Shown here: piece by piece, positions 1 through 64,000 of the stretch | How positions within the stretch are numbered: position 1 is the stretch's first letter | Layout: the number at the start of each line of letters is the position of its first letter | Origin: a virus | Reading direction: 5' to 3' (one strand) | Virus record (IMG/VR): IMGVR_UViG_3300005253_000361 | Span: 53,124-117,123 of that record | Length of the DNA stretch: 64,000 nt | Translations under genes and position numbers: made by a program | The notes under the pieces: model-generated | What the model was told of the DNA's origin: nothing | What the model saw: the letters and a program-made list of their open reading frames with translations, nothing else | The model's database searches: none

Positions 1-1744
1 GGCTGAAGGAGCGGATGATCTGGATGACCTCCATGACCCGGTTGGTCCAGGAGCCGTCAGCCGAGGGAGCGCGGGCGGTCGTCAGGAGGATGCGGTCGCC
101 GATCTTCACCTCAGACATGCCGAGTCCGGTCTCGATCACCCGCACCTCAGTGTCGGGATTGGCCGACACGAACCGGACCCGTTCAGCGAGCTCCACTGCT
201 TGCGCGGCCGTGGTGAGGTAGGTCGTGATGACTCGGTCCTCGGTGCGGCCGTCCAGCTGGACATACCGCGCCTCGTTGTCAGTCCGCTCCCGCGTGAGGA
301 ACCTACGTGACGTCGGGTTCTCCGCGTACCGGACCAGCACCCTAGAGAAGATCGTCTCGATCTTGGTCTCTGGGGCAAATTCCATGATGATGGGGTCGTC
401 CAGCACCGGAGCCCCCACGGGGTAGTAGGGGTACCAGATGGTCGGCTGGATCAGACCCGTGAGACCACGGATCGTCCGCCCCATCACACCCCGCTCGAAG
501 TTGCGGATGTAGGTGCGGGCCGACTGCTCATCCTGGATGTAAGCCGCCTGGGCCCACGGCTGGAACGCGTCCGAGTCGGTCGCGCCAGTCGAGTCGATCT
601 CGGCGTCCAGCAACCCGAGGTAGTTCGTGTAGATCTCGCAGACAATCTCGCCGTAGTACTTCAGGTAGTCAGTCGAGGTCTCCCAGGCCTTACCGCGCGC
701 GGGCTGCCCGGTGGCATCGCACGTAACCACCCCGGGCGTACCACTGTACTGACCCAGGATGGTGAGGCTGCAGCCCGTGAGATCGAGCGTCATGTCGCCG
801 GCGTCGATCTCGACCCCGTCGTCGTAGACCGCGTCAATGGAGTAGAGAGTCTGGTAGGCCGGGTCCGCCACGAGGTACTTACCCTTGTTGTCGGTGGTGT
901 CGACCAGCTTGGGCGTGATGCCGGTCTTGACGCCAAAGAGCAACGGGATCCTGGTCCCCCGGACCTCCTCATCCGTGTTGGGGTAGTTGTCCTCGAAGAT
1001 AGGCGTGACCGGCAGGTTGCGGTACGCCACCTTCTGCTTGTCCCGGACCATCAGCGTCATGGTCTTCATACCGGGCGCGATCGATTCAACGTACAGTTCG
1101 GCAATCTCGGCGTAGTCGCCCCCGCCGCCCGGCGTGTGGGCAAGTGAGTCGCCGCCGAAGTACACCCGGACCTTGGCGTTCTTCCAGGCCCAGGTCGCGG
1201 AGAGCCGGTCGAACATCCCGTCCGCGTTGCTGATCGAGAGCTCGCCCGACGCGACACGCTTGACCGGGCCCCAGAACAGGTCCTCGGTCGACTCGGTTAC
1301 GGACGGCAGCGCCTCAGCGGTCAACCGGGGGTCGTAGATGATGCGGCCGAAGATCCTGGGGTGGGACGCCAGATGGATACGGAAGAAGCTCACCATAGCG
1401 GTATAGAGGTCCGGGTCGACCGAGCCAGTAGTGCTGCAGTAGAGAGTGGAGGTTGAGCCGAGGGACTGCTCGTCGTAGTACCAGGAGCCCGCCGCAGCAT
1501 CGCAGGCCGCGATCGACGCCACCTCGGTCAGATCTACATCGTTCTGCCGGAGCCCAGTCAGCTTCCGGTAGAGGCCGCCCTTCTGGATGTCGGTGCCGAC
1601 GAAGTTCTCGAACGTGATCTCCCACACATTCGTCCGGCCGGCCGTCTTGCTCCAGCCGGCGAGCTTCTGCTTCGGCGTGATCTCGACCAGCACGATCGCC
1701 TCCCGGACCGTCTGGTCGATGAAGTTCTCAAAGGCCTGCGACAA
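1..1744 (-). CDS. Large tail protein, probable tail-tip/hub component (partial, 3' end off the window)
   Basis: The frame is open from the left edge to 1744 on the minus strand (581 codons visible), so the C-terminus is missing. No ATG fits the 5' end; TTG at 1744 lies two bases past the upstream stop and has GGGAGG ten bases before it, so I take it as the start. The protein is rich in aromatic and beta-forming residues and has long segments typical of phage hub proteins that assemble after the tape measure. Its position downstream of the tape measure and a carbohydrate-binding-like tail protein supports a tail-tip role. No catalytic motif was seen; the family assignment rests on context. Confidence 0.75.
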   Translation of the reverse strand, partial: MSQAFENFIDQTVREAIVLVEITPKQKLAGWSKTAGRTNVWEITFENFVGTDIQKGGLYRKLTGLRQNDVDLTEVASIAACDAAAGSWYYDEQSLGSTSTLYCSTTGSVDPDLYTAMVSFFRIHLASHPRIFGRIIYDPRLTAEALPSVTESTEDLFWGPVKRVASGELSISNADGMFDRLSATWAWKNAKVRVYFGGDSLAHTPGGGGDYAEIAELYVESIAPGMKTMTLMVRDKQKVAYRNLPVTPIFEDNYPNTDEEVRGTRIPLLFGVKTGITPKLVDTTDNKGKYLVADPAYQTLYSIDAVYDDGVEIDAGDMTLDLTGCSLTILGQYSGTPGVVTCDATGQPARGKAWETSTDYLKYYGEIVCEIYTNYLGLLDAEIDSTGATDSDAFQPWAQAAYIQDEQSARTYIRNFERGVMGRTIRGLTGLIQPTIWYPYYPVGAPVLDDPIIMEFAPETKIETIFSRVLVRYAENPTSRRFLTRERTDNEARYVQLDGRTEDRVITTYLTTAAQAVELAERVRFVSANPDTEVRVIETGLGMSEVKIGDRILLTTARAPSADGSWTNRVMEVIQIIRSFS

Positions 1745-1746
1745 CG

Positions 1747-2520
1747 CTAGCGGGCCTCCCGAAACTTCAGTGGGGCCGTCACGACACCCATGGTGCGGTG
1801 GTTGAACTCCATCAGGGCCAGGCTGCCCAGCATGGTCCAGGAGAATTGGCCGTCCGTGACGTTGTCGAACTGGTCGTTGTCCGGGTCGAGCATCAGGATG
1901 AAGTCGCGCTTGCCCTGCCAGCGGTAGAACCCAGTGAGCTTCGTGAGGTCGAGCTCGTCGCCGATGTTGAACCGGACCTCCCGATACTTCGAGCGCACGT
2001 ATAGGGAGCGCTGACCGTCGTCGCTGAAGACCTCGACCGAGGGGTCGGGCTGCTTGAAGTTGAAGCCCGGGCGGTAGTCGAAGTCGACCTTCGGCCCGAG
2101 GAAGATGTAGCCGATCTGGATGTCGTCGGCGTTACCTGAATCCTCGACCAGGAGACGCCAGTACTGATACGAGAGCGTGGAGGGGACCGCGTAGGCCGCC
2201 ACACCGTAGTCAGAACTGAATGGAATGTCGTCGATCGTGATAGCCGGCGGACTGAATCCAGCATTAGCCGAGCCCACCAGCGTCACGGTCGCGCCCGCGG
2301 TCCAGTTGTGGTCCAGCACTACTAGCTGGTCCACAGGTAGCGCGGACGGCAGGTTGACCTGCATCCACTCAGCTGTTTTGCCGGTGGCCTCCCACACACG
2401 GACGCGCTGCGGGTTCTGGATGTTGTCGTCGGGCAGGGTTACTTGTTGGCTCGAACCCGACACACCGGCGCCAGGCCGGGTGACCCAGTTCACGTAACAG
2501 AACCTCGCAATGTTGGACAT
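1747..2520 (-). CDS. Minor tail protein with discoidin-like domain
   Basis: A 257-residue protein. Residues about 50-145 have the alternating beta pattern of F5/8-type (discoidin) domains: a WMQVNLP-like strand, a LVVLDHN strand and a closing YWRLLVED...IQIGYIFLG segment. Such domains are common in adsorption and tail-tip proteins. The C-terminal half (YRPGF onward) resembles the region that joins tail-tip proteins to the tube. It lies between the tape measure and the large hub-like protein, so a distal-tail or minor-tail role is likely. Ligand binding is inferred and not shown. Confidence 0.65.
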   Translation of the reverse strand: MSNIARFCYVNWVTRPGAGVSGSSQQVTLPDDNIQNPQRVRVWEATGKTAEWMQVNLPSALPVDQLVVLDHNWTAGATVTLVGSANAGFSPPAITIDDIPFSSDYGVAAYAVPSTLSYQYWRLLVEDSGNADDIQIGYIFLGPKVDFDYRPGFNFKQPDPSVEVFSDDGQRSLYVRSKYREVRFNIGDELDLTKLTGFYRWQGKRDFILMLDPDNDQFDNVTDGQFSWTMLGSLALMEFNHRTMGVVTAPLKFREAR

Positions 2521-2544
2521 CGTCTGTGCCTCCTTGCGGCAAAC

Positions 2545-5500
2545 TTAGTTATACGGGAACACGCCGTCCTGGTGTACCGAAATATCCCCGTTTAGGGTCC
2601 CCTCGCCAACAATCTTCGCCACGACCCCCTGGACCTCTCGGTTGCCGATGAACACCTGGATAGTCGGGCGCACCACCGGAGTCATATCGGAACCGCCCAG
2701 GTTGGCACCACTGAGGGCTTCCGCGACCGCCTTGGCGATCTGGTTGGGTGAGATCGAGGCCGCCATCGAGGCCGCCGGCGCGGTCTGGCTGACATCCCCG
2801 GCGGAAAAGTCGCCGAGCCCGGAGTAGTTTAGCGAGGCCGCCATGGTGGCGCCGGCATCGGTGAAGAAGCCAGTGAGGTTGGCGGCGGTCTCCTGGCCGT
2901 ACTGCCGGAGCAACTTGAACTGTTTGACGGCGCCCTTCCGTACATCCGGGAACACGCTGTTCCCGATCATGTCGTCCTCGTACGCCCCGAAGTATCCACT
3001 CAGCCGTCGAGCAGCTTCTCGCCCGGCATCGTCCATTCCCTGGAAGGTGTCGTCAACATAACGGCCCATGTCGCCCCAGCCGTCCTCCATCTCGTCCCAC
3101 AAGTTGCCGTAGTTGGTCCGGAGGTCATCGTAGGCGCCCTGCCCAGCCTCCGAGATGTCGCGGAACGCATCCTGACCGTTTCGGGAAACGAACCCGAAGC
3201 CGTCCCGGATGTCCTTCAGGACGTTCACAACGTCCTCCATGATGTCGTGCATGTCCCGCTGGGCCTCGGTGATGATCCCGGCCTCTTCCGCCTGGTCAAT
3301 CAACTCCTGAGTAGCATCACTCAACTCGTACCCGTACTGCGCGGCGGTGTCGCGGACCTCAGTCAGGTAACCGGCCATGACGCCGAGCGCCTGGTTGTGG
3401 TCAAAGCCAGCCGCGGTCAACTCCTCATACATGCCGGAGCCCTGCTGGGTCAGCAGTTCGAACGTCTCGAGGTTCATCGCGCCAATGTTGTTGAGGCCCG
3501 CCATGACCTGCGTGAGTCCGCCGAAACCGTCGACGAGCTCGCGGTTGGTCTGCACGAGGCTGCGGAACTGGATCAGCTTGTTGAACGCCGCGTCGCCTTC
3601 GATGCCCAGCAGCTGCTGTCGGCGAACCAGCTCATCGAGACTCGGCGCGATGGCGTCCATCGCCTCAACAACGGAGGAGCCGTTCGCGATCATCTCGTTG
3701 AAGACCGTCAGGGTGATGATACCGAGGCGCTCATACTCAGCCGTCAGATCGCCACCACTCGCGATCAGCACCTCGATCTCCTTCTGGAGCTCATGAATCT
3801 GCTCCGCCTCCTCCTCGGTGAGCTCGCGATTCTCCTCCCGCGCGTCCGCGAGAATCTTCGCGATCGCCTCAGTCTTCTCCAGCCAGAGATCAAACAGAGG
3901 ACCGTGGACCGCCAGCAGCTTCTCCAGGCCTTCAGCCACACCGGCGAGCTCATCGCCGATGAACGCGAGGACGGACGGGATCTCGAGACCACGTTCCCGA
4001 ACCTCCTTGAGGAACCGAATGACGGATGCGTCGCCCGTGATGCCGAGCTCCTTCATCTGCTCCACCAGCAGACCAAAGGCATCGTCCAGAATCTTCGTGG
4101 CCTGGCTAGTCGAGATCACGCCGCTATCTAGATCGTAGAACAGCTGTACCAGCTGACCCGCGTACCGGCTGAAGTTCTCGGTCGTGACCCCGATCTCCTC
4201 CATGACGGCTCCCATGTGGAGCACGCGCGACGCAAATATCCCGATCGACTCAGACGACTTAGCGATCTTCCCTCCCAGCTCCAGCGAGAGAGTGCCCATG
4301 TTGGCGTAGAAAAACACCACGGTCTTGGCCAGCTTCTCGAACTTCTCCTCAGCCGACTCAGTGAAGAAGCCGATGATTGACCCGATGGCCGCACCGACGC
4401 CGGCGATCGCAGCACCGATGGGACCGCCGGTAGCGAACCCGGTCGCGATTGCGGAGCCGATCGCCACGATGGCGCCCTTCCAGCCGGCCGAAGCGGTGGC
4501 GGCGTAACCAGCGACAGCAGAACCGACACCGAGGAAGATCTTGCCCACCATGCCCATGCCCTCTTCGGTGGCCTGCACCATCTCACCATCCTGGCCCACC
4601 ACATCACCCCACGAAACGGACGCCTCAACCGAGACCTGTTCCACCGTACCGCCAGAACCGAGAAGCTTGGTGAACCACCCCTGCACGACGCCGACAAACC
4701 CCTCAGCTTGCTTCTCAGCCGGGCCAAAGAACTTATCCCGCAGAGACAGCAACAGGCCACCGAACGTGTCGACGATCATCTTCTTCGCGAGACCCTTGAA
4801 GAGACGCTCGATGAATTCACCGAACGAGGTGCCGTCAAAAATCATTTGGGCAATCGCGTCCCCCATGCCCTTCGTGATGGAGTCGAAGAAGTTGGTCCAG
4901 AGGTCCTTCCCCTTCTTGGTGCTCTCGGCCATCTCGTCGCGGATCTTCTGCTGCAGGGCCCCGAAGTCCCCACCCATCTCCTCATAGATCCGCTTGATCT
5001 CTTGGAACTCGGCCCCGTAGAGCGAGTTGACGACATCGATCGGCAGCGCAGCCGCGATCAGCTCTTCTCGTCCTTCGACGAGGGTTCCGAGCAGCTCGCC
5101 CACATACAGCCGCTTGAGTGCCGGCGCCCAGTCCTGCACCATAAAATCCTGCACGACGAGGAGGCCGTCCGTGAGACTCTGCTTGATCTGGAACGGAAGA
5201 TCTGTCGACACGAAACCATCACCGAGCTTGTTCAGCTCTTCGCGCACATCCGCCAGCGCATCCACAAACGCTTGCGTTTCCTTTGCGAGAGTGCCGGACT
5301 CGACCAAGTACCGCCCCATGATGCCGAAGAATTCGTCATTGATGTAGTCGCCGTACAGCTTGTGGAACTTCCGAACACGTGCCAACTGGTCCCCGACGAG
5401 CTGTAGGGCCTTCATTTCCGACAGACCCTCCGCGATGTTCTTACGGTAGATCTGCAGGATTGCTTCCTGGACCTCAATATAGGACTCACGATCCGAGATC

Positions 5501-7704
5501 TCCTGGAGCATCTGCTCCCGGAGCTTGACCCGCGCGGCGGCAGCGGCGCGGATCACCTCATTCTCCGACTCGAGAGCCTTAAGCTCAGCCTTGTGCATCA
5601 CATCCAGCAGGACGTACCCATTGGCCCAGACATCGATATTGTCTGCCGCATCGAGGACCGTCTGGGACCAGCCCCAAGTGGTGTCGTCAACTGCCTTGAT
5701 CCCGCCGGCGAGATGCGACAGACCCAACACCATGTCAGCTGCCGCGCCCATCCCCAGCAGGCGCATCTGCATGGAGGCGGCGAACAACTTGAGCGACATG
5801 TTGTGGAGTGCGTCCTCGACAACCTGGAACGCGGGGGCGACCAAGTCGCGCATAATCGTCGCGACCGTGCGCGCGATGTCGATCGTCATGGTCTCGGCGA
5901 ACCACGCAATACTCTCGCCCATCTTCCCGAGGCCCCAAAAGACCATGTCGACGAAGCCATTCCACTCAGGCTCGAAATCCTCCGAGATCGCCCGACCGGC
6001 CGTCTGGGCCATCCAGGTGAAAGCGTGACCAAGGTCGCGGAGCCCCTGCTGCATGATGAACGACTGGTTGTAGGCGTCGCGAAAGGCCCAGATGACCCCG
6101 ATCAAGGTGAAGCCCTTGACGATGGCCCAGAAGGCTCGGAACGCCCACCCGACCTCCAAAACGGTGTTCTTAAACAGACCCAACCAGCTGAGCCCGATCA
6201 TCAGCGAGGGGATGAAGACGTCGAAGAAAGCGACGTAGCCGACCAACACCTGCAAGAGACCCGTCAGAACAGCCTTGACCTCACTGGCGGCAAACTTGAG
6301 CCTATCGAAGTTGACAATCATCCAGTCGATCTTCTCGCTCGCGAGATCGATCCACCGGACGAGCGTGTCCTTCATACTGAAGAACCACAGCAGAGACAGG
6401 TCGGTCACCTTGGAGAAGAAGAGCTTGTACCGGTTCGTCAGTGAGCCCAGAAGGGCCTCATAGGTCGCGACCGACAGATTCCCCTCGACCGAGTTCTTCC
6501 ACCGATCAGAAAACTGCTGGAGCGAATCGATCCCAACCGCCAGACTGGCTCGAAAAGACGTGATGAACTGAGCCACGACCGGGCCGGCGCGGCGCCCAAA
6601 GATAACGGCCGAATCGCCGGCGTCGAAGAACGAGAACGCGAGGGTCCGAAGGATGTCGGGGAGTGGACGCATCAGCGGGTCGAGGTCCCTCACTCGCAAC
6701 CCGAGCTCCAAGATGCGCTTGGCTGCTTCCGTGCTCGGATCCAGCAGGGCCTGGATCATGAACCGGAACGCCCGGCCCGAGATACCGCCCTGCTTGGTCA
6801 CGTCGACAAAACCCGCCACGACCGCCATCATGTCCGAGATCCCAACACCCGCGGCCGCTGCGGCCGGGGCGGAAAACTTCAGGGCATCCTTCAGGCGATC
6901 GATATTGAGCGTGGTGGTGGCGATAGAGAACACGAGACCGTCCGCGATATCGCCCAGGTCCTCGGACGAGAGCCCGAAGGCCTTCATAATCTGGGTCAAG
7001 ATATCGGTTGCGGTCGAGAGGTCTGTCTGGGCCGCAGCGGCGAACGCAGCCGAGGCGGCGATCGCGTCCTGGACTTCCGGCACCGTGAGCCCGACCGACA
7101 CAAGCTCGTACATTGCGGTCGCAAGCTGAGTGGCGGTGAAGACGGTCTCGCGGGCAAGCGTCCTGGCGGTTTCGGTGAGCTGCTCGAAGGCCGGCTGGAT
7201 CACATCCGTCACAGCGGCTGCGGCCACAACCGCCGTACGGAGCATCGCGTCCTCGAAGTCCTTGCCGGTCTGGATCGTGAACCGGATCCCCTCACGGATC
7301 CATCGGAGCGGGGCCAAGACAGCATTCTGAATCGTGGTGGCGAACGTGAACGTGAGCCTGCGGACGAAGACCCCGGAGAAGTTTTGAAGGTCGGACTTCA
7401 TGTGACCCCAGAGGGATCGATAGCTCGAGCCCATCTGCTTCCCGGACTTCTCGGAATTCGACATCGAGACCGCCATCTGACCCAGGCCGGTCTTGGCCGA
7501 CATCCCGATCTTGTCGTAGTTCTTGGAGGCCTGGGAGGCGAACTGGTTCAACGTCGCGAACGGGTTCGCGGCCTTCGTCATGGAGGCGCCCGAGGTGGCG
7601 GCAAACTGCTTGATGCGAGTGGCCGCGACAGCGAGGTCAGCCGCGAAGAGACGCAGATCGGCCCGGAGGGCGATCAGGTACTCTTCACGCGATACGACCG
7701 ACAC
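2545..7704 (-). CDS. Tail tape measure protein
   Basis: At 1719 residues this is the largest gene in the window. Residues about 165-400 match the TP901-type tape measure core: a long Ala/Thr-rich amphipathic stretch with GLTVPEVQDA, LSTATDILTQIMKAFG and FSAPAAAAAGVGISDM, followed by KQGGISGRAFRFMIQAL. Hydrophobic segments near residues 490-560 and a Gly/Ala-rich hydrophobic stretch near 1080-1145 suit DNA-ejection channel regions. At the usual ~1.5 Angstrom per residue the tail would be about 255 nm long. It follows the tail chaperone pair, the standard siphovirus order. Confidence 0.95.
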   Translation of the reverse strand: MSVVSREEYLIALRADLRLFAADLAVAATRIKQFAATSGASMTKAANPFATLNQFASQASKNYDKIGMSAKTGLGQMAVSMSNSEKSGKQMGSSYRSLWGHMKSDLQNFSGVFVRRLTFTFATTIQNAVLAPLRWIREGIRFTIQTGKDFEDAMLRTAVVAAAAVTDVIQPAFEQLTETARTLARETVFTATQLATAMYELVSVGLTVPEVQDAIAASAAFAAAAQTDLSTATDILTQIMKAFGLSSEDLGDIADGLVFSIATTTLNIDRLKDALKFSAPAAAAAGVGISDMMAVVAGFVDVTKQGGISGRAFRFMIQALLDPSTEAAKRILELGLRVRDLDPLMRPLPDILRTLAFSFFDAGDSAVIFGRRAGPVVAQFITSFRASLAVGIDSLQQFSDRWKNSVEGNLSVATYEALLGSLTNRYKLFFSKVTDLSLLWFFSMKDTLVRWIDLASEKIDWMIVNFDRLKFAASEVKAVLTGLLQVLVGYVAFFDVFIPSLMIGLSWLGLFKNTVLEVGWAFRAFWAIVKGFTLIGVIWAFRDAYNQSFIMQQGLRDLGHAFTWMAQTAGRAISEDFEPEWNGFVDMVFWGLGKMGESIAWFAETMTIDIARTVATIMRDLVAPAFQVVEDALHNMSLKLFAASMQMRLLGMGAAADMVLGLSHLAGGIKAVDDTTWGWSQTVLDAADNIDVWANGYVLLDVMHKAELKALESENEVIRAAAAARVKLREQMLQEISDRESYIEVQEAILQIYRKNIAEGLSEMKALQLVGDQLARVRKFHKLYGDYINDEFFGIMGRYLVESGTLAKETQAFVDALADVREELNKLGDGFVSTDLPFQIKQSLTDGLLVVQDFMVQDWAPALKRLYVGELLGTLVEGREELIAAALPIDVVNSLYGAEFQEIKRIYEEMGGDFGALQQKIRDEMAESTKKGKDLWTNFFDSITKGMGDAIAQMIFDGTSFGEFIERLFKGLAKKMIVDTFGGLLLSLRDKFFGPAEKQAEGFVGVVQGWFTKLLGSGGTVEQVSVEASVSWGDVVGQDGEMVQATEEGMGMVGKIFLGVGSAVAGYAATASAGWKGAIVAIGSAIATGFATGGPIGAAIAGVGAAIGSIIGFFTESAEEKFEKLAKTVVFFYANMGTLSLELGGKIAKSSESIGIFASRVLHMGAVMEEIGVTTENFSRYAGQLVQLFYDLDSGVISTSQATKILDDAFGLLVEQMKELGITGDASVIRFLKEVRERGLEIPSVLAFIGDELAGVAEGLEKLLAVHGPLFDLWLEKTEAIAKILADAREENRELTEEEAEQIHELQKEIEVLIASGGDLTAEYERLGIITLTVFNEMIANGSSVVEAMDAIAPSLDELVRRQQLLGIEGDAAFNKLIQFRSLVQTNRELVDGFGGLTQVMAGLNNIGAMNLETFELLTQQGSGMYEELTAAGFDHNQALGVMAGYLTEVRDTAAQYGYELSDATQELIDQAEEAGIITEAQRDMHDIMEDVVNVLKDIRDGFGFVSRNGQDAFRDISEAGQGAYDDLRTNYGNLWDEMEDGWGDMGRYVDDTFQGMDDAGREAARRLSGYFGAYEDDMIGNSVFPDVRKGAVKQFKLLRQYGQETAANLTGFFTDAGATMAASLNYSGLGDFSAGDVSQTAPAASMAASISPNQIAKAVAEALSGANLGGSDMTPVVRPTIQVFIGNREVQGVVAKIVGEGTLNGDISVHQDGVFPYN

Positions 7705-7720
7705 GCTGCATCACTGCTCC

Positions 7721-8269
7721 TTAGATTCGTGTTCCGGAAAATCCCTGGCTGAACAGGGCCCCGAACTTGGGCTTCATTTCCTCGTAAGACCCGCGCAGAA
7801 AATCCCGCTGGATCATGTAGCGGGTCCCGTCGATCACGTAGATCGCGTGGGGCGCCCGGGTGGTGTCGACCCCGACCTTCGCGACAACCGCATAGCCGCT
7901 CCGGATCTTCATCTCGCTGAAGATGGCATCGATCAGCTGCGACGAAACCGTGATGCCCCCACCACGACGCACGTCAAACTGAATGTGGACGTCGAACGGT
8001 CCGTGGGGCCGGGGAGAGCGGTCGGCCCCGGATTCGTCTGCCCTTGTGCGGTAGCCGTAGGGATGGCCCATGCGGGCGAGTTGCTCGAGAGTGTGCTCAT
8101 CGATATGACCAACGTGGGCCCGAATGGCGGCCTCGAGAGCATCGCTGCAGACCAGCAGACCGCCAGTCGCGCGCACCAGAGCCAAAGACCGAAAACGGAT
8201 CTGGATACGGTCCCACTGCGCGGTGTGCTGGAACGGCTGCAGAAAGAAACCATCCTTCCGCCTAGCCAC
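7721..8269 (-). CDS. Tail-associated protein of unknown function
   Basis: A 182-residue protein between the chaperone frameshift product and the tape measure. It starts at GTG 8269 and overlaps the end of the chaperone -1 frame by eight bases, which implies translational coupling. The C-terminal segment RYMIQRDFLRGSYEEMKPKF recalls HK97 gp10-like head-tail proteins, but I cannot confirm this. No enzyme motif is visible. Confidence 0.6.
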   Translation of the reverse strand: MARRKDGFFLQPFQHTAQWDRIQIRFRSLALVRATGGLLVCSDALEAAIRAHVGHIDEHTLEQLARMGHPYGYRTRADESGADRSPRPHGPFDVHIQFDVRRGGGITVSSQLIDAIFSEMKIRSGYAVVAKVGVDTTRAPHAIYVIDGTRYMIQRDFLRGSYEEMKPKFGALFSQGFSGTRI

Positions 8270-8977
8270 TCACAACAGATCCCGGATGCATCATCTCGAC
8301 CTTTCGTAGGGACTCATCCGAATCCACCACGAGAGCCGTATCGCCCGAACGAGAGCCAGTGGAACTCTTACCGCTCCACGCATCCGATTCCGCCTTCTTC
8401 CGATCGATGATGCGGTCCAGCAGGAGCCGGATCTCATCCATCGACAGGTCGAAGATCTCCGGTACGGTCCAGCCGTACTCGTGCGCCAGAGTGTCGACGA
8501 TCCGACTTACGGGGTGCTCATCCGGCCTGACACTTTGCCCATCAGCGTGAGAAGATCGGCGCCTTCGGCATAGAATAAAGGGATCAGGAGGTCCGCCACA
8601 TCGGCAGTCTCGAGGTCCGCCAGATCTTTATCCGTCAGCGACGGATAGGCGAGCCCCAGCAACCGATCCACATATCCCGGGACGATCATCAGAATGTCCT
8701 GCATGATGGGCAGGAAATCCGTGGGCTGGAGTTTCATGAAGTCCAGCTTCTTGAACTCCGGAACATCCCGCACCAACTCACCGAAGGTCTGCAGGATTTT
8801 GGCCTGGAGTTGCCACTTCAACTTCGGAAACGGAATCTTCTTCCCGTTCGAGGCGAGCTCGATCTCATCGGGTGGGACGAAAACGTCCAGTTCGGGTTCG
8901 ACCGGTACTTCTTCCTCGACCGCTACTGCGTCGGGAGCCTCGGTGGGCTCCTCCTTCGTGGGCGTTGCCTTGGGCAC
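8262..8977 (-). CDS. Tail assembly chaperone, -1 frameshift form (GT-like)
   Basis: The -1 frame stays open past the stop of the short form and encodes a coherent T-like extension (RIVDTLAHEYGWTVPEIFDL, LLLDRIIDRKK) ending at 8262. No start codon or ribosome site of its own is visible, which is the usual layout for G/GT chaperones. Two slip sites are possible: the canonical heptamer CCCTTTA at 8582-8576, and a non-canonical GGGCAAAG ending near 8533. The zero frame still looks coding between them, so I slightly favour the later site. The fused product would be about 238 residues. The exact junction is unproven. Confidence 0.75.
8507..8977 (-). CDS. Tail assembly chaperone, short form (G-like)
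   Basis: A 156-residue protein encoded just before the tape measure and just after the tail tube gene. The N-terminal 45 residues are Pro/Glu-rich; the rest is helical with conserved-looking segments such as PFPKLKWQLQAKILQTFGEL. The upstream GTG at 8986 falls inside the Shine-Dalgarno sequence (GGAGGTGA), so GTG 8977, five bases after it, is the better start. The gene ends at 8507 in the normal frame and continues in the -1 frame. By analogy with lambda gpG/gpGT it should coat and fold the tape measure during tail assembly. Confidence 0.85.
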   Translation of the reverse strand: MPKATPTKEEPTEAPDAVAVEEEVPVEPELDVFVPPDEIELASNGKKIPFPKLKWQLQAKILQTFGELVRDVPEFKKLDFMKLQPTDFLPIMQDILMIVPGYVDRLLGLAYPSLTDKDLADLETADVADLLIPLFYAEGADLLTLMGKVSGRMSTP

Positions 8978-8981
8978 CGCG

Positions 8982-8997
8982 ATCACCTCCAGGTGAT
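8982..8997 (-). promoter_or_regulatory. Hairpin occluding the chaperone ribosome site
   Basis: A perfect seven-base-pair inverted repeat, ATCACCT and AGGTGAT around two bases, contains the GGAGGTGA ribosome site of the chaperone gene. Folding would hide the site and could hold chaperone synthesis low. It abuts the T-run of the upstream terminator. Confidence 0.5.
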
Positions 8998-9024
8998 AAA
9001 AAAGTAGGACGCATCAGGTGCGTC
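8998..9024 (-). terminator. Rho-independent terminator after the tail tube gene
   Basis: On the minus strand GACGCA pairs with TGCGTC around a five-base loop (9008-9024), followed by CTAC and six Ts (9003-8998). It lies just past the tail tube stop and should separate tube transcripts from the chaperone and tape measure. Confidence 0.75.
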
Positions 9025-9034
9025 AACCAGGTCC

Positions 9035-9574
9035 TTATTGCTTCTGGATCTGGAAATACCGATTCTTGTCGGCCAGACTGCCACCAGCCCAGTCCGTGCT
9101 CGCCAGGACTGCGTCCCAACGATACGGGAACTTGTGCGAATCCTCGCCGAAACCGAGCGAGACCTCACCGTTGCCGACAGCCTCCCAGATGCGGACATCA
9201 ATCGTGCCGCCCGAGGGAGTCTGATGCTGGATCAGGAGAGCGATCTTTGCAGTGTTCGGGTCGCCTCCGAAGTCCAACTTGCCGGAAACGGAGGTAACTC
9301 CGCAGCCGAGCGCCTGAGAGATTGCATACAGGTCCCATTCGAGACCGCTGCAGGAATAACCGACATCCTGCGACTGATTGAACCTCTTGACCAGCGCACT
9401 GGGGTTGCCCTGACGCACATCGAGAACGGAAGTCCGGATCTCCAACTGAGAGCCGGACTCAACCGCGCCGAGATGAGTCGAGGGGGTGGTGCCTACCGGG
9501 CCGACATAGACCACACCGGGGCCGAACGACAAGTCGTTCTGGGTAATGGTGGGTACGTTGAGTGGTCCAGCCAA
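9035..9574 (-). CDS. Major tail (tube) protein
   Basis: A 179-residue beta-rich protein upstream of the chaperone, the position of the tail tube subunit in siphoviruses. It has the tube-like opening FGPGVVYVGP, a central DVGYSCSGLEW strand and a terminal FPYRWDAVLAS...DKNRYFQIQKQ segment. The frame extends to a GTG at 9586, but that codon is one base after the ribosome site; TTG at 9574 follows AGGAGGTG by nine bases and is preferred. A terminator follows directly, as expected for a highly expressed subunit. A GGTGAGAGTT-type motif lies 74 nt upstream. Confidence 0.8.
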   Translation of the reverse strand: MAGPLNVPTITQNDLSFGPGVVYVGPVGTTPSTHLGAVESGSQLEIRTSVLDVRQGNPSALVKRFNQSQDVGYSCSGLEWDLYAISQALGCGVTSVSGKLDFGGDPNTAKIALLIQHQTPSGGTIDVRIWEAVGNGEVSLGFGEDSHKFPYRWDAVLASTDWAGGSLADKNRYFQIQKQ

Positions 9575-9647
9575 GTGACGCCACACCTCCTATGGTGCTT
9601 GGGGGTTAAACTACCGAGCCAGTGTAACGATGAAGAATTACCCGGGG

Positions 9648-9665
9648 CAATGCAACTCTCACCGG
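9648..9665 (-). promoter_or_regulatory. GGTGAGAGTT motif upstream of tail tube gene (putative late promoter/activator site)
   Basis: The minus strand reads CCGGTGAGAGTTGCATTG. It is one of five copies in the window and lies 74 nt before the chosen tube start. Confidence 0.45.
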
Positions 9666-9696
9666 GACGTGGATAGCCGTGTAACGGCTCGACACC

Positions 9697-9927
9697 TCAC
9701 GCGCTGTCGACCTCGTTAACGAGCCCACACCGACGACATGTCGTCTTGATCCACTGGGCGCGGCCGACCTCCACATAGAGATCCTTGTACTTGATCCGGG
9801 CCACATCCTTCGCCTTGTTCAGGTAGGCCAGGATGAACTTACACTCATCGCACCTCCATATCTGATCGGCCGGAAGAGCCGGGTTGCTGAATGAGCGCTT
9901 CTGCTCCTGCTTTTGTTGCTCCCTCAA
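9697..9927 (-). CDS. Small Com-like zinc-ribbon protein
   Basis: A 76-residue protein with two cysteine pairs, WRCDEC near residue 25 and TCRRC near residue 63, separated by a basic/aromatic stretch. The arrangement recalls the Mu Com zinc finger family found in late operons of many phages, where Com acts on translation. Here it lies between the tail completion and tail tube genes. Zinc binding is inferred from the cysteines; a regulatory role is only suggested by the family. Confidence 0.6.
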   Translation of the reverse strand: MREQQKQEQKRSFSNPALPADQIWRCDECKFILAYLNKAKDVARIKYKDLYVEVGRAQWIKTTCRRCGLVNEVDSA

Positions 9928-9944
9928 AGGGATCAGTCATCCTT

Positions 9945-10376
9945 TCAGTCTTGGACAGGCTCCGTGTACTGCACGCTCCATAGAGCCGTCACGGTGTAGT
10001 CCTTCATGGCTTGATCGTAATTCCAGGTGGGGCCGCGCTTCTCGGTGGCGACACCGTAGACGCCGCCCCGGTCGAGCCGCACTCCGTCGATGACGTTGCG
10101 GAACAACCGGTAGCACCACGAGGCCTCCTCGTAATCCTCCTGGCTGAAGCTCCAGACCTGCATACCGGTATTCCGGATACCCAGCTTGGAGTCGCCGCCA
10201 GCACCATAGACCCGGAAACACATCGCCGGCAGCTCCGCATCCCGAAGCTCCGCCGGTTCCGCGACGGTGATCCGGCCCCGCAGCTTTTCCCAGACAGCCG
10301 TGTCGGCTTGAAGCAGGCGCATGATAGCCACGGCCAGCAGCACCTCAGGATCCAGCGGGTTCGTCATGGTGCCCAT
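9945..10376 (-). CDS. Head-tail/tail completion protein
   Basis: A 143-residue protein. The helical N-terminus (LDPEVLLAVAIMRLLQADTAVWEKLRGRI) followed by a beta-rich half (FRVYG, MQVWSFS, VYGVATEKRGPTWNYD, YTVTALWSVQYTEP) is the pattern of tail terminator and DUF3168-like proteins that cap the tube at the head end. Its start overlaps the stop of the large glycosyltransferase gene (TGATG), so the two are translationally coupled. Confidence 0.55.
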   Translation of the reverse strand: MGTMTNPLDPEVLLAVAIMRLLQADTAVWEKLRGRITVAEPAELRDAELPAMCFRVYGAGGDSKLGIRNTGMQVWSFSQEDYEEASWCYRLFRNVIDGVRLDRGGVYGVATEKRGPTWNYDQAMKDYTVTALWSVQYTEPVQD

Positions 10377-12799
10377 CAGGCCTCACACTCCTCAGTCGGT
10401 GGGGTGCCGAACAGAAGCGGCACCAGGGGGGCAAACTCTTCCTCCTCCAGGACCTCGCGAACGTGGTCGGGACAAAAGGTGTCGATCGGTGTACATGCGG
10501 CCGACATACCCCGTACGGAGGCCTCGAGATTCGGGATGTTGTTGTGGCCTTCCGGCAGCGACTGGAGGGCCTGCGCCAAGAACGCACGCCCCTCCTGGGC
10601 CTTCAAAACCCCGAGGGCCTCGAGTGCCATCGTGAACTCACTATCGAGCGCGATCGCCTTCTGCAGCATCCCCTCCGCGACCGCTCGATCGCCTGACTCG
10701 AGGAAGTGCATCGCGAGGTTGTAGTTGGTGGCGGCATCGAGCGGGCTATGAGCCAGCTGCCGAAGTCCGATCCGGAAATACATCTTGAGCTTCCGCTTCA
10801 ACTTCTCCGGGTCCGAGAGAAAACCTGCGTGATCAATCACGCACTCCGACCGCAAGATCTGAAGGTTGTGCTCCCGGAGCGAGTCCGTAACGGTCTCGTG
10901 GACCCACCGGTAGTACCGGATCCGTGGATCGTTCCGGAACAGGCGAATCGCATCCTGATTCCACACCCGCCCATTCGGAAGTCGGTTCCGCACGTAGAAC
11001 CCGTAGGCATAGGCGATCGGCCGCTCGATCTCCCGACGAATCATCCGGGTCTCCGACGAGGACTCGTCGATGTCGAGGTGCAAAATCCACTCATGCCGAG
11101 CCATCTTCACGGCAGCGTTCCGCGGAGCGGCAAAGTCGTCGTTCCACTCGCGCTCGATGACACGACAGCCCCACATCTCCGCGATCTCGATCGAGGCGTC
11201 CTCAGAGCCGGTATCACAGATCACGATCTCGTCGGCGAAGGCCCAGAACTGCGGGAAGAAGTTGTGCAGCCGGGCCTCCTCGTTCCGCATGATCGTCACG
11301 AGCGAGATACCGTTGTCCTCCTGCCACGGCATCAGCTGCATGCCGGTCTCGTCGATGATGTGGCTGTAGTCGTCGTTACCGATCAGCCTGGCGTTCTTCT
11401 CGTTGTCAGTACGCTGGTAGAACTCGTACTTCCGCTGACGTTCCTCTGCGGTCATGTTGCCGTAGTGCTTGATCCGCACGGACGTGAGGGCAATCGAACC
11501 CTCAGGGAATGCCGGCGCGTTCCCCACGTGAAACGCCTCGTTCGGGACCCGGAACCCCGACAGGCATCGATACATGCGGCAGCCGCCGCCCATCTGGCCC
11601 CAGACACCGTCCGCCCGCCAGTACTGATCAGAGTTCCAGAAGTGGTACCAATGGAAGCTGTACCCGGAGATCGCCGGGTGAGGAACCCGCATGAGCCTCT
11701 CCGCGTACGCACGGTCGAACTTATCCTCGAAGACCTCGTCGGCGTCGATGCTGATGGCCCAGTCACAGCCATCCTCACAGGCCCACCGGTAGAGGTCCTG
11801 CCGATCCTGCCCCTCGAGCTTCTTATGGGTCCGCCGCTCGTACCGGGCGAGCTTGGCCCCGCAGATCTCCTCGATCTCGTCAGTCGGCCACAGCTCGGCC
11901 GGCGACTGGTCGTCGAGAATGTAGAAGCGATCCACGAACGTGGCCGCGTTCCTCAGGCTGTCGAGGAACCACGGCACCTGGTACTCCCGGGTCAGCTTGA
12001 CCCGAAAGAGAGCCCCCAGGATCTGCTCCTCCTTCGGCTCCCACTTCTGGTACAGCCGCTTGAGGTTCCGCACACCCGTGAGCGAATCGGGAGCGATCCG
12101 GCGGAGCGTCACGCTACCGTAGTGGTAGATGAAGCACGGGGCGCAGATGACGGTGGACCAGCCGGCCCGCATCGCGCGCACGCAGAGATCATTATCCTCG
12201 GCCCCGCCGACGGGGAACCACTCCTCATCGAAGATGAACCCGTCCTGCTCGAGACGCTCATCGAAGAACTCGCGCGACATCATGAAACAGAATCCCGACA
12301 GAAAGGCGACCGCGTCCCACTTGAGTGCGTTCTTGGCCGCCCACAGCTTGGAATGTTCGGCGACATTGGTCGGGTTGAGCTGGGGCGAGTGGACCATCTG
12401 GAACCCGCCGCAGTAATTGGTCAGCGGCCCCACCATGCCGGCCTTGGGTCGGTTCGGATCCGTGGCGTGGTACATGTCCAGGCAGTCGATCAGGAGCGTG
12501 TCCCAGTCGGGCGTGAACAGGACATCGTCATTGGTGCAGACGATGTATTTGGCCTCCGGCGACACCGCGTCAAATCCGGTGTTCATCCCCTCGCCGAACC
12601 CGCGCAACTCCGCGGATCGCAAGACCTTGTCGGCCCCGTAGGCCTCGGCCAACGCAGCGGCTCGAGGGCAGTCGTCGTTCACGACCACGATGAGTTCGTA
12701 GTCGGTAGTGGTGTGTTCTTCGAGCGTCGCGAGCGCCTGCTGAAAAAACTCGCAGGATTCCCCGCCCACGGTGAGCATTACAATACTTAGATCCGGCAT
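10376..12799 (-). CDS. Three-domain family 2 glycosyltransferase with TPR-like C-terminus
   Basis: An 807-residue protein with three GT-A-like units in tandem. Unit 1 (about 1-260) has SIVMLTVG, a NDD motif at 90-92 and GGAEDNDLCVRA. Unit 2 (about 265-470) has FYILDDQSP and the metal site AISIDADEVF near 349-357. Unit 3 (about 497-650) opens with SLVTIMRNEEARL and has HLDIDES near 574-580. Residues about 675-745 look like TPR repeats (NYNLAMHFLESGDRAVAEGMLQKAI). It sits inside the virion operon, coupled to a tail completion gene, so a capsid or tail protein is the likely acceptor. A TGAGGG element precedes the start. The acceptor and sugar are unknown. Confidence 0.85.
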   Translation of the reverse strand: MPDLSIVMLTVGGESCEFFQQALATLEEHTTTDYELIVVVNDDCPRAAALAEAYGADKVLRSAELRGFGEGMNTGFDAVSPEAKYIVCTNDDVLFTPDWDTLLIDCLDMYHATDPNRPKAGMVGPLTNYCGGFQMVHSPQLNPTNVAEHSKLWAAKNALKWDAVAFLSGFCFMMSREFFDERLEQDGFIFDEEWFPVGGAEDNDLCVRAMRAGWSTVICAPCFIYHYGSVTLRRIAPDSLTGVRNLKRLYQKWEPKEEQILGALFRVKLTREYQVPWFLDSLRNAATFVDRFYILDDQSPAELWPTDEIEEICGAKLARYERRTHKKLEGQDRQDLYRWACEDGCDWAISIDADEVFEDKFDRAYAERLMRVPHPAISGYSFHWYHFWNSDQYWRADGVWGQMGGGCRMYRCLSGFRVPNEAFHVGNAPAFPEGSIALTSVRIKHYGNMTAEERQRKYEFYQRTDNEKNARLIGNDDYSHIIDETGMQLMPWQEDNGISLVTIMRNEEARLHNFFPQFWAFADEIVICDTGSEDASIEIAEMWGCRVIEREWNDDFAAPRNAAVKMARHEWILHLDIDESSSETRMIRREIERPIAYAYGFYVRNRLPNGRVWNQDAIRLFRNDPRIRYYRWVHETVTDSLREHNLQILRSECVIDHAGFLSDPEKLKRKLKMYFRIGLRQLAHSPLDAATNYNLAMHFLESGDRAVAEGMLQKAIALDSEFTMALEALGVLKAQEGRAFLAQALQSLPEGHNNIPNLEASVRGMSAACTPIDTFCPDHVREVLEEEEFAPLVPLLFGTPPTEECEA

Positions 12800-12810
12800 C
12801 TGGATCTCCT

Positions 12811-12823
12811 TCCCCTCAGTCGG
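12811..12823 (-). promoter_or_regulatory. TGAGGG element upstream of glycosyltransferase gene
   Basis: The minus strand reads CCGACTGAGGGGA and runs directly into the AAGGAG ribosome site; the loop hexamer ends 13 nt before the start. Confidence 0.6.
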
Positions 12824-12836
12824 TTTTTGGTGTCCT

Positions 12837-13448
12837 CTAACCAGCGGGACTCTTGTACTCCGTCAAGCGGAGTTGAATGTGGCGCACAGCGCCGTGCCTC
12901 TTGTACTTCGGGTCGATCTCCTGGATCTCCCAGGTGGTAGAGCTGTAAGTGAGCTTGTCCCCAACCTCGACATCTGCATCGGGCGCCACGTACAGAACCG
13001 CAAACCTCTTGGTCGCGCCACCGGCGACCGTCACCTCCACGCTCTCCTTCGGGCGGGTGAGACGGCCGTAGATCGGGCCTGTCACGGTGAGCCCCATGAT
13101 GAGCTCACCCATCGAGGTGACGGCTTGCACCAGGACCGTCCCGACAGCTGCCTCATCGGCGAGGCCTGACGTCTGGATCCGGGTGATGGAGCTGAAGAGT
13201 TGAGCACCGAGACGCCGGCCATTCCCGGCGAACGTAAGTACATCGCTGGTCGCCGAACCCCCCTCATCGAGGCCGGTGACCGTTACGGTGCCGGAACCAG
13301 TGGTGAAGCCGGAGAGCGTGATCGCCAGGTAGGCGTCTTTGGCCGGTGTGAGTGACAGCCCAGAGGCGTCCGCCACTGCGGTCTCGCTGTAGAGCTCCGC
13401 GGACGGCCGCTCAGCGACAAAGGGCTGCTGGAGGAGCGTCTGCCACAT
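12837..13448 (-). CDS. Structural protein, probable head-tail joining region
   Basis: A 203-residue, mostly beta protein. A Gly/Thr-rich N-terminal half (ITLSGFTTGSGTVTVTGLD) reads like an immunoglobulin-type or decoration domain. The C-terminal half (VAPDADVEVGDKLTYSSTTWEIQEIDPKYKRHG...IQLRLTEY) resembles head-closure proteins that read 'defined or undefined, then convert'. It lies between the gp6-like connector and the tail completion gene. Function is assigned by position only. Confidence 0.5.
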   Translation of the reverse strand: MWQTLLQQPFVAERPSAELYSETAVADASGLSLTPAKDAYLAITLSGFTTGSGTVTVTGLDEGGSATSDVLTFAGNGRRLGAQLFSSITRIQTSGLADEAAVGTVLVQAVTSMGELIMGLTVTGPIYGRLTRPKESVEVTVAGGATKRFAVLYVAPDADVEVGDKLTYSSTTWEIQEIDPKYKRHGAVRHIQLRLTEYKSPAG

Positions 13449-13451
13449 GGT

Positions 13452-14021
13452 CTACCCCACCGAGCAGAGTCGGTAGTGGCCAATGGTGTCGTTGAGGATC
13501 ACCGACTCCTCGGGCCGGCGGAACGACTCCTGTAGGTCGCCGATGAGTTGACTCCCGAGACCCTCGGTAGCCTTCCGATTGAACCAGTAGGACCCGAGCC
13601 GCAGGCAACACATCTCCACCTCGGACGGAGCCGCGGCGAAACCTGCCACGAACGTGATCAACAGCACCCCCGAGACCCGAGCCTCGTAGCCGGCACTGTC
13701 GATGAACGTGATGACGCCAATCCGAAGGTCAATCCTGTAGTCAGTACCCGCTACCTGCGCGACACCATCGAGCGTGATGGTGGTGACCGAGATGACCGGC
13801 CACTCCCGCAGCACGACCCTCGACACCGCCGCGAGCTGATGCACCTGGCCTGCCCGGGTATGGGACTCGAACCCCTCACCGGGGTTGTCGCCATAGACCC
13901 GGCCCGTAAACTTGTCGCACCTCTCACCTGCCGCCACCACGTACACCGCCAGAATGGTGTCCTGCCCGGAATCTGTGAAGTCGAGCTGGGCCTTCATCGT
14001 GGCGAGGTCGGTGTAGGCCAT
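13452..14021 (-). CDS. Head-tail connector (gp6-like adaptor)
   Basis: A 189-residue protein. It begins AYTDLATMKAQLDFTDSGQDTILAVYVVAAGERCDKFTGR, the helical opening of HK97 gp6-like DNA-packaging/connector proteins, then has the beta middle (VVLREWPVISVTTITLDGV..DYRID) and a second helical part (SEVEMCCLRLGSYWFNRKATEG). These form a ring under the portal. The order capsid, HTH protein, connector fits. Confidence 0.7.
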   Translation of the reverse strand: MAYTDLATMKAQLDFTDSGQDTILAVYVVAAGERCDKFTGRVYGDNPGEGFESHTRAGQVHQLAAVSRVVLREWPVISVTTITLDGVAQVAGTDYRIDLRIGVITFIDSAGYEARVSGVLLITFVAGFAAAPSEVEMCCLRLGSYWFNRKATEGLGSQLIGDLQESFRRPEESVILNDTIGHYRLCSVG

Positions 14022-14395
14022 TAGCCGGCGGCGCCCGCCCTCTGGATCCGCAGAGCTTCAGCGTCAATACGGCTGATGCGGTACCGAGGGCCGTCGGGGG
14101 TGTCGAGCTTCTCGGCCAACAGCTTCCCGTTATCGATGTACTTGTAGATCGTGGAGCGGGCATAGCCAGTGAGCTCCGAGACCTGCTCCGGGTTCAGGCG
14201 AGCCTTGGTGGGATCGATAACGCCCTCTGGGTCCTCGACGAGCTCGTACCCTTCGAACATGAGGCGCTCAGCTGAATGCTGGTACTTCACCTCGACCAGA
14301 TGGTTGCGCTGCTCGGGGGTCTCGTCGTAGAGACAGTTGATGGGGATATCGGGCGGCCCGAATTCCGTCCGGAGAACAAACGGTTGCGTGGTCAT
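14021..14395 (-). CDS. Helix-turn-helix protein encoded among head genes
   Basis: A 124-residue protein. Residues about 67-115 (LNPEQVSELTGYARSTIYKYIDNGKLLAEK...RYRISRIDAEAL) are a MerR/excisionase-type (HTH_17) winged helix with a recognition helix ARSTIYKYIDNG. The N-terminal 65 residues are unrelated to HTH domains. Its stop shares a base with the connector start. A DNA-binding protein between capsid and connector is unusual; it may regulate late transcription or be a head protein built on this fold. Confidence 0.7.
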   Translation of the reverse strand: MTTQPFVLRTEFGPPDIPINCLYDETPEQRNHLVEVKYQHSAERLMFEGYELVEDPEGVIDPTKARLNPEQVSELTGYARSTIYKYIDNGKLLAEKLDTPDGPRYRISRIDAEALRIQRAGAAG

Positions 14396-14434
14396 TGTTG
14401 CGTCCCTCCTGAATGTCGTGGTCCCTCTCGGGGT

Positions 14435-14463
14435 AAAAAATAGGGAGCGCCTCGAGGGCGTCT
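14435..14463 (-). terminator. Rho-independent terminator after the major capsid gene
   Basis: On the minus strand GAG and CGCC pair with GGCG and CTC (one bulged T) around CTCGA, followed by CCTA and six Ts (14440-14435). It lies about 20 bases past the capsid stop. Confidence 0.65.
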
Positions 14464-14484
14464 CTAATCCCTTGTGATCAGCGG

Positions 14485-15468
14485 TTAGCTGATCTTTACT
14501 CCGTACAGGGCGCTGATCTTCAACGTGTTGAAGAGCACCAGCGCCTCGTCCATGAACATGTCGAACTCTTCGTACTGCGAGCTCTTGTTCGACAACGCCT
14601 GGGTCTGGAATTCGGACAGAACGCCCATCCAGAGGTTGTCGAAGTCCACGATGAACGCCATCGAAGTGGTCCCGGTACCCCCGACAGCCTGCGCCTGCGT
14701 GGGAGTCGCAGAGCCGCTGTAGAAGATGGTGTCCGGGATGTTCGTGGTGGGTAGAACGGGGATGCCGTTGTAGGTCATCACCTTGAACCCGGCCGCGATC
14801 TCCGTGTGGTCGATCCAGCGCTGCTGCGACTGCAGCTTGGCTGCGAGCAACCGGCGGAAAGCGCGAGACACCAGGATCAAGCTCGGGTTGCCACGGTTCC
14901 GATCAATGGCCTGATCCATCTTGGCCAACGTCAGAGTGGCACCGTTCATGACGCCGGTCGACTGTGCGACCTTCTGGGCGTCCGTGATGAGCTTGTTCAT
15001 GCCGCTGAACTGCTTCGCGTCCTGGGCAGCATCGCCCCAGATGGACCAGTGCTCCTCGTAGTCGCGCACGTCTTCGACGCGATAACGAATCTCGTCCATC
15101 AGGATGTCCCGGAACGAACGGCCAATGGCACGCGCCTTACGCGTGACCTTGCCGCGAGCCAGGATGGTCTTGTAGACGAAGGACACGCGGGCGTACGAGC
15201 TGACATCCTCGTCCGGCTCCTCGATGTCGTTCACGAACTGGGCGATCGTGGTACCGACGGAACGTCGGTCCAACAGCCAAGCAGAACTTGTGCCGGTCAG
15301 ACGCGGAACGCTCTGGCGCCACGGGTTCAGGTAGTCCATCAGCCCGGCGATTTCCTTCTGCACATCGGGCTGCTCCAGGACACCGGTGACCGCGGTTGCA
15401 GTGAGCGTGCGCTTGAGCCTTTCTACATCGGCACGCGACAACGCATGATTCAGTACTTCGTTGTTCAC
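14485..15468 (-). CDS. Major capsid protein (HK97 fold)
   Basis: A 327-residue protein preceded by protease and scaffold genes. It shows the HK97-type pattern: an N-terminal helix (LSRADVERLKRTLTATAVTGVLEQ), an E-loop region with aromatic strands (ARVSFVYKTILARGKVTRKARAIG), a spine helix (SFRDILMDEIRYRVEDVRDYEEHWSIWGD) and an A-domain end with a NIPDTIF..VDFDNLWMGVL segment. The start is GTG 15468 after GGAGGTG. That ribosome site lies in a small hairpin. A terminator follows the gene. Confidence 0.88.
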   Translation of the reverse strand: MNNEVLNHALSRADVERLKRTLTATAVTGVLEQPDVQKEIAGLMDYLNPWRQSVPRLTGTSSAWLLDRRSVGTTIAQFVNDIEEPDEDVSSYARVSFVYKTILARGKVTRKARAIGRSFRDILMDEIRYRVEDVRDYEEHWSIWGDAAQDAKQFSGMNKLITDAQKVAQSTGVMNGATLTLAKMDQAIDRNRGNPSLILVSRAFRRLLAAKLQSQQRWIDHTEIAAGFKVMTYNGIPVLPTTNIPDTIFYSGSATPTQAQAVGGTGTTSMAFIVDFDNLWMGVLSEFQTQALSNKSSQYEEFDMFMDEALVLFNTLKISALYGVKIS

Positions 15469-15476
15469 TTACCGCA

Positions 15477-15490
15477 CACCTCCTCAGGTG
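15477..15490 (-). promoter_or_regulatory. Small hairpin with TGAGGA loop at the capsid ribosome site
   Basis: CACC pairs with GGTG around TGAGGA, so the capsid ribosome site is partly paired. It is a near match to the recurrent TGAGGG elements. Confidence 0.4.
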
Positions 15491-15514
15491 GTAGTTCGGA
15501 ATACCGCTGGGCGA

Positions 15515-16129
15515 TTACTCGCCGAAGTGGGCTCCGAGGGTTTCACGCAAGCGCACCTTGGGGTCGGTCTCGCCATCGAGCTTTCGTTCAAGCTCGCTCT
15601 GCGTGTTGTCTTGATCGCTGCCGTCGTCTTCAGCGTCACCTACGACGCCGCGCCGAACCGGCTGCGCGTTCTCCAACTTCTTGATGGAGCGCTCGACCTT
15701 GTCGAGCCGCTCATCGTTCTCGTCCTCGTCGACGGAACGCCCGCCGGTATCGGCATCTGCCGAATCCTCGTCTGCGTCCTCATCCACGTCTTCAGTCGCG
15801 GCTACGACGATCGCATCGATCTTCTCGTTCAGCGCGCGAAGCGCCTCTGCGATGGGCTCAGCAAATTCGCCGAGCCTGTCGGCCACGGGGCCGAGATCGA
15901 GCACTACTTCAGGGGCCGCATCGCGCGACTCCTCGGTGTCCTCGTCGGCATCGGCTTCCGCCTGCGCCGTCTCGAACGCCGTGATCTGCGATCGCTGGGT
16001 CTCGTCTTGGGTTTCGAGATCCGTGAAAATCGTATCGAACGCCTCACGTTCCTCGTCACTCAGGTCAACACCGGCGACCAGTTCCCTCAATTGCTTCAAG
16101 AGGTCCACGGGGTACAACACCTCCTTCAC
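15515..16129 (-). CDS. Probable scaffold protein
   Basis: A 204-residue, extremely acidic protein with predicted coiled coil (DKVERSIKKLENA) and long Glu/Asp/Ala tracts (DVDEDADEDSADAD). The composition, length and position between prohead protease and major capsid are those of head scaffolds. It ends with a basic/acidic helix (ERKLDGETDPKVRLRETLGAHFGE) suited to capsid contact. No sequence motif proves it. Confidence 0.7.
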   Translation of the reverse strand: MKEVLYPVDLLKQLRELVAGVDLSDEEREAFDTIFTDLETQDETQRSQITAFETAQAEADADEDTEESRDAAPEVVLDLGPVADRLGEFAEPIAEALRALNEKIDAIVVAATEDVDEDADEDSADADTGGRSVDEDENDERLDKVERSIKKLENAQPVRRGVVGDAEDDGSDQDNTQSELERKLDGETDPKVRLRETLGAHFGE

Positions 16130-16141
16130 CCGTTGTGTAGT

Positions 16142-17095
16142 TCAGCCAGCCAGCTCCACCAGATAGGCCGGAATGCCCTGCCCGGAAATACCGTGGGTGG
16201 TTCGGTACTCCTGCAGCAGATGCGCGGCTACGCTGTGCTTGTCCTCATCGGGAAGGTCAGAGCCCTCCAGTTTCGACGCGGCGGTATCTAGCCCCGCCCG
16301 GACCGACACCAGGTGCCCGTCCACTACGTCGTGATGAGGAAATCCGTAGTCCCCGAAACGGGAACCGTCACCAGACACATGTGCGAAGGCCTGCCGATAG
16401 ACAGACCAGTCGACGTCTTGCTTGGTCGGGCCGCCCGCCAGCGCACGAACGCGCTGAATGGCACCGACCGAATCCCACTGGCGCTCCCGGCTCGGGGGCG
16501 TGTGGGCAAATTCGAGTTGAACGAAAGTAGCGATTTCCGAGTGCTCGACCGTGCCGAAAGAAACGCCGGCCGACCGCAGAGCGCGCTCGACCCAGCTGGT
16601 CAGCTCAGCCTCCGGAACCGCCGGCACAGAAACCAGCGATACCTCCAGCAGGCGGAGCGAATGAACGACGATCTTCGACTCGCCGTTCGGCTGCTCAACG
16701 TACTCGTAGTCCATCGTGCGCCACGAGACGGAGAACTTGTTCAGTACGCCTTCACGGATCTTCGTCCAGAGATCGTTCTCGACAGACGAGATGAACCCGG
16801 TGAACCGGATCCCCTTGATGGCGTCGTCGTAGTAGCACTCGGTGACACGACCGACTGCCCGGCCTATATCGTGGCCGTAGAGGATGGTGGCGTACGTGAG
16901 CAGGTCGTGAGCCGAAGCCCGGAGGGCCGCTTCGGTAATCTCGACGCCATTCATGTCGAGGCACGCCACGGTGGCGATACCCTCGATCCAACGTCGAGGC
17001 TCAGACTCGCCGGCGCGGACTCCTTCGGAAACATCGCGAATCATTACCGGCAAGGCCGGAATGTCCTGCTGCCTGCGAAAGTCGATATGCTCCAA
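16142..17095 (-). CDS. Prohead maturation protease (HK97-type)
   Basis: A 317-residue protein. The N-terminal ~180 residues match family U35/HK97 prohead proteases: ILYGHD with the catalytic His at 75, KFSVSWR with the likely Ser nucleophile at 122, and LLEVSLVSVPAVPEAEL closing the fold. The C-terminal 130 residues are extra and unassigned. The frame opens at TTG 17095; an ATG just upstream is in another frame, and GGGGGTGA precedes the TTG by about nine bases. It should trim scaffold and capsid. Confidence 0.85.
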   Translation of the reverse strand: MEHIDFRRQQDIPALPVMIRDVSEGVRAGESEPRRWIEGIATVACLDMNGVEITEAALRASAHDLLTYATILYGHDIGRAVGRVTECYYDDAIKGIRFTGFISSVENDLWTKIREGVLNKFSVSWRTMDYEYVEQPNGESKIVVHSLRLLEVSLVSVPAVPEAELTSWVERALRSAGVSFGTVEHSEIATFVQLEFAHTPPSRERQWDSVGAIQRVRALAGGPTKQDVDWSVYRQAFAHVSGDGSRFGDYGFPHHDVVDGHLVSVRAGLDTAASKLEGSDLPDEDKHSVAAHLLQEYRTTHGISGQGIPAYLVELAG

Positions 17096-17103
17096 GCTTC
17101 ATG

Positions 17104-17301
17104 TCACCCCCGGGTGAATGTCTGGCGCCCAAGATCGATACGCCCGAAGCCCTTGCAGGCCTCGCAGGTCGTCTGCTTCATGCACTTTGGATGGTCCTCG
17201 TGTAGGTAGCCGTAACCGCGGCAGTTAGGGCAAACCGGCCCCTCTGCTTGGCGCAGCCTCGGGTCCATCGCTCGCATGTCTTGCTCATTGATCATGGACA
17301 T
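17104..17301 (-). CDS. DnaJ-type zinc-finger microprotein
   Basis: A 65-residue protein with CPNCRGYGY and CEACKGFGRI, the CxxCxGxG repeats of the DnaJ cysteine-rich domain, and no J domain. It starts the protease-scaffold-capsid group; its stop is eight bases before the protease TTG. It may assist folding of head proteins or bind RNA. Zinc binding is inferred from the motif. Confidence 0.75.
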   Translation of the reverse strand: MSMINEQDMRAMDPRLRQAEGPVCPNCRGYGYLHEDHPKCMKQTTCEACKGFGRIDLGRQTFTRG

Positions 17302-17357
17302 TGTGGTTCAGTGGTAACTCACGTATGCACAAGGATGGATAATCGGTAGGGGTGTTC

Positions 17358-17397
17358 GCAATGAAACTCTCACCGGGGTTCCACATTCCGGTGAGAG
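17358..17397 (-). promoter_or_regulatory. GGTGAGAGTTT motif forming a 10-bp inverted repeat
   Basis: The motif on the minus strand (17376-17358) is mirrored at 17397-17388: CTCTCACCGG and CCGGTGAGAG flank 11 bases. It lies 57 nt before the DnaJ-type gene, after the portal stop. It could be a late promoter/operator; the hairpin may also act as a weak terminator. Confidence 0.5.
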
Positions 17398-17435
17398 GCA
17401 CACTTGAGGGCGGGAAAGCGCAGAATCGGACGACG

Positions 17436-20363
17436 CTACGCTGCCCGGGCGCTCCTCTCGGCATCTCGCAGAGAGGCCCGAATCGGCGCCGCTGCGGCCT
17501 GCTTGAGCCACTGCAGCACGGCGAGCCTCGGGAACGGGTCGACCTCGTCCGCGTTCTCGTCGGCGAAATCGTCGAACGTCGGGATCACGAAGACCTTGTT
17601 GAAGGTCCGGCCGAACGCGCGAGAGAGCCCGTACGTCACGGTCGAGTACCCGAGCTCAGGGTCCACGTCCATCACGTGCCGCAGCGACTCGACCTCAGCG
17701 GTCAGGATCGCCCCGTCGACAACACTGACGACCTGGTCCTGACAGTCTCCGAGGATTGCCTTCGCTTGGTTCCAGTGCGACGGCTCAAGTTCCTCGAGTC
17801 GCTGGTTCGCTTCATCGATGAAAACCCGTATCACAGTCTCGAGCCGCAGAGCCTCGCGAGTCAGCGCGGCCGTCTCCTTCGTGCCACCAAACCGGGCCAA
17901 CAGATCATCATCGCTCCCAGTGGAGTACTCGATCGGCTTCGCCGCACGGGTCGGTCGAGCCATCCCCATACCGTCCGGCCGAGAAGCGGCGGTGATGCGC
18001 TGGCCGGGAGAAAGACCGAAGAACGGAGTCGCGCGATAACCACGTGGCACCTGGCCAGAGGAAGTCATGCTGGCGCCCTCGCCCTCACCGGGGATGTCGG
18101 TGTCGACCGCGGTAGACTCATCCCCGATCTGAGCCGTGTGCACAAGCTCGAGGAACAGCCCGGGATGGATCTCGTGGAGGAGGTCAAACGTGAACTTCTC
18201 CGCCATCAGGTCCATCAGGGGCTTGAAGAGGTTGAAGACCCGCAGCTCCTTGTACGCCTCCGCGGTGTTGCCCTGAATGGCAATCCTTCCGTTCCGACGG
18301 GTCAAGAACAGTTGGTTCGGAGGAACCGAGAAACAGTAGACCTCGCCGTCATACTCGACACGGTCTACATTGGTGTTTGCCCGAACCGAAGCCTCAAAGC
18401 ACCCTTCGACAATACTCACCCGGTAAACTGGGTCATAACCGTTCCGCTGATGCACAACACTTATATGGGCACGGTACCCAAGACTAATAGCAAGAAGCTG
18501 AACCCCGTCAGCAAGCTGCTTCGACTTGGAGTAGTAGCAAGCTGCCTTCCGGTTCGGGCGAGGATCTCGACTGCCGTCCCCTGCAATAAGCGCATTGTAG
18601 AGAATCTCTAACTGGTCCCTGGACAGACCCCAAATAAACTCAGGTAGCCTCTTTTCTCCGGCCCCTTGGCCGCAGTGTTCGATGAGCCACGAGCACAATG
18701 CCTTGTCAGCCACCTGCCAGCGGCGTGTGTTGTCCGCGCTGGTTCGGCGGTCAAAAGCTACCGGCATCTGGTCCACCACATACTGCATACGCTCAACCAC
18801 TGGGGACGCTTCAGACTGACACAGATTGATCTTCCAAGTACCCTTCCCGTAGCGCTTGGCATGCCCCTCAGAGAGCCAATACCCCAAAAACTCCATAAAC
18901 AAATCCATGGGAATCCCGCGATCAGGGTAGTCGCCGTTAGGCCCCCCACCAACAGTGCAGCCCGGGAGAACGAAACCCTCCTTGCGGTCCCCCCTGTGTT
19001 CAACCGCACCGCGAAATGCCCACCGAGTATTCGCTATCTCCAACTCGTGGGCCCGATAGGTCTTGTAAGGATGGCGACCGTCTCCCAACTTGCTGTTCGA
19101 GAAGTCACGCGCCCACATCCGGTGGTCAGGCGTGACCATTACGTCCACCTGCAGGCTGTGGAAATGGACCATTTCGCCTCTGTAGGGAGCACGGTAAACG
19201 CCATCTGCAGAACATCGGTACTCAATCTGACGGGTCTCCGGGTTGAACGTAGCGACACAATCATCATCCCGAAGATCCGGAAGCGTCTTCCACCCACGCT
19301 GCGTCAACGTCTCTGTGTCGGCACTATAGCAACTTCTGTTAACATCTGCAGATTGTCCCATGTCCAGCGGAGTTACGCCGAAATTTCTAAAAATTATCTT
19401 CTCAATCCGGGGCACGATCAGCGCGATCTCCTGCTCGCGGTACGGCCGGCGGAACGGGACCCACTTCGGGGGTTCGCCGGGGCCGTAGGTCGCGTACATC
19501 TTCGTGTTGTTCTTACCGCCCTTGTTCGCAGTGAACTCTTCCTTGGCCCGTAAGTACCCTTCTTCGCCGACATCCCCAAGCGCCAAGATGCCCTGTGGAA
19601 TCTCGTTATCATTGAAGAAGGCCGCGATATCCACGCTTGCCAGTATGAGAGCTGCGACCTCCTGTGTAATCGTTTCGATGATCGGGGTCCCGTAAGGACT
19701 GTTGGTGCGCGGGTACAGTACCGAGTAGGAAATCTGGTCCGGGGTAAACCTGACCTTCTTCTCACTCTTGTCGCTGAGCTTCACAACCTGAACGAACTCC
19801 TCGATAATTCCGTTGTAGTCCCACTTGACCGCGAACCTGGCGAAATCCCGCGGGATGAACTCGACCAGGTCGCCGCCCCGAGTAAATACCTTCTCGATCA
19901 CGGCACCGTCCATGACCAGCAGATCGTTGAGGTACTGGGCCCGGACTCCCCGGAAGGAATGACCCGGCGCCGGACGGGTAAAGAGATCGACGGCGCGATT
20001 GAAGTCGCGCTTCGGCACGCCGGGCTCCGCGATGATGCGCCATGGGCAGGTCGAGAGAGCGCGAACAATGAAATCGACGCATGGCCGAACCGCGGCTGAC
20101 TTCATATAGGTCTCACGCAGATCCTTTCGCGAAAGCCTATGGTCCCACCCGGTCGTGCTGTCGGGCATGAAGACCGAACCAAACCCGCCCCCTACGTGGT
20201 CATCACGCCAGCCACGGCTGGTGACCCCAGCTGGGGTCACCGGCACCAACTGTGGATTCGCGGCCCGGGTGACCCGCGCCTGCCCACTGTCAACGAGCCG
20301 GCGGGCCTCCTCGAGACTGACGGTTTCTCCTGCTCCCCTGATCGGTACCGACAACGCCTTCAC
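17436..20363 (-). CDS. Portal protein interrupted by an intein
   Basis: A 975-residue precursor; removal of residues 345-699 would leave a 620-residue portal. The N-extein has the portal signatures KSAAVRPCVDFIVRALSTCPW, VEFIPRDFARFAV and FNDNEIPQGILALG. The insertion splits the conserved NRS/TAEA segment, and the C-extein continues with YKELRVFNLFKPLMDLMAEKFTFDLL. It lies between TerL and the protease. The start is GTG 20363 or TTG 20354; spacing to AGGAGAGGTG favours the latter. The portal is the dodecameric DNA channel and nucleates head assembly. Confidence 0.92.
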   Translation of the reverse strand: MKALSVPIRGAGETVSLEEARRLVDSGQARVTRAANPQLVPVTPAGVTSRGWRDDHVGGGFGSVFMPDSTTGWDHRLSRKDLRETYMKSAAVRPCVDFIVRALSTCPWRIIAEPGVPKRDFNRAVDLFTRPAPGHSFRGVRAQYLNDLLVMDGAVIEKVFTRGGDLVEFIPRDFARFAVKWDYNGIIEEFVQVVKLSDKSEKKVRFTPDQISYSVLYPRTNSPYGTPIIETITQEVAALILASVDIAAFFNDNEIPQGILALGDVGEEGYLRAKEEFTANKGGKNNTKMYATYGPGEPPKWVPFRRPYREQEIALIVPRIEKIIFRNFGVTPLDMGQSADVNRSCYSADTETLTQRGWKTLPDLRDDDCVATFNPETRQIEYRCSADGVYRAPYRGEMVHFHSLQVDVMVTPDHRMWARDFSNSKLGDGRHPYKTYRAHELEIANTRWAFRGAVEHRGDRKEGFVLPGCTVGGGPNGDYPDRGIPMDLFMEFLGYWLSEGHAKRYGKGTWKINLCQSEASPVVERMQYVVDQMPVAFDRRTSADNTRRWQVADKALCSWLIEHCGQGAGEKRLPEFIWGLSRDQLEILYNALIAGDGSRDPRPNRKAACYYSKSKQLADGVQLLAISLGYRAHISVVHQRNGYDPVYRVSIVEGCFEASVRANTNVDRVEYDGEVYCFSVPPNQLFLTRRNGRIAIQGNTAEAYKELRVFNLFKPLMDLMAEKFTFDLLHEIHPGLFLELVHTAQIGDESTAVDTDIPGEGEGASMTSSGQVPRGYRATPFFGLSPGQRITAASRPDGMGMARPTRAAKPIEYSTGSDDDLLARFGGTKETAALTREALRLETVIRVFIDEANQRLEELEPSHWNQAKAILGDCQDQVVSVVDGAILTAEVESLRHVMDVDPELGYSTVTYGLSRAFGRTFNKVFVIPTFDDFADENADEVDPFPRLAVLQWLKQAAAAPIRASLRDAERSARAA
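18267..19331 (-). mobile_element. Intein with LAGLIDADG-type endonuclease domain
   Basis: It covers 355 codons in frame within the portal gene. It begins with Cys1 (CYSADTETLT, block A), has VTPDHRMW (block B, TxxH) near residue 67, and ends EYDGEVYCFSVPPNQLFLTRRNG (block F) then IAIQGN with the terminal Asn. The +1 residue is Thr. The penultimate residue is Gly where His is usual. Two endonuclease motifs are visible: MEFLGYWLSEGH near 147-157 and ILYNALIAGDGSRD near 243-256. It should splice itself out and could home into intein-less portal genes. Confidence 0.92.
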
Positions 20364-20423
20364 CTCTCCTTATATGGGTTCCACACCTGAATCCACAGTA
20401 TGAGAGGGTAGGGGAGACGTTGT

Positions 20424-20440
20424 AAATCAAACTCTAACCG
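20424..20440 (-). promoter_or_regulatory. GGTTAGAGTTTGATTT motif upstream of portal gene
   Basis: A variant copy of the late motif (CGGTTAGAGTTTGATTT), 61 nt before the portal start and overlapping the TerL stop codon. Confidence 0.4.
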
Positions 20441-22038
20441 AAGTTCCAGATCCCAAACCCACCGGCCTGGCGCGCCCGAAACTTGATCGCCCGCTGGGCA
20501 ATCCAAAGAGCCATGACGGTGTCGGTCTTCTTGGACCCGGGGTACCAGTTGACCATCTCGTAGAGCCATACGCACCAGGGGCACACGCACCCGTCGGGAT
20601 GCCGAAACTTCATCGGGATGACCCAGTTGCCCCGCTGGAACTCGGCCGCCAGCAACGGGATGCCCTCGTTGAGGTCCATCTTCTGGCTACCGGTCCGGTG
20701 AGCCTCGAGCGGAAGGTTGACCCCATCCATGTCCTCCATCCAGTCGATCAACGCCTGCTGGTAGTAGTTGTTCTCCACCATGACGGCGTTCGGATGGTAG
20801 GTCTCGTAGACGTCAATGAGCTGTCGAGCTGTATTGGGAGAGGTCCAGTGGCCGCGCCGAATGTCGATCGGGATCCGGGTGCCCTTCGGGAGGCTCCCCG
20901 TCCCGTCGGCGACCGCCACAGTGAAGATGACGCTGGGGCAGTTGGTCTTCTTGAGCCCAATCCCGAGATCCACTCCGGTGTAACGGGTGTACTCGGCGAA
21001 CTCGGGGTCGTCGGGAGAGATGCCGTACACGATCGAGCCGTCGGAATTGTCGTCGCCGTAGAAGAACTCCCTACGGAACAGCCGGACCGACTCATCCATG
21101 GGACGGTTACGGTGCGAACGGTTGAAGACAAAGACACCGCGCTCCTGGCACTCCGCCTCGTACGCCTCTTTGGTCCAATCCTGACCGCCGGGAATCGGCA
21201 GATCAAACGAGGAGCCGTGCCAGGACTCGATAGAGTTGAAGTCGTCCGCGACACCGTAGACGCGGTGCTGCCACGCGGGGTTCTTGATGACCCGCATTGA
21301 GCAGTCATCCTCGTGCCAGAGCGTACAGATGTACCAGAAGCGAGCCTGCGGGCCGGACTTGACGTCTGCCCAGGTACCCTCAAACGCATTCGTGATGTTG
21401 TCGCGGCTGCGCTCCTCCACGACAGAGGTCTGGAGTGACGTGATGTCGTCGTACAGGATGATGTCAGCACGCCCGCCCTCCGGCGAGCTCGTCACGCCCC
21501 AGGCCTCGACGGTCGAGTCACGACTGTCGAGCGTACCCTTGGGGCGCAGGACATTGATCTGCTCGCTCGACCAGGCCTTATCGGGGTCAGGCTGCATATC
21601 GGGAAACACGGCCTGGCAGACGCCGGACGGGCACTCGACGATGTGGCGGCCAATCTCCTGCAGGTTCTTCTTCGCCCGCGTCTGACTGACCGACACCTCC
21701 TTGATGCGGATCGCCAGGCTGTTACCGATCTCCCACAGGCACCGCAGCACCGAGATCTGGGTTGACTTGCCACACCCACGTGGAGCCGCTATCAGGATGC
21801 GTGAGTGCTCGCTCAGCAGGTCCTGCCACTCGATGTGCATCGGGTGCTGGGCCCGCATAAAATGGAGCGCGACGAAGACGTTCGGATCCTTGCGAGCAAG
21901 CACAATCAGCTCCTGCTGAAGCCCCTGCTGGACCAGCTCAACTTCCGCGTCCTCCAGAGCCCCGAGATTCGGGAGCTCAACCTGGGGCGCCCAGGGCGTG
22001 ATGATCCGTGGTTCCCCCTCCTGGCCCACCTCGCACAC
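20434..22038 (-). CDS. terL: Terminase large subunit
   Basis: A 534-residue packaging motor. Walker A is APRGCGKST at 85-93, Walker B IILYDD at 193-198, and the RNase H-like nuclease begins GVDLGIG near 355-361, with AVMVENNYY and KKTDTVMALW supplying further acidic residues. A CVCPWC cluster near the C-terminus may bind metal. The start is GTG 22038, eight bases after GGGGAGGAG; five bases separate it from TerS. It docks on the portal encoded next. Confidence 0.95.
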   Translation of the reverse strand: MCEVGQEGEPRIITPWAPQVELPNLGALEDAEVELVQQGLQQELIVLARKDPNVFVALHFMRAQHPMHIEWQDLLSEHSRILIAAPRGCGKSTQISVLRCLWEIGNSLAIRIKEVSVSQTRAKKNLQEIGRHIVECPSGVCQAVFPDMQPDPDKAWSSEQINVLRPKGTLDSRDSTVEAWGVTSSPEGGRADIILYDDITSLQTSVVEERSRDNITNAFEGTWADVKSGPQARFWYICTLWHEDDCSMRVIKNPAWQHRVYGVADDFNSIESWHGSSFDLPIPGGQDWTKEAYEAECQERGVFVFNRSHRNRPMDESVRLFRREFFYGDDNSDGSIVYGISPDDPEFAEYTRYTGVDLGIGLKKTNCPSVIFTVAVADGTGSLPKGTRIPIDIRRGHWTSPNTARQLIDVYETYHPNAVMVENNYYQQALIDWMEDMDGVNLPLEAHRTGSQKMDLNEGIPLLAAEFQRGNWVIPMKFRHPDGCVCPWCVWLYEMVNWYPGSKKTDTVMALWIAQRAIKFRARQAGGFGIWNFG

Positions 22039-22043
22039 GCGCG

Positions 22044-22604
22044 CTACTCCTCCCCGGGCGGGAGAGCCTCTGGTTCAGGGGTGACGTCGATGACAGGCCC
22101 GCCCTGCTCGTAATGAGGGGAGGACTGGGCAATCTCGAGCAGCGTCGTGATGGCGATCTTCCGGTTGGCCGGCAGACCGTGCAGGACGATATTGTGATCC
22201 GTACGGATATTCGCGGTGGGCTCGCCGAGGTGGAGGCGAAGCTTGTCGTCCCACAGCGCCAAGATCTTCATCACCTGCTCAATCTGGGTGAACTCCATCT
22301 CCTGGTCTACGAAATCCTCCATGGCCTTCGTGACCAGAAAGCGAAAGCGCTTCATGTTGTCGACGAGCTCGTCCGAATGGACGTCTACATCGACCGCCTG
22401 CTGGAGTGCACCAAGCTTCAACTTCCGGGACACTTCGTCCTTCAGCACAGCGAGGTGGCGGTCCCAGCCCTCCTCTTTGGCCCATCGGCCGAGCTGCGAT
22501 CGATCAACACCCAGTTCCTTCGCGACCAACGTGAGGTTGCCGAGCTTCTTATAAAGCTCCAGGCATCGGGTGCGCTTCTCAGTATCCTTCTTCCTACCGG
22601 CCAC
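22044..22604 (-). CDS. Terminase small subunit
   Basis: A 186-residue protein. The N-terminal helix-turn-helix (RCLELYKKLGNLTLVAKELGVDRSQLGRWAKEEGW) is that of small terminases that bind packaging sites; a helical oligomerisation core follows. The frame extends to TTG 22607, but GTG 22604 has the better spacing to AAGGGGTG. It precedes TerL directly. Confidence 0.8.
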   Translation of the reverse strand: MAGRKKDTEKRTRCLELYKKLGNLTLVAKELGVDRSQLGRWAKEEGWDRHLAVLKDEVSRKLKLGALQQAVDVDVHSDELVDNMKRFRFLVTKAMEDFVDQEMEFTQIEQVMKILALWDDKLRLHLGEPTANIRTDHNIVLHGLPANRKIAITTLLEIAQSSPHYEQGGPVIDVTPEPEALPPGEE

Positions 22605-22676
22605 CAAACATCACCCCTTGAAAAAAATGAGCGTGTACTTCGCACCCCCAATACTGGAGAGGCAAGTGCCCTCATG

Positions 22677-22693
22677 GCAATCAAACTCTCACG
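22677..22693 (-). promoter_or_regulatory. CGTGAGAGTTTGATTGCC motif upstream of terminase genes
   Basis: The best-preserved copy of the late motif, 73 nt before the TerS start and overlapping the end of the upstream gene. Confidence 0.45.
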
Positions 22694-23378
22694 CGGATTC
22701 GCGGTCGAGTTCTACCTCCTTCTGCAGCAGTGCCAGCGCCCGCCAGGCCATCTTGGCCGAGTGCCGCGTCCCGTCGGTGTCGATCCCCCCACGCTGCAGA
22801 AAATGGCGGATCAGCGCGTCGCCCTCGTCACTGCTCTTGCCTCGAGCCCAGTGCAGGTGCTCACCCGGGTTGTGCTGTTCGTTACCGACCCACGAGACAT
22901 GTGCGATCTCGACGAACGCGTCGGGGAAATAGTCGAGCACGCCGCTGGCCACGGGCCGCTGCTTGCGGACTTCCGCAGCCTCCGGGAAGATGGACGCCCG
23001 GGTCGGCGCCACATCCGGCTCCTCGTCGACCTCCAGAAGCGGCCCCATAGTGGGGTACGTTATCAACTCCAATCCCAGCTCGCGAGCAATCGCCACCTCG
23101 AGGCGTGCTCCTGCGGAATTCTGCCAACCCGGCAACACCACCACCGCGTCGACTTCCAGAAGCGCCCCGACATCCTGCCGCATGTAGTGCGGGCGGGACT
23201 TCGAGGTGTCACCGCCGTCAGTTTCAGCGGGGCTGAAAACTTTCCAACCGTGGGCCTTGATGTCCTTCGAGGCAGCGCGGAACGCGGGGAAGTTGAGCTC
23301 CGGGAGGCCCGTCATAGGACCCGACAGATAGACGTAGTAGTTGGAGTGCCGTGACAACTGCGTGCCCATATCGGTCAT
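22689..23378 (-). CDS. Deoxyribosyltransferase-like (DUF4406) / nucleotide diphosphohydrolase-like (DUF5664) fusion
   Basis: A 229-residue protein with two domains. Residues about 13-110 (YYVYLSGPMTGLPELNFPAF ... SAGARLEVAIARELGLELITY) match DUF4406, related to nucleoside 2-deoxyribosyltransferases. Residues about 140-225 (PVASGVLDYFPDAFVEIAHV, GNEQHNPGEHLHW, DALIRHFLQRGGIDTDG, HSAKMAWRALALL) match DUF5664, a family annotated as dATP/dGTP diphosphohydrolase-related. The protein probably alters the nucleotide pool. Its start overlaps the stop of the nuclease-like gene. Confidence 0.7.
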   Translation of the reverse strand: MTDMGTQLSRHSNYYVYLSGPMTGLPELNFPAFRAASKDIKAHGWKVFSPAETDGGDTSKSRPHYMRQDVGALLEVDAVVVLPGWQNSAGARLEVAIARELGLELITYPTMGPLLEVDEEPDVAPTRASIFPEAAEVRKQRPVASGVLDYFPDAFVEIAHVSWVGNEQHNPGEHLHWARGKSSDEGDALIRHFLQRGGIDTDGTRHSAKMAWRALALLQKEVELDRESA

Positions 23379-23863
23379 CCGATGGACCCCAGAAAGTCGT
23401 CAAGCAGACAGACGAAATAGGCCTCGTCGTCGACCACGAACACCAGATGGGCGGGCAGATCGAAAAAGTCAGAGAGGAAGTCGAACCCGTCCTGGTCCGT
23501 CATGCAGAACACCTGCTGGTGCGGCATCGAGAACACGAGCAGTGGGTTGAGGTCAATCGGGGCATCGTCCCGCGCCTCGATGAACCACTGGTAGATGATC
23601 GACTTCTTCGGGTCCCTGAACAGGCTCCGGAGCGACCAGCCCTGACGGTACTTGCACTCCCACCAGTAGGGAAACGTATCGCTGTAGGGAGCGTGCGGTA
23701 CGGCGTCGTGTGACTGCTTGTGGCCGGAACCGGCACGGTCGGCGAACTTTTGCCAGCCCCAGCCAAACGTGAACGCGATCTTCTTGGCGGTGCGGCGCTC
23801 GAACCCCTTGCCGGCGGTCCGGTTCCGCTTCCCCATCTTTCGTTGCAGCTCTTTCTTGTCCAT
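23375..23863 (-). CDS. Putative PD-(D/E)XK nuclease / Holliday junction resolvase-like protein
   Basis: A 162-residue protein. GKGFERRTAKKIA, then SHDAVP and WECKYRQGWSL, follow the E-x-D-x-ECK layout of small PD-(D/E)XK nucleases such as archaeal-type resolvases. A basic N-terminus (KKELQRKMGKRNRTAG) suits DNA binding. It lies close to terminase, where resolvases often debranch DNA before packaging. The activity is inferred. A TGAGGG element and AAGGAG precede the start. Confidence 0.55.
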   Translation of the reverse strand: MDKKELQRKMGKRNRTAGKGFERRTAKKIAFTFGWGWQKFADRAGSGHKQSHDAVPHAPYSDTFPYWWECKYRQGWSLRSLFRDPKKSIIYQWFIEARDDAPIDLNPLLVFSMPHQQVFCMTDQDGFDFLSDFFDLPAHLVFVVDDEAYFVCLLDDFLGSIG

Positions 23864-23877
23864 CTGCCTCGCTCCTT

Positions 23878-23889
23878 CCCCTCAGTCGG
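23878..23889 (-). promoter_or_regulatory. TGAGGG element upstream of nuclease-like gene
   Basis: The minus strand reads ACCGACTGAGGGGAAGGAG; the hexamer ends about 15 nt before the start. Confidence 0.6.
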
Positions 23890-23893
23890 TAGG

Positions 23894-24184
23894 CTATTGC
23901 TCGTTTGCGCACCCAACAGATTCGTGAATGTTGTCCACCCAGTGGCCGATCTCACAGGCCGGGCAGAATTCCATCGCGGTCAACCCCTTCACCGCCAGCG
24001 CCATCCCCATCGCGGTGATGTGGAGCGCGCCCACTTCGCCGTTCTCCAGCATCGTCAGGAGATCCACCTGGAATTCGGCGAACGCCTCGTCGACAACATT
24101 CGGCATCCCGTGGTCCCCCTCCACACGACATGTCGGGTCCGACATCGCGTGGAAGCGCTCCTCAAACTCGTCGAATCGTGTCAT
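23894..24184 (-). CDS. Hypothetical protein with CxxC
   Basis: A 96-residue protein, acidic and helical, with FCPACEIGHW near the C-terminus. ATG 24184 overlaps the rmlC stop (ATGA), which I prefer to longer in-frame starts. No function recognised. Confidence 0.6.
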   Translation of the reverse strand: MTRFDEFEERFHAMSDPTCRVEGDHGMPNVVDEAFAEFQVDLLTMLENGEVGALHITAMGMALAVKGLTAMEFCPACEIGHWVDNIHESVGCANEQ

Positions 24185-24663
24185 CGGTTCTCCGTCTCCC
24201 AGAACTCCGGCCCCGTGAACTCGTCCCACTGGTGGCGAAGCTCATCGGGATTCTCCCGGTCGTACGGGTGCGACGGCAGGTTGAGGATCGTGGCCCCGTC
24301 GCGTGACAACGGTGTGAAACCGTGGGCGACTCCGGGCGGGATCCAGAGCCGTGCGTCCGAACCCTTTTCGCCCAAGATGGCGTAGGCCCAACTCATATAC
24401 GAGTTCTCGGCGAGACCGCGCCGCAGATCGACAAGTCCGACCTTCATCGTGCCCTGCACGCAAAAGAAGCAGTCGGTCTGGATTGCGTGCTCGTGCCAGG
24501 CCTTCACAGCACCAAAATGACAATGGGTGATGTAGGCTTGCCCGAACTGACGAAAGTCACGATCATCCGCCCGAAGGATCTCGGTTAGAAACCCCCGGTC
24601 GTCAGCGTTCCTTTTCACGGGTTGCAGCTTCACTCCCGGCAGGCACTCTCCGACCAGACTCAT
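24181..24663 (-). CDS. rmlC: dTDP-4-dehydrorhamnose 3,5-epimerase-like protein (RmlC)
   Basis: A 160-residue cupin. It opens with GVKLQPVKRNADDRGFLTEIL and has the family segments AYITHCHFGAVKAWHEH (active-site His), CVQGTMKVGLVDLR and LWIPPGVAHGFTPLS. RmlC epimerises the keto sugar made by RmlB. ATG 24663 overlaps the rmlB stop (ATGA), supporting this start over longer ones. No rmlA or rmlD is in the window, so the host or a distant gene must supply dTDP-glucose and any reduction. Confidence 0.85.
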   Translation of the reverse strand: MSLVGECLPGVKLQPVKRNADDRGFLTEILRADDRDFRQFGQAYITHCHFGAVKAWHEHAIQTDCFFCVQGTMKVGLVDLRRGLAENSYMSWAYAILGEKGSDARLWIPPGVAHGFTPLSRDGATILNLPSHPYDRENPDELRHQWDEFTGPEFWETENR

Positions 24664-25658
24664 GCCGCCACCTCGGGTAATTCTCCGGTCCACTTGCCGG
24701 CGTAGTAACCGATCGTGTGAGACACACCACGATCGAGGGGGATCCTCGGCGCCCACGCCAGTTCCATCCGAGCGCGCTCCGAAGAAATGCTGTAACGCGC
24801 GTCACCGCCCGGCCGGTCCTCGACGTAGGTGATCTTGGTCTCCTCCAACCCGAAGTGGTGCAGGACCGCCAACGCAACTTCACTGACGGTCATGTACTCC
24901 TCGGATGCAATGTTGAAAATGGATCCGCTGGCACCTCGCTCGCCGGCAAGCAGGATCCCCATGGCCCCGTCGCTCACGTGGGTGAACTCGCGGAGCTGAG
25001 ATCCGTCACCGTGCACGGTGAGGTTCTGTCCCGACATCGCGAGATACACGAAGCGGGGGAACAGCTTCTCCGGGTACTGCCGCGGCCCGTACTGGTTTGC
25101 CGGGCGTAGGATTACCGTGTCCAGACCATGGGTTCGGTGGTACGCCTGAACCAAGAAGTCCGCGCCCGCCTTTGCGGCGCTGTACGGGTTGGTCGGGGCC
25201 AGCGCGGTGTCCTCCGTAGCGACATCTATCGCGCGCGTCTGCATGTCGCCGTAGACCTCGTCGGTCGACACAAAGACGAACCGTGAACCCCACTGGCGGG
25301 CCCACTCGAGCATGACCGCGGTCCCGTAGAAATCCACCTGGGCGAACGGGAGACCATTCTCGATGGAGCGGTCCACATGGGTCTCGGCCGCGAGGTGAAA
25401 GATCACATCGGGTCGCTTCACGCTGAAGCCGATGGCCTCGTCGCACACATCCAGTTCCTTCAGGATGATCTGATCCCGCACGTCACTAAGGTTCTCCCTG
25501 TCGCCGGCGTAAGTGAACTTGTCGACCACCGTCAGTGACGCGGGGGAGCGGCGAGCAAGAAGGAGCTCAACCAATCGCGAGCCGATGAAGCCCCCGCCCC
25601 CGGTCACAAGAACGTGCTTCCCGTCCAGCGACGGAGGCGCCCTGTGCGTATAAGCCAT
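24660..25658 (-). CDS. rmlB: dTDP-glucose 4,6-dehydratase (RmlB)
   Basis: A 332-residue extended short-chain dehydrogenase. It has the NAD site VLVTGGGGFIGS at 16-27, DVIFHLAAETHVDRSIENG, FVSTDEVYGD (catalytic T-D-E) and NPYSAAKAGAD (YxxxK). These are diagnostic for RmlB. The chosen ATG 25658 overlaps the upstream stop (ATGA). With rmlC next to it the phage can make a dTDP-4-keto-6-deoxy sugar, a likely donor for its own glycosyltransferases. Confidence 0.92.
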   Translation of the reverse strand: MAYTHRAPPSLDGKHVLVTGGGGFIGSRLVELLLARRSPASLTVVDKFTYAGDRENLSDVRDQIILKELDVCDEAIGFSVKRPDVIFHLAAETHVDRSIENGLPFAQVDFYGTAVMLEWARQWGSRFVFVSTDEVYGDMQTRAIDVATEDTALAPTNPYSAAKAGADFLVQAYHRTHGLDTVILRPANQYGPRQYPEKLFPRFVYLAMSGQNLTVHGDGSQLREFTHVSDGAMGILLAGERGASGSIFNIASEEYMTVSEVALAVLHHFGLEETKITYVEDRPGGDARYSISSERARMELAWAPRIPLDRGVSHTIGYYAGKWTGELPEVAA

Positions 25659-26383
25659 CACTCCACCCCCCTGTTCCTGATGTCGTTCTGGAGCCCGCGC
25701 ACGCCGACGCTGTACTCCAGGCTCGGGACCCGGATCTTTTCGCCCTTCGACTCGAGTAGCCGCCGGGTGTTGGTTGGGCCCCAGAAATAGCTCGTGAGGG
25801 TGAGGTGCCACTCGTCGCGGCCCTCCAACCCCTCTGCCATGTAGATCCTGTGGAGTCGCATCAACTCCATCACCCCAACCCCGATGTTCACATCCGGCCG
25901 CTGCATCAGCTCGACGCTCCAGGTCTCACCGAGCGCCACCAGGTGGGGTTCCGCGGTTTCATGAATCACCTGCATGATCCCAACAGCTCCCCGACCGCTC
26001 ACCGCGTCCGGGCGGAAGTTCGACTCTCGCTCCATCACGGCCAGCACGAGACTCGAGGTGAGCCCGTCGGCCCTGTAGAGAGTTGCGAGCTCAACCACCA
26101 TGGAGGCGATCTCGGGGATCTGCTGGAGCGTCAAGTGGTCCGATGCCTTGGCCACCAGAACGTCAACCACCGCGAGGTACTGCTGATCCACCTTCACGGC
26201 CGCCTGAGTTGCTGCAGCCTGCTGGCGTACAGCTGCCAGCTCTTCCGTGAGCGTCGCGAGCTGATCGGACTGCCGAATATTGACCACAGAACTGATAAAC
26301 AACGACACAGCCACCACCCCGGCAATCGTCCAACGAACAACCCGACTCCCCATCAGCACGTCATCAACATCCTGAGTAGTCAT
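25658..26383 (-). CDS. Membrane-anchored lytic transglycosylase (SLT fold)
   Basis: A 241-residue protein. One transmembrane segment (about 18-35, WTIAGVVAVSLFISSVV) is followed by a short coiled coil, then an SLT domain: LVLAVMERESNFRPDAVSGRG with catalytic Glu120, GIMQV and NIGVGVMELMR. It cleaves the peptidoglycan glycan strand. The anchor and the position outside a classical holin/endolysin pair allow either lysis or a virion-exit role. ATG 26383 overlaps the upstream stop. Confidence 0.8.
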   Translation of the reverse strand: MTTQDVDDVLMGSRVVRWTIAGVVAVSLFISSVVNIRQSDQLATLTEELAAVRQQAAATQAAVKVDQQYLAVVDVLVAKASDHLTLQQIPEIASMVVELATLYRADGLTSSLVLAVMERESNFRPDAVSGRGAVGIMQVIHETAEPHLVALGETWSVELMQRPDVNIGVGVMELMRLHRIYMAEGLEGRDEWHLTLTSYFWGPTNTRRLLESKGEKIRVPSLEYSVGVRGLQNDIRNRGVE

Positions 26384-26685
26384 GCTGCTTCCTCCTTCTT
26401 CGCTCGAGCGACCTGGAGCCGGATCAGGTTGCGGGCATACCCGACCCGGAGGTCGAGCATCTCGCAAATGTTTTCCAGCCCGAGGTCCTCGGGATTGAAC
26501 AAAAAAGACTCGGCATCCGCGCGAACCTTCGCCTTCGGATGGTCCAAGTCATTGACCGCGCGCTTCAGTACAGCCAGATAGAGCTTGAGCTCCCCCGGCT
26601 GAGTGCTGAGACCCAACCGACGGAACACCTGCGTGATGTCCTCGCTACGCCGGGACTGCGCGTAGCGCTTACCCGCTCGAATCAT
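26380..26685 (-). CDS. Hypothetical helical protein
   Basis: A 101-residue, basic, helical protein. ATG 26685 overlaps the end of the RecA-like gene by 17 bases; longer in-frame starts would overlap it far more. No motif was recognised. Confidence 0.55.
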   Translation of the reverse strand: MIRAGKRYAQSRRSEDITQVFRRLGLSTQPGELKLYLAVLKRAVNDLDHPKAKVRADAESFLFNPEDLGLENICEMLDLRVGYARNLIRLQVARAKKEEAA

Positions 26686-27682
26686 CCGCGCCCTCCGGGT
26701 CGAAGACACGAGCCCGTAGTTCCTCATACATCTCGTCCGTGAAGTGCTCCGCGAACTTGGTGTCGTAGAACGACTTCTCGGCGCCAGGGAACTTGACACG
26801 CCCCTTGCTGGCCCGCTCGACCATCCCGTACTGCAGGGCTAGCGGTAGAGCGCATTGCAGCTTGTCCGCACCACGGTCGAAGAAGAACGGCACCACGATC
26901 TTCTGGAACGGACGACTTCCGCCGACCTTCGACTTCGCAAGGGTGATCTGGACATTGAACCCGATGGGGGTCTTGTCCTTGCCGGTCCTGATGAAGCCGA
27001 TACGGCGCATGTCCAGCCGGACAGCCGCGTGAAATTCGATGGCGTGGCCACCAATGGTTCCGAAGGCGCCACCGAACTGTCCGATCGTGTCCTTCTTCTG
27101 CGACATGAGAACGAGCGCGACAGGCATCCTGGAGATCCGCCCCATCAGGCGGCGAAACTCCTGCGCCAAGATGCGAGCGTGCTCGCCAGGCGTTTTCACT
27201 CCTTCGTCGCGCTCACGTGCGGTCTGGAGAGCCGACACAGAATCGATGACAATCACGGAAGGCTTGTCGAAATCGATCAACGCCTTCGTGACATCGTCGA
27301 TCATCTCGAAACACTCCTCGATCGTCTCGGGGTTATAATCGACCAGATTTTCAACGTCGCCGCCGAAGGCCTCGAACCAAGCCGCATCGTACGCACGCTC
27401 GGTGTCGAGCAGGATCGCCATACCGCCTTGCCGCTGAGCCTCGACGAGAAGATGGTTCCCCACCATGGACTTGGCAGTCGAGTAGCCGCCCACCAGTTCG
27501 GTGATGCGGCCCATCGGTATACCGGGTTTCCCGATCAGGTCATCCAGCGTCAGGATCTGACTAGACAGGAAGCCGGGGGCGAGTCGGTCCGACAGAAGAC
27601 CGACTCGCTCTGTCCCGTACTTCTTGGTACCGGCCTGGATGAGACAATCGAGAAGCGCCCGTGCTGCTTGGCGCTTCGCCAT
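26669..27682 (-). CDS. RecA/UvsX-like recombinase
   Basis: A 337-residue protein with the RecA core: GRITELVGGYSTAKSM (P-loop, 59-73), LLDTERAYD, PSVIVIDSVSAL (Walker B) and the L1/L2-like region MPVALVLMSQKKDTIGQFGG. The P-loop reads GGYSTAKS with Ala70 where RecA has Gly, which is unusual. It promotes strand exchange on SSB-coated DNA; the SSB gene lies directly upstream, two bases away. Confidence 0.85.
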   Translation of the reverse strand: MAKRQAARALLDCLIQAGTKKYGTERVGLLSDRLAPGFLSSQILTLDDLIGKPGIPMGRITELVGGYSTAKSMVGNHLLVEAQRQGGMAILLDTERAYDAAWFEAFGGDVENLVDYNPETIEECFEMIDDVTKALIDFDKPSVIVIDSVSALQTARERDEGVKTPGEHARILAQEFRRLMGRISRMPVALVLMSQKKDTIGQFGGAFGTIGGHAIEFHAAVRLDMRRIGFIRTGKDKTPIGFNVQITLAKSKVGGSRPFQKIVVPFFFDRGADKLQCALPLALQYGMVERASKGRVKFPGAEKSFYDTKFAEHFTDEMYEELRARVFDPEGADDSSG

Positions 27683-27684
27683 GG

Positions 27685-28503
27685 TTAGCTCCGGGAACCG
27701 CGCAGCCGCTCGCGCAGCCGCTTGCGGGTATCCTCGACGGACTCCTTGGTCTCCGCCGAAGCTTCCTCGCGGGCCGGAGGCGCCTCGTCGGCGGCACCAC
27801 GGATCTGACGAGTCTCCGGTGCCTCCACCAACTGGCGGTCATCCGGAACCTGCGCCTCGGCGTTGCCCTCCAGGATCGCGAGCTGCTCCTCGTACGTGGG
27901 GTACTCGATCAGCTCGGCGAGCGGGTGGAGGTTGTCCAGCGTGTCCCACGCGGCCTCCGGGATGGGCGTGTTTTTGCGCTCGGCCGAGACCTTGTACTCG
28001 ATGTCACGAGCATTGGGTCCGGTCGAACGCTTCTCGATGATGAAAGCGAACCCGTCTTCCGGGTCCGTCGGATCGCTCTCACGCTCCGCGAGATCGATGA
28101 TGTCGCGCGAGATCGACGGGCCGCACTCCAGCACCTTGCACCCGGCAGCCTCGTCGCCGACCACGTACGCGTTGAAGAGCGTGCGAGTCTTGGCCTTGAA
28201 CTGGCTGTAGAGCTCCGGAGCCTTGTTACGGTAGTCGGCCGAGCACTCACAGAACATGCAGGTCTCGGGCACGTCGGTCGCCGCGATGCACGGCCAGGTC
28301 TTCCGAACGTTGTCGATCGGCAGCCCGAAGTGCATCCCGTAACGGTAGTACCACCGGCCCGACTCGTCGTAGGCCGGCAGGATCCGTACGGTGGTGAAGC
28401 CGATCTCCAACTTGATCCGCGGATACGGCGCCCGCTTCATGCGGTCATCGAGAAACTCGCGCTCCTTGGCGAGCCCGTCCATGTCAGACTTGAAATAAGC
28501 CAT
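27685..28503 (-). CDS. Single-stranded DNA-binding protein (T4 gp32-like)
   Basis: A 272-residue protein. A basic/aromatic OB-like region (IKLEIGFTTVRILPAYDESGRWYYRYG) is followed by a metal cluster (TWPCIA...ETCMFCECSADYR), the layout of gp32-like SSBs, and by a long acidic C-terminal tail (about 205-272). The tail usually recruits replication partners. Neighbours are RecA-like, polymerase and helicase genes. A TGAGGG element precedes the start. Confidence 0.8.
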   Translation of the reverse strand: MAYFKSDMDGLAKEREFLDDRMKRAPYPRIKLEIGFTTVRILPAYDESGRWYYRYGMHFGLPIDNVRKTWPCIAATDVPETCMFCECSADYRNKAPELYSQFKAKTRTLFNAYVVGDEAAGCKVLECGPSISRDIIDLAERESDPTDPEDGFAFIIEKRSTGPNARDIEYKVSAERKNTPIPEAAWDTLDNLHPLAELIEYPTYEEQLAILEGNAEAQVPDDRQLVEAPETRQIRGAADEAPPAREEASAETKESVEDTRKRLRERLRGSRS

Positions 28504-28515
28504 ACTGGGTTCCTT

Positions 28516-28526
28516 CCCCTCAGTCA
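28516..28526 (-). promoter_or_regulatory. TGAGGG element upstream of SSB gene
   Basis: The minus strand reads TGACTGAGGGGAAGGAA; its 5' edge overlaps the stop codon of the preceding gene and the hexamer ends 13 nt before the SSB start. Confidence 0.6.
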
Positions 28527-28988
28527 GTGTTGTTTGGGTTGTACGTTACTCAACCGACGCTTCTGCATCGTGGCTTCGAGCTCGGCGATCAACAGCTTGA
28601 TCCGGGAACACATCATGATTCCCTTCTGGTCGAGAGCACGAACCACAGCTCGATACTGGCGCTGGCGATACTCGTCCTGCATTAGGGCTTCCTGGGCACT
28701 ACGGACCTCGGGATCCTGGGCCACTTCGGCCTTCACGTCCGCTTCGGTCACACGGCCCCTCTGTTCGTCCAGCTCCTCCCTTCGCAACTTGGCCTTCACC
28801 CGCACCCATGCGACAGCTTCGGCCTGTTCCAAGGCATACTTCGATTCCTGCAGCAACGTCTCGGCATCCGCGAGTCGTACGGACCAGAACGCCAAAAGCG
28901 CCGGCTGCTTCTGCAGCTCCTCCCCGATGTTCTCGGAGTCGATGTCGAACAACTCAACCTCGAACTTCCCCCAGTCGACGATATTCAT
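28524..28988 (-). CDS. Hypothetical coiled-coil protein of the recombination cluster
   Basis: A 154-residue protein from ATG 28988, which follows GAGGAGACA; a longer frame reaches into the polymerase end. Residues about 30-110 are a charged coiled coil, and an IMMCSRIKLLIAELEATMQKRR helix ends it. Between polymerase and SSB it may be a recombination or loading factor, but no motif proves this. Confidence 0.6.
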   Translation of the reverse strand: MNIVDWGKFEVELFDIDSENIGEELQKQPALLAFWSVRLADAETLLQESKYALEQAEAVAWVRVKAKLRREELDEQRGRVTEADVKAEVAQDPEVRSAQEALMQDEYRQRQYRAVVRALDQKGIMMCSRIKLLIAELEATMQKRRLSNVQPKQH

Positions 28989-29020
28989 TGTCTCCTCGAC
29001 CGGACGGCGGGCCGGGGCCA

Positions 29021-31396
29021 CTAATCCTTCTCGCTCTGCCATCGCTGATGCACCTCGATATCGGTTGGGAGCACACAGTTCAGTACCGGCAACGGCCGCT
29101 CCATCTCCTCCTTGACGATTTGGGAAACCTCTTCAATCTCTTCATCCGGACACAGGAGCAACACTTCATCGTGCACAGTCAGCACGATGTGGGCTCGGTA
29201 CCCGCCGGCTAACAACCGGCGAGCGATCCGCACGAGTGCCTTCCAGAGCGCGTCCGCGACGCCGCCCTGCACAGGAGAATTCTTGGCCTCGCGCTCAATG
29301 TGGGACCGGGCCGAGTTGGTGAACGCCGGCGGTAGGTGGCGGATGCGGCCGAACACGTTCTTGACCTGCCCGGTCTCGATCGCAGTATCGACCTGCAACT
29401 GCAGCCACGCCATCAGGTCCGGATAGCCGTTGCAGTAGTCCCGCAACAGCCCCTCCGCGGCACTCTCCTCGCACCCAATCTTCTTGGCGAGCGTGCTGAC
29501 ACCCATCCCGTAGAAGATGCCAAAGTTAAGCACTTTGGCTCTATCGCGCTGTTCGTCCGTGGCCTCCTCGACCGGAATCCGGTACATCTGGGCGGCCGTC
29601 TTGATGTGGATATCAATGTCGTTCTCGAACGCATCAATCATCGCCTGCTCGCCGGCAGCGTAGGCGGCATACCGAACCTCCGCCTGGGAGAAGTCAGCCG
29701 ACAGGAGCTTCCACCCCTCCGGCGCCTCGAACACCTCCCGAATCCCGCCCCGCTTCGGGAGGTTCATCAGGTTCGGTCGGGCCGATGCGGCTCGCCCGGT
29801 CCGAGTGCCGGTCAGATAGAGATCACTGTGGACCTTGCCATCCGAGGCGATGTTGCGCTGAATTCCCTTGGGGCCGTCCCCGAGGTACATCTTCCGCACC
29901 GTCTCGCCGGTCCGGTAGTCCTGCATCAACGCGACCACGGGATGTTTCCCCTCCAGCGCCGAAAGCGTCTCATCGTCCGTGGACCAAGCCTCTCCGGAAT
30001 CGGTCCGCTTGAGCGGCGTGAGCCCAATGTCCTCGAACAGCACCCTTGCGAGCTGCTGGGGCGAGCGCGGATTGAACTCCTGTCCGACCGCCTCTTGGAT
30101 CTGAGCGTTCAGCCTCTGCAGATGGAGGTTCATCTCCACGTCCTGGCGCTGAATCGCCTCCCGGACGATCGGCATGCCAGCGTTCTCCATCTGGATGAAC
30201 ACATCCGCAGTCGGCATCACGTGATCAGTGAAGAAGTTCCAAAGCCCTTGCCGTTCCAGATCCGGCACGTAATGCCGGTACAGACGAAGCGTCCCGTCGG
30301 CATCCTCGCCAGCGTAGGGCTGCAGCAGAGCATCGGGCAGATCCCCGTACGAGCAATCCCTACCGCCCGTCAGCTTCTTCTTCTCCACCTCAAACTTAGT
30401 CTTCCAAGGTGGCATCGTGGTGTGGAGCGAGGCCAGATACCCGAGACCCAACCGGAGGTTTTCGTCGACGGTGTGCTGCATGAGTCCCGTGCAGGCGAGC
30501 CGGTTGACCGGGCCGGGGATGTCCCAGCGACGCATCAGGTACTTCCAGTCGTGGGCACCGAAGTGGTCAACCCACCGCACGCCCGACTCCAAAAACAGCT
30601 CCCGAAGCGCCGCGTCGACCCGCTTGTTCTCCTCCAGGACCGGCACCATCCCGCAGCTGTGCATCGGGATCACGTAGCCCCATCCGGGCTCGTCTGAGAA
30701 GGAAAAGCAGATGATCTTGCCATCAACGAAGTCGCCCGTGGTCTCGAGGTCGTACGCCACCACGTCTTGCTGGCTGAGATGGGCGATGATCTCCAGAGCC
30801 TCGTACTCGCTCCGGGCGATGATGAGCTCCGTGCCCTTCTCCGTCAGGGTCCCGTCGAGAAAACTCTGCGCCTTCGACAGGTCCGCCACGAAGGCGGGCC
30901 ACTCGCCGCCGCTGTGGAAGAAAGTGCCGGGCGAGAGAGTCGCGAGAACAGGACGGTTCCCGAACTCCGGTCGAGACTCCATGATGCAACCACGCGCCCT
31001 GTCGGACGACGGATGTGTCGTCAGCATCTTCCAGGCGACGGCACCGAGCGCCACGATGAGCTCGGGATCCACGACCTCGATCTCTTCCTCAAGCAGCTTC
31101 TGACACACATCCTTGTGCACCTTCAGCGGCTTCTTCTTGCCCGACGGCTTGTGCTTCACGGCCAACGTGACGTAGGCGTTCTCGATGTCGAACCCGGACT
31201 GCTCGGACGCCATCCCGAGAATCTGACCGGTGGTGCCAGAGAAGCAGGTCAGGTTCAACTGGTCCCGGTCGTCCGGCTTATCCCCCACCACAACCACGCG
31301 CGCACCAACTGGGCCGACACCTTGGACGAAGGGCCGAATCTCCCCGTCATCCCCCCGGCATAAAGAGCAGGCACTACAAAAAAGGTCATCACTCAT
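29021..31396 (-). CDS. DNA polymerase family A with N-terminal uracil-DNA-glycosylase-like domain
   Basis: A 791-residue protein from ATG 31396 (GAGGACACAG upstream). Residues about 5-185 look like a family 4/5 UDG (CSACSLC, VVVVGDKPDD, NAYVTLAVKHKPSGKKK, ELIVALGAVAWKML), but the usual GExPG motif is altered. Exo motifs are YDLETTGD (~216), GAHDWKY (~282) and YAGED (~361). Polymerase motifs are A LLSADFSQAEVR (~564), B DRAKVLNFGIFYG (~618) with Phe at the Pol I 762 position, and C VHDEV. It is the replicative polymerase and probably proofreads. A UDG-PolA fusion is known in SPO1-type phages. Confidence 0.93.
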   Translation of the reverse strand: MSDDLFCSACSLCRGDDGEIRPFVQGVGPVGARVVVVGDKPDDRDQLNLTCFSGTTGQILGMASEQSGFDIENAYVTLAVKHKPSGKKKPLKVHKDVCQKLLEEEIEVVDPELIVALGAVAWKMLTTHPSSDRARGCIMESRPEFGNRPVLATLSPGTFFHSGGEWPAFVADLSKAQSFLDGTLTEKGTELIIARSEYEALEIIAHLSQQDVVAYDLETTGDFVDGKIICFSFSDEPGWGYVIPMHSCGMVPVLEENKRVDAALRELFLESGVRWVDHFGAHDWKYLMRRWDIPGPVNRLACTGLMQHTVDENLRLGLGYLASLHTTMPPWKTKFEVEKKKLTGGRDCSYGDLPDALLQPYAGEDADGTLRLYRHYVPDLERQGLWNFFTDHVMPTADVFIQMENAGMPIVREAIQRQDVEMNLHLQRLNAQIQEAVGQEFNPRSPQQLARVLFEDIGLTPLKRTDSGEAWSTDDETLSALEGKHPVVALMQDYRTGETVRKMYLGDGPKGIQRNIASDGKVHSDLYLTGTRTGRAASARPNLMNLPKRGGIREVFEAPEGWKLLSADFSQAEVRYAAYAAGEQAMIDAFENDIDIHIKTAAQMYRIPVEEATDEQRDRAKVLNFGIFYGMGVSTLAKKIGCEESAAEGLLRDYCNGYPDLMAWLQLQVDTAIETGQVKNVFGRIRHLPPAFTNSARSHIEREAKNSPVQGGVADALWKALVRIARRLLAGGYRAHIVLTVHDEVLLLCPDEEIEEVSQIVKEEMERPLPVLNCVLPTDIEVHQRWQSEKD

Positions 31397-31670
31397 CTGT
31401 GTCCTCGTCATGCGCGACACACGTGACCTGGGTCCGGTCAACACAGCCCCGGATGGCCGCAGGTGACTTGAAGTCCTTCGGAAGCCCGTCGTTGTCGAGG
31501 ATCATGTTCTTGGCGCATCGGATGTGGATAATCCGGTCACGTTTGAGGACGGTGCAGATGCGAGTAGAGAGAATCCGCTCTTGTGAATCGAGCTCCAGGT
31601 CCCGAAGGTCGAACATGATCTTGAGGTTGAAGCAGGTCAGACAATCGGCACACATCTCCCGGAGGAACAT
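31389..31670 (-). CDS. Hypothetical protein
   Basis: A 93-residue protein with an N-terminal CADCLTC cluster and a KNMILDNDG segment. It overlaps both neighbours by a few bases, so it is part of the replication operon. No recognisable family. Confidence 0.55.
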   Translation of the reverse strand: MFLREMCADCLTCFNLKIMFDLRDLELDSQERILSTRICTVLKRDRIIHIRCAKNMILDNDGLPKDFKSPAAIRGCVDRTQVTCVAHDEDTDE

Positions 31671-32086
31671 CAGAGCGTCACCTCGGTCGTGTCGAACCAG
31701 ACGTCTCGTGACAGACTGAACAAAACGACCTGTGTACCAGCGGGAATCGCGACCGCGGACTCGCCGGAATTGACTAGCCAGAACGGACCCTGGCGCTGCT
31801 CCCGAATGATGCCGGGGGCAACCCGCACAGTTGGAATGCGGTACCCGGGAGACGTCAGGAGGAGATGGTCCTCCGGCGGAAGAAACGTGTAGGGCGCCTC
31901 AACCTGCGCCGTCATGCCAGGACCCAGCAAGATGTCCTGGGTGGTCACTAACGCTCGGCCCGAGTCGTCAAGCATCAACTCATAGGTACGCCCGTCCTCA
32001 ACCGCAAAGAACTTCACTTCCTGCGGTTTCTTCAAAACCCGCAGGACTTGCCGCGCGCAAAAGCGCTGCCAAATGTTTCGGATCAT
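31670..32086 (-). CDS. dUTPase-fold-like protein, probably not catalytic
   Basis: About 138 residues from ATG 32086 (AAGGAG 12 bases upstream); a shorter GTG start at 32017 is possible and overlaps primase less. The core ALVTTQDILLGPGMTAQV ... VRVAPGII ... FWLVNSGESAVAIPAGTQVVLFSL follows the beta pattern of dUTPase/dCTP deaminase trimers. The GxIDxxYxG and Ser-rich motifs of true dUTPases are absent. It may be a structural or regulatory relative. Confidence 0.45.
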   Translation of the reverse strand: MIRNIWQRFCARQVLRVLKKPQEVKFFAVEDGRTYELMLDDSGRALVTTQDILLGPGMTAQVEAPYTFLPPEDHLLLTSPGYRIPTVRVAPGIIREQRQGPFWLVNSGESAVAIPAGTQVVLFSLSRDVWFDTTEVTL

Positions 32087-32876
32087 TAGAATCCGGGTCT
32101 CCTTCCTCGAGCTGCACGACGGCAACCCGAAACACCGCGTTACTCACGAGAGTCCTCGCGAGTAACTTGGCGTCCTCAGTCGCATCCGCGTCCAACATGA
32201 CGAAGATGTAGTCGAAGTACTCCAGTAGTGCTCGCTGCTGTGCGGAAGTCGTCTTCCCCAACATCGCGACACCCCAGTCCGGGATGCGCAACGCATCGAA
32301 GATCCCCTCGACCAACACGCACCAGCGCTGCTGTGCGAACACTTGATGAAAGTTCCAAAGGAACTGGCTCTTCTTGGTGCCGGAAGCCGTGATCCACTTC
32401 GGGACCCCTGCCGGCAAGTGCGGCAGTACCCACCTCCCCTGAAACCCGCGGTACTCTCCAGCCCGCGAGTAGAACGGAAAGATCAGGCGGTATCGGTATC
32501 GACCGGTAGGGCAGTACCCCACACGATTCTGAATCAGCGCGTCGACATCGAGCCGACGCCTCACAATAAACTCCCACCCGAGGGAGTCACTTGGCAATTC
32601 CTCCGCCGGGACCATCACGGGTACCGGGGTCGGGCCAGGAGCCTTCTTCACCGTCGGCACCAGCCCGATACCGGACAGACGTGCCGCGCCAAGAAGCTGC
32701 TCCAGGCGAGGGCTGTAGTGACAGTGGTAGCAGTACCCCACGCCCTTGCTCGGGTCGACCCAGAACTTATAGCGACCATCGCCACACTCCGGACACACCC
32801 GCACCGCGACCTCTTTGCCCTGTACTCGGTATTCACCGAGCACCGCGATGTCTTCAATGGTGTACTTGCCGAACAT
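31998..32876 (-). CDS. DNA primase (DnaG-type)
   Basis: A 292-residue protein. It has a zinc-binding domain VCPECGDGRYKFWVDPSKGVGYCYHC at about 27-52, a central core with PFYSRAGEYRGFQGR, and a Toprim-like centre CVLVEGIFDALR and IFVMLDADAT. The length is short for bacterial DnaG and typical of phage primases. It should prime lagging-strand synthesis together with the DnaB-like helicase encoded next to it. Confidence 0.85.
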   Translation of the reverse strand: MFGKYTIEDIAVLGEYRVQGKEVAVRVCPECGDGRYKFWVDPSKGVGYCYHCHYSPRLEQLLGAARLSGIGLVPTVKKAPGPTPVPVMVPAEELPSDSLGWEFIVRRRLDVDALIQNRVGYCPTGRYRYRLIFPFYSRAGEYRGFQGRWVLPHLPAGVPKWITASGTKKSQFLWNFHQVFAQQRWCVLVEGIFDALRIPDWGVAMLGKTTSAQQRALLEYFDYIFVMLDADATEDAKLLARTLVSNAVFRVAVVQLEEGDPDSNDPKHLAALLRAASPAGFEETAGSEVLCG

Positions 32877-32878
32877 GG

Positions 32879-33112
32879 TCAGGCGTCAATCAACCGGTCC
32901 AACATCCCCATCCACTCCGGGTCGCCGTGCTCCGGGTGCCGGACCCACTCGAGCGCCTGAATAAAACCTGCGGCCCGTTCGGCCCCACGCCGCAGTGCCT
33001 CCTCAGCCGGGGGCGACATGTTCACGCTGTACTTCAGCTTGGTCATGAGCCGGTTATGCCGCTGCACCATTAGGTGATGCAAACGAGCGACCTGCTCCTG
33101 GTTGCGTAGCAT
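32879..33112 (-). CDS. Hypothetical helical protein
   Basis: A 77-residue, His/Arg-rich helical protein (MLRNQEQVARLHHLMVQRHNR). ATG 33112 follows AAGGAG by six bases. It overlaps the 3' end of the helicase gene and abuts primase. Unknown function. Confidence 0.6.
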   Translation of the reverse strand: MLRNQEQVARLHHLMVQRHNRLMTKLKYSVNMSPPAEEALRRGAERAAGFIQALEWVRHPEHGDPEWMGMLDRLIDA

Positions 33113-34460
33113 TGGCAACTCCTTCCTGTGTGCCGAGAAATTCGGTCCTCAGGTACCGGCACTTCTCGAAATCCACCTCGGCCCGAAACAACATCCCTGC
33201 CGCTCCGGTGTCACGAGCTTTTATGATCTGGAGGCGGCCAAAATTCTTGGCTCCAACCGCGCCAGGCGGCGCAATGTCCTCAGTGAGGCGAAAAGCCCCC
33301 AGGCCGAAATCAGCGTCCTTGGCCGGCTCATACGTCAGCCCCATCATGCCGTCGTCCAGCCGCGCCTTACCTCGACCCTTTCGATTCGTATGCATGACGC
33401 AAAGCACCACGCAGTTGTACTCTCCCGCGAGGTCAGAAAGCTCGCCGAAGACATTCTTGACGTCCAGGTGGTAACTGTCCCTAGACATCCCCGCTTCCGG
33501 CTGCATCTTGCCTATGTGGTCAACAACGATGACATCGACCGCCATGCCCCCCGCCACCGCACGTTCCACCGTACGAAACACATCCGAAGGCTTTGCGTAA
33601 TTCGGAAGGTGCTTCAGAATGAGTTTCCCTACCCGAACCTCAGCCAGCTTGGCGCACGCCGCCCTGGTCTTGTCCAACGCCCTTTCACCCCCGGCGAGAA
33701 AATCCTTCCGGCTAACCCCACCGTAATGACCGACCAACCGCGCGCTTAAAAGCTCGGAGGATTCGTCGTTGTAGCAGTACACAACATTCAGATGGATCAT
33801 CGTGGCGGTACCGGCGAAGTGACTGCAGAAGGTTGACTTCCCGCCGTGCGGCGGGCCCATGATGTAACCAGTAGAGCCGCGCATGAGCCCTCCCCCAAGA
33901 GCGCGGTCGAGTGGCTCGATGCCTGTCGGGATGAAGAGCCCCTCACGCCGGTCCACAAGACCCTGTACCCGCCGCTCCATTGTGATGATGAAATCCTCCT
34001 CATCGAGCGGAGTCGGCTTCAAAAGTGCGGCCCCTCGAATCAGGAGGACGGCCTCGTCAACATCCGCGCTACCCTCCTGAACCCGCTGGACCACCTCTGA
34101 CACTCGAGCGCGCAGCCGACGTTCCTGCGCCCAACGCGAAACCCGCTCCCGCACAAACTCAAAATTGACAACCTCATCAGTCCCAATGTTGACAACCGGC
34201 GGGATGTACTCCTCCAGAATGTCGACCTCATCCTCCCGAAAAAGCTTGTCGTCAACCGCGTTCTCCAAAAGCTCAAAGAGCGTCGCCTCCGAGGGTGGCT
34301 CCTTATGCTCGAAGTAGAATTTCTGGATGATCAGCCAGAGCTTCGCGTACACCGGAAACGAAAACAGCTCGGGCTCGATCACACCCGCGAACTCAACCAA
34401 ATACTCGCGACGTAAAATCATCCTCAGAAAGTCCCTTTCAAACAGCTCGTTAAACGCCAT
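33054..34460 (-). CDS. Replicative DNA helicase (DnaB/gp41-like)
   Basis: A 468-residue protein. The N-terminal helical domain (1-110) is joined to a RecA-like motor: MGPPHGGKST Walker A at 201-210, VVYCYNDESSE, VIVVDHIGK Walker B and CVVLCVMHTNRKGRG with the arginine/glutamine-finger region. The IPTGIEPLDRALGGGL lead-in is the DnaB/gp41 signature. It overlaps a small gene and primase and is coupled to the upstream gene. Confidence 0.88.
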   Translation of the reverse strand: MAFNELFERDFLRMILRREYLVEFAGVIEPELFSFPVYAKLWLIIQKFYFEHKEPPSEATLFELLENAVDDKLFREDEVDILEEYIPPVVNIGTDEVVNFEFVRERVSRWAQERRLRARVSEVVQRVQEGSADVDEAVLLIRGAALLKPTPLDEEDFIITMERRVQGLVDRREGLFIPTGIEPLDRALGGGLMRGSTGYIMGPPHGGKSTFCSHFAGTATMIHLNVVYCYNDESSELLSARLVGHYGGVSRKDFLAGGERALDKTRAACAKLAEVRVGKLILKHLPNYAKPSDVFRTVERAVAGGMAVDVIVVDHIGKMQPEAGMSRDSYHLDVKNVFGELSDLAGEYNCVVLCVMHTNRKGRGKARLDDGMMGLTYEPAKDADFGLGAFRLTEDIAPPGAVGAKNFGRLQIIKARDTGAAGMLFRAEVDFEKCRYLRTEFLGTQEGVANATQPGAGRSFASPNGAAA

Positions 34461-35038
34461 CAGGCGTGAGCCTCGATGTAACTGTCGATAGCATCGAGGT
34501 CGTATCCGGCATCCCGAATAGCCCGACGAAACGCCGCCGAGCGAAGCTCGTTCCGCGCGTCCCTCACAAGGTCCCGGCCAGCATCAAGGTTCAACTGTAG
34601 GAACCAAAAGATGCGGTACCAGGCGTCGAACTGGCATACCGGGTTCAGCAGGATGTCAAATTCCGTCGTGCCCTCGCCCATGTGGGCCCCGTACATCCGG
34701 AACCGTTGGTCTTGCGCGGCGACACGTCCGGCTGCGTCGCGCCCAATGAGGTAATCGACCCACCGCTGCTGGGCCCGCTTGCTGTACAGGCCATTGGGGT
34801 AGGGGACGGTGTCGACAAACTGCGCCGCGATGTACTCGTGGGGATCCGCCCCAATCTCCCGGATGAGATCAGCCGCACGGACAAAGTGAATCCGATTCGG
34901 GTGACGATGCATCTCCACCTTGAGCCGGTAATAGGGCTGCGTTTCCCGGCGAGCACGGGTGTAGGTGTCGACGACAGACCAGAACACTTGCGTATCGACA
35001 GGGTCGAGCGAGGTGTCAAACGGTTCAGCTAGCGCCAA
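34460..35038 (-). CDS. Hypothetical protein of the replication operon
   Basis: A 192-residue protein rich in Arg, Tyr and Trp. The frame opens at TTG 35080, but TTG 35038 follows GGAGGGGGAACTCCA and is preferred. Its stop overlaps the helicase ATG, so a helicase loader or accessory role is possible, but no motif supports it. Confidence 0.55.
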   Translation of the reverse strand: MALAEPFDTSLDPVDTQVFWSVVDTYTRARRETQPYYRLKVEMHRHPNRIHFVRAADLIREIGADPHEYIAAQFVDTVPYPNGLYSKRAQQRWVDYLIGRDAAGRVAAQDQRFRMYGAHMGEGTTEFDILLNPVCQFDAWYRIFWFLQLNLDAGRDLVRDARNELRSAAFRRAIRDAGYDLDAIDSYIEAHA

Positions 35039-35114
35039 TGGAGTTCCCCCTCCTGTAAGACCTGGCAGTGTGCGGGACAACCGGGTCAGCCTTCAACGAA
35101 CTTCTCACCGAAAC

Positions 35115-35138
35115 GAAAAGTTTCCTCGGAAACTTTCG
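35115..35138 (-). terminator. Hairpin immediately after UvsW-like gene
   Basis: AAAGTTTC and GAAACTTT pair perfectly around CGAG on the minus strand, directly after the helicase stop, followed by TTCGTTTC. The T-run is weak, so it may terminate partially or process the transcript. Confidence 0.45.
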
Positions 35139-36602
35139 CTACGCGGCGAGCTCCTCCTCCGAGAGGCTCTCCGCTTTCCGCACACTCACCCCCTCCTGCT
35201 GGTACGCGCGCTTCCGCGCCCTCGAATGCTTCTTGAGAATCTTGTGCCCGGTGTCCATGAAGTCGATCACCAGAAGACTCTTGTCGCCGGGATTCCGAAG
35301 ACCGCGCCCAAGCTTCTGCTTAGTGGCGTTCAACGACTTGCCGCCGGCCGCATTGATCAGCACCTCGATATTGGGTACATCTATCGAATCATCGTAGATT
35401 CCGGACCCGATCACGATCCGGTGCTCGCCTGACTGGAGCCCCGTGTAGATCTTGTCGCGCCCCTTCGAGTTGCCGTGGGCGAACGGAACCTCATACCCGA
35501 TGAACGCAAACAACTCGCGTAGCCGGCGCCCGTGATCAATCCGCTTCACCAGGATCAATACCTGGCGCCCACACTGCTGCGCCTGGGTCGCCGCGTCCAC
35601 GATCGCGATATTGCGGACCTCATTCTCGAGAATCCCCTCGGCCTCGACGTCCCGCCAAAGCTGCGCCCGGAGCTTCCGGAGCTTGAACTGATTACCCCGG
35701 GACAGTTTGCCGGACTGCTGCAGCAGAACCAGTGCTGCGATATCCTCCTCGACCGCCGGATGGATGTCGCCCGGGATATGGAGCATAATCGCCGCAGCAC
35801 GTGCGGAGAATCCACGCTTAATCAACGCATCCTGCGGCATCCGGTAGATCACCGGCCCGGTCGCCCCGATGAAATAGAGGTCCTTGCCGTCCTCACGACC
35901 GCCGGGCGTGCCCGACAGGCCGTAGCGGTGGTAGGCGTTCTCCGCGGTCGCGAGCGCGCCGCAGTAGGTCTTGGCGCCGACCCGATGAACCTCATCAGCA
36001 ATGACCAGAAGGTAGGGACTGAGGTCGCGCTTCGACGCCTTCGTGTAGGTCATGATGACGTAGGACTTGCCCTCGCCAGTCTCGTTCGCGACGAGGTCGT
36101 CGCCGAAGCACCGGCGGAACAGCTCCGTCATCTGGCGCACACCCTCGGCCCGCACGACCAACACGATCGTCGGGACCGCGACACAGTCGTGACTCGCAAA
36201 GGATTGCACCAGCGCGGCGGCGATAATCGATTTTCCCGAATTCGTCGCGAGCCCAAGAATTCCCCGACCCTCCCGGAGCGCGACCTTGACCGCCTCCTCC
36301 TGGTAATCACGAAGCTCAATACCGTCCGGCACCACCAGCTCCGGATCCACCACGTAGCCGAGATGGGGGTCGATCTCGTATTCGATCCCGACCGCATCGA
36401 GCTGCTGCACCACGTCCCACAGCAGCCCGGTGGGGAACTGGAGCTCCTTCTCCCTGATCCGCCACAAGTGGAAATGCGAGGCACCACCGGTGAAGAACGC
36501 CTGCGGGTCGCGGGCCTTACACTGGTCCTTGATCAGCTTCGCGACCTCGCGAGGACAGCCCGGAGCCGTCACCCACGAGGCCTCAACCTGCAGTCGAATC
36601 AT
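35139..36602 (-). CDS. Superfamily 2 helicase (UvsW-like)
   Basis: A 487-residue protein. Motifs: Q-like LRDYQEEAV (98), I LATNSGKS (118-125), II LVIADEVH (199-206), III LSGTP, then IV-VI with VLILVKRIDHGRRL, GSGIYDDSIDVP and QKLGRGLRNPG. The N-terminal ~85 residues are family-specific. In T4 UvsW reshapes branched DNA and switches origins to recombination-dependent replication; the partners RecA/UvsX, gp46/47-like and SSB are all in the same arm. Confidence 0.88.
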   Translation of the reverse strand: MIRLQVEASWVTAPGCPREVAKLIKDQCKARDPQAFFTGGASHFHLWRIREKELQFPTGLLWDVVQQLDAVGIEYEIDPHLGYVVDPELVVPDGIELRDYQEEAVKVALREGRGILGLATNSGKSIIAAALVQSFASHDCVAVPTIVLVVRAEGVRQMTELFRRCFGDDLVANETGEGKSYVIMTYTKASKRDLSPYLLVIADEVHRVGAKTYCGALATAENAYHRYGLSGTPGGREDGKDLYFIGATGPVIYRMPQDALIKRGFSARAAAIMLHIPGDIHPAVEEDIAALVLLQQSGKLSRGNQFKLRKLRAQLWRDVEAEGILENEVRNIAIVDAATQAQQCGRQVLILVKRIDHGRRLRELFAFIGYEVPFAHGNSKGRDKIYTGLQSGEHRIVIGSGIYDDSIDVPNIEVLINAAGGKSLNATKQKLGRGLRNPGDKSLLVIDFMDTGHKILKKHSRARKRAYQQEGVSVRKAESLSEEELAA

Positions 36603-36877
36603 TGGGGCCTCCCAAGTTTCTCGCGCCAGCGATCGTACTGCTTGCGGGCTGCGTTGTGGGTAACGTCGTAGGCCTTCTGGATGGCCTCGATAGCGTCAGC
36701 CCGAGGAATGTTGGCTCGAGCGATGGACTCCACGAACATCTTGCGAGGCCTGTCTGCAGAGACCCCAGCACCCACCGCGCAAGGCAGCCGATAAGCACAC
36801 CCGATACAGGCGTCGGTCCGGTAGAACCATTCCGGCTCCCGATAGCAGAATGGCTTGGTGGGCGTCGCGTCAACCAT
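36599..36877 (-). CDS. WhiB-like cysteine protein
   Basis: A 92-residue protein from ATG 36877 (overlaps the micro-gene stop). Residues 11-34 give C-x13-C-x2-C-x5-C (FCYREPEWF...ACIGCAYRLPC), the spacing of WhiB-type [4Fe-4S] proteins, though the G[VI]WGG turn is missing. The C-terminal half (ADAIEAIQKAYDVTHNAARKQYDRW) looks like a helix-turn-helix. It may be a phage transcription regulator. The cluster is inferred from spacing only. Confidence 0.55.
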   Translation of the reverse strand: MVDATPTKPFCYREPEWFYRTDACIGCAYRLPCAVGAGVSADRPRKMFVESIARANIPRADAIEAIQKAYDVTHNAARKQYDRWREKLGRPQ

Positions 36878-37043
36878 CAGAATCCTCGCCGTTGATCTGC
36901 TCACACAACGCCTGAATCAGACCTCGAATTTGCGTTGACCCAATACTCGTGGGCAGGTCAAAGCGGCAGGGCCTCTCCTTGTGCTTCAGCCTGCGGATAA
37001 TCTGCAGGGTTCGAGCTTCAAGCTTCTTCTGATCGAGCTTCAT
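36870..37043 (-). CDS. Micro-protein, 57 residues
   Basis: MKLDQKKLEARTLQIIRRLK onward, a basic helix then DLPTSIGSTQIRGLIQALCEQ. It starts at ATG 37043 with GGAGGAGG six bases before, and its stop overlaps the WhiB-like start. No family recognised; the strong ribosome site and tight coupling make it real. Confidence 0.65.
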   Translation of the reverse strand: MKLDQKKLEARTLQIIRRLKHKERPCRFDLPTSIGSTQIRGLIQALCEQINGEDSDG

Positions 37044-37062
37044 CGAACCTCCTCCACCTTCC
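37038..37062 (-). repeat. Duplicated stop/ribosome-site/start cassette, copy 1
   Basis: A 25-base perfect repeat of 37375-37399. It encodes the last codons of one gene (KVEEVR-stop), a GGAGGAGG ribosome site and the overlapping ATGAAG start of the next. Confidence 0.85.
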
Positions 37063-37204
37063 AGCCTTTCGAGGCGCTTCGCTTTTGTCGGCAGCTACAC
37101 CCCTTGGTAAGCCGCTGATCTCGAGTAACTACAACCCGGCAAAAGCACCCAAATAAATCGTCGTGCACACGACGGTCATGCCCGCAGGCGGTGCAGAGCT
37201 TCAT
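37040..37204 (-). CDS. Micro-protein with cysteine clusters, 54 residues
   Basis: MKLCTACGHDRRVHDDLFGC followed by FCRV and GCSCRQ: at least six Cys in CxxC/CxC pairs, so a zinc knuckle is likely. It ends with the same KVEEVR residues as the SbcC-like protein, because both share a 25-base repeat over their stop/next-start junction. Confidence 0.6.
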   Translation of the reverse strand: MKLCTACGHDRRVHDDLFGCFCRVVVTRDQRLTKGCSCRQKRSASKGWKVEEVR

Positions 37205-37380
37205 CGAATTTTCCCTTTTAAAAACTCAAGTACGCTAAGGTCCCAGACATCAGTCGCGCTCGGGAACGACACGGCCACCGAAAGCGCCCGCCAGCGAGAG
37301 AGGCGAAACGGAACCAGTCGAAAATTGTGATAGTCGTACCAGAGAACTCGAAGTCGCCGGCATACCCACAGAGTCTTCAT
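37201..37380 (-). CDS. Micro-protein, 59 residues
   Basis: MKTLWVCRRLRVLWYDYHNF, Trp- and Arg-rich. ATG 37380 overlaps the stop of the SbcC-like gene and has GGAGGAGG upstream; its stop overlaps the next micro-gene start. Unknown function. Confidence 0.55.
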   Translation of the reverse strand: MKTLWVCRRLRVLWYDYHNFRLVPFRLSRWRALSVAVSFPSATDVWDLSVLEFLKGKIR

Positions 37381-37399
37381 CGAACCTCCTCCACCTTCC
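37375..37399 (-). repeat. Duplicated stop/ribosome-site/start cassette, copy 2
   Basis: Identical to 37038-37062, here joining the SbcC-like gene to the 59-residue micro-gene. Confidence 0.85.
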
Positions 37400-39254
37400 C
37401 GATCTCAATCCGTTCGCCGTCCAGGATTCCGATATCGAAATGGCTGAGCACCAGAACCTGGTCGACGTTAATCTCGCCGAGCAACATCCCGAGCGCATCA
37501 CGGTTGTCTTCGTCGATGCGGTCCAGGACCCCGTCAAGGATCATGAGATTGCCGAAGCCAATCCGCTTCGACAGGTACTCAGCGATCGCGATCCGGAGGC
37601 AGACACACACCGTGTCGACTTGCCCGGTCGAGAAATCGGCAAGCGGATTGCCGTTGATATGGAACTCCAGATCTTCGTTGACTGTGAGACGCCAGTCGCG
37701 GCCGGCCGCCCCGTAGAGCAGACGCGTGGCCCGGTCCGCAACCCACCCGAGCGACGCCGCCATGACGCTGTCTCGGAAGTCCGGCAGGGCCTTCGTGAGC
37801 GTCTCCATGGTGTCGCGTTTGACCCGGAGCCGATCCGCCTTCCTGAGTTCCTTCTCGGCCTTGTCCAGCTTGAAGGCAGCCTCGTCGACGGCCCGGTCGG
37901 CCACCGTGACCCGTCCCAGGGCAAGCCCGTGGGCTTGCGTGGTTGAATCCAGCTGGCGCTCCTCGGCCCTGAGGTCACGCTCGGCGGTGTCGTCCACCTC
38001 CGGCAACTGCTCCAGCGCCGTGGCCACCTCAGCGAGCTTCACCTTGTAGCGATCCCGCTTCTCCTCCAGCTCCTTCTTGCGAGCCGTGGCGGACGCCGCT
38101 TCCGACTCAGCACGATCCGCGGCCTGAAGCTCGGCAACGACCTGCTCTCGTTCCATCGCCAGGTCGTAAGCCGCGCGATTCGCCTCCTCCGCGGCCACTT
38201 GGGCTGCGGCGCACTCGTCTGTCAGCGTACCGAGTTCGGCATCAACAGCCTCCAGAGCCGCAGCCTTGTTGCGAATGCCCCGGAGGCACAGAGGACACTT
38301 TCCTCCGTCAAGTGCATCGCGGTTCTCGGCGAGAAAGTCCCGCTGACCTGAAAGGGCCGTGGACCCCAACACACACGCGCGCGCTTCCTCGTTGGCCTCG
38401 GCGAGCCTGGTATCGATCTCTTCCAGGCTCGGCAAGTCCTGCGGATCCGGCACCTCCGGTGCCACGATCCCGGCGGCCAGCATCTCGCACTCCTCGACGA
38501 TATCAGCGAACCGGATCACGTCAGCCTCCAGGGCCGTGCGTTCCCGTACCGCGTCACCGGAGAATGCGGCGCGAAGCTCCTCCACCTTCGCTGCCTGATG
38601 GGTCTTGTCTACCTCCACCGCTGCGGCCGCGACCTTCAGTCCGTCCAGCTCATCGAGCGCATCCGTGGTGAGGGTGGCGTACCCCTCCACCATCTCAGCC
38701 GTCGGAGCCTGCAGACACTGTTGGGCATAATCCGCGTGCACCATCCGAACCGCCTTGATGACGCCGTCCAAGTCCTCGAGACGGAACAGCGAAGCCACCA
38801 GCTTCTTCCGCACCGACGGGATGGCGAACACAAAATAGTCCAACTCCTTCTGGGCGGCGTACTGGACCGAGAAGCCCTCCAGATCAAGCCCGAGCGACTC
38901 CAGATACTGCTGAACGCCAGACGAGCTGTCGGCCAACGTGTCGGTGGCGGTCTCGACCCAGGCCTTACTCCCGCCGGACTGCAATAGCTCCCGGACGAAC
39001 AGATGGTCAAGCCCGTCAAGCGCGATCACAACCTCGACCCGACACTTCTCCGCGCCGTATCGGATCAGGCGTTTCTGTTGCTTCGCCTGCACCCCCTGTG
39101 CCCCCCAGAGGCACCACGCGATCGCCTCAGCGATCGAGGTCTTGCCGGCGCCGTTCGGTCCAACCAGCACGGTGGTGCCGAGACCAAACTCCAGCGAAAG
39201 ATCCTCGTGAACCTTGAAATTTTTAATCGCCACAGACCGCAGTTGCGCGCTCAT
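37377..39254 (-). CDS. SbcC/Rad50-like ATPase (T4 gp46-like)
   Basis: A 625-residue protein. Walker A LVGPNGAGKTS at 30-40, two long coiled-coil arms (about 160-300 and 330-480) around a zinc hook CPLC at 320-323, then signature ADFSTGQVDTVCVCLRIAIAEY and Walker B LMILDGVLDRID. It partners the SbcD-like nuclease encoded upstream to resect DNA ends for recombination-dependent replication. Confidence 0.9.
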   Translation of the reverse strand: MSAQLRSVAIKNFKVHEDLSLEFGLGTTVLVGPNGAGKTSIAEAIAWCLWGAQGVQAKQQKRLIRYGAEKCRVEVVIALDGLDHLFVRELLQSGGSKAWVETATDTLADSSSGVQQYLESLGLDLEGFSVQYAAQKELDYFVFAIPSVRKKLVASLFRLEDLDGVIKAVRMVHADYAQQCLQAPTAEMVEGYATLTTDALDELDGLKVAAAAVEVDKTHQAAKVEELRAAFSGDAVRERTALEADVIRFADIVEECEMLAAGIVAPEVPDPQDLPSLEEIDTRLAEANEEARACVLGSTALSGQRDFLAENRDALDGGKCPLCLRGIRNKAAALEAVDAELGTLTDECAAAQVAAEEANRAAYDLAMEREQVVAELQAADRAESEAASATARKKELEEKRDRYKVKLAEVATALEQLPEVDDTAERDLRAEERQLDSTTQAHGLALGRVTVADRAVDEAAFKLDKAEKELRKADRLRVKRDTMETLTKALPDFRDSVMAASLGWVADRATRLLYGAAGRDWRLTVNEDLEFHINGNPLADFSTGQVDTVCVCLRIAIAEYLSKRIGFGNLMILDGVLDRIDEDNRDALGMLLGEINVDQVLVLSHFDIGILDGERIEIGKVEEVR

Positions 39255-39487
39255 CGTCCAAGCTCCTTCGTGCGGCGTCGCAGTGCGGACAGCAAGGTGG
39301 CAACGGTAGCCGTGGCACTAACGAACTGGTTGACCTCACAACTCAACACACCCGGCCGAAAAGCTTCTTCGCAGCAGAGCGCCGGGCGCCCGCAGGCTTC
39401 GCACCGGTGCACCGGAGGCGAAAGCGAAGGGCCGTCACCCAAGAATTCACTGAGAGGGATTGGTTTGAACTCGAAATCGTTAGTCAT
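39251..39487 (-). CDS. Small CxxC protein between nuclease subunits
   Basis: A 78-residue protein from ATG 39487, overlapping the SbcD-like stop; its stop overlaps the SbcC-like start. RCEACGRPALCC at about 30-41 is zinc-ribbon-like. It may be an accessory of the complex, suggested by position only. Confidence 0.6.
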   Translation of the reverse strand: MTNDFEFKPIPLSEFLGDGPSLSPPVHRCEACGRPALCCEEAFRPGVLSCEVNQFVSATATVATLLSALRRRTKELGR

Positions 39488-40494
39488 CGTCCAATCTCCC
39501 TCAAAAAGTGGCGGCCGTACCGGAACACCTGAGGAGATAGCTTCTGCCGGTTGCAAAATTCCTCCCAGGAGGTCGCGACCTCTGCGGTGCCCAGGTTGAC
39601 CTGGGCTGCCACGTCGGGGCGACCAAGAAACTCCCGCTGGATCAGCGGGTGGAAATCGAGACACTTCGGATCGATCCGGGTCGGATCTCCTGCCATCCGG
39701 AGCCGAATCGCAGCCGACTCAAACCCCTCCAGCACCTCCCGCAGCTTTTCCTCCGGGCGGTCCCAGGTATCGAGGTCGAAGTCGATCGTGATGAGCTCGC
39801 GGGCCGGAGAATCCCAGGGCGTCACCTCGCCGGTATCGGTGTCGATGACCAGGATTCCGCAGTCCGAGCCCTGCTCACCAAAATTGAGCCGCTCGAGGCC
39901 GCCGCTGTACCAGGCGCCGGGCATGATCTCCTTACGCTCATGCCAGTCGCCGAGCGCCAGGTAGGACCAGTTGTCCGGGATGCCCTCGTAGATAGCCCGC
40001 GGATGTCGGTCACTGAAAATCGCTGGCGGGTAGGGCGCGTGCACCACCAGGAAGTCGCCCTCAGGGAGCGCGGCCCAGTCGAGCGGGATGTTGTCCCAGC
40101 CCTGGTAGACGAAACGGAAGCCGTCGATGTCCTCGGTGAACTCGCCGGCGTGCATCATCTGCAGCCGACCGGTTGAATCCGTGGCCTGCAGCGCGGCGAA
40201 GATATGACACCGTTCAGACTTGGGCGTATCGTGCTGGCCGGAAATAATCCGTACCGAGATCCCCTCGCGGGTCAGACGGGTGATGCCCGTAATAGCCGCG
40301 AGTAGGGTTTCGTTATCGGGGTCAGGGCTGTCGAAAAAGTCGCCCGGAAACAGAGCCACCCGACAGCCCCGATCGATGATCGTGTCGACCGCCGCGAGGA
40401 AGCAGTTGATCACGTCCTCCTTGCGGCGGGCGCTCCGGGCACCACCGAACCGCCCGAACCCCAGGTGTACGTCTGAACAATGTGCGATCTTCAT
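39484..40494 (-). CDS. SbcD/Mre11-like nuclease (T4 gp47-like)
   Basis: A 336-residue calcineurin-type phosphoesterase: CSDVHLG (6-12), LFPGDFFDS, SGQHD (where GNHD is usual), VVHAPYPP and ALGDWHE. These bind two metal ions for exonuclease activity. The C-terminal ~100 residues would contact the SbcC-like coiled coil. Coupled to the radical SAM gene by overlap. Confidence 0.88.
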   Translation of the reverse strand: MKIAHCSDVHLGFGRFGGARSARRKEDVINCFLAAVDTIIDRGCRVALFPGDFFDSPDPDNETLLAAITGITRLTREGISVRIISGQHDTPKSERCHIFAALQATDSTGRLQMMHAGEFTEDIDGFRFVYQGWDNIPLDWAALPEGDFLVVHAPYPPAIFSDRHPRAIYEGIPDNWSYLALGDWHERKEIMPGAWYSGGLERLNFGEQGSDCGILVIDTDTGEVTPWDSPARELITIDFDLDTWDRPEEKLREVLEGFESAAIRLRMAGDPTRIDPKCLDFHPLIQREFLGRPDVAAQVNLGTAEVATSWEEFCNRQKLSPQVFRYGRHFLREIGR

Positions 40495-41489
40495 GCTCCC
40501 CCTCCTTCGGTCAAATCAAAGGGACGTGTGCCCGAGAGCAGCGCGTTCCCACAGGTGATCCGCCCCTCATCCTCCTCGCGAGAAGCGATGAAGACCAGAA
40601 CGTCGTAGCCGTGTTCAACCAGCCGCTCCTCGGTCCATCGGTAGGGCTCGAACGTGGTGTAGTCGCCCTCGGTCTCGATCCCGTTGCCCAGCGCCGCATC
40701 GGTGCGGTGCATCGGGGTGAGCTTGATCAGGTAGTGGGCGGGATCGAAGTAGCGCCGCAGCACATACGGATCGATCTCGTACCCGGCGAGCGCGAAGTTG
40801 AGCGTGATCTTCCGCCCGAGCGGGTCCGCCAACCCCTCCAGCATCTGACCGATATCGGCGAGCGATAGTGCGTTGCCGTTGAACATGTCGACACGCTCGG
40901 TCTCCGACGTCGAGTTGATACTCAGCTGCAGCCCCGCGTTGCCCCGGTAGATGTCGTTCTTGACTACCTCCAGCCAACGCTGCAGGAAGTCGCGCAGATA
41001 GACGTTGTGGCGCGGCATCATCGTGGAGACCACCGGATGAACTCGGTACGCCGGCCAGAGGTGGTCGTAGAACCAACAGGCCGCGTTGAGAACATGGGGG
41101 TTCCAAGTCGGTTCCCCCATCCGGGCAAAGTGAATATTCAGCCGGTCGCTCCACGGGACCTCCGGGTGGAGCGCCAGCCCCATCTGCACCTGCCGGATCA
41201 TGTCGTTCAGGGTGGCGTTCTTCCCCGGCCCCACCTTGGGTACGTCGCAGAAATTGCAACCCATCGAGCAGCCGTACTGGGTCGAGATCGTGATGACCCA
41301 CTTCTGGTAAAGCGGCAACAGATCGGTGTGCTGCACCGTACCGAGCGGGCGCGTCAACCCCATCGCGTCACACTTGACGTTGACGCCCTTCCCGTAGTCC
41401 CCCAGGGACAACAGCTCGAGTGAACCGTAGTCGCCCTGAACCACCAGGATGTCCCCCGTCGGGACCTCCACGCGCTCAATAATCTTCAT
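40491..41489 (-). CDS. Radical SAM enzyme, RlmN/Cfr-like
   Basis: A 332-residue protein. The [4Fe-4S] site is YGCSMGCNFC (Cys74, 78, 81). RlmN-type landmarks follow: RMGEPTWNPHVL, LQLSINSTSETER, KITLNFALAGYEID, IKLTPMHR and a late RITCGNALL with Cys313 at the position of the methyl-carrying Cys (RlmN Cys355). The second RlmN thiol (Cys118) aligns with Thr67. RlmN and Cfr methylate adenosine C2 or C8 in RNA. The substrate here is unknown; the loss of one thiol suggests altered chemistry. Confidence 0.75.
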   Translation of the reverse strand: MKIIERVEVPTGDILVVQGDYGSLELLSLGDYGKGVNVKCDAMGLTRPLGTVQHTDLLPLYQKWVITISTQYGCSMGCNFCDVPKVGPGKNATLNDMIRQVQMGLALHPEVPWSDRLNIHFARMGEPTWNPHVLNAACWFYDHLWPAYRVHPVVSTMMPRHNVYLRDFLQRWLEVVKNDIYRGNAGLQLSINSTSETERVDMFNGNALSLADIGQMLEGLADPLGRKITLNFALAGYEIDPYVLRRYFDPAHYLIKLTPMHRTDAALGNGIETEGDYTTFEPYRWTEERLVEHGYDVLVFIASREEDEGRITCGNALLSGTRPFDLTEGGGA

Positions 41490-42244
41490 GCTCCCCCTCC
41501 TTCATCCGGCCGGCGCCACGTCCGTCCCGTCAGGACCTGGCGTACCGTCGAAATTGAAATGTCGTGTTGTGCAGCAAGCTCGACCAGCGAAACCCCCCGG
41601 CCACCCCGGACGCGACGTGGTTGCGTCGTGTACGCCTCACGGATCTCCTGCGCGATTTCGAAGTTGATGCGGGCGTTTCCACAGTGGATGCCGCTAGGAT
41701 GACCGACCTGCTGCACGTTCCACCGCTGCGGTCGAGCCCCCTGGTGCTCCGGGGCCAGACATAGCTGGTCCCCGCAGATGTTGAAGATCTGAATGCCGTC
41801 CGGAACCGCTCCGTAGGTGAGCTCAACCGCGGCACGCCGGGCCGAAACCGAGGTACCGCCGAGTCCCAGCTTTGGCTGCGGGCACGTGTGACCCCGACCG
41901 GCGTGGCCGGCCCAGATCCAACACCCCTCAGGGGAGCGCTCCACCTTCGCGAGCAGCCGATCCCCGACGCCATTCTCGAGCGCGCGACACCGCTCTTCCG
42001 AACGAGCCACCCCCATCGTGGTGCAGTACTGACCCGACAACAGCTTGCTCGCCAGCACCCCCCGGTGGAGCCATGCCGTCAGGGTCTCGATCGTGTGGGT
42101 TTTGACTTCACGCACGACTTCCCGAGTCGACGGGGCGCGGCGGAACACCCCCGCGAGGTCGCAACCCCCCAGTACACCGGTGCCCCCGTCATGCTCCACG
42201 GCACGCTTGAGCGCGATGTCGAACGCCTTAACCTTCAGCCCCAT
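41486..42244 (-). CDS. HNH-like protein with C-terminal HTH, probably degenerate
   Basis: A 252-residue protein from ATG 42244. The centre (EGCWIWAGHAGRG ... ARRAAVELTYGAVPDG ... FNICGDQLCLAPEH) has the HNH_3 layout, but the first His of the VxHxC motif is Asn (FNIC). The C-terminal part (INFEIAQEIREAY ... LAAQHDISISTVRQVLTGRTW) is a NUMOD/HTH-like DNA-binding domain. The N-terminal 100 residues are unassigned. It could be a decayed homing endonuclease. Confidence 0.6.
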   Translation of the reverse strand: MGLKVKAFDIALKRAVEHDGGTGVLGGCDLAGVFRRAPSTREVVREVKTHTIETLTAWLHRGVLASKLLSGQYCTTMGVARSEERCRALENGVGDRLLAKVERSPEGCWIWAGHAGRGHTCPQPKLGLGGTSVSARRAAVELTYGAVPDGIQIFNICGDQLCLAPEHQGARPQRWNVQQVGHPSGIHCGNARINFEIAQEIREAYTTQPRRVRGGRGVSLVELAAQHDISISTVRQVLTGRTWRRPDEGGGA

Positions 42245-42251
42245 AACGGCC

Positions 42252-43082
42252 TCACACGAAGCAATAGCCCGAACACTCTTCCCCCTCGAGATCGAGGTTC
42301 TCCTCGGATAGATCGAGATCGCGAAGCGGCTGGCAGCTCCGGTGGATGTAGAGCTTCGACTCCACCCCACCACGCCGGCGCTTGTCGAAGTCACGAATCG
42401 CTTCGTCGAAGCTGCAGACGTCCTCCCAGTCCTCCGGCCAGTCGGTCTTCATGTAGCGCCAGAAGGCATTGTTGTGGTAGGGGCAGCCGATGCAGCTGGA
42501 CTTCATGACGGGCGGGAAGTCGTTGTCGGCGAGCCAATCGATACAATCCTGGCGCGACATGCTGAGCTCGATCAGCGGATGGCGGTTGATCTGCCAAGGC
42601 AGTCGCGACTGCTTGATCCGAAAGACCTCATCGGTCGAAATGCCGAGCCAGGTCTCGACGAGGTGCTTAGTCTTCGCGTACTTTTTGTACCCGAGGAGCT
42701 CGCGGATCTTCCGACAGATCGGATCGATCTTGTACTCGCGGGTGCACTGCCGACGGAGTCGTCCCTCGCGCTTCTTGTCAGGGTGCTTGGTGAAGAACGG
42801 GATCGCAGCGAACCGGGTCGCGTGCAGGAAGTCGTCGCGGATGTTCCCGACCGAAACCGTATGGATCGTGAAGCCTCGCTCGGCCGCCCACTCGGTCATC
42901 CACCTGACGGTCTCGTAGACCGGCGCGGGCTCCCAGCCGGTGTCGGCGAAGATCGCGCAATCGGCAGCCGGCTCGATCTCCCCCAGGACACTGAGCGCGA
43001 TCATGGCGGTTGACTGGACGCCACCGCCGTACGAGATGGTGCGGTAGTCGGGTGGATTACTCTTGTCTACAAACCGGCCCAT
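42252..43082 (-). CDS. PP-loop ATPase, PAPS reductase-like
   Basis: A 276-residue protein. SYGGGVQSTAM (17-27) is the SGGxxS PP-loop; DTGWEP and RQCTREYKIDPICRKIRE are typical of the PAPS reductase/adenylyl-transfer family common in phages; SSCIGCPYHNN near 200 and a terminal CSGYC may bind metal. Related proteins adenylate or sulfurate nucleic-acid bases, but true PAPS reduction is unlikely. Its neighbours are the radical SAM and deoxyribosyltransferase-like genes. A TGAGGG element precedes it. Confidence 0.75.
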   Translation of the reverse strand: MGRFVDKSNPPDYRTISYGGGVQSTAMIALSVLGEIEPAADCAIFADTGWEPAPVYETVRWMTEWAAERGFTIHTVSVGNIRDDFLHATRFAAIPFFTKHPDKKREGRLRRQCTREYKIDPICRKIRELLGYKKYAKTKHLVETWLGISTDEVFRIKQSRLPWQINRHPLIELSMSRQDCIDWLADNDFPPVMKSSCIGCPYHNNAFWRYMKTDWPEDWEDVCSFDEAIRDFDKRRRGGVESKLYIHRSCQPLRDLDLSEENLDLEGEECSGYCFV

Positions 43083-43098
43083 AGGACCAGCCCTCCTT

Positions 43099-43109
43099 CC
43101 CCTCAGTCG
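43099..43109 (-). promoter_or_regulatory. TGAGGG element upstream of PP-loop gene
   Basis: The minus strand reads CCGACTGAGGGGAAGGAGG; the hexamer ends 17 nt before the start. Confidence 0.6.
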
Positions 43110-43121
43110 GATTTGAACGCG

Positions 43122-43367
43122 CTACTTGCTGGTGTGAACCCGCATTCGATGCCTGCGGACGGGCCTCTTTCGGTTGTGGCGTCGGGAGGCAGCGACTACG
43201 CGCCTCTTGCGTCGGCGTTCCCCGCTCGACAGACGCTTGGGTAGAGTGGCCTTCTCACGGCCGTTATGCCGGTGGATCTTGGGCGGCTTCCAGGCGCGGA
43301 GCAGGTCGCGACCGACCTTCCGCATGACCTCATCCTTACTGCCGAGCAGACGCTCGATGATATTCAA
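43122..43367 (-). CDS. Small, strongly basic protein
   Basis: An 81-residue protein whose second half is almost all Arg, Lys and His (SSGERRRKRRVVAASRRHNR). It probably binds nucleic acid. ATG 43367 has GAGGGGGAA upstream. Unknown role. Confidence 0.65.
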   Translation of the reverse strand: MNIIERLLGSKDEVMRKVGRDLLRAWKPPKIHRHNGREKATLPKRLSSGERRRKRRVVAASRRHNRKRPVRRHRMRVHTSK

Positions 43368-43379
43368 GGTTCCCCCTCC

Positions 43380-43553
43380 TCAGCTGCGCTTCGGCTCCAC
43401 GAAAAACCGGTGACGGTTTCCGCCACTAGCTTCAGTCACGTAGAACCCCCCGCCTACGAACTCCTCAATGTACCGTAGGCTGTCGGCGAGACGCTTGAGA
43501 TGCTCGACCTTCTGCTCTTCGAGTTTGAGTCGCCGCATCTCGTAAGCCTTCAT
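43380..43553 (-). CDS. Hypothetical protein, 57 residues
   Basis: ATG 43553 overlaps the stop of the deoxyribosyltransferase-like gene. A helical start (MKAYEMRRLKLEEQKVEHLK) is followed by GGGFYVTEASGGNRHRFFVEP. Unknown function. Confidence 0.6.
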   Translation of the reverse strand: MKAYEMRRLKLEEQKVEHLKRLADSLRYIEEFVGGGFYVTEASGGNRHRFFVEPKRS

Positions 43554-44068
43554 CGCTGATCGCCCCCTACCGTGGACTCCGGATCGGGGTCGGTGCAATC
43601 AACTTCTCCCCGAGCCCCAAAAGCCGCCCCCGGGGTAAAAGCGTCGATCGCCTTCTGGGTGTCGCCCGGAGACCACCGAACCATTGCGGCGAGCCGCGCG
43701 ATGGATTCCAGCATCGTGATCCCATCGTTGAGAGTCTCAAGTACGATCGGCCCGGCGTGCTGTATGATGGCGGCGTACTTCTGGAACGACTCATCCCGGA
43801 GCGACTTGCGGTCCACCAGAATGACCCGCTTGCCCAGCCCGAGTCCGTAACCGATCTCGAACGCGGCCCCGATACCCAACGGGTTGTCCTGCTCGATGTA
43901 GGCGAAGATCAGGTCGGCGTGTTGGATGCCGAGCATGTCCCAGAAGGCGTACTGGGCCGGCGGCTTGAGCCCGTGTTGCGCGGGGTTGATATAGCTGTGG
44001 TCCGGGACCGCGGCCATGACGCGGTCCTGCCAGCCGGAGTGCATCCCGCCAGCGAGATAGATGATCAT
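43550..44068 (-). CDS. Nucleoside 2-deoxyribosyltransferase-like protein
   Basis: A 172-residue protein. IYLAGGMHSGWQDRV opens a Rossmann-like fold, DLIFAYIEQDNPLGIGAAFEIGYGLGLGKRVILVD carries the expected Glu of the GxAxEIG motif. These enzymes exchange bases between deoxynucleosides and often accompany modified-nucleotide pathways. A hairpin TGAGGG element lies upstream. Confidence 0.7.
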   Translation of the reverse strand: MIIYLAGGMHSGWQDRVMAAVPDHSYINPAQHGLKPPAQYAFWDMLGIQHADLIFAYIEQDNPLGIGAAFEIGYGLGLGKRVILVDRKSLRDESFQKYAAIIQHAGPIVLETLNDGITMLESIARLAAMVRWSPGDTQKAIDAFTPGAAFGARGEVDCTDPDPESTVGGDQR

Positions 44069-44089
44069 TGGTTCCCCTCTCCTTTATCC

Positions 44090-44105
44090 CCGACCCCTCA
44101 GTCGG
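44090..44105 (-). promoter_or_regulatory. Hairpin TGAGGG element upstream of deoxyribosyltransferase-like gene
   Basis: CCGAC-TGAGGG-GTCGG on the minus strand: five perfect pairs closing the conserved loop, followed by a separate AAGGAG ribosome site. Confidence 0.65.
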
Positions 44106-44323
44106 TGGGTAGTTCTGGCCGCGCCACTGACAAGAATGCGCCAGTAACCCGGGGGAATTAGGCTAAAGCGGACTAAAAATGATGGTTACGGGGCCGCAAG
44201 GTGATTTCCCGCTGACCCAACGGGGACAAGGGTTTGCGCCGATTGCCGACCAACGTCGTCAACGCTGCGACCAAAATCAGTAGTACCATCGTGCGCAAGC
44301 ATTTTCCTCTTTATCGTCGACAC
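44106..44323. other. Non-coding region downstream of integrase, candidate attP region
   Basis: About 220 bases with no credible gene. They contain one copy of a 17-base direct repeat whose second copy is inside the 3' end of the integrase gene. This is a common place for attP in temperate phages. Confidence 0.4.
44127..44143. repeat. 17-base direct repeat, copy outside integrase
   Basis: CTGACAAGAATGCGCCA, identical to 44347-44363 and in the same orientation; a candidate integrase arm site or attachment core. Confidence 0.55.
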
Positions 44324-45448
44324 TTACGAGTTCGCTGTTTTCCGCGCTGACAAGAATGCGCCATATTCACTGACCGCCGCCAGCAATATATCGTCTGAAG
44401 TGTGGTCGTACTGCACGGTCGTCCGGATGTCCGCGTGACCCAAGAGCTGCTGCGCCGCCCGAACACCTGACCGCGCCACCACCGACGTTGCGAAGTCATG
44501 CCGCAGTGTGTGCATCACAACATCGTCCGCCAACCCCATCACGCCCCGGTCGGCGAGCCACCACCCGCTGAGCGCTATCGGTAGGATCCCGAGCAACGTG
44601 TTGGAATACTCCGGGGCCCACACGGAGTCTGCCGCGATCGGATGAGCACTCGGGCCGCGTAGCGTCGGGGCGACCGCGATGAACTCGTGGGCAAGGTCGA
44701 CCGTCCCGGGCGACAGCGGAAAGTTACGTACCTTCCCCTTGCCGTTGAGTCGGACGAACGGATGCGGGATCGCGGTGAACTCGAACGACGCCGAGGCGAG
44801 CTTGCACAATTCGGAGCGACGGCATCCGGTCGCGAGCATGAGACGCCACACCGGACTACGGATCCCACCGAACTCCCAGATGGTGGTGCGCTCTTCGTCG
44901 GTCAACGATCGATTCGCCTGCTCGGTCGAGCGAGCTGGCATCGCGCCCTTGACCGGGTTAGTCGTAACATAACCCATCTGCTCCGCAAAGCTGAAGAACG
45001 CCCGAACGATACTGCACTGCAGATAGACCGTCCGGAGGGCTAGCCCGAGCGCCACCTGGTTGACCTTAAACTGAGTGAACTGCGATGTGTTGATCTGGTC
45101 CACGTACCGCCACCCACGCGTCTTGGCGTAACCGACAAACGTCTCGGTCTCACGCTGGTATTTCAAAATCGTTTGCCACGAGAGCCCGTCCGCTTGCCGC
45201 GAGGCCAGAAACAAATCCCGCAGCTCCGTCAGCGAAACACGTTCCTGAAGGACCGGAGGTCCACCCATCAGATAGTAGGCATCGAGCTCACGCACCCGAT
45301 GGAGCGCCGCCTCCTCGGTCCAGAACTCGGGCCGCACGGGGCAACCCCACGAACGTAAAAAGTTGCGCCAGGCTCGGCAGTCCACTACCCACTTTCCGCT
45401 CCCCAGCTTCGTCGCTCGCGGGTGAAACGGTTGCTTCGATCGCGGCAC
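44324..45448 (-). CDS. int: Tyrosine recombinase (integrase)
   Basis: A 374-residue protein. It has an arm-binding N-terminus (GSGKWVVDCRAWRNFL), a SAM-like core-binding domain (about 70-165) and the catalytic set Arg210 (TGCRRSEL), a Lys in NGKGKVRNF, His313-x-x-Arg316 (HTLRHDF), His338 (LLGHAD) and Tyr347. The set is complete, so the enzyme should be active. The start is GTG 45448 with GGAGG seven bases before, inside the overlapping excisionase-like gene. It implies a temperate life cycle or site-specific resolution. Confidence 0.92.
   Translation of the reverse strand: MPRSKQPFHPRATKLGSGKWVVDCRAWRNFLRSWGCPVRPEFWTEEAALHRVRELDAYYLMGGPPVLQERVSLTELRDLFLASRQADGLSWQTILKYQRETETFVGYAKTRGWRYVDQINTSQFTQFKVNQVALGLALRTVYLQCSIVRAFFSFAEQMGYVTTNPVKGAMPARSTEQANRSLTDEERTTIWEFGGIRSPVWRLMLATGCRRSELCKLASASFEFTAIPHPFVRLNGKGKVRNFPLSPGTVDLAHEFIAVAPTLRGPSAHPIAADSVWAPEYSNTLLGILPIALSGWWLADRGVMGLADDVVMHTLRHDFATSVVARSGVRAAQQLLGHADIRTTVQYDHTSDDILLAAVSEYGAFLSARKTANS
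44347..44363. repeat. 17-base direct repeat, copy within integrase 3' end
   Basis: Identical to 44127-44143; here it encodes part of the last integrase codons (GAFLSA). Confidence 0.55.
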
Positions 45449-45602
45449 TCTTTACCTCCTCTACCCACTGGCGGGGAATTCGGGCGCGGGAACCGATACG
45501 GACGCTCGGGACCTTCCCGTCGTGCACCCAATGCCAGGCGGTTTGGTAGTGGACGCCGAAGACGTCCGCGAGCTCCTGGACCGTCAGGAACTCAGCCTTC
45601 AT
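45288..45602 (-). CDS. Excisionase-like winged-helix protein overlapping integrase
   Basis: A 104-residue protein. Residues 1-50 (FLTVQELADVFGVHYQTAWHWVHDGKVPSVRIGSRARIP) are a MerR/Xis-type HTH_17. The last ~50 codons overlap the integrase gene in another frame, an unusually long overlap (161 bases). It probably directs excision or controls integrase. Confidence 0.75.
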   Translation of the reverse strand: MKAEFLTVQELADVFGVHYQTAWHWVHDGKVPSVRIGSRARIPRQWVEEVKSAAIEATVSPASDEAGERKVGSGLPSLAQLFTFVGLPRAARVLDRGGGAPSGA

Positions 45603-45641
45603 GTTACTGCCCCAGGGATCTGCATTCCCCCTCCTTTGGCC

Positions 45642-45659
45642 CGCGACCCCTCAGTCGCG
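45642..45659 (-). promoter_or_regulatory. Hairpin TGAGGG element upstream of excisionase-like gene
   Basis: CGCGAC-TGAGGG-GTCGCG on the minus strand, six perfect pairs around the loop; AAAGGAGGGGG follows as the ribosome site. Confidence 0.7.
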
Positions 45660-45667
45660 AGACAGTG

Positions 45668-45766
45668 TCAGTCGAACGGTATTGGCTCCGGATACCTCGA
45701 GAGCCTCCAGGCGTTCCGGATGCCGGCCCCGCAGACCAGCCGGATGAATCGGATCAGACGCTTCAT
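45668..45766 (-). CDS. Micro-protein, 32 residues
   Basis: MKRLIRFIRLVCGAGIRNAW onward: a short cationic amphipathic peptide. A TGAGGG element and AAGGAGG lie just upstream of ATG 45766, the same arrangement as at proven genes, which supports translation. It could be a leader or a membrane-active peptide. Confidence 0.45.
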   Translation of the reverse strand: MKRLIRFIRLVCGAGIRNAWRLSRYPEPIPFD

Positions 45767-45782
45767 CGATCTGGCCCTCCTT

Positions 45783-45792
45783 CCCCTCAGTC
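45783..45792 (-). promoter_or_regulatory. TGAGGG element upstream of 32-residue micro-gene
   Basis: The minus strand reads ACGACTGAGGGGAAGGAGG; hexamer 17 nt before ATG. Confidence 0.6.
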
Positions 45793-46236
45793 GTACGTGC
45801 AAAACATCTTTTTCGGGTCCCGGTATCCTGTTTACCCCCCGAGCAAAGGACGCCGCATCGAGCACTCAAACCTACCCCGATACAACGTCCCCATAGAGCC
45901 TGCGCGCCCCACCTCCTGACCGAAGGAGCACGCAGCCGAGCGGAAGAGCAGTTGCACCGCATCTCCCGATGACCAAAATCAATGTAGCACAACCCCAGGT
46001 CCCGTGCCCAATCGTGTCGATTCACCCCTCGCCGAATCCCCGACCTTTAAGTACATAAGTTTCAAGCTACGAAAGAACCGTTCCAAGTTTAGTATTCAAG
46101 TACAGGTAGAAAATAAGAATTGAAAGCATGATCAAGAGGTTTTAGAGAGAAGAATAAACATAACCCCCCATGAATAATCTTATGGGACCTTTGTAGTAGA
46201 CTAAAGAGCGTTCTATTCAATTTTGTTTCCAGCCGC
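45793..46236. other. Non-coding, partly AT-rich region
   Basis: About 440 bases without a convincing gene. 46030-46236 is distinctly AT-rich compared with the rest of the window. A minus-strand TTGGGC...TGCTACAT pair near 46013-45985 could be a promoter for the micro-gene and xis-int, but the match is weak. Confidence 0.4.
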
Positions 46237-46560
46237 CTAATCGGCAAGAATAATCCTCTGCTCTTCCTTGCCGCCGGCTCCCAGCGCAAGACCTGCCTCA
46301 TTGCACACAACGTCAAGCAGTTCAATGCGCGCCTGCTCGACCGTCAGGCCCTGGAGTTCAGCGTACGTGGTTGCAACCCTGCCGAGCTCTTCCTCGAACA
46401 GCGCCCCGGTCTTGTTTTGGCCTGCGTGCAGGAACGCTAGGTAGTCCAGCGGGTCAAACTCCCCTGGCGGCAGCTCCACCAGGAGTACGGCCTCGAGGTC
46501 GCCTTCCTGCTCCCCGGGTGTCGCGATCAACTGCAGACGGAATACGTGTGGCTCGGGCAT
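46237..46560 (-). CDS. Hypothetical protein
   Basis: A 107-residue acidic protein with PEPHVFRLQLIATPGEQEGD and a helical middle (ELGRVATTYAELQGLTVEQARIELLDVV). It is the first sizeable gene of the leftward arm and is preceded by a TGAGGG element and AAGGA. Probably an early gene; no family recognised. Confidence 0.65.
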   Translation of the reverse strand: MPEPHVFRLQLIATPGEQEGDLEAVLLVELPPGEFDPLDYLAFLHAGQNKTGALFEEELGRVATTYAELQGLTVEQARIELLDVVCNEAGLALGAGGKEEQRIILAD

Positions 46561-46574
46561 CTGGTGTCTTCCTT

Positions 46575-46582
46575 CCCCTCAG
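46575..46582 (-). promoter_or_regulatory. TGAGGG element upstream of 46237-46560 gene
   Basis: The minus strand reads CACCCTGAGGGGAAGGAAG; hexamer 15 nt before ATG. Confidence 0.55.
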
Positions 46583-46635
46583 GGTGATAGATTCCTGAAT
46601 TGTGACGGGGGCCTATGGTTCGAAGCAATGAAGTC

Positions 46636-46698
46636 CTACCCGGCCCACAGGAATTGACTGCCTCCGTAGTCTTGTGTCATAGTGTTGCTCGGGTACAC
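46636..46698 (-). CDS. Very short reading frame, possible leader peptide (20 residues)
   Basis: GTG 46698 follows AAGGAGG by eight bases and is preceded by a TGAGGG element; the peptide ends QFLWAG. It opens the leftward arm, so a leader or attenuator peptide is conceivable. Translation is inferred only from the signals. Confidence 0.3.
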   Translation of the reverse strand: MYPSNTMTQDYGGSQFLWAG

Positions 46699-46713
46699 CG
46701 AGTTCTCCTCCTT

Positions 46714-46724
46714 CCCCTCAGTCG
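46714..46724 (-). promoter_or_regulatory. TGAGGG element upstream of 20-residue frame
   Basis: The minus strand reads ACCGACTGAGGGGAAGGAGG, the outermost copy on the left arm. Confidence 0.6.
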
Positions 46725-46832
46725 GTAGGTGAACGCAGTAGCCGGATACCCGACGAGTTTGGCCGCGAGGTTTTGCGAGGTTCCCCCTCCTTTCCTCGCG
46801 GCCTTCTCTTTTGTGGGTATGATTAGGTCCGG

Positions 46833-46860
46833 CGAACTCATCTATGCTACGTTGAGTTCG
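46833..46860. promoter_or_regulatory. Operator-like inverted repeat in the divergent region
   Basis: CGAACTCA and TGAGTTCG flank 12 bases (TCTATGCTACGT). The perfect eight-base arms around a TATGCT hexamer suggest a repressor site over a promoter. Confidence 0.45.
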
Positions 46861-46954
46861 TATGGATCCTCTGGCGCCGGGAATCTCGTCAGCCATCCAA
46901 GCGATCGAGGTTCCCGGCCACCTCCATACAGTTTTGGTTCGGGTGCGGAGTTGC

Positions 46955-46983
46955 TTGACCTAACCGGTCACATCACGCATGCT
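46955..46983 (+). promoter_or_regulatory. Candidate sigma70-type promoter for the rightward arm
   Basis: TTGACC, 17 bases, then CATGCT. A TGACC-TAACC-GGTCA inverted repeat overlaps the -35 box and could bind a regulator. Confidence 0.4.
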
Positions 46984-47018
46984 GCCTGAACACGCAACGC
47001 AAGTTCTCTTTCGCGTCA

Positions 47019-47036
47019 GTCGGATGAGGGTCCGAC
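47019..47036 (+). promoter_or_regulatory. Hairpin TGAGGG element upstream of first rightward gene
   Basis: GTCGGA-TGAGGG-TCCGAC: six perfect pairs around the conserved loop, followed by AGGAGGGGG and GTG 47061. Confidence 0.7.
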
Positions 47037-47060
47037 GGGTCGCGCACAGGAGGGGGAGTC

Positions 47061-47294
47061 GTGACGTACTTCCGACGATTCATCTGCCGACGTCTCGGCC
47101 ACACGTACGTCATCCGTCGCTTCCGTCGCCACCGCAAGATCCTCGGTTGGGAGGAATGTCTCGTGTGCGGCCATCAGCCTGCCGCGACCGCGTGGCATAA
47201 GGCCCATACCGGAACCAGGCTCCCGACGCCCCTTTGTCGCTCCGACAAGATCCCGCGGATCCGGGGGCTCGTTGGGCTCGAGGTGGCCGAGTGA
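47061..47294 (+). CDS. Small basic CxxC protein
   Basis: A 77-residue protein. GTG 47061 follows AGGAGGGGGAGTC. Arg/His-rich N-terminus (RRFICRRLGHTYVIRRFRRHRK) then ECLVCGHQP, half a zinc ribbon. Probably a nucleic-acid-binding early protein. Confidence 0.6.
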   Translation: MTYFRRFICRRLGHTYVIRRFRRHRKILGWEECLVCGHQPAATAWHKAHTGTRLPTPLCRSDKIPRIRGLVGLEVAE

Positions 47295-47935
47295 TGGTTG
47301 GGCTCCCGGGCATCCCGCTTCAGTTTTCCCTCACCTCACGCATTCCGGTCGGGTGGGATCGAATCGACCGAGTTGAGTTCGAGACCGGTGATCTCGTATT
47401 CGTGCGGGGCCGGGGTCGGATCTCTCGGCTCATCTGCTGGTTCAGCCGGTCGGTCGGCGAGGCTCCCACGTTCGCATCACATGTTGGGATGGTGCTGGAT
47501 CCCGAGCGCCAGTCTCTCATCGAGGCGCTCCGAACGGTCGTGATTCGGCGCATCGATTCCTATCGGGGCGAGGCTGACGTGATGGTAATTCGGCTCCCGC
47601 ACGGACTGTTGTCGTCGGAGCGCGTGGTGATGCGCGAGCAGGCTATCAAATACCTCAAGCACAGGTACGGGTACCTGAAAATCATCGTGCACGCGCTCGA
47701 TCATTTGCTCGTCAAAGACCGCTACGTGTTCCGTCGACTCGCGCGCCTGGATGACTACCCAATCTGCAGTTGGCTCGTCGCGTACGTGTACAAGAGGGTA
47801 TTGAATTATCGGTTCGGTGAATTGCCCAACCTGGTGTCGCCGGACGACATGTTGGACCACTGCCAGGTGCGGGACTGGCACCTCGTGTGGGCCGACAGCT
47901 ACTCAACCGTGAGGGATTTCGACATAGCCACGTGA
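47294..47935 (+). CDS. Permuted NlpC/P60-like (YiiX-type) papain-fold protein
   Basis: A 213-residue protein from ATG 47294, overlapping the upstream stop. TGDLVFVRGRGRISRLICWF leads to SHVGMVLD (His63), and YPICSWLVAYVYKR (Cys158) comes later. His before Cys is the circularly permuted order of YiiX/YaeF-type NlpC/P60 proteins, which cleave peptides or lipid-linked amides. It may process peptidoglycan or a host protein early in infection. Substrate unknown. Confidence 0.65.
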   Translation: MVGLPGIPLQFSLTSRIPVGWDRIDRVEFETGDLVFVRGRGRISRLICWFSRSVGEAPTFASHVGMVLDPERQSLIEALRTVVIRRIDSYRGEADVMVIRLPHGLLSSERVVMREQAIKYLKHRYGYLKIIVHALDHLLVKDRYVFRRLARLDDYPICSWLVAYVYKRVLNYRFGELPNLVSPDDMLDHCQVRDWHLVWADSYSTVRDFDIAT

Positions 47936-47959
47936 GGGCGTGGCGGGAGGGGGAGACCG

Positions 47960-48016
47960 ATGAAAATTCTGCTAGCACTGCAGGCTGCCCGACGTTACCT
48001 GGAGGCCGGGTTGTGA
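47960..48016 (+). CDS. Very short reading frame (18 residues)
   Basis: ATG 47960 follows GGGAGGGGGAGACCG; the peptide is MKILLALQAARRYLEAGL. Its stop overlaps GTG of the next gene, so it may only serve translational coupling. Confidence 0.35.
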   Translation: MKILLALQAARRYLEAGL

Positions 48017-48204
48017 GCTGTCTTCGGCAGGGAATTTTTCTCCGGGGAACATTTGGCTCACATGACTACCAGATGACCCCGCCTGTTCTTGTGATGTGCC
48101 CCGCGGGTGTTCCGTGGTACCAGTCGATCAAGTGCTGCACGAAGTGCGGCGACACGGAAACCGTGTGGCTCGGCCGACCGCCCGAGGCGGAGGCCTGCCT
48201 GTGA
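48013..48204 (+). CDS. Small zinc-ribbon-like protein
   Basis: A 63-residue protein from GTG 48013 (TGGAGG seven bases before). Contains KCCTKCGDTETVWLG, a single CxxC knuckle. Unknown function. Confidence 0.5.
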   Translation: MSCLRQGIFLRGTFGSHDYQMTPPVLVMCPAGVPWYQSIKCCTKCGDTETVWLGRPPEAEACL

Positions 48205-48398
48205 TTCTCGCCCTTGGGATCTCGGTCACGACCTCGACCGCCAATTGGAATCTCGCGGTGATCCTCGATCCCCGCATCTGGACGCCAACGTACCAGTGCG
48301 AGGAGCGCCCCGTGGCTACGACCCGGCGGTTTCTGATGTTCGCCCTCGGGCGCGTCACGCACACGCAACTGCGTGAGATCGCGGGAGGGGAGCTGTGA
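48201..48398 (+). CDS. Hypothetical protein, 65 residues
   Basis: GTG 48201 overlaps the preceding stop and has GGAGG seven bases upstream. Sequence LALGISVTTSTANWNLAVILDP suggests a beta hairpin; no family recognised. The stop overlaps the glycosyltransferase start. Confidence 0.5.
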   Translation: MILALGISVTTSTANWNLAVILDPRIWTPTYQCEERPVATTRRFLMFALGRVTHTQLREIAGGEL

Positions 48399-49216
48399 TG
48401 AGCTATCCCAAGATCGCTGGCGTGACTCGAGTCCGAAACGAAGAGCACATCCTCCTGGACACGCTCGACTACTACAGCAAAATCTGCACCCACGGCATCT
48501 TCGCTCTCGACGAGGCCTCGACCGATGCCACCCCGGAGATCTTGATCGCCAGTCCGGACGTCCGGCACATGATCGAGGTTCCGACGCTCGAAACCGATCC
48601 AGGCAAGCGGCGGGCGTTCGAGGGGTGGGGCCGGCAGCAACCTTGTGACGCCGCCATCGAGTCAGGTGCCGAATGGATCCTGTACTTCGACGCCGACGAG
48701 CATATCGAGTTCGACTTCGAGTCGTTCGACTACAGCAGCTGGGACGCCGTATCGTTCCGGCTGTTCGATTTCTACATCACCCCAGAAGATATCGACGGCT
48801 TCGGCACCTGGGAGATTCCAGAGGGGCGCCCCGACGAGTGGCGGACCTATGGGTGGAAGTGCCGCGGCTGGATCGGCCCCGAGTACCGCGACATCCCGAT
48901 GCTGTTCCGAGTCAGTCAACCAGACCCAGAAGGGGAGCATCGGTACCCAAAGTTCCACGACCGTATCCCGGAGATGCAGCCGAGTTGCCGCACCTTCGTG
49001 GCCGGCTACGACGGCTGCGTCCGCCACTACGGGAAGGCGATCTCGATCGTCGAATGGGAGGCGACCTGCGACTACTACGCGCGGTACCAGCCAGAGCCGT
49101 TCAAATCCAAGTGGGAGGCGCGCCGCGGTCACGCGATCCATTACCTGTCCGATTTCGGGCAACCCCTATGCCGGTGGGTGGACCGAGAGCGTTTCGGTAT
49201 CCCGCTGGTTAATTGA
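48398..49216 (+). CDS. Family 2 glycosyltransferase
   Basis: A 272-residue GT-A enzyme. It opens KIAGVTRVRNEEHILLDTLDYYS, has ALDEASTDATPEIL and the metal site WILYFDADEHIEF near 99-111. The C-terminal part (VRHYGKAI, YYARYQPEPFKSKWEARRG) resembles unit 2 of the large glycosyltransferase on the left arm. Its acceptor is unknown; early-arm position allows host-surface or virion modification. Confidence 0.8.
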   Translation: MSYPKIAGVTRVRNEEHILLDTLDYYSKICTHGIFALDEASTDATPEILIASPDVRHMIEVPTLETDPGKRRAFEGWGRQQPCDAAIESGAEWILYFDADEHIEFDFESFDYSSWDAVSFRLFDFYITPEDIDGFGTWEIPEGRPDEWRTYGWKCRGWIGPEYRDIPMLFRVSQPDPEGEHRYPKFHDRIPEMQPSCRTFVAGYDGCVRHYGKAISIVEWEATCDYYARYQPEPFKSKWEARRGHAIHYLSDFGQPLCRWVDRERFGIPLVN

Positions 49217-49227
49217 GGAGAGGAAAT

Positions 49228-49488
49228 ATGAAGTTACGCATCGTAGTTGCTGTCATCATTCTCGCGCTCGGGACTCTGGCCTGTGCCGACACCTTTACGG
49301 CCAAGATTGCGGCCTACGGCGAGAGCCATTCGATTAAGTGTTATTCGGGCGGTGTCGTGATCTACGAGGGCACCTCGACCGGGAAGGTCACGTCCCCGGT
49401 GGACAGTGACGGCTACCAGTTCAAGTCGATGGAGACCGGCCGGCTTACCGAGGTATCGGGTGAGTGCATCATCGAGACGTTCGACTGA
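49228..49488 (+). CDS. Small secreted protein
   Basis: An 86-residue protein from ATG 49228 (GAGGAGAGG upstream). The N-terminus MKLRIVVAVIILALGTLACA is a signal peptide; Cys19 could be a lipobox cysteine, although TLAC is a weak match. The mature part has two further Cys (IKCYS, GECII). Small envelope proteins of this kind sometimes block superinfection. Confidence 0.6.
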   Translation: MKLRIVVAVIILALGTLACADTFTAKIAAYGESHSIKCYSGGVVIYEGTSTGKVTSPVDSDGYQFKSMETGRLTEVSGECIIETFD

Positions 49489-50009
49489 TGGCGATCACAA
49501 CAATTCCCGTACGGCTACTGGACGTCCCACAGTTGCACGCGCTCTTGTGGGCGGCCGAAGCGGTATCGGCGGTCCCGTGTCCGGAGGGCTGCACCGATGG
49601 GGTCGTTTGCGCGGAGCAAGTCTCGGAAGACGAATGGCTCGCGGTGCAGTGTGAGTGGTGCGCGATGGCGGATTACCTCCGGGACGCGGCCGGGTACGAG
49701 GAAGAGGAGGAGGCCGACCACGACACCCGCACCGTATTTGATCGGTGCAGCTACTGCAGCCACTACTGGGGCAACCACCTCGCCCGCATGTCCGGTGGGG
49801 AGGTCGGCTGTGTGTTGGCTGGTTGCGACTGCCGGTGGGCACCGCCCATTACACGACCCTGCGCCCACGAGAGCGCCGAGGTCCGCACCTGTGGAACGGG
49901 CGAGTTCGATCTGCTTCACCGGAAGCTTCAGGAGCTGCTGAACATCGTCCGAGGCCTGCGGAGTGACCGGAACCGTGTAATGGGTCCAGACAAAACGGTG
50001 CGAGATTGA
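49488..50009 (+). CDS. Cysteine-rich hypothetical protein
   Basis: A 173-residue protein from ATG 49488, overlapping the previous stop. It has multiple clusters (CPEGCTDGVVC, CEWC, CSYCSHYWGNH, CVLAGCDC) suggesting two or more zinc sites, and a helical C-terminus. No family recognised. Confidence 0.65.
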   Translation: MAITTIPVRLLDVPQLHALLWAAEAVSAVPCPEGCTDGVVCAEQVSEDEWLAVQCEWCAMADYLRDAAGYEEEEEADHDTRTVFDRCSYCSHYWGNHLARMSGGEVGCVLAGCDCRWAPPITRPCAHESAEVRTCGTGEFDLLHRKLQELLNIVRGLRSDRNRVMGPDKTVRD

Positions 50010-50444
50010 TTGCATCATGACCAGGCAAATGAATACCTTGGCTCTACCTCAACCACGTGCGTGGTCGAAGTTATCGACGGCCCACTACAGCAGGTTGACC
50101 CCGAGTCCCTGCTGGGCTGTCGAACCAAGGGTTGCCCGATCCTGCCCCTCCCTACCCAGGCGGGGACTCTTGGACCGGAAGTCTCCCGGGGGATCGCCCA
50201 CCCTTTCCCCCTCGGGAGGCTTCACTATTTTCGGGGCGAGCCTGATGTGCCCACCCGGAGCGGTAATCCCGGTACTTTCGAGGTGGCTCCAAGGAGTCAG
50301 CTTCGGCCGGGGCAATCCGGGCATCCTGCTGCAGCGGGGCAGGCTCGCCCCCCCAGATATTCCAGCCCATACCGGCACACCAATTGGGTCGTCGCGGCGT
50401 CAGCTGCGTGCGGTCCCGACCGACTGAGGGGTAGTTATGAGTGA
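50010..50444 (+). CDS. Doubtful reading frame
   Basis: A TTG-initiated frame of 144 codons; the first ~60 residues (TTCVVEVIDGPLQQVDPESLLGC) look coding, the rest is Pro/Arg-rich and less convincing. An overlapping frame from 50017 is also open. A strong hairpin (CTCCCG ... CGGGAG) occurs near 50188-50218. The stretch could be a decayed gene or a structured leader. Confidence 0.3.
   Translation: MHHDQANEYLGSTSTTCVVEVIDGPLQQVDPESLLGCRTKGCPILPLPTQAGTLGPEVSRGIAHPFPLGRLHYFRGEPDVPTRSGNPGTFEVAPRSQLRPGQSGHPAAAGQARPPRYSSPYRHTNWVVAASAACGPDRLRGSYE
50421..50431 (+). promoter_or_regulatory. TGAGGG element upstream of ASCH gene
   Basis: CGACTGAGGGG followed by TAGTT-ATG: here the element itself supplies the ribosome site. 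Confidence 0.6.
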
Positions 50445-50955
50445 ATTGTTGAGGCCGTTTACAACATTGTTGATTTCTCCCGAGGTACCGATGCGCCAGG
50501 CGATTCTGGCCGGCGACAAGACCGTCACGCTTCGGCTCGGCCACCGGGACTACCAACGCGGCGACAAGTTGATGCTGTGTTGCCATCTCGATCCCTGGGC
50601 GGTCATGACGACCGTGGTCTCGGTTCGCCATACCTCCCTCGCCGAAGTGGGGCAGCTGGACTGGGAGGCTGAGGGGTTCGATAGCCACCAGGAGATGGTC
50701 GAGGGCATCGAGCGCTACTACGGGCCGATGATCCCGCAGCAGAACATCACGATCCTCCGGTGGGGTGCCCTCGAGGGGCAGCTGACCGAGCCCCCGACAG
50801 AAGATGCCGAGGCACCGACGCGCCAGGCGATCCAGGCCTCGCTGGAGCCGAACATGGAAGCAGCCAAGCGTATATCGGAGCTCGGGATGTCGACCGAGCC
50901 CCCGACAGAGGAGCCCGAGGTGGTTGCGCCGGAAGGCTCCAAGGAGGAGGCATGA
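50437..50955 (+). CDS. ASCH-domain protein
   Basis: A 172-residue protein. Residues about 8-110 (LLISPEVPMRQAILAGDKTVTLRLGHRDYQRGDKLMLCC ... VVSVRHTSLAEV ... ITILRW) match the ASCH/PUA-like fold, thought to bind RNA or modified nucleosides. The tail is Pro/Glu-rich with two TEPPTE repeats. RNA binding is inferred from the fold. Confidence 0.7.
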   Translation: MSELLRPFTTLLISPEVPMRQAILAGDKTVTLRLGHRDYQRGDKLMLCCHLDPWAVMTTVVSVRHTSLAEVGQLDWEAEGFDSHQEMVEGIERYYGPMIPQQNITILRWGALEGQLTEPPTEDAEAPTRQAIQASLEPNMEAAKRISELGMSTEPPTEEPEVVAPEGSKEEA

Positions 50956-51212
50956 GGAAGTGGGAGATCTTGATCTACTACTGGCGCGGAACTTTACTGC
51001 TCGCGACGCACCGAATGGTCGTGGAGCTGGATAAGTACCCGGAGGCGACGGTGCAGGAGCTGTCGAATGGGGGCTTCACGTACGGAAAGCCTCCGATGTC
51101 CTCGTGTCCCCACGGTACCCACGTGTTCGTTCCTCGCCGGGCCATCTTCAGGATCGAGACGAGCGACATTACTCCTCAGGAGGAAGATGATGCTGTCGAA
51201 GCGAAGGAGTAG
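50952..51212 (+). CDS. Hypothetical protein, 86 residues
   Basis: ATG 50952 overlaps the ASCH stop with GGAGGAGG upstream. Hydrophobic aromatic start (WEILIYYWRGTLLLATH), acidic end. Unknown. Confidence 0.6.
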   Translation: MRKWEILIYYWRGTLLLATHRMVVELDKYPEATVQELSNGGFTYGKPPMSSCPHGTHVFVPRRAIFRIETSDITPQEEDDAVEAKE

Positions 51213-51537
51213 CGACAACCTGACTCTGTGGGTCCTGTTGTTCGGGGCCCTCATCGGGTTTTTATTCGGCTTCGGCGAGGGTTTGCAGGTATGCCAGAGT
51301 GCCGCTCCGAACTATGGACTCGAGTCGCCGGATCATGGCCTCCAGGCAGCTCCCGTTATCTCGGCGGTATCGCTACCGCAGGACAGGGCGGCCGAAGGCC
51401 GCCCTGTCACCGACCGGAAAACCGGCCTCTATTTGATCCTCGGGATCCTGGTGGGGTCGCTGGGAACCCTGGCCGGCGTCAGGCTTGCTCGCGGGATCGT
51501 GGGTCGCCTGATGGATGCCTGGGGGCTGGAATGTTGA
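51190..51537 (+). CDS. Membrane protein with two transmembrane segments
   Basis: A 115-residue protein; the second of two adjacent ATGs (51190) has the better spacing to GGAGG. Transmembrane segments near 12-32 (LWVLLFGALIGFLFGFGEGL) and 78-100 (LYLILGILVGSLGTLAGV). Holin-like size, but no lysis gene is adjacent. Confidence 0.6.
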   Translation: MLSKRRSSDNLTLWVLLFGALIGFLFGFGEGLQVCQSAAPNYGLESPDHGLQAAPVISAVSLPQDRAAEGRPVTDRKTGLYLILGILVGSLGTLAGVRLARGIVGRLMDAWGLEC

Positions 51538-51580
51538 CCTGGCTGCAGGGCCGCTGGAGGCGTCGGCAGTAACGAAACTT

Positions 51581-51652
51581 TGGCCCGTAGCTCAGCGGTA
51601 GAGCGTCCGACTGATAATCGGAAGGTCGGTGGCTCAAATCCACCCGGGCCAA
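51581..51652 (+). tRNA. tRNA-Ile (GAT anticodon)
   Basis: A full cloverleaf of 72 bases: acceptor TGGCCCG/CGGGCCA (7 pairs, U1-A72), D-arm GCTC/GAGC, anticodon stem TCCGA/TCGGA with loop CTGATAA, T-arm GGTGG/CCACC with loop CTCAAAT, discriminator A. CCA is not encoded. It may support Ile codon reading or repair a host-cleaved tRNA. Confidence 0.93.
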
Positions 51653-51660
51653 CTGCAGGG

Positions 51661-51733
51661 GTTGGGGGCGGCACGGAACTTCTTGCTTGGAGACCGTCGT
51701 GCCTTGGAGGCACGACGCCGTGCGGCCCCCAAC
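51661..51733 (+). ncRNA. Strongly folded RNA directly downstream of the tRNA
   Basis: An outer stem pairs 51661-51676 with 51718-51733 (15 of 16 pairs; one G-G mismatch). It encloses an 18-base single-stranded bulge and an inner perfect nine-pair hairpin (51695-51717, loop TTGGA). No T-run follows, so it is not a simple terminator. It begins nine bases after the tRNA and ends 11 bases before the next ribosome site. It may be processed with the tRNA. Confidence 0.6.
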
Positions 51734-51754
51734 ATTTCAACCGAGGAGGGGGAT

Positions 51755-52012
51755 ATGAATCGACGACAAATGTTTCGCCTGTTGCCCGCTGTAGCGGGGG
51801 CTGCGGCGGCGGTACCGCTGGGGTTGGCCGGTGGGGACGAGGTGGTGGAGTTTGAAACGCTGCACATCGAGCACGAAACACCCGAACTGCTCATCGGCTT
51901 CGCCGGTGCGAGCGCCGGACCGTACCAAATTCCACATTCCACCCCTGATCGCTTCACTGTGACGATCACGGAGCCCTCGGGGCGACAGCACCGATTCCTC
52001 AAAGAGAAATAG
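51755..52012 (+). CDS. Small protein with twin-arginine-like signal
   Basis: An 85-residue protein from ATG 51755 (GAGGAGGGGG upstream). MNRRQMFRLLPAVAGAAAAVPLGLAG resembles a Tat signal: RR, then a hydrophobic Ala-rich stretch. The mature part is a short beta-rich domain. Export is inferred from the N-terminus. Confidence 0.6.
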   Translation: MNRRQMFRLLPAVAGAAAAVPLGLAGGDEVVEFETLHIEHETPELLIGFAGASAGPYQIPHSTPDRFTVTITEPSGRQHRFLKEK

Positions 52013-52026
52013 GAGGGGGATATGAA
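52001..52026 (+). repeat. 26-base stop/ribosome-site/start cassette, copy 1
   Basis: Identical to 52256-52281; spans KEK-stop, AGGAGGGGG and the next ATGAA. Confidence 0.85.
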
Positions 52027-52267
52027 GGTTTGCGGAACAACCCACCAGGGGGACGAGGTGGAGTTCACGGCTTACTTCTGTACGTGCCCGATGGAACAGG
52101 AGTCCACGTGAGGCCACTGGCCCGTGGTCCACGGATCTCACTGTGAGCTCGAATTTGACTGCTGGGTCGAACTCGTCCGGAGCTGCTTCGGAGGTTGGTA
52201 CGGCAGTCGCAGCCACCTGAACGTGCCAGGGTATCGAGATCCTTGGCAGCGGATAAAAGAGAAATAG
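52022..52267 (+). pseudogene. Cysteine-rich small gene with an in-frame TGA
   Basis: ATG 52022 with a strong ribosome site encodes MKVCGTTHQGDEVEFTAYFC and CTCPMEQEST, then a TGA at 52109-52111. The same frame continues for 51 good codons (GHWPVVHGSHCELEFDCWVE ... PWQRIKEK) to TAG 52267, ending in the same cassette as its neighbour. Either a nonsense change (TGG to TGA is one base), read-through, or a sequencing error; a 29-residue peptide is the minimal product. Confidence 0.55.
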
Positions 52268-52281
52268 GAGGGGGATATGAA
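52256..52281 (+). repeat. 26-base stop/ribosome-site/start cassette, copy 2
   Basis: Identical to 52001-52026, before the membrane-protein gene. Confidence 0.85.
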
Positions 52282-52684
52282 CGTATCGACCCAAGTAGCG
52301 GAATTGTTGGACGTGTTAGCGGCTCGCTTCGGCACAACCGCTGAGTACCTATGGGCCACGATGGTCCGGCACCACGTGATCGAGGGCTGGCTCCAGGTAG
52401 CGGCCGGCGGAGGACTTATCCTGGGTGGTCTGGTGGCGGGCGGTTTCGCCTACCGGGCCCACCAGGCCGTGCGGCGTCTGATCGATCTCGGCCGTGGCAC
52501 CGGCGAAACCGGCTACAGCTGGGACGCGCGGCTTCGGGACACCAAGGGGTGTCGAACCTTCCTGTTATGTGTCTTTGGTGGTCTCGTGTTGATCGGTAGC
52601 GGAATCGCGCTGACCGCGGGCCTGCAGCAAATCTTGATCCCGGAGTATTACGCCCTGCAGGAAATCCTGCGGGTCCTCCAGTAG
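52277..52684 (+). CDS. Membrane protein with two transmembrane segments
   Basis: A 135-residue protein. Transmembrane segments near 41-60 (VAAGGGLILGGLVAGGFAY) and 95-117 (FLLCVFGGLVLIGSGIALTAGL) with a charged loop between. Holin or early membrane effector are both possible. Confidence 0.6.
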   Translation: MNVSTQVAELLDVLAARFGTTAEYLWATMVRHHVIEGWLQVAAGGGLILGGLVAGGFAYRAHQAVRRLIDLGRGTGETGYSWDARLRDTKGCRTFLLCVFGGLVLIGSGIALTAGLQQILIPEYYALQEILRVLQ

Positions 52685-52727
52685 GAGAAATTCTACCGCG
52701 GGGTCCTGAATTATGCGAATTGTTAGG

Positions 52728-52760
52728 TTCCTTTACTAACTCGATCCCTTAGTAAAGGAA
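52728..52760. promoter_or_regulatory. Perfect 12-bp inverted repeat
   Basis: TTCCTTTACTAA and TTAGTAAAGGAA flank nine bases (CTCGATCCC). No T-run follows. A dimeric repressor site or an attachment-type site would look like this. Confidence 0.6.
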
Positions 52761-52763
52761 AGC

Positions 52764-52775
52764 CGAAAATTTTCG
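52764..52775. promoter_or_regulatory. 12-base palindrome CGAAAATTTTCG
   Basis: Perfectly self-complementary and directly next to the 12-bp inverted repeat; an operator candidate. Confidence 0.4.
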
Positions 52776-52780
52776 ACACT

Positions 52781-52792
52781 CCGGTGAGAGTT
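52781..52792 (+). promoter_or_regulatory. CCGGTGAGAGTT motif in right arm
   Basis: The only plus-strand copy of the late motif, 74 nt before the start of the next gene. Confidence 0.45.
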
Positions 52793-52830
52793 CGGTAGAC
52801 GAGCGTGTAACGGCTCCATAATCTGGGGCT

Positions 52831-52848
52831 ACTGGCTGAGGGGCCAGT
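52831..52848 (+). promoter_or_regulatory. Hairpin TGAGGG element
   Basis: ACTGGC-TGAGGG-GCCAGT: six perfect pairs around the loop, 23 nt before ATG 52866. Confidence 0.7.
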
Positions 52849-52865
52849 CTACAAAGGAGGGGGTA

Positions 52866-53216
52866 ATGAGTCGAAGTTGGAGTTTAGTCGGACTGACTGA
52901 GGACGCGCGCGACTTCCTGAAGGCGCAGGCACACGCGGAGGATTTCGAGCTCCGGAACGTCTCTACTGACGAGGTGGTGAGCCGCTACAGTCGGGCTTCC
53001 GGTGAGCCGTCTGGTCGAATCGTCGAACCTTGGTACGACGAGATCTACGAGCTGCTCCGCTACCCCCTTCTGGACGGAACCTACTGCTACGAGTTCGTCC
53101 AGGCGGAGCCCTGGAGCTCCGGCCCCAACACGTTCCTCGCACTCGCCCACGACATCGACGGCACGGACCCGATCCCGGAGACTCTCTGGGATCAGGACAT
53201 CATCGAGCAGTACTGA
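52866..53216 (+). CDS. Hypothetical protein, 116 residues
   Basis: An acidic protein with TEDARDFLKAQAHAEDFELR and EPWYDEIYELLRYPLLDG. First gene after the regulatory region and coupled to the SLOG-like gene by TGATG. No family recognised. Confidence 0.65.
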   Translation: MSRSWSLVGLTEDARDFLKAQAHAEDFELRNVSTDEVVSRYSRASGEPSGRIVEPWYDEIYELLRYPLLDGTYCYEFVQAEPWSSGPNTFLALAHDIDGTDPIPETLWDQDIIEQY

Positions 53217-53551
53217 TGCGCGTCGCGATCGTCGGCTCCCGCCACTACCCGGACCCGATCAAGGTGGTGGAGTACGTCCGGGCATTGCCGACAGACACCG
53301 TGGTGGTGTCGGGGGGCGCGGCCGGTCCCGATACCTGGGCCGAAGCGGCAGCGCTCTACCACGGAATGACAGTTCGGATCTTCAACGCCGATTGGCTTGG
53401 CCTCGATAGCGCGGCCGGCATGCTCCGCAACAGTCTCATCGTCGACGACGCCGACCGGCTCGTCGCCTTCTGGACCGGGTCGTCCGGCACGGCGGACTCG
53501 ATCGCGAAGGCTCGCGCTCGCGGGATCCCTGTTGAGGTGATCACCCCATGA
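53216..53551 (+). CDS. SLOG-superfamily protein (DUF2493-like)
   Basis: A 111-residue Rossmann-like protein from ATG 53216: MRVAIVGSRHYPDP, VVVSGGAAGPDTWAE and a closing LVAFWTGSSGTADSI. The GSR and SGGAxGxD motifs are those of DprA/SLOG-type nucleotide-binding domains. These may sense or bind nucleotides or ssDNA. Confidence 0.8.
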   Translation: MRVAIVGSRHYPDPIKVVEYVRALPTDTVVVSGGAAGPDTWAEAAALYHGMTVRIFNADWLGLDSAAGMLRNSLIVDDADRLVAFWTGSSGTADSIAKARARGIPVEVITP

Positions 53552-54051
53552 CCCGCGCCGAACGATGGATTGAAGAGCGCGGTCGGTACCGCCGGTCGAT
53601 GGCTGTCACCGACTTCCGCGCCGCGGTCGGCACAGAGAAGGGCCGCTGTACCTGGTGCGATGGGGCTCTACCTGGTAAGCGCCGCGTGTACTGCTCCGCT
53701 GTTTGCTCCGACGAGGTGTACGTCCGCTGCCACCCTGGTACCGCCCGGCACCGCGTGCGGCTACGGGACAAGAAGGTCTGCGCAGCCTGCGGACTCGACA
53801 CAAAGACACTGGCGCGATGGAAGCACAAGGACAAGATCCGCGACGAGTACAAAGCAATGCTTCGGAAACTCGGGTTTCACCTCATGCCTTGGGGGCGATC
53901 CTCTTTTTGGGACATGGACCACGTTGTGCCGATTACTGAGGGCGGCGGGATGTGCGGGCTCGAGGGACTCCAGACGCTCTGCGTGCCCTGCCACAAGGCG
54001 GAGACAAAAGAGCTCGCCAGCCGGCGTGCTCAGGAGAGGAAAGCGGCATGA
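53548..54051 (+). CDS. HNH endonuclease
   Basis: A 167-residue protein. Zinc pairs CTWCDG, YCSAVC and CAACG precede FWDMDHVVPITEGGG (catalytic DH), LEGLQTLCVPCHKAET (N/C-C-x-x-CH). The active-site His is present. It could be a homing or defence-type nuclease, or act in packaging; position among early genes favours the former. Confidence 0.8.
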   Translation: MTRAERWIEERGRYRRSMAVTDFRAAVGTEKGRCTWCDGALPGKRRVYCSAVCSDEVYVRCHPGTARHRVRLRDKKVCAACGLDTKTLARWKHKDKIRDEYKAMLRKLGFHLMPWGRSSFWDMDHVVPITEGGGMCGLEGLQTLCVPCHKAETKELASRRAQERKAA

Positions 54052-54638
54052 ACTGGGACTGGAGTGAGCTCGCCGAGAGGGATGACTGGCGAGACTACAT
54101 CCTGCCGAACCGTACCGATGAGCAGTTCTGGGCCGAGGGACGAGAAGAGGCCCGGGCGCTGGAACGGCTCATTACCCATCGTGAGGTTGTGTGCGATGTC
54201 GGGGCCGGAGTTGGGCGCGTGCTCCGCTACATCGATGCGGGACACAGGATTGCGGTCGAGCCGATCGACGCCTTCCGGGAGCGCATCGACCTCCCAGGCT
54301 GCACGCTGCTCCGCGACGTTAGCGAGGTCGAGACCGGGACGGTCGATTTTGCCTACTGCCTGATGGTGTACCAGCATGTCGACCGCGAGGAACAGAAACG
54401 TCTCACCTCAGAGCTGGCTCGAATGCTGGCACCGGGCGGGCAGGCACTGATCCAGATTCCGTGCGGTCCCTACTACCAGATGGACCGGCTGCAGAGGCAG
54501 GAGGCCAACATTTGGGCCGCGGCGTACAACACGTTCTTCGACAGTTCGCGCGTATACCCGGGACGCCTCGCCGGCTACGAGACCGACGTCGAGGGGCCCC
54601 AGGAGCTATTCATTCTCGGAACACGATCTGGCGCCTGA
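54048..54638 (+). CDS. SAM-dependent methyltransferase
   Basis: A 196-residue class I enzyme. Motif I VVCDVGAGVGRVLRYI (47-62), VDFAYCLMVYQHV (motif II region), then ELARMLAPGGQALIQIP. This is the Methyltransf_11/23 type that acts on small molecules or sugars rather than DNA. With glycosyltransferases and rml genes in the phage, sugar methylation is an option. Confidence 0.75.
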   Translation: MNWDWSELAERDDWRDYILPNRTDEQFWAEGREEARALERLITHREVVCDVGAGVGRVLRYIDAGHRIAVEPIDAFRERIDLPGCTLLRDVSEVETGTVDFAYCLMVYQHVDREEQKRLTSELARMLAPGGQALIQIPCGPYYQMDRLQRQEANIWAAAYNTFFDSSRVYPGRLAGYETDVEGPQELFILGTRSGA

Positions 54639-54645
54639 GGGGCGC
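54631..54645 (+). promoter_or_regulatory. Hairpin TGAGGG element
   Basis: GCGCC-TGAGG-GGCGC, five pairs; followed by AAGGAGGGGG and ATG 54662. It overlaps the stop of the methyltransferase gene. Confidence 0.65.
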
Positions 54646-54661
54646 TACAAGGAGGGGGAAC

Positions 54662-54925
54662 ATGGACATGAGGAGTACTAGCCAGAAGAAGAAGCGGAAG
54701 AAGAAACCCAGTCTGAGAGCTCGGGTCGTGGGGGCTTTGGCTGTCATGGTGGGCCTACTGGGGCTCGCGTTCGGCGTCGGGCTCAGCGCCATCTGGCTGC
54801 TCCAGCAGGTCTGGAACGGATTCGTGCCGGTCGCGTTCGGGGGCCACGTGCTCACATTCGGCGAGACCGCAAGCGGGATCGTGCTGGCGATCGTGGCGGT
54901 CCTGGCTCTGCGGGTGAAGCGATGA
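54662..54925 (+). CDS. Small membrane protein with basic N-terminus
   Basis: An 87-residue protein: a Lys-rich head (QKKKRKKKPSLRAR), transmembrane helices near 25-45 and 63-83. Unknown function. Its stop overlaps the RNA ligase start. Confidence 0.6.
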   Translation: MDMRSTSQKKKRKKKPSLRARVVGALAVMVGLLGLAFGVGLSAIWLLQQVWNGFVPVAFGGHVLTFGETASGIVLAIVAVLALRVKR

Positions 54926-55848
54926 AGGGCCTCCACAGCTATCCGAAAATCTGGCAGCTAGGCCATCCGAATATTGCGAATCTGTTCGACGGGCCGGTGG
55001 TGGTGTCAGAAAAGGTCGATGGGAGCCAATTTAGCTTCGGCGTCCGGGACGGTGAGCTCAAGATGCGCTCCAAGGGCGTTGAGGTGGTGGAGCCGGTCGA
55101 CGACAAGAACTTCAACCAGGCGGCCGCGACGGCCCGCCGACTCTTTGACGAGGGCCTGCTCCACGAGGGCTGGATCTACCGCGGCGAGTCGATGCGGTCG
55201 GAGAGCCACAACACGCTTCGGTACGCGCGACAACCGCGGCACGGGTTTGTTTTGTTCGACATCGACGTCGAGATCGAGACCCGCCTACAGCCGAATCGCT
55301 TTTTCGATGAGGTAAGGAAGCTCGGGCTCGAGTACTGCCCGGTTCTCTACACGGGTGTGGTTGAGAATGCGGAGGAGCTCAAGCGGCTGCTCGACACTGA
55401 GTCGTTCCTCGGCGGCACCAAGGTCGAGGGGGTGGTGATCAAGAACTACGTCCGGTGGGATGAGCGCTCCGGCAAGCAGCTGATGGGCAAGATCGTGAGC
55501 GACGAGTTCCGGGAGCGGCACACGAAGCAGTGGCGGGCCGACAATCCAGGTGGCCAGAGGATCATCGAGCAGCTGGTCCAGACGCTCTCGTGCGAGCCCC
55601 GCTACCTCAAGGCTCTCCAGAAGCTTGATGAGCTGGGGCAGCTGACCGGGACCACCCAGGATATCGGCCCGCTGATGAAGATCGCGAGCCAGGACATCGA
55701 GGCAGAGGAGCAGGAATGGATCCGCGAGCAGCTCTACCGATGGGCTAGGAAGAAGATCCTGCGGGGCTCAGTCCGAGCGCTCCCGACCTGGTACAAAGAC
55801 CGGCTCGCTGAGAGTCAATTCGACGAGGCCTCGGAGGAGGCCGCATAG
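54922..55848 (+). CDS. RNA ligase family protein
   Basis: A 308-residue nucleotidyltransferase. Motif I SEKVDGSQ with adenylated Lys31, IYRGESM (motif III area), GFVLFDIDVE, KVEGVVIKNY (motif IV) and QLMGKIVSDEF (motif V). These fit T4 Rnl2-like or related RNA ligases. It could reseal tRNAs cut by host anticodon nucleases; a tRNA gene lies 3.3 kb upstream. Confidence 0.8.
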   Translation: MKGLHSYPKIWQLGHPNIANLFDGPVVVSEKVDGSQFSFGVRDGELKMRSKGVEVVEPVDDKNFNQAAATARRLFDEGLLHEGWIYRGESMRSESHNTLRYARQPRHGFVLFDIDVEIETRLQPNRFFDEVRKLGLEYCPVLYTGVVENAEELKRLLDTESFLGGTKVEGVVIKNYVRWDERSGKQLMGKIVSDEFRERHTKQWRADNPGGQRIIEQLVQTLSCEPRYLKALQKLDELGQLTGTTQDIGPLMKIASQDIEAEEQEWIREQLYRWARKKILRGSVRALPTWYKDRLAESQFDEASEEAA

Positions 55849-55861
55849 CAAGGAGGGGGAA

Positions 55862-56101
55862 ATGTTCTTCACCAAAAGCTGCCAGGGCCGCGGCGTCATC
55901 ATGCGAAAGAGCTCCATGAAGTTGGTACGGCGGTCGGTCGGGGACCCGATGGGGACCCGACGATACCGAGACTGGTACTGCCGGTGGTGTACGCCTGGCC
56001 ATGACCGGGTCGAGCGCTGGAACTGCACCACGTTCTACTACCGAGACTCCGTCGAGTGTGATGCGGACGGGAACCTGCTGGAGAGCGGAGGTGCCGAGTG
56101 A
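55862..56101 (+). CDS. Small CxxC protein
   Basis: A 79-residue protein, basic at the start, with WYCRWCTPGHDRVERWNC and a VECDADGN end. AAGGAGGGGG precedes ATG 55862. Probably zinc-binding. Confidence 0.55.
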   Translation: MFFTKSCQGRGVIMRKSSMKLVRRSVGDPMGTRRYRDWYCRWCTPGHDRVERWNCTTFYYRDSVECDADGNLLESGGAE

Positions 56102-56358
56102 GCGACCAGAGGAAGAAGAAGGTTTGGGTCGACCTGGCGTTCGTCGAAGCCCGCGCCCACGGGTGCCAACTCACGTTCGAGATCCACGATAGCTGGAACG
56201 ACTCTCGGAAACAGCAGCCCTACTACGTGATGGAGCTCAGCCCGTACGAGATCGAGTACATGATCCGTCGGCTCGGAGAGGGGTTGATCGCGATTGAGGA
56301 CCACGTGATGACGCAGCGCCGGAGGGCGATCGCGGCCCTGAAGGGAGACGACGCATGA
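56098..56358 (+). CDS. Hypothetical protein, 86 residues
   Basis: GTG 56098 overlaps the previous stop. LSPYEIEYMIRRLGEGLIAIEDHVM is amphipathic. The end (AIAALKGDDA) resembles the end of the next gene (VIAALKGADR), suggesting shared ancestry of the junctions. Confidence 0.6.
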   Translation: MSDQRKKKVWVDLAFVEARAHGCQLTFEIHDSWNDSRKQQPYYVMELSPYEIEYMIRRLGEGLIAIEDHVMTQRRRAIAALKGDDA

Positions 56359-56582
56359 ACGGCCCGTGTCACCAAGATGCTATCCGGCGCATGTGTCTAC
56401 TGCAGGCGAAGGTTGCTCCTCGTCTCTTCGACTCTCCCTCCGATTGCTTTTGTGGGGAGGGAGGTTTCTGGGAGTCGGCTGAGTATGACGGTAGTCACGA
56501 AGGGGGCTACCGGAACGACTTTGAGGCTATCGAGTTCATCGAGAAAGCGGTGATCGCGGCCCTGAAGGGAGCCGACCGATGA
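56355..56582 (+). CDS. Hypothetical protein, 75 residues
   Basis: ATG 56355 overlaps the previous stop. Contains CFCGEGGFW. Ends AVIAALKGADR. Unknown. Confidence 0.6.
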   Translation: MNGPCHQDAIRRMCLLQAKVAPRLFDSPSDCFCGEGGFWESAEYDGSHEGGYRNDFEAIEFIEKAVIAALKGADR

Positions 56583-56854
56583 AGGCCCTCCGTAGGTTGC
56601 CGGCGCCGCTCGACGGAGAGCAGGTCGCGACAGGACCGGTTCAGTTCGGGGACGACCAGCCGGGAGTGTTCATCCGGGGTGATGACGCCTACACCGCGTA
56701 CTTCGAGCTCAAAACGTTGGCCGACATCCTGAAGTCCTGCGACACGCGAGTGCTGTGTAGCTGTCCGCCGGATCGTGAACTGGACTCCGGTGAACAGTCC
56801 TACTGCCGGGAGAATCCCTGCCCGATCCACACCGGAGGGGGAGATGAAAACTGA
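56579..56854 (+). CDS. Hypothetical protein with C-terminal cysteines
   Basis: A 91-residue protein from ATG 56579; a central FGDDQPGVFIRGDDAYTAYFEL beta segment and CSCPPDRELDSGEQSYCRENPC at the end. Confidence 0.6.
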   Translation: MKALRRLPAPLDGEQVATGPVQFGDDQPGVFIRGDDAYTAYFELKTLADILKSCDTRVLCSCPPDRELDSGEQSYCRENPCPIHTGGGDEN

Positions 56855-57077
56855 GGTGACGATACATCCGGAGTACTACTGCCCGTGCTGTGGAGAACCA
56901 GAGCTCTACCGGGACTGCCAGGAGGAGCTGTTCGGGGAGCCCCGGACCTGGTGGTGTCGGACCTGCGGGGCCGAGTTTTCCTTCCGGTTTACCCGACACG
57001 GACTTCCGCCAGGCGGATTCCTGATTGTGCCGGATCCGAACCCCGAGGACTCACGGTTCACCGAGGAGATGGAGTGA
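56844..57077 (+). CDS. Zinc-ribbon protein
   Basis: A 77-residue protein from ATG 56844 (GGAGGGGGAG upstream). YYCPCCGEPELY and WWCRTCGAEF give a four-Cys ribbon. Confidence 0.65.
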   Translation: MKTEVTIHPEYYCPCCGEPELYRDCQEELFGEPRTWWCRTCGAEFSFRFTRHGLPPGGFLIVPDPNPEDSRFTEEME

Positions 57078-57382
57078 TGAAGATCGACATCGACGCGGTC
57101 GTGAAGGCGTTCGCAGAGAAGCTCCGGCGGGCACTCGAGTCCGGCGGAGGGATCGAGCTCATCGTGAAGGCCCCGGAGGTCATTCAGGATTACGGCGCGC
57201 TCTACTGCACCACTCGTCGGCGGCTTCCGGAGATCACAACACTCGTCATCACCGACTGGACCCCGCCGGAGCCCTCGTATGACGAGCTGGTCGAGAGCTG
57301 GCTCGAACGAAATCGCCAGTGCCTCGAGCGAGAAGATGACTGCGAGTTCTGTGCCGCCGACGTCTGCCTGGAGGCGGAGTGA
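57077..57382 (+). CDS. Hypothetical protein, 101 residues
   Basis: ATG 57077 overlaps the previous stop. Helical start (DAVVKAFAEKLRRALESGGG), later CEFCAADVC. Confidence 0.6.
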   Translation: MKIDIDAVVKAFAEKLRRALESGGGIELIVKAPEVIQDYGALYCTTRRRLPEITTLVITDWTPPEPSYDELVESWLERNRQCLEREDDCEFCAADVCLEAE

Positions 57383-57561
57383 TGTTGTGTCCGCACTGTT
57401 GTGAGGCGCTAACCGAAGACGAAATCTTCAACCTCCTGAACGACATCATGGCCCGGCGGGCCCGTGAGTGTCTCCATCTAGAGGGTGAGCAGAATCCCAA
57501 CGACCCGAGCCAGCAGATCTGTATCGACTGCGGGTACGTGCAGCCCGGGAGGGCCATGTGA
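57382..57561 (+). CDS. Zinc-ribbon protein, 59 residues
   Basis: ATG 57382. CPHCCEALTEDEIFNLLNDI and ICIDCGYVQPG form two Cys pairs. Coupled to the regulator gene downstream. Confidence 0.6.
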   Translation: MLCPHCCEALTEDEIFNLLNDIMARRARECLHLEGEQNPNDPSQQICIDCGYVQPGRAM

Positions 57562-58157
57562 GCGAAGGAACCATTCTCTCGAGGGACGAGGTGCTGACAT
57601 TGGTACGCACCACAGTAACGCACGACTTGTCCCCTTACGCGGTGGCGGATCTATTGACGACCTGCTTGGCCCTCGGGCGGGCCAACCGCAAGACGCGTTA
57701 CTACTACCGACGAACGGAGCACGACGACATGCCCCACGAAGACCACGACCCGACGCCGTTGCCCGAACGTCTCGCCGGCCTGCTCGCCGCCACCAGGCCC
57801 AAGACGGTGTTGCAGATCGCCGATCAGTTGCACGTGCGACCGAACACGGTCTCTAAAATGCTGATCTACATGGTGGAGCACGGGGCTGTCAAACGCGCCG
57901 GCGCCGGCAAGCGCGGTGACCCCTACACGTACAGCGATATCGATACCATCAGCATCGCGCCAATCGTCGACATCACGCCCGAAGACGTCGAGGCCGATAC
58001 CCCAGCACCCCCGGAATCAGGGTTTGTTGCGGACGCCTACGCCATAGTCATTCAGGACGTGCAGCACCGCGCCCGAGAGGCGGACCACGATCGCCGGATG
58101 CTCGACCAGGTGGCGACGCTGCTCGGCCGGATCGTCGACGGCGAGGCCGACCGATGA
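57558..58157 (+). CDS. Winged-helix DNA-binding protein
   Basis: A 199-residue protein from GTG 57558. Residues about 75-125 (PKTVLQIADQLHVRPNTVSKMLIYMVEHGAVKRAGAGKRGDPYTYS) are a MarR/ArsR-type winged helix with a clear recognition helix. A candidate early transcription regulator. Confidence 0.75.
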   Translation: MSEGTILSRDEVLTLVRTTVTHDLSPYAVADLLTTCLALGRANRKTRYYYRRTEHDDMPHEDHDPTPLPERLAGLLAATRPKTVLQIADQLHVRPNTVSKMLIYMVEHGAVKRAGAGKRGDPYTYSDIDTISIAPIVDITPEDVEADTPAPPESGFVADAYAIVIQDVQHRAREADHDRRMLDQVATLLGRIVDGEADR

Positions 58158-58501
58158 TGCTCCCGAAGCCCCCGAAGCGCATCAAGGATCCGGAGCTGAT
58201 GGAACGCTTCCGCGAGGTGCGGCCACGGTGCCAGGTCTGCGGCAGTACGCGGTACCTGGAGAGCCACCACATGACCGACCTGGATATGCACCGGCGCTCC
58301 GACGTGTTCCCGAACCTGATGCGGCTGTGCCGCGATTGCCACCACGTGCAGTTCCACGGCGGTGCGCTATGGACGAATAAGGAGATGCGGCGAATGAAGA
58401 ACTACGACGAGCGCTTCTACCGGAACGAGTACGCGGAGCTCGAGCTGCTCTACGACGGGAGGGTGTTGTGGGCGGACACCACCCCGGAGCCAACCTCATG
58501 A
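58154..58501 (+). CDS. HNH-like protein
   Basis: A 115-residue protein: RCQVCGSTRYLESHHMTDLD and NLMRLCRDCHHVQFHGG. Both zinc pairs and the HH motif of HNH nucleases are present, in the short form often found near phage packaging or as free-standing nucleases. Confidence 0.75.
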   Translation: MMLPKPPKRIKDPELMERFREVRPRCQVCGSTRYLESHHMTDLDMHRRSDVFPNLMRLCRDCHHVQFHGGALWTNKEMRRMKNYDERFYRNEYAELELLYDGRVLWADTTPEPTS

Positions 58502-58572
58502 CCTGCCCGAACTGCGCCACCCGCGACGCCCTACTGCAACGTGCGTTGCCGTACTTTCCCTGGAGGCTGTAA
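58498..58572 (+). CDS. Micro-protein with CxxC, 24 residues
   Basis: MTCPNCATRDALLQRALPYF onward. Its ATG overlaps the HNH stop and its stop overlaps the next ATG (TAATGG), so it is embedded in the operon. Confidence 0.45.
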   Translation: MTCPNCATRDALLQRALPYFPWRL

Positions 58573-58928
58573 TGGCTGAAACGCTAGATAAGTCGCTACA
58601 CCAGATCGCGGAAAAGCTGCCATCCCCCGAGTTCGATTCGGTGGCCTACGAGATAGCGACCACCGGGGATCTGGTTCGGGCACATTCGCTTGCTTACGTT
58701 CGTCGAATTGCCGCTCTCGACACCCTACTGGACCTCGAAAGGCGTGCGCTTCTGCTCCAATCGCGGCGGTGGGAAGAGGCCCGAGAGCTACTAGTGCGCA
58801 CGCTGCCAATCCTGGCCCAATACCTCGACGCGGACCCGATAGCCGACACGATGGGAGTTGTTAGCGATCTGTACCGTGATATCTCGGAAGAGGCTCTCGG
58901 GATGCAACCTGAGGATGCCGGCCCGTGA
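58572..58928 (+). CDS. Hypothetical helical protein, 118 residues
   Basis: Entirely helical and acidic (AETLDKSLHQIAEKL ... DLERRALLLQSRRWEEARELL). GGAGGCTGTA precedes ATG 58572. Unknown. Confidence 0.6.
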   Translation: MAETLDKSLHQIAEKLPSPEFDSVAYEIATTGDLVRAHSLAYVRRIAALDTLLDLERRALLLQSRRWEEARELLVRTLPILAQYLDADPIADTMGVVSDLYRDISEEALGMQPEDAGP

Positions 58929-59167
58929 CCCCCGCCCAGCAGTACCTCAAGGAGATAGAGCGGCTAAGGGAAGAGGCTACGCAGTCTGCGAGACCGTGGG
59001 CCTTGCATTGTGCCCTAGAGGACTCACAACGGGCGGTAGGGCGGGTGATCCGAGCGGCTGCGATCTGCGACCGGTTGGGGCCAGCGTTCGACGAATGTTC
59101 CCGAGAGGCCCGCGAAGAACTCCGCGAAGCCCTCAACGACCTCCCCGTGGAGGTGGACGATGTGTGA
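58925..59167 (+). CDS. Hypothetical helical protein, 80 residues
   Basis: GTG 58925 overlaps the preceding stop. Helical throughout (PAQQYLKEIERLREEATQSA). Overlaps the next start by eight bases. Confidence 0.6.
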   Translation: MTPAQQYLKEIERLREEATQSARPWALHCALEDSQRAVGRVIRAAAICDRLGPAFDECSREAREELREALNDLPVEVDDV

Positions 59168-59429
59168 ATGGGGCACCGATGAGCCCGTCGAGGTTTTCAT
59201 CTCGGCTGACGTAAGCCACACGGGGGCGGATCGCTTCGATATTAAGCCCATTGACGCCTGCATAGCACCCATTGTGCGCGCCCTGACGAACGCCGGGATC
59301 CTAACGGGCGGCTCGTGTTGCGGGCACGGTAAGGCGGATGGCTGGATATATCTCGAAGACGGGCGAGAACTCGTGATCCGCAAATCGGGCCGCAGTTCTT
59401 GCAGCCCTCGCCCCGGAGACAAGCGATGA
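59160..59429 (+). CDS. SCCGHG-motif protein, copy 1
   Basis: An 89-residue protein with ILTGGSCCGHGKADGWIYLEDGREL. The CCGHG-x-G-x-I/V-x-L-x-DGREL block is shared with the next gene. Function unknown. Confidence 0.65.
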   Translation: MCEWGTDEPVEVFISADVSHTGADRFDIKPIDACIAPIVRALTNAGILTGGSCCGHGKADGWIYLEDGRELVIRKSGRSSCSPRPGDKR

Positions 59430-59716
59430 GGACCGGCCACCTTCGCGGCCATCAAATCTACTGCGACGATCATGACGTTTGGCGATACGTCGATAACAAC
59501 GAGCCGACCGTTGGGGCCGAGCGACCATGCGGTGTTTGCCTAGTTGCCACCGGGCCGAGCGGACACGACCCGTGCATTGGTGAAGTGCCGGGAGCAATCA
59601 ACGCCTGCTGCGGGCACGGCAATGATGATGAAGCGTATGTCCAGTACCCGGACGGGGTTCGGCTCGACGGGATGGATGCTATGCGGGTGTTTCAAACGGA
59701 GAAGACCGATGAGTGA
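59426..59716 (+). CDS. SCCGHG-motif protein, copy 2
   Basis: A 96-residue protein from ATG 59426. Has PCIGEVPGAINACCGHGNDDEAYVQYPDGVRL, paralogous to the previous gene, plus extra Cys/His pairs at the start (YCDDHD, CGVC). Confidence 0.65.
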   Translation: MRTGHLRGHQIYCDDHDVWRYVDNNEPTVGAERPCGVCLVATGPSGHDPCIGEVPGAINACCGHGNDDEAYVQYPDGVRLDGMDAMRVFQTEKTDE

Positions 59717-59909
59717 GCAAGCACTAGACAATTGTTATGGCACGAACCTTTGCGTGTACTGCCACGAAGCGGGCCTCGCCGTTGAGGGCGTGTTCTTTTC
59801 CGAAATAGTCGTCAACGCCGATGGTGATGAAGGCGGATGGCTATGCGAGAGCTGCGCTGGCCCTGATGACCTCCCGCCGGAGGGTCAGCCCGAGGGGGAG
59901 GGACCGTGA
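59709..59909 (+). CDS. Zinc-ribbon-like protein, 66 residues
   Basis: ATG 59709 overlaps the previous end. LCVYCHEAG and LCESCAG give two Cys pairs. Confidence 0.6.
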   Translation: MSEQALDNCYGTNLCVYCHEAGLAVEGVFFSEIVVNADGDEGGWLCESCAGPDDLPPEGQPEGEGP

Positions 59910-60133
59910 GCCTACCGAGCCACACGGTTATCACAGAGAAAGATAGGCCCGTTGCCTACGCATTGCGCAGGCTCGCGTTGGAGGCTGAGCAGCTGTCCGG
60001 TCGCCTAATGGATGCCTCCGATGTGGTTGCGGAGCTAGAAAAACGGGAACTACTTGGCCGTGCCATGGTGGAGCGTCAGCGCCAAATGTTAAATGACGCC
60101 GCCCAGCACCCTACAGGAGACACCGAACCATGA
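59906..60133 (+). CDS. Hypothetical helical protein, 75 residues
   Basis: GTG 59906 overlaps the previous stop. Helical (ALRRLALEAEQLSGRLMDASDVV). Unknown. Confidence 0.6.
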   Translation: MSLPSHTVITEKDRPVAYALRRLALEAEQLSGRLMDASDVVAELEKRELLGRAMVERQRQMLNDAAQHPTGDTEP

Positions 60134-60435
60134 AGCCATTGAACATCGACCAACAAATCCAAGTCTGCCGGGTGCTCGGGTGGCTGTCGCTGATGATCGA
60201 AGGCACCTCGCTCTCGTATGAGCAGCACGCTTTCGTGGTTGCCGCCGCGAAAGAGCTTTGTCCGATCTTGAACCTGGACGACAGCAGCCGGCCGACAGAC
60301 AACCTGTGGGAGTTGGGCGGGTTGCCCGAGCAGGGGTTAGAGAACGACGCCCAGGCAAAGGCGCTCACCGACTCGCTGGCGATGCTCGTGCGGCCCCTGC
60401 AACGACGTACTCACCCGGAGGGAGACACCAAATGA
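60130..60435 (+). CDS. Hypothetical protein, 101 residues
   Basis: ATG 60130 overlaps the previous stop. IDQQIQVCRVLGWLSLMIEG then a helical middle. Unknown. Confidence 0.6.
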   Translation: MKPLNIDQQIQVCRVLGWLSLMIEGTSLSYEQHAFVVAAAKELCPILNLDDSSRPTDNLWELGGLPEQGLENDAQAKALTDSLAMLVRPLQRRTHPEGDTK

Positions 60436-60632
60436 GCGACCCAATCTACCCCGACCGACCCCTGTGCAAGAGCGTCAACAAGGGGACTCCCTGCCCCCTC
60501 AACTACGGGCACCCCGGACCTCACGGCCACGGCGACCCCTGGAAACCGGACGACGCCAACCACGGCGAACTGTGGCCCCACGAGCTAGACGATGGCCACC
60601 CGCACCCGGCGGGTTACTTCAACACGGACTGA
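60432..60632 (+). CDS. His/Pro-rich small protein, 66 residues
   Basis: ATG 60432. Contains CKSVNKGTPCPLNYGHPGPHGHGD, a metal-binding-like His/Cys motif common in small phage proteins. Unknown. Confidence 0.55.
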   Translation: MSDPIYPDRPLCKSVNKGTPCPLNYGHPGPHGHGDPWKPDDANHGELWPHELDDGHPHPAGYFNTD

Positions 60633-60633
60633 C

Positions 60634-60876
60634 ATGAGCGACCCAGCGAGCGGCGAGAGCCTAGCGGAGCGGATTCGGAAACTTCTACTTACCCCTGCCG
60701 TTGCGTTCGCAATCCCCGACGATGCCGTGCGGAACGACATCCAGAAGCAGGTTCGCGCCCTAGTCGACGAAGTAGGGGCGCTGAAGGCTGAGGTTGAAAA
60801 ATGGAAGACCTTTGGCCGCAACAAAGACAAGATCATCGCCGCCCTCAACCCAGGAGACACCGATGAGCGTACTTGA
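60634..60876 (+). CDS. Hypothetical coiled-coil protein, 80 residues
   Basis: ATG 60634. Short coiled coil near 42-62 (QVRALVDEVGALKAEVEKW). Shares its MSDP start with the preceding gene. Confidence 0.6.
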   Translation: MSDPASGESLAERIRKLLLTPAVAFAIPDDAVRNDIQKQVRALVDEVGALKAEVEKWKTFGRNKDKIIAALNPGDTDERT

Positions 60877-61105
60877 AGCTGTTGCAGCCGAACGGGAACG
60901 ACAGGACGAGAAGTGGGGCGGGCTGGAGCATGACGATCAACACAACAGCCACGACTGGCTCGCGTACATCGTTCGATATCTCGGGCGCTCCGTTGCGTAT
61001 GGACCGTTTGATTCTCTGCGTTTCCGACGACACATGGTTCAGGTCGCAGCACTTGCTGTAGCTGCCGCTGAGTGGGCCGACCGCCTCATAGACGACGGCC
61101 GATGA
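60863..61105 (+). CDS. Conserved small phage protein (AAERERQ-W family)
   Basis: An 80-residue protein. VAAERERQDEKWGGLEHDDQHNSHDW and RHMVQVAALAVAAAEWADRL are the pattern of a widespread phage protein of unknown function. Confidence 0.7.
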   Translation: MSVLEAVAAERERQDEKWGGLEHDDQHNSHDWLAYIVRYLGRSVAYGPFDSLRFRRHMVQVAALAVAAAEWADRLIDDGR

Positions 61106-61593
61106 CTGACCTACCCTGGGACCCCAGCCTGTCGGACGGCTGCAGCTCGCTGGCGTTCATGACGGCGGCCGGCCTCGATCCGGAGCTCACCAAGGAGGCC
61201 CAGCTGGCGATCATCAAGGTGGTGTTCGGTACGAGCTGGCGCCGGGCGATCGCCGCATGCCACGAGCACGATCGAGCTTACGCTTTCGGCGGTAGACCCC
61301 TAGACCGATCGATAGCCGACGACAACCTACATTTCGCGTGGCTCCAGATAGCGGATGAGCACCGCGCCCCGAACCGGTGGCCGCGGACGATGTGGAGGTA
61401 CTGGTGGGAGCGGCGCGGGATTTGTGCGTGGGCCGCAATCGGCTACGGGGCAATCCGGGCGTTCGGCGGCCCCCAGGGGAGGATTCCCGGCGTCTCGTGG
61501 GGCTACCTGCCGGACCAGGATGGCAGGCGTCAGTTTACCTACACAGAGGAGGGGGGAGAGCTGATGCCTGACAAGAGTCTGGCGGGGCGGTAG
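61102..61593 (+). CDS. Hypothetical protein with HxHD motif
   Basis: A 163-residue protein from ATG 61102. AACHEHDRAYAFGGRPLDRSIADDNL recalls the His-Asp centre of phospholipase A2-like proteins, but I cannot confirm an enzyme. The last ten codons (MPDKSLAGR) overlap a separate ribosome site and start (see 61564). Confidence 0.6.
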   Translation: MTDLPWDPSLSDGCSSLAFMTAAGLDPELTKEAQLAIIKVVFGTSWRRAIAACHEHDRAYAFGGRPLDRSIADDNLHFAWLQIADEHRAPNRWPRTMWRYWWERRGICAWAAIGYGAIRAFGGPQGRIPGVSWGYLPDQDGRRQFTYTEEGGELMPDKSLAGR

Positions 61594-61743
61594 AGGGAGC
61601 TTCGGGATGAGATTGAAGAGAGCCTCGACGACCCTGGACACACCCAGTGCATCCTCGAAGAATTCTACCTTCGGGTCGACGATGTGGAGGCGCTGGAGGA
61701 GACGGTACGGAAGATCAGAGTAGCCCTGGTTAGGAGGTACTGA
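61564..61743 (+). pseudogene. Small gene interrupted by an in-frame TAG
   Basis: ATG 61564 follows GGAGGGGGGAGAGCTG. The frame reads MPDKSLAGR, then TAG at 61591-61593, then a well-formed RELRDEIEESLDDPGHTQCI ... VALVRRY to TGA 61743, overlapping the next start. It shares the frame of the upstream gene, so the TAG ends both. A CAG or AAG codon one change away would restore it; read-through or a sequencing error are alternatives. Confidence 0.45.
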
Positions 61744-62120
61744 TGAGTAGCCGGTACGCGGGTAGCACATGGATTGAAGAGAGGGGTTGGAGTCAGATGA
61801 GCCCCCTGGGGCGGCAGGTGGCGGACATCCTGGGGTACTGCTGGAGTGGGATCTACCACCTCGAGGATAGGTACCTGCGGGAGGTTGAGTGGGGCGACCC
61901 GCACCAGATGGTGATCCGGTTCCGCGGTGAGCTCGCCACCTACGACTTCTCCCACCTGACCGAGCTGGTTCTGCTGGCCCACCGGGAAGGCATCCGGATC
62001 GCGGTCGCGCCCAAGTCCAACTGGACTCTCGAGCTGAGGTTCAGCCGGCGCTACGGTGGACTGGGGGCGCACCCGTCGATCGGTCAGGTTATACAGCGAG
62101 TAGGGGAGCAGTGGCGATGA
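61743..62120 (+). CDS. Hypothetical protein, 125 residues
   Basis: MSSRYAGSTWIEERGWSQMS ... a beta-rich middle (HQMVIRFRGELATYDFSHLTEL) typical of small phage effectors. Unknown. Confidence 0.6.
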   Translation: MSSRYAGSTWIEERGWSQMSPLGRQVADILGYCWSGIYHLEDRYLREVEWGDPHQMVIRFRGELATYDFSHLTELVLLAHREGIRIAVAPKSNWTLELRFSRRYGGLGAHPSIGQVIQRVGEQWR

Positions 62121-62578
62121 GGCGTATCGAGATGCGTCTGGACTCACGTCATTATCTTCCCTGGATCAGCGAGGAGAATCGGCAGATCCGGAGACTCTAC
62201 TGGAGCGCTACGTGGTGCGAGATCATGGAGGCGCTCCCGGGCCGGACCCGAGGGTCGATCAAGTGTCAGGCGGCCAAGCTGGGGGTTCGACGACGCTGCT
62301 GGGAGGTGGAGGGGAATACGGGTCAGAGTTGTATCTGGAGTCCCGAGGACCAGGAGCTACTGCGATACGGGATGCGGAACGGCTGGACGGTCGACGCGAC
62401 CGCTACTCTTCTGGGTCGTACCGTCGATGCGGTGCTGTTCCGGGCAGTAAATCAGGGACTGCTGGGTCGTCCCTTGGTGCTCCACGAGCTCCAGGACATT
62501 GACCTCGACTACCTGGACGACGGTCCCTACGGGGACTACGACGCCGAATGGGCAGAACCGCCGCACCCGTGGGACTAG
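62117..62578 (+). CDS. Tandem Myb/SANT-like DNA-binding protein
   Basis: A 153-residue protein with two repeats: WISEENRQIRRLYWSATWCEIMEALPGRTRGSIKCQAAKLG (about 15-58) and IWSPEDQELLRYGMRNGWTVDATATLLGRTVDAVLFRAVNQG (about 74-115). Each has the W...W/LPGRT...A pattern of Myb/GcrA-like helix-turn-helix domains. A transcription role is likely. Confidence 0.7.
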   Translation: MRRIEMRLDSRHYLPWISEENRQIRRLYWSATWCEIMEALPGRTRGSIKCQAAKLGVRRRCWEVEGNTGQSCIWSPEDQELLRYGMRNGWTVDATATLLGRTVDAVLFRAVNQGLLGRPLVLHELQDIDLDYLDDGPYGDYDAEWAEPPHPWD

Positions 62579-62592
62579 GACAAGGAGGGGAA

Positions 62593-63090
62593 ATGAATAC
62601 CCGGTGGACTGCTATCGAGGACAGGGTTTTGGAGCGGGGCGAACTTCACCGGACTACCGTTCGTGAGCTCCAGCGTCGGCTGCCGGGCCGATCCGTGGAG
62701 GCGATCAACTGCCGCCGACGGAGGCTCGGGTTACACCGGCCCCAGGTGGTGCAGGTGAAGATCGCGCTAGAGGGCTACCAGTACCGCATCTCGGTCGGCG
62801 TGCTGGTGGCGGCCCTGGAGCGCTACGGCCTCAACGGTCCTGTGTTCGCCGGCTACAACTACGAGCGGCCCATCGGGCGCCTTCTGTGCTGGCGAGAGGA
62901 GCCTGATGCCGTGGTGGCGACGGTCGAGTTGGCCGGCAGCATTATGTACTCGGGGCTACGGCTCAACGGAGTGTTGGGGTTTCGGGCCCTGGAGCACCAG
63001 GGGGGCCAGCTCGAGTCGATGGAGCTCGTGGCGCTGGGGGTTGAGTACGCACCCTATGCGGAGCAGGAGCCGTACCGACCAGGCGAGTAG
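62593..63090 (+). CDS. Myb/SANT-like protein with C-terminal extension
   Basis: A 165-residue protein from ATG 62593. RWTAIEDRVLERGELHRTTVRELQRRLPGRSVEAINCRRRRLG is one Myb-like repeat; the rest is beta-rich and unassigned. Paralog of the preceding gene and the last gene of the arm. Confidence 0.7.
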   Translation: MNTRWTAIEDRVLERGELHRTTVRELQRRLPGRSVEAINCRRRRLGLHRPQVVQVKIALEGYQYRISVGVLVAALERYGLNGPVFAGYNYERPIGRLLCWREEPDAVVATVELAGSIMYSGLRLNGVLGFRALEHQGGQLESMELVALGVEYAPYAEQEPYRPGE

Positions 63091-63357
63091 CGGCGCCGAC
63101 CCCCGGCCCCACCGGGGAGTCGCGCTGACCGCGGCATTGTTGCGCCGGCGGCCACCCGAATCGAATCCTGCGGGCAAAAGCACCGAAACCCGGTAGCTTT
63201 GGTGCCCGTCTTTGTCCCGCCGGGGCAAAATCGAATTCGGTGCTTCACGGCGCGCCAAAGTGCCGAATTATGGCATCTGGCGTTCCGCTACCCCCGGCCT
63301 AAAGTGCTTGACGCCCTCCGGGGGAAGGTGCAGGTGCCTTTCGGCCGACCGCCCTGT

Positions 63358-63414
63358 GCGGCATATATGAGGCAAAACATCCCGCAAGAGCCCCCTAGAG
63401 CACATATATGCCGC
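63358..63414. repeat. 12-base inverted repeat with 33-base spacer
   Basis: GCGGCATATATG (63358-63369) and CATATATGCCGC (63403-63414). Confidence 0.6.
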
Positions 63415-63599
63415 TTTTGGCGCATAGGGCCGGCGGTAAGTGCTTGATGCCCATAGGGGGCGGCCTCCCCAGTGGCCGTGTCCCGTTCGGGGCAGTTAGC
63501 CTCCTGGCGGCGCCCAGGTGAGCCAAATTGACCCGTTCGGGACCCCAGGGGGAGGCAAATGCGGGAAATCGGGCCTCGAGGGTGCGGGAAAGGGGTGTT

Positions 63600-63712
63600 T
63601 TGGGCGGCGGGGCGGAAATGGCGGAAATTGGGCGTTTTGGGCGGTTTACGGAGGTTTTGGGGTGTATGCGGGCGTTTTGGGCGGAAATGTGGGGGTTTGG
63701 GGCGGAAAATTG
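63600..63712. repeat. G-rich short repeats
   Basis: GGCGTTTTGGGCGG occurs at 63631 and 63671, and GGCGGAAAT-type units occur four times; many G-runs could form quadruplexes. Iteron-like. Confidence 0.6.
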
Positions 63713-63913
63713 AACCGTCAGGCGACATGTGCGAAGGTCCGTATTCTCAAAAGGTCGAAAAATTTTTTCCGACTAATGCGCGGGGTATATCGCGGGTACC
63801 CCGTTTGCTTTTACCCACAATATCGTCGCCGTAAACCGTTGTAAACAAACGACTTACACCGTTTCGTACAATCAAAATCTCTTTGGATTTTTCGTATTTC
63901 AAATCTCAAATCT

Positions 63914-63939
63914 CGCAACATTTTAGCTTAAATGTTGCG
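63914..63939. repeat. 10-bp hairpin near contig end
   Basis: CGCAACATTT and AAATGTTGCG around TAGCTT; a bidirectional terminator or operator is possible. Confidence 0.5.
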
Positions 63940-63971
63940 TAGCCTATCGTAGTCGTACGCCTACGTGCAGA

Positions 63972-64000
63972 CTGTCTCTTATACACATCTCCGAGCCCAC
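63972..64000. other. Illumina Nextera adapter sequence (artefact)
   Basis: CTGTCTCTTATACACATCT is the transposase mosaic-end read-through, followed by CCGAGCCCAC of the adapter. These 29 bases are not phage DNA. Confidence 0.97.

Follow-up and report, generated by a model that had tools for sequence, protein, structure and literature searches.

A class 1 LAGLIDADG intein with a Gly-Asn end in a phage portal gene, and a recurrent intein insertion site in phage portals

Results

The portal locus and its insert

The window, i.e., the whole 64-kb stretch of DNA that was analysed, forms the end of a 117,123-base virus record. It contains a head module in which the portal gene lies between the terminase genes and the head protease and major head genes. 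The portal is the ring that provides the DNA's way into the virus head. The main features are as follows, with a slash in protein motifs marking an insertion point here and below.

20434-22038, minus strand: terminase large subunit, head module
17436..20363, minus strand: portal gene, intein-interrupted (Pfam Phage_portal; PHROG 12 and 2662)
19332..20363, minus strand: N-extein of the portal, residues 1-344, C-terminal ...DMGQSADVNRS (alignment to intein-less portals)
18267..19331, minus strand: class 1 LAGLIDADG intein, 355 aa, Cys1 to Gly354-Asn355 (empty site in L007; family alignment; model pLDDT 93.6 and PDB intein matches)
17439..18266, minus strand: C-extein of the portal, N-terminal Thr+1-Ala-Glu-Ala (alignment to intein-less portals)
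16142-17095, minus strand: head maturation protease, head module
14485-15468, minus strand: major head protein, head module

The portal precursor has 975 aa, of which about 620 are predicted to remain after splicing. The extein matches Phage_portal in Pfam (1.2e-13) and portal families 12 and 2662 in PHROGs, and a scan of bacterial and archaeal genomes with the window portal gave no match. An 807-aa protein (10376-12799, minus strand), which contains two regions of glycosyltransferase family 2, is encoded between the head genes and the gene for the tape measure. A tRNA-Ile (anticodon GAT; 51581-51653, plus strand) is the sole tRNA or Rfam match within the window.

The insert comprises residues 345-699 of the precursor, which is exactly 18267-19331. 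Its N-terminus is CYSADTETLT, its C-terminus is RRNGRIAIQGN, and the +1 residue is the Thr of TAEA. A degenerate DNA pattern for DVNRSTAEA, GAYGTNAAYMGNWSNACNGCNGARGC, was scanned on viral contigs and matched 18 of them, all of which encode portal relatives of the window extein. The closest of the intein-less portals, that of contig L007, is 51% identical to the window extein over about 400 residues and has no insert; it reads FGVTPLDLGMSSDVNRSTAEAFKEI, with DVNRSTAEA uninterrupted. The in-frame insertion is missing from this portal and from 17 other relatives, and their flanks join as DVNRSTAEA. Since these loci are uninterrupted, the insert boundaries rest on a real empty site, not on motif reading alone. 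DVNRSTAEA is invariant in an alignment of nine empty portals, which holds by construction because these portals were found through that motif. The model of the L007 portal is poor (pLDDT 50) and hints that the insertion site may lie just ahead of a long helix. A scan with a QGN/TAEA pattern returned mostly unrelated genes, the portal inteins among its matches being only L027, L038, L069 and L048, the last of which is a second copy of the window phage.

The preliminary description had placed a LAGLIDADG intein in the portal gene, and its coordinates prove exact. It had also held that the insertion splits an NRS/TAEA segment, and the L007 portal indeed reads DVNRS/TAEA straight through. No close portal keeping the inserted segment as a domain was found; L007 is without it. 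A splicing-dead remnant that the portal retains as a structural domain, or that splits the portal, could be envisaged because the intein is known solely from uncultivated virus contigs. We consider this highly improbable. The catalytic residues are all intact, the insert frame has no stops and no frameshifts, and the insert interrupts a motif that intein-less portals keep. Moreover, a second contig, L002, has the same intact copy, 100% identical to the window portal over residues 1-785. The insert is an ordinary mobile intein that is probably active.

Motifs, fold and class of the intein

Relatives were collected by scanning viral contigs with an alignment of the inteins of the window, L005 and ET08 gp3. 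This gave 113 confirmed relatives, the best 80 of which were kept, and 63 non-redundant ones remained after near-copies had been removed. Conservation in this set is given with the motifs of the insert.

19302..19331, minus strand: block A, CYSADTETLT, with the Cys1 nucleophile (Cys1 in 62/62 non-redundant relatives with a residue there)
19104..19136, minus strand: block B, VTPDHRMWARD, with Thr67 and His70 (both in 63/63)
18861..18896, minus strand: first LAGLIDADG motif, residues 146-157, MEFLGYWLSEGH, acidic Glu155 (position 155: Glu 54/63, Asp 8/63)
18570..18602, minus strand: second LAGLIDADG motif, residues 244-254, LYNALIAGDGS, acidic Asp252 (Pfam LAGLIDADG_3; Asp252 62/63)
18267..18344, minus strand: blocks F and G, residues 330-355, EVYCFSVPPNQLFLTRRNGRIAIQGN, with Cys333 (F:4), Arg345, Arg346, Gly354 and Asn355

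The Cys start, blocks A, B and F and the two endonuclease motifs that the preliminary description had listed were all found by alignment and model. The second endonuclease motif is accompanied by a Pfam LAGLIDADG_3 match on the insert (8.3e-10). The first is supported by a 38-row alignment and by the fold match across the whole intein, and the model has a helix at residues 142-155. This AlphaFold model, built from a 38-row alignment, has a mean pLDDT of 93.6, and its best PDB matches are the TliVMA, PI-SceI, PI-PfuI and Pko inteins (PDB codes: 7qsu, 1vde, 1dq3, 2cw7). These share the Hint domain and LAGLIDADG endonuclease with the window intein but have 10-14% identity to it and come from cellular hosts.

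The model and its PDB matches show the Hint fold, and TxxH (Thr67, His70) and a C-terminal Asn followed by Ser, Thr or Cys (Asn355, Thr+1) are present. The Cys or Ser that class 1 inteins have at position 1 is Cys1. Each of the two LAGLIDADG motifs has its acidic residue (Glu155, Asp252), and I-DmoI and PI-SceI-like folds are matched. The intein has neither the block F His, where Gln340 stands, nor the penultimate His that is usual, though not obligatory, in class 1, its penultimate residue being Gly354. This does not exclude class 1, since functional class 1 phage inteins with Gly at this position have been documented (PMC5050341). The insert is thus a class 1 LAGLIDADG intein.

The fixed Cys at F:4, found in 63/63 relatives, prompted us to consider class 3 chemistry, in which the block F Cys would act as first nucleophile. 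Class 3 inteins have no nucleophile at position 1 and carry Trp at B:12 and Thr at G:5 (PMC5050341). Here Cys333 is the one class 3 feature found; Cys1 is present, Met72 stands at B:12 and Gln353 at G:5. We rejected class 3 chemistry on these three residues and regard it as scarcely credible.

The Gly-Asn end is the norm of a phage intein family

The scan used patterns from blocks A and B, so that it left the C-terminal end of the relatives unbiased. The penultimate residue is Gly in 60 and His in three of the 63 non-redundant relatives drawn from the best 80 of 113. Thr67, His70, Cys333 (F:4) and Asn355 are invariant in all 63, while Arg345 is found in 60 and Arg346 in 55. At the position aligned here with the block F His, 32 relatives have Gly and only nine have His; the +1 residue among related inteins is Ser, Thr or Cys. 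The window intein belongs to this phage-borne family, marked by Cys1, the F:4 Cys, a TRRNG block and the Gly-Asn end.

PHROG scans of the precursor frames identified the host gene as a portal in 20/63 relatives, a share that is possibly inflated since the relatives were gathered from a portal query. The other host genes encode terminase, RNA polymerase, nucleotidyltransferase, primase/helicase, ligase, thymidylate synthase and late sigma factor. The intein tree accommodates the portal label with 7 changes, versus 17.2 in shuffles, and the window intein falls in a nine-row group (7/9 portals, SH-aLRT 93). Relatives of the family were also met in cellular assemblies (L172-L220, genome_contigs), many of them from Methanoculleus and other Methanomicrobiales.

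The nearest annotated relatives are the nucleotidyltransferase (gp3) inteins of cluster C1 mycobacteriophages, for example that of ET08, with about 32% identity over the full length. They resemble the window intein in Cys1, the F:4 Cys, the TRRNGKVAMHGN end with its penultimate Gly and the +1 Thr, but have another host gene and insertion sequence (GWD/TKTG). More distant are the RDF (metallophosphoesterase) inteins of cluster A1 mycobacteriophages, which share Cys1, the F:4 Cys and the Gly-Asn end with the window intein but differ in their +1 Ser and host gene. A 317-aa RDF-gene intein with the end TGN/S and the F:4 Cys is a full-length tblastn match of the window intein; identity is about 23%, and the kinship is drawn from the tblastn match (E 2e-7) together with the shared end residues. 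In 91 phage records this intein occurs at 95% identity or more.

An intein of this cluster A1 RDF group, Bethlehem gp51, has been tested (PMC5050341), and the length implied by its G316H numbering equals the 317 aa found here. With its native Gly, splicing of the Bethlehem RDF intein was reported to be complete at time zero, and in the G316H form splicing stood at about half only after more than 5 h (PMC5050341). The penultimate His is poorly kept among class 1 mycobacteriophage inteins, some of which have Gly, Lys or Ser (PMC5050341). Since the RDF relative with Gly splices fully, we would expect, by analogy with this distant relative, that Gly354 permits normal splicing in the window intein.

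These comparisons reverse several points of the preliminary description. It had called the Gly-Asn end atypical and thought that Gly usually slows Asn cyclisation; Gly is the family norm (60/63), and the RDF relative is reported to be complete with Gly and slowed by a Gly-to-His change. Nor is Thr atypical at +1, where it belongs to the three standard nucleophiles (PMC4031507). Portals had been described as rare intein hosts, which does not hold for this family, with 20/63 relatives and 10 further confirmed portals found through the site pattern described below.

The preliminary description had also proposed that slow splicing, as expected from the Gly-Asn end, could make head assembly depend on a condition, in effect as a switch. 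In canonical inteins the penultimate His does help Asn to cyclise, and there are systems in which splicing was modulated by noncanonical residues (PMC5050341). The F:4 Cys and Cys1 could in principle sense redox state. However, Gly is found in 60/63 relatives across unrelated host genes (portal, terminase, RNA polymerase, nucleotidyltransferase, ligase, sigma factor), the tested RDF relative is complete by time zero with Gly and slow with His, and the window locus gives no hint of regulation. No support for such a switch emerged in any of the evidence gathered, and we judge it very unlikely. We favor a class 1 intein that is mobile, splices itself out and carries a LAGLIDADG homing endonuclease; this is very probably what the window contains, and it calls for no regulated or slow splicing.

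A shared insertion site in divergent portals

An intein in a phage portal gene as such is already known: portal (PORT) inteins of cluster C1 mycobacteriophages have been tabulated (PMC5050341). Shnickers gp90, a cluster C1 portal, has a 268-aa insert relative to the Breeniome portal. Like the window case it is an intein in a phage portal, but the intein is a different one (Lys-Asn end, +1 Cys), at the site RHW/CRLF in another portal type.

For seven other intein portals, the exteins were placed in one alignment with the window and six intein-less portals. The insertion column of the window recurs in six of these intein portals (L079, L080, L082, L083, L084, L027), and the intein of the seventh, L085, lies five residues upstream. 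A site pattern of NRA followed by the intein start (AAYMGNGCNTGYTAY...) matched 17 contigs, each with an intein at the site. Family search confirmed 16 of these 17 NRA/CY matches as portals, directly or via a near-copy; L221, L222, L223, L225, L227, L228, L229, L230, L231 and L232 are portals by PHROGs or Pfam, and L224 gave no portal family match in either. The distinct confirmed portals with an intein at NR(A/S)/TA therefore number 17, i.e., the window, six aligned and ten pattern-found.

In the 18 same-site cases (L224 included), the median identity is 37% for the inteins and 23% for the portals, where shuffled sequence gives 22%. Intein identity exceeds portal identity in 149/153 pairs, and the two are not correlated. 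Because intein identity at the site is far above portal identity, horizontal homing into a conserved portal motif is the simplest reading, and fast portal divergence may contribute to the low portal identity.

One of the pattern-found portals, L231 (IMGVR_UViG_3300020193_000026; 5541-9671, plus strand), has two inteins separated by a five-residue extein, TSNRA. The first spans 6543-7607 and the second 7623 to about 8654. They are 38% identical to each other, and the first is closest to the L085 intein (49%), at the same upstream site.

The codons ahead of the window intein differ in composition from the rest of the N-extein.

19332..19406, minus strand: probable co-conversion tract, last 25 N-extein codons (GC3 0.36 versus 0.76 in the rest of the N-extein)

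This GC3 is the lowest of 319 contiguous 25-codon windows (permutation p 5e-5, a value to be read with some caution since the 25-codon length was picked after ten sizes had been looked at), and 8 of the 25 codons come from a rare-codon list. The first 25 codons downstream of the intein are all GC-ending. No such dip was seen in nine empty-site portals, and it was missing in most other intein portals, where L027 alone was mildly low. Such a pattern is what short, asymmetric co-conversion with a less GC-rich donor would leave.

Other inteins met in the course of the analysis

A radical SAM gene of the same virus, outside the window, has a second intein, which is of another type (G000:C1 at about 45 kb, minus strand; L001, L236). 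This intein interrupts the CxxxCxxC iron-sulphur motif, CNLSCSH/CLAKG...FLSVD/CYQN, so its +1 Cys would be a cluster ligand, and it apparently ends in Asp, not Asn. Portals of phrog_16240 (L089, L125; L087, L090, L094, L107), a different portal type, have further intein sites, RHISP/TEFYF, QWEGA/SGRIL and KLRE/SKFAQ. In GX15bay (MK557849; locus L006, 599-3454 and 3581-5563), an ORF annotated PhoH has a LAGLIDADG intein with a His-Asn end, and its neighbour, annotated 'portal protein', has an intein-like segment and no Pfam portal match. The latter was rejected as a same-gene case since it had no portal family match, and both annotations look doubtful.

Discussion

From its residues, we suggest how the window intein would leave the portal. 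Cys1 would form a thioester with Ser344, which Thr+1 would attack; Asn355 would then cyclise without a penultimate His, and the portal would close at DVNRS-TAEA after excision of the intein. As for its spread, we suggest that during co-infection the endonuclease would cut portal genes without an intein at their conserved DVNRS/TAEA codons, and that repair would copy the intein in, plus some flanking DNA. Occupation of one site in divergent portals and the compositional tract beside this copy lend indirect support to such cutting.

In a broader proposal, to which we give about an even chance, tailed phages have a widespread homing hot spot at NR(A/S)/TA. The Gly-Asn/Cys-F:4 family would have entered many unrelated portal types there, with a second site five residues upstream, and Asn would be cyclised without either of the usual helper His residues, perhaps via the near-invariant pair Arg345-Arg346. 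A literature search that covered few subscription papers found no description of the NR(A/S)/TA portal site, and the hot spot is apparently new to the literature. What we think merits specialist attention is the recurrent portal site, together with the double-intein portal.

For the family, the Gly-Asn end is the normal end of a large group of phage inteins and not a sign of slow splicing, which corrects a misleading cue. In environmental phages, inteins have repeatedly targeted the portal, a packaging protein that is both essential and conserved. Its empty and occupied alleles offer a ready set for studying homing between unrelated phages as well as Asn cyclisation in the absence of the usual histidines.
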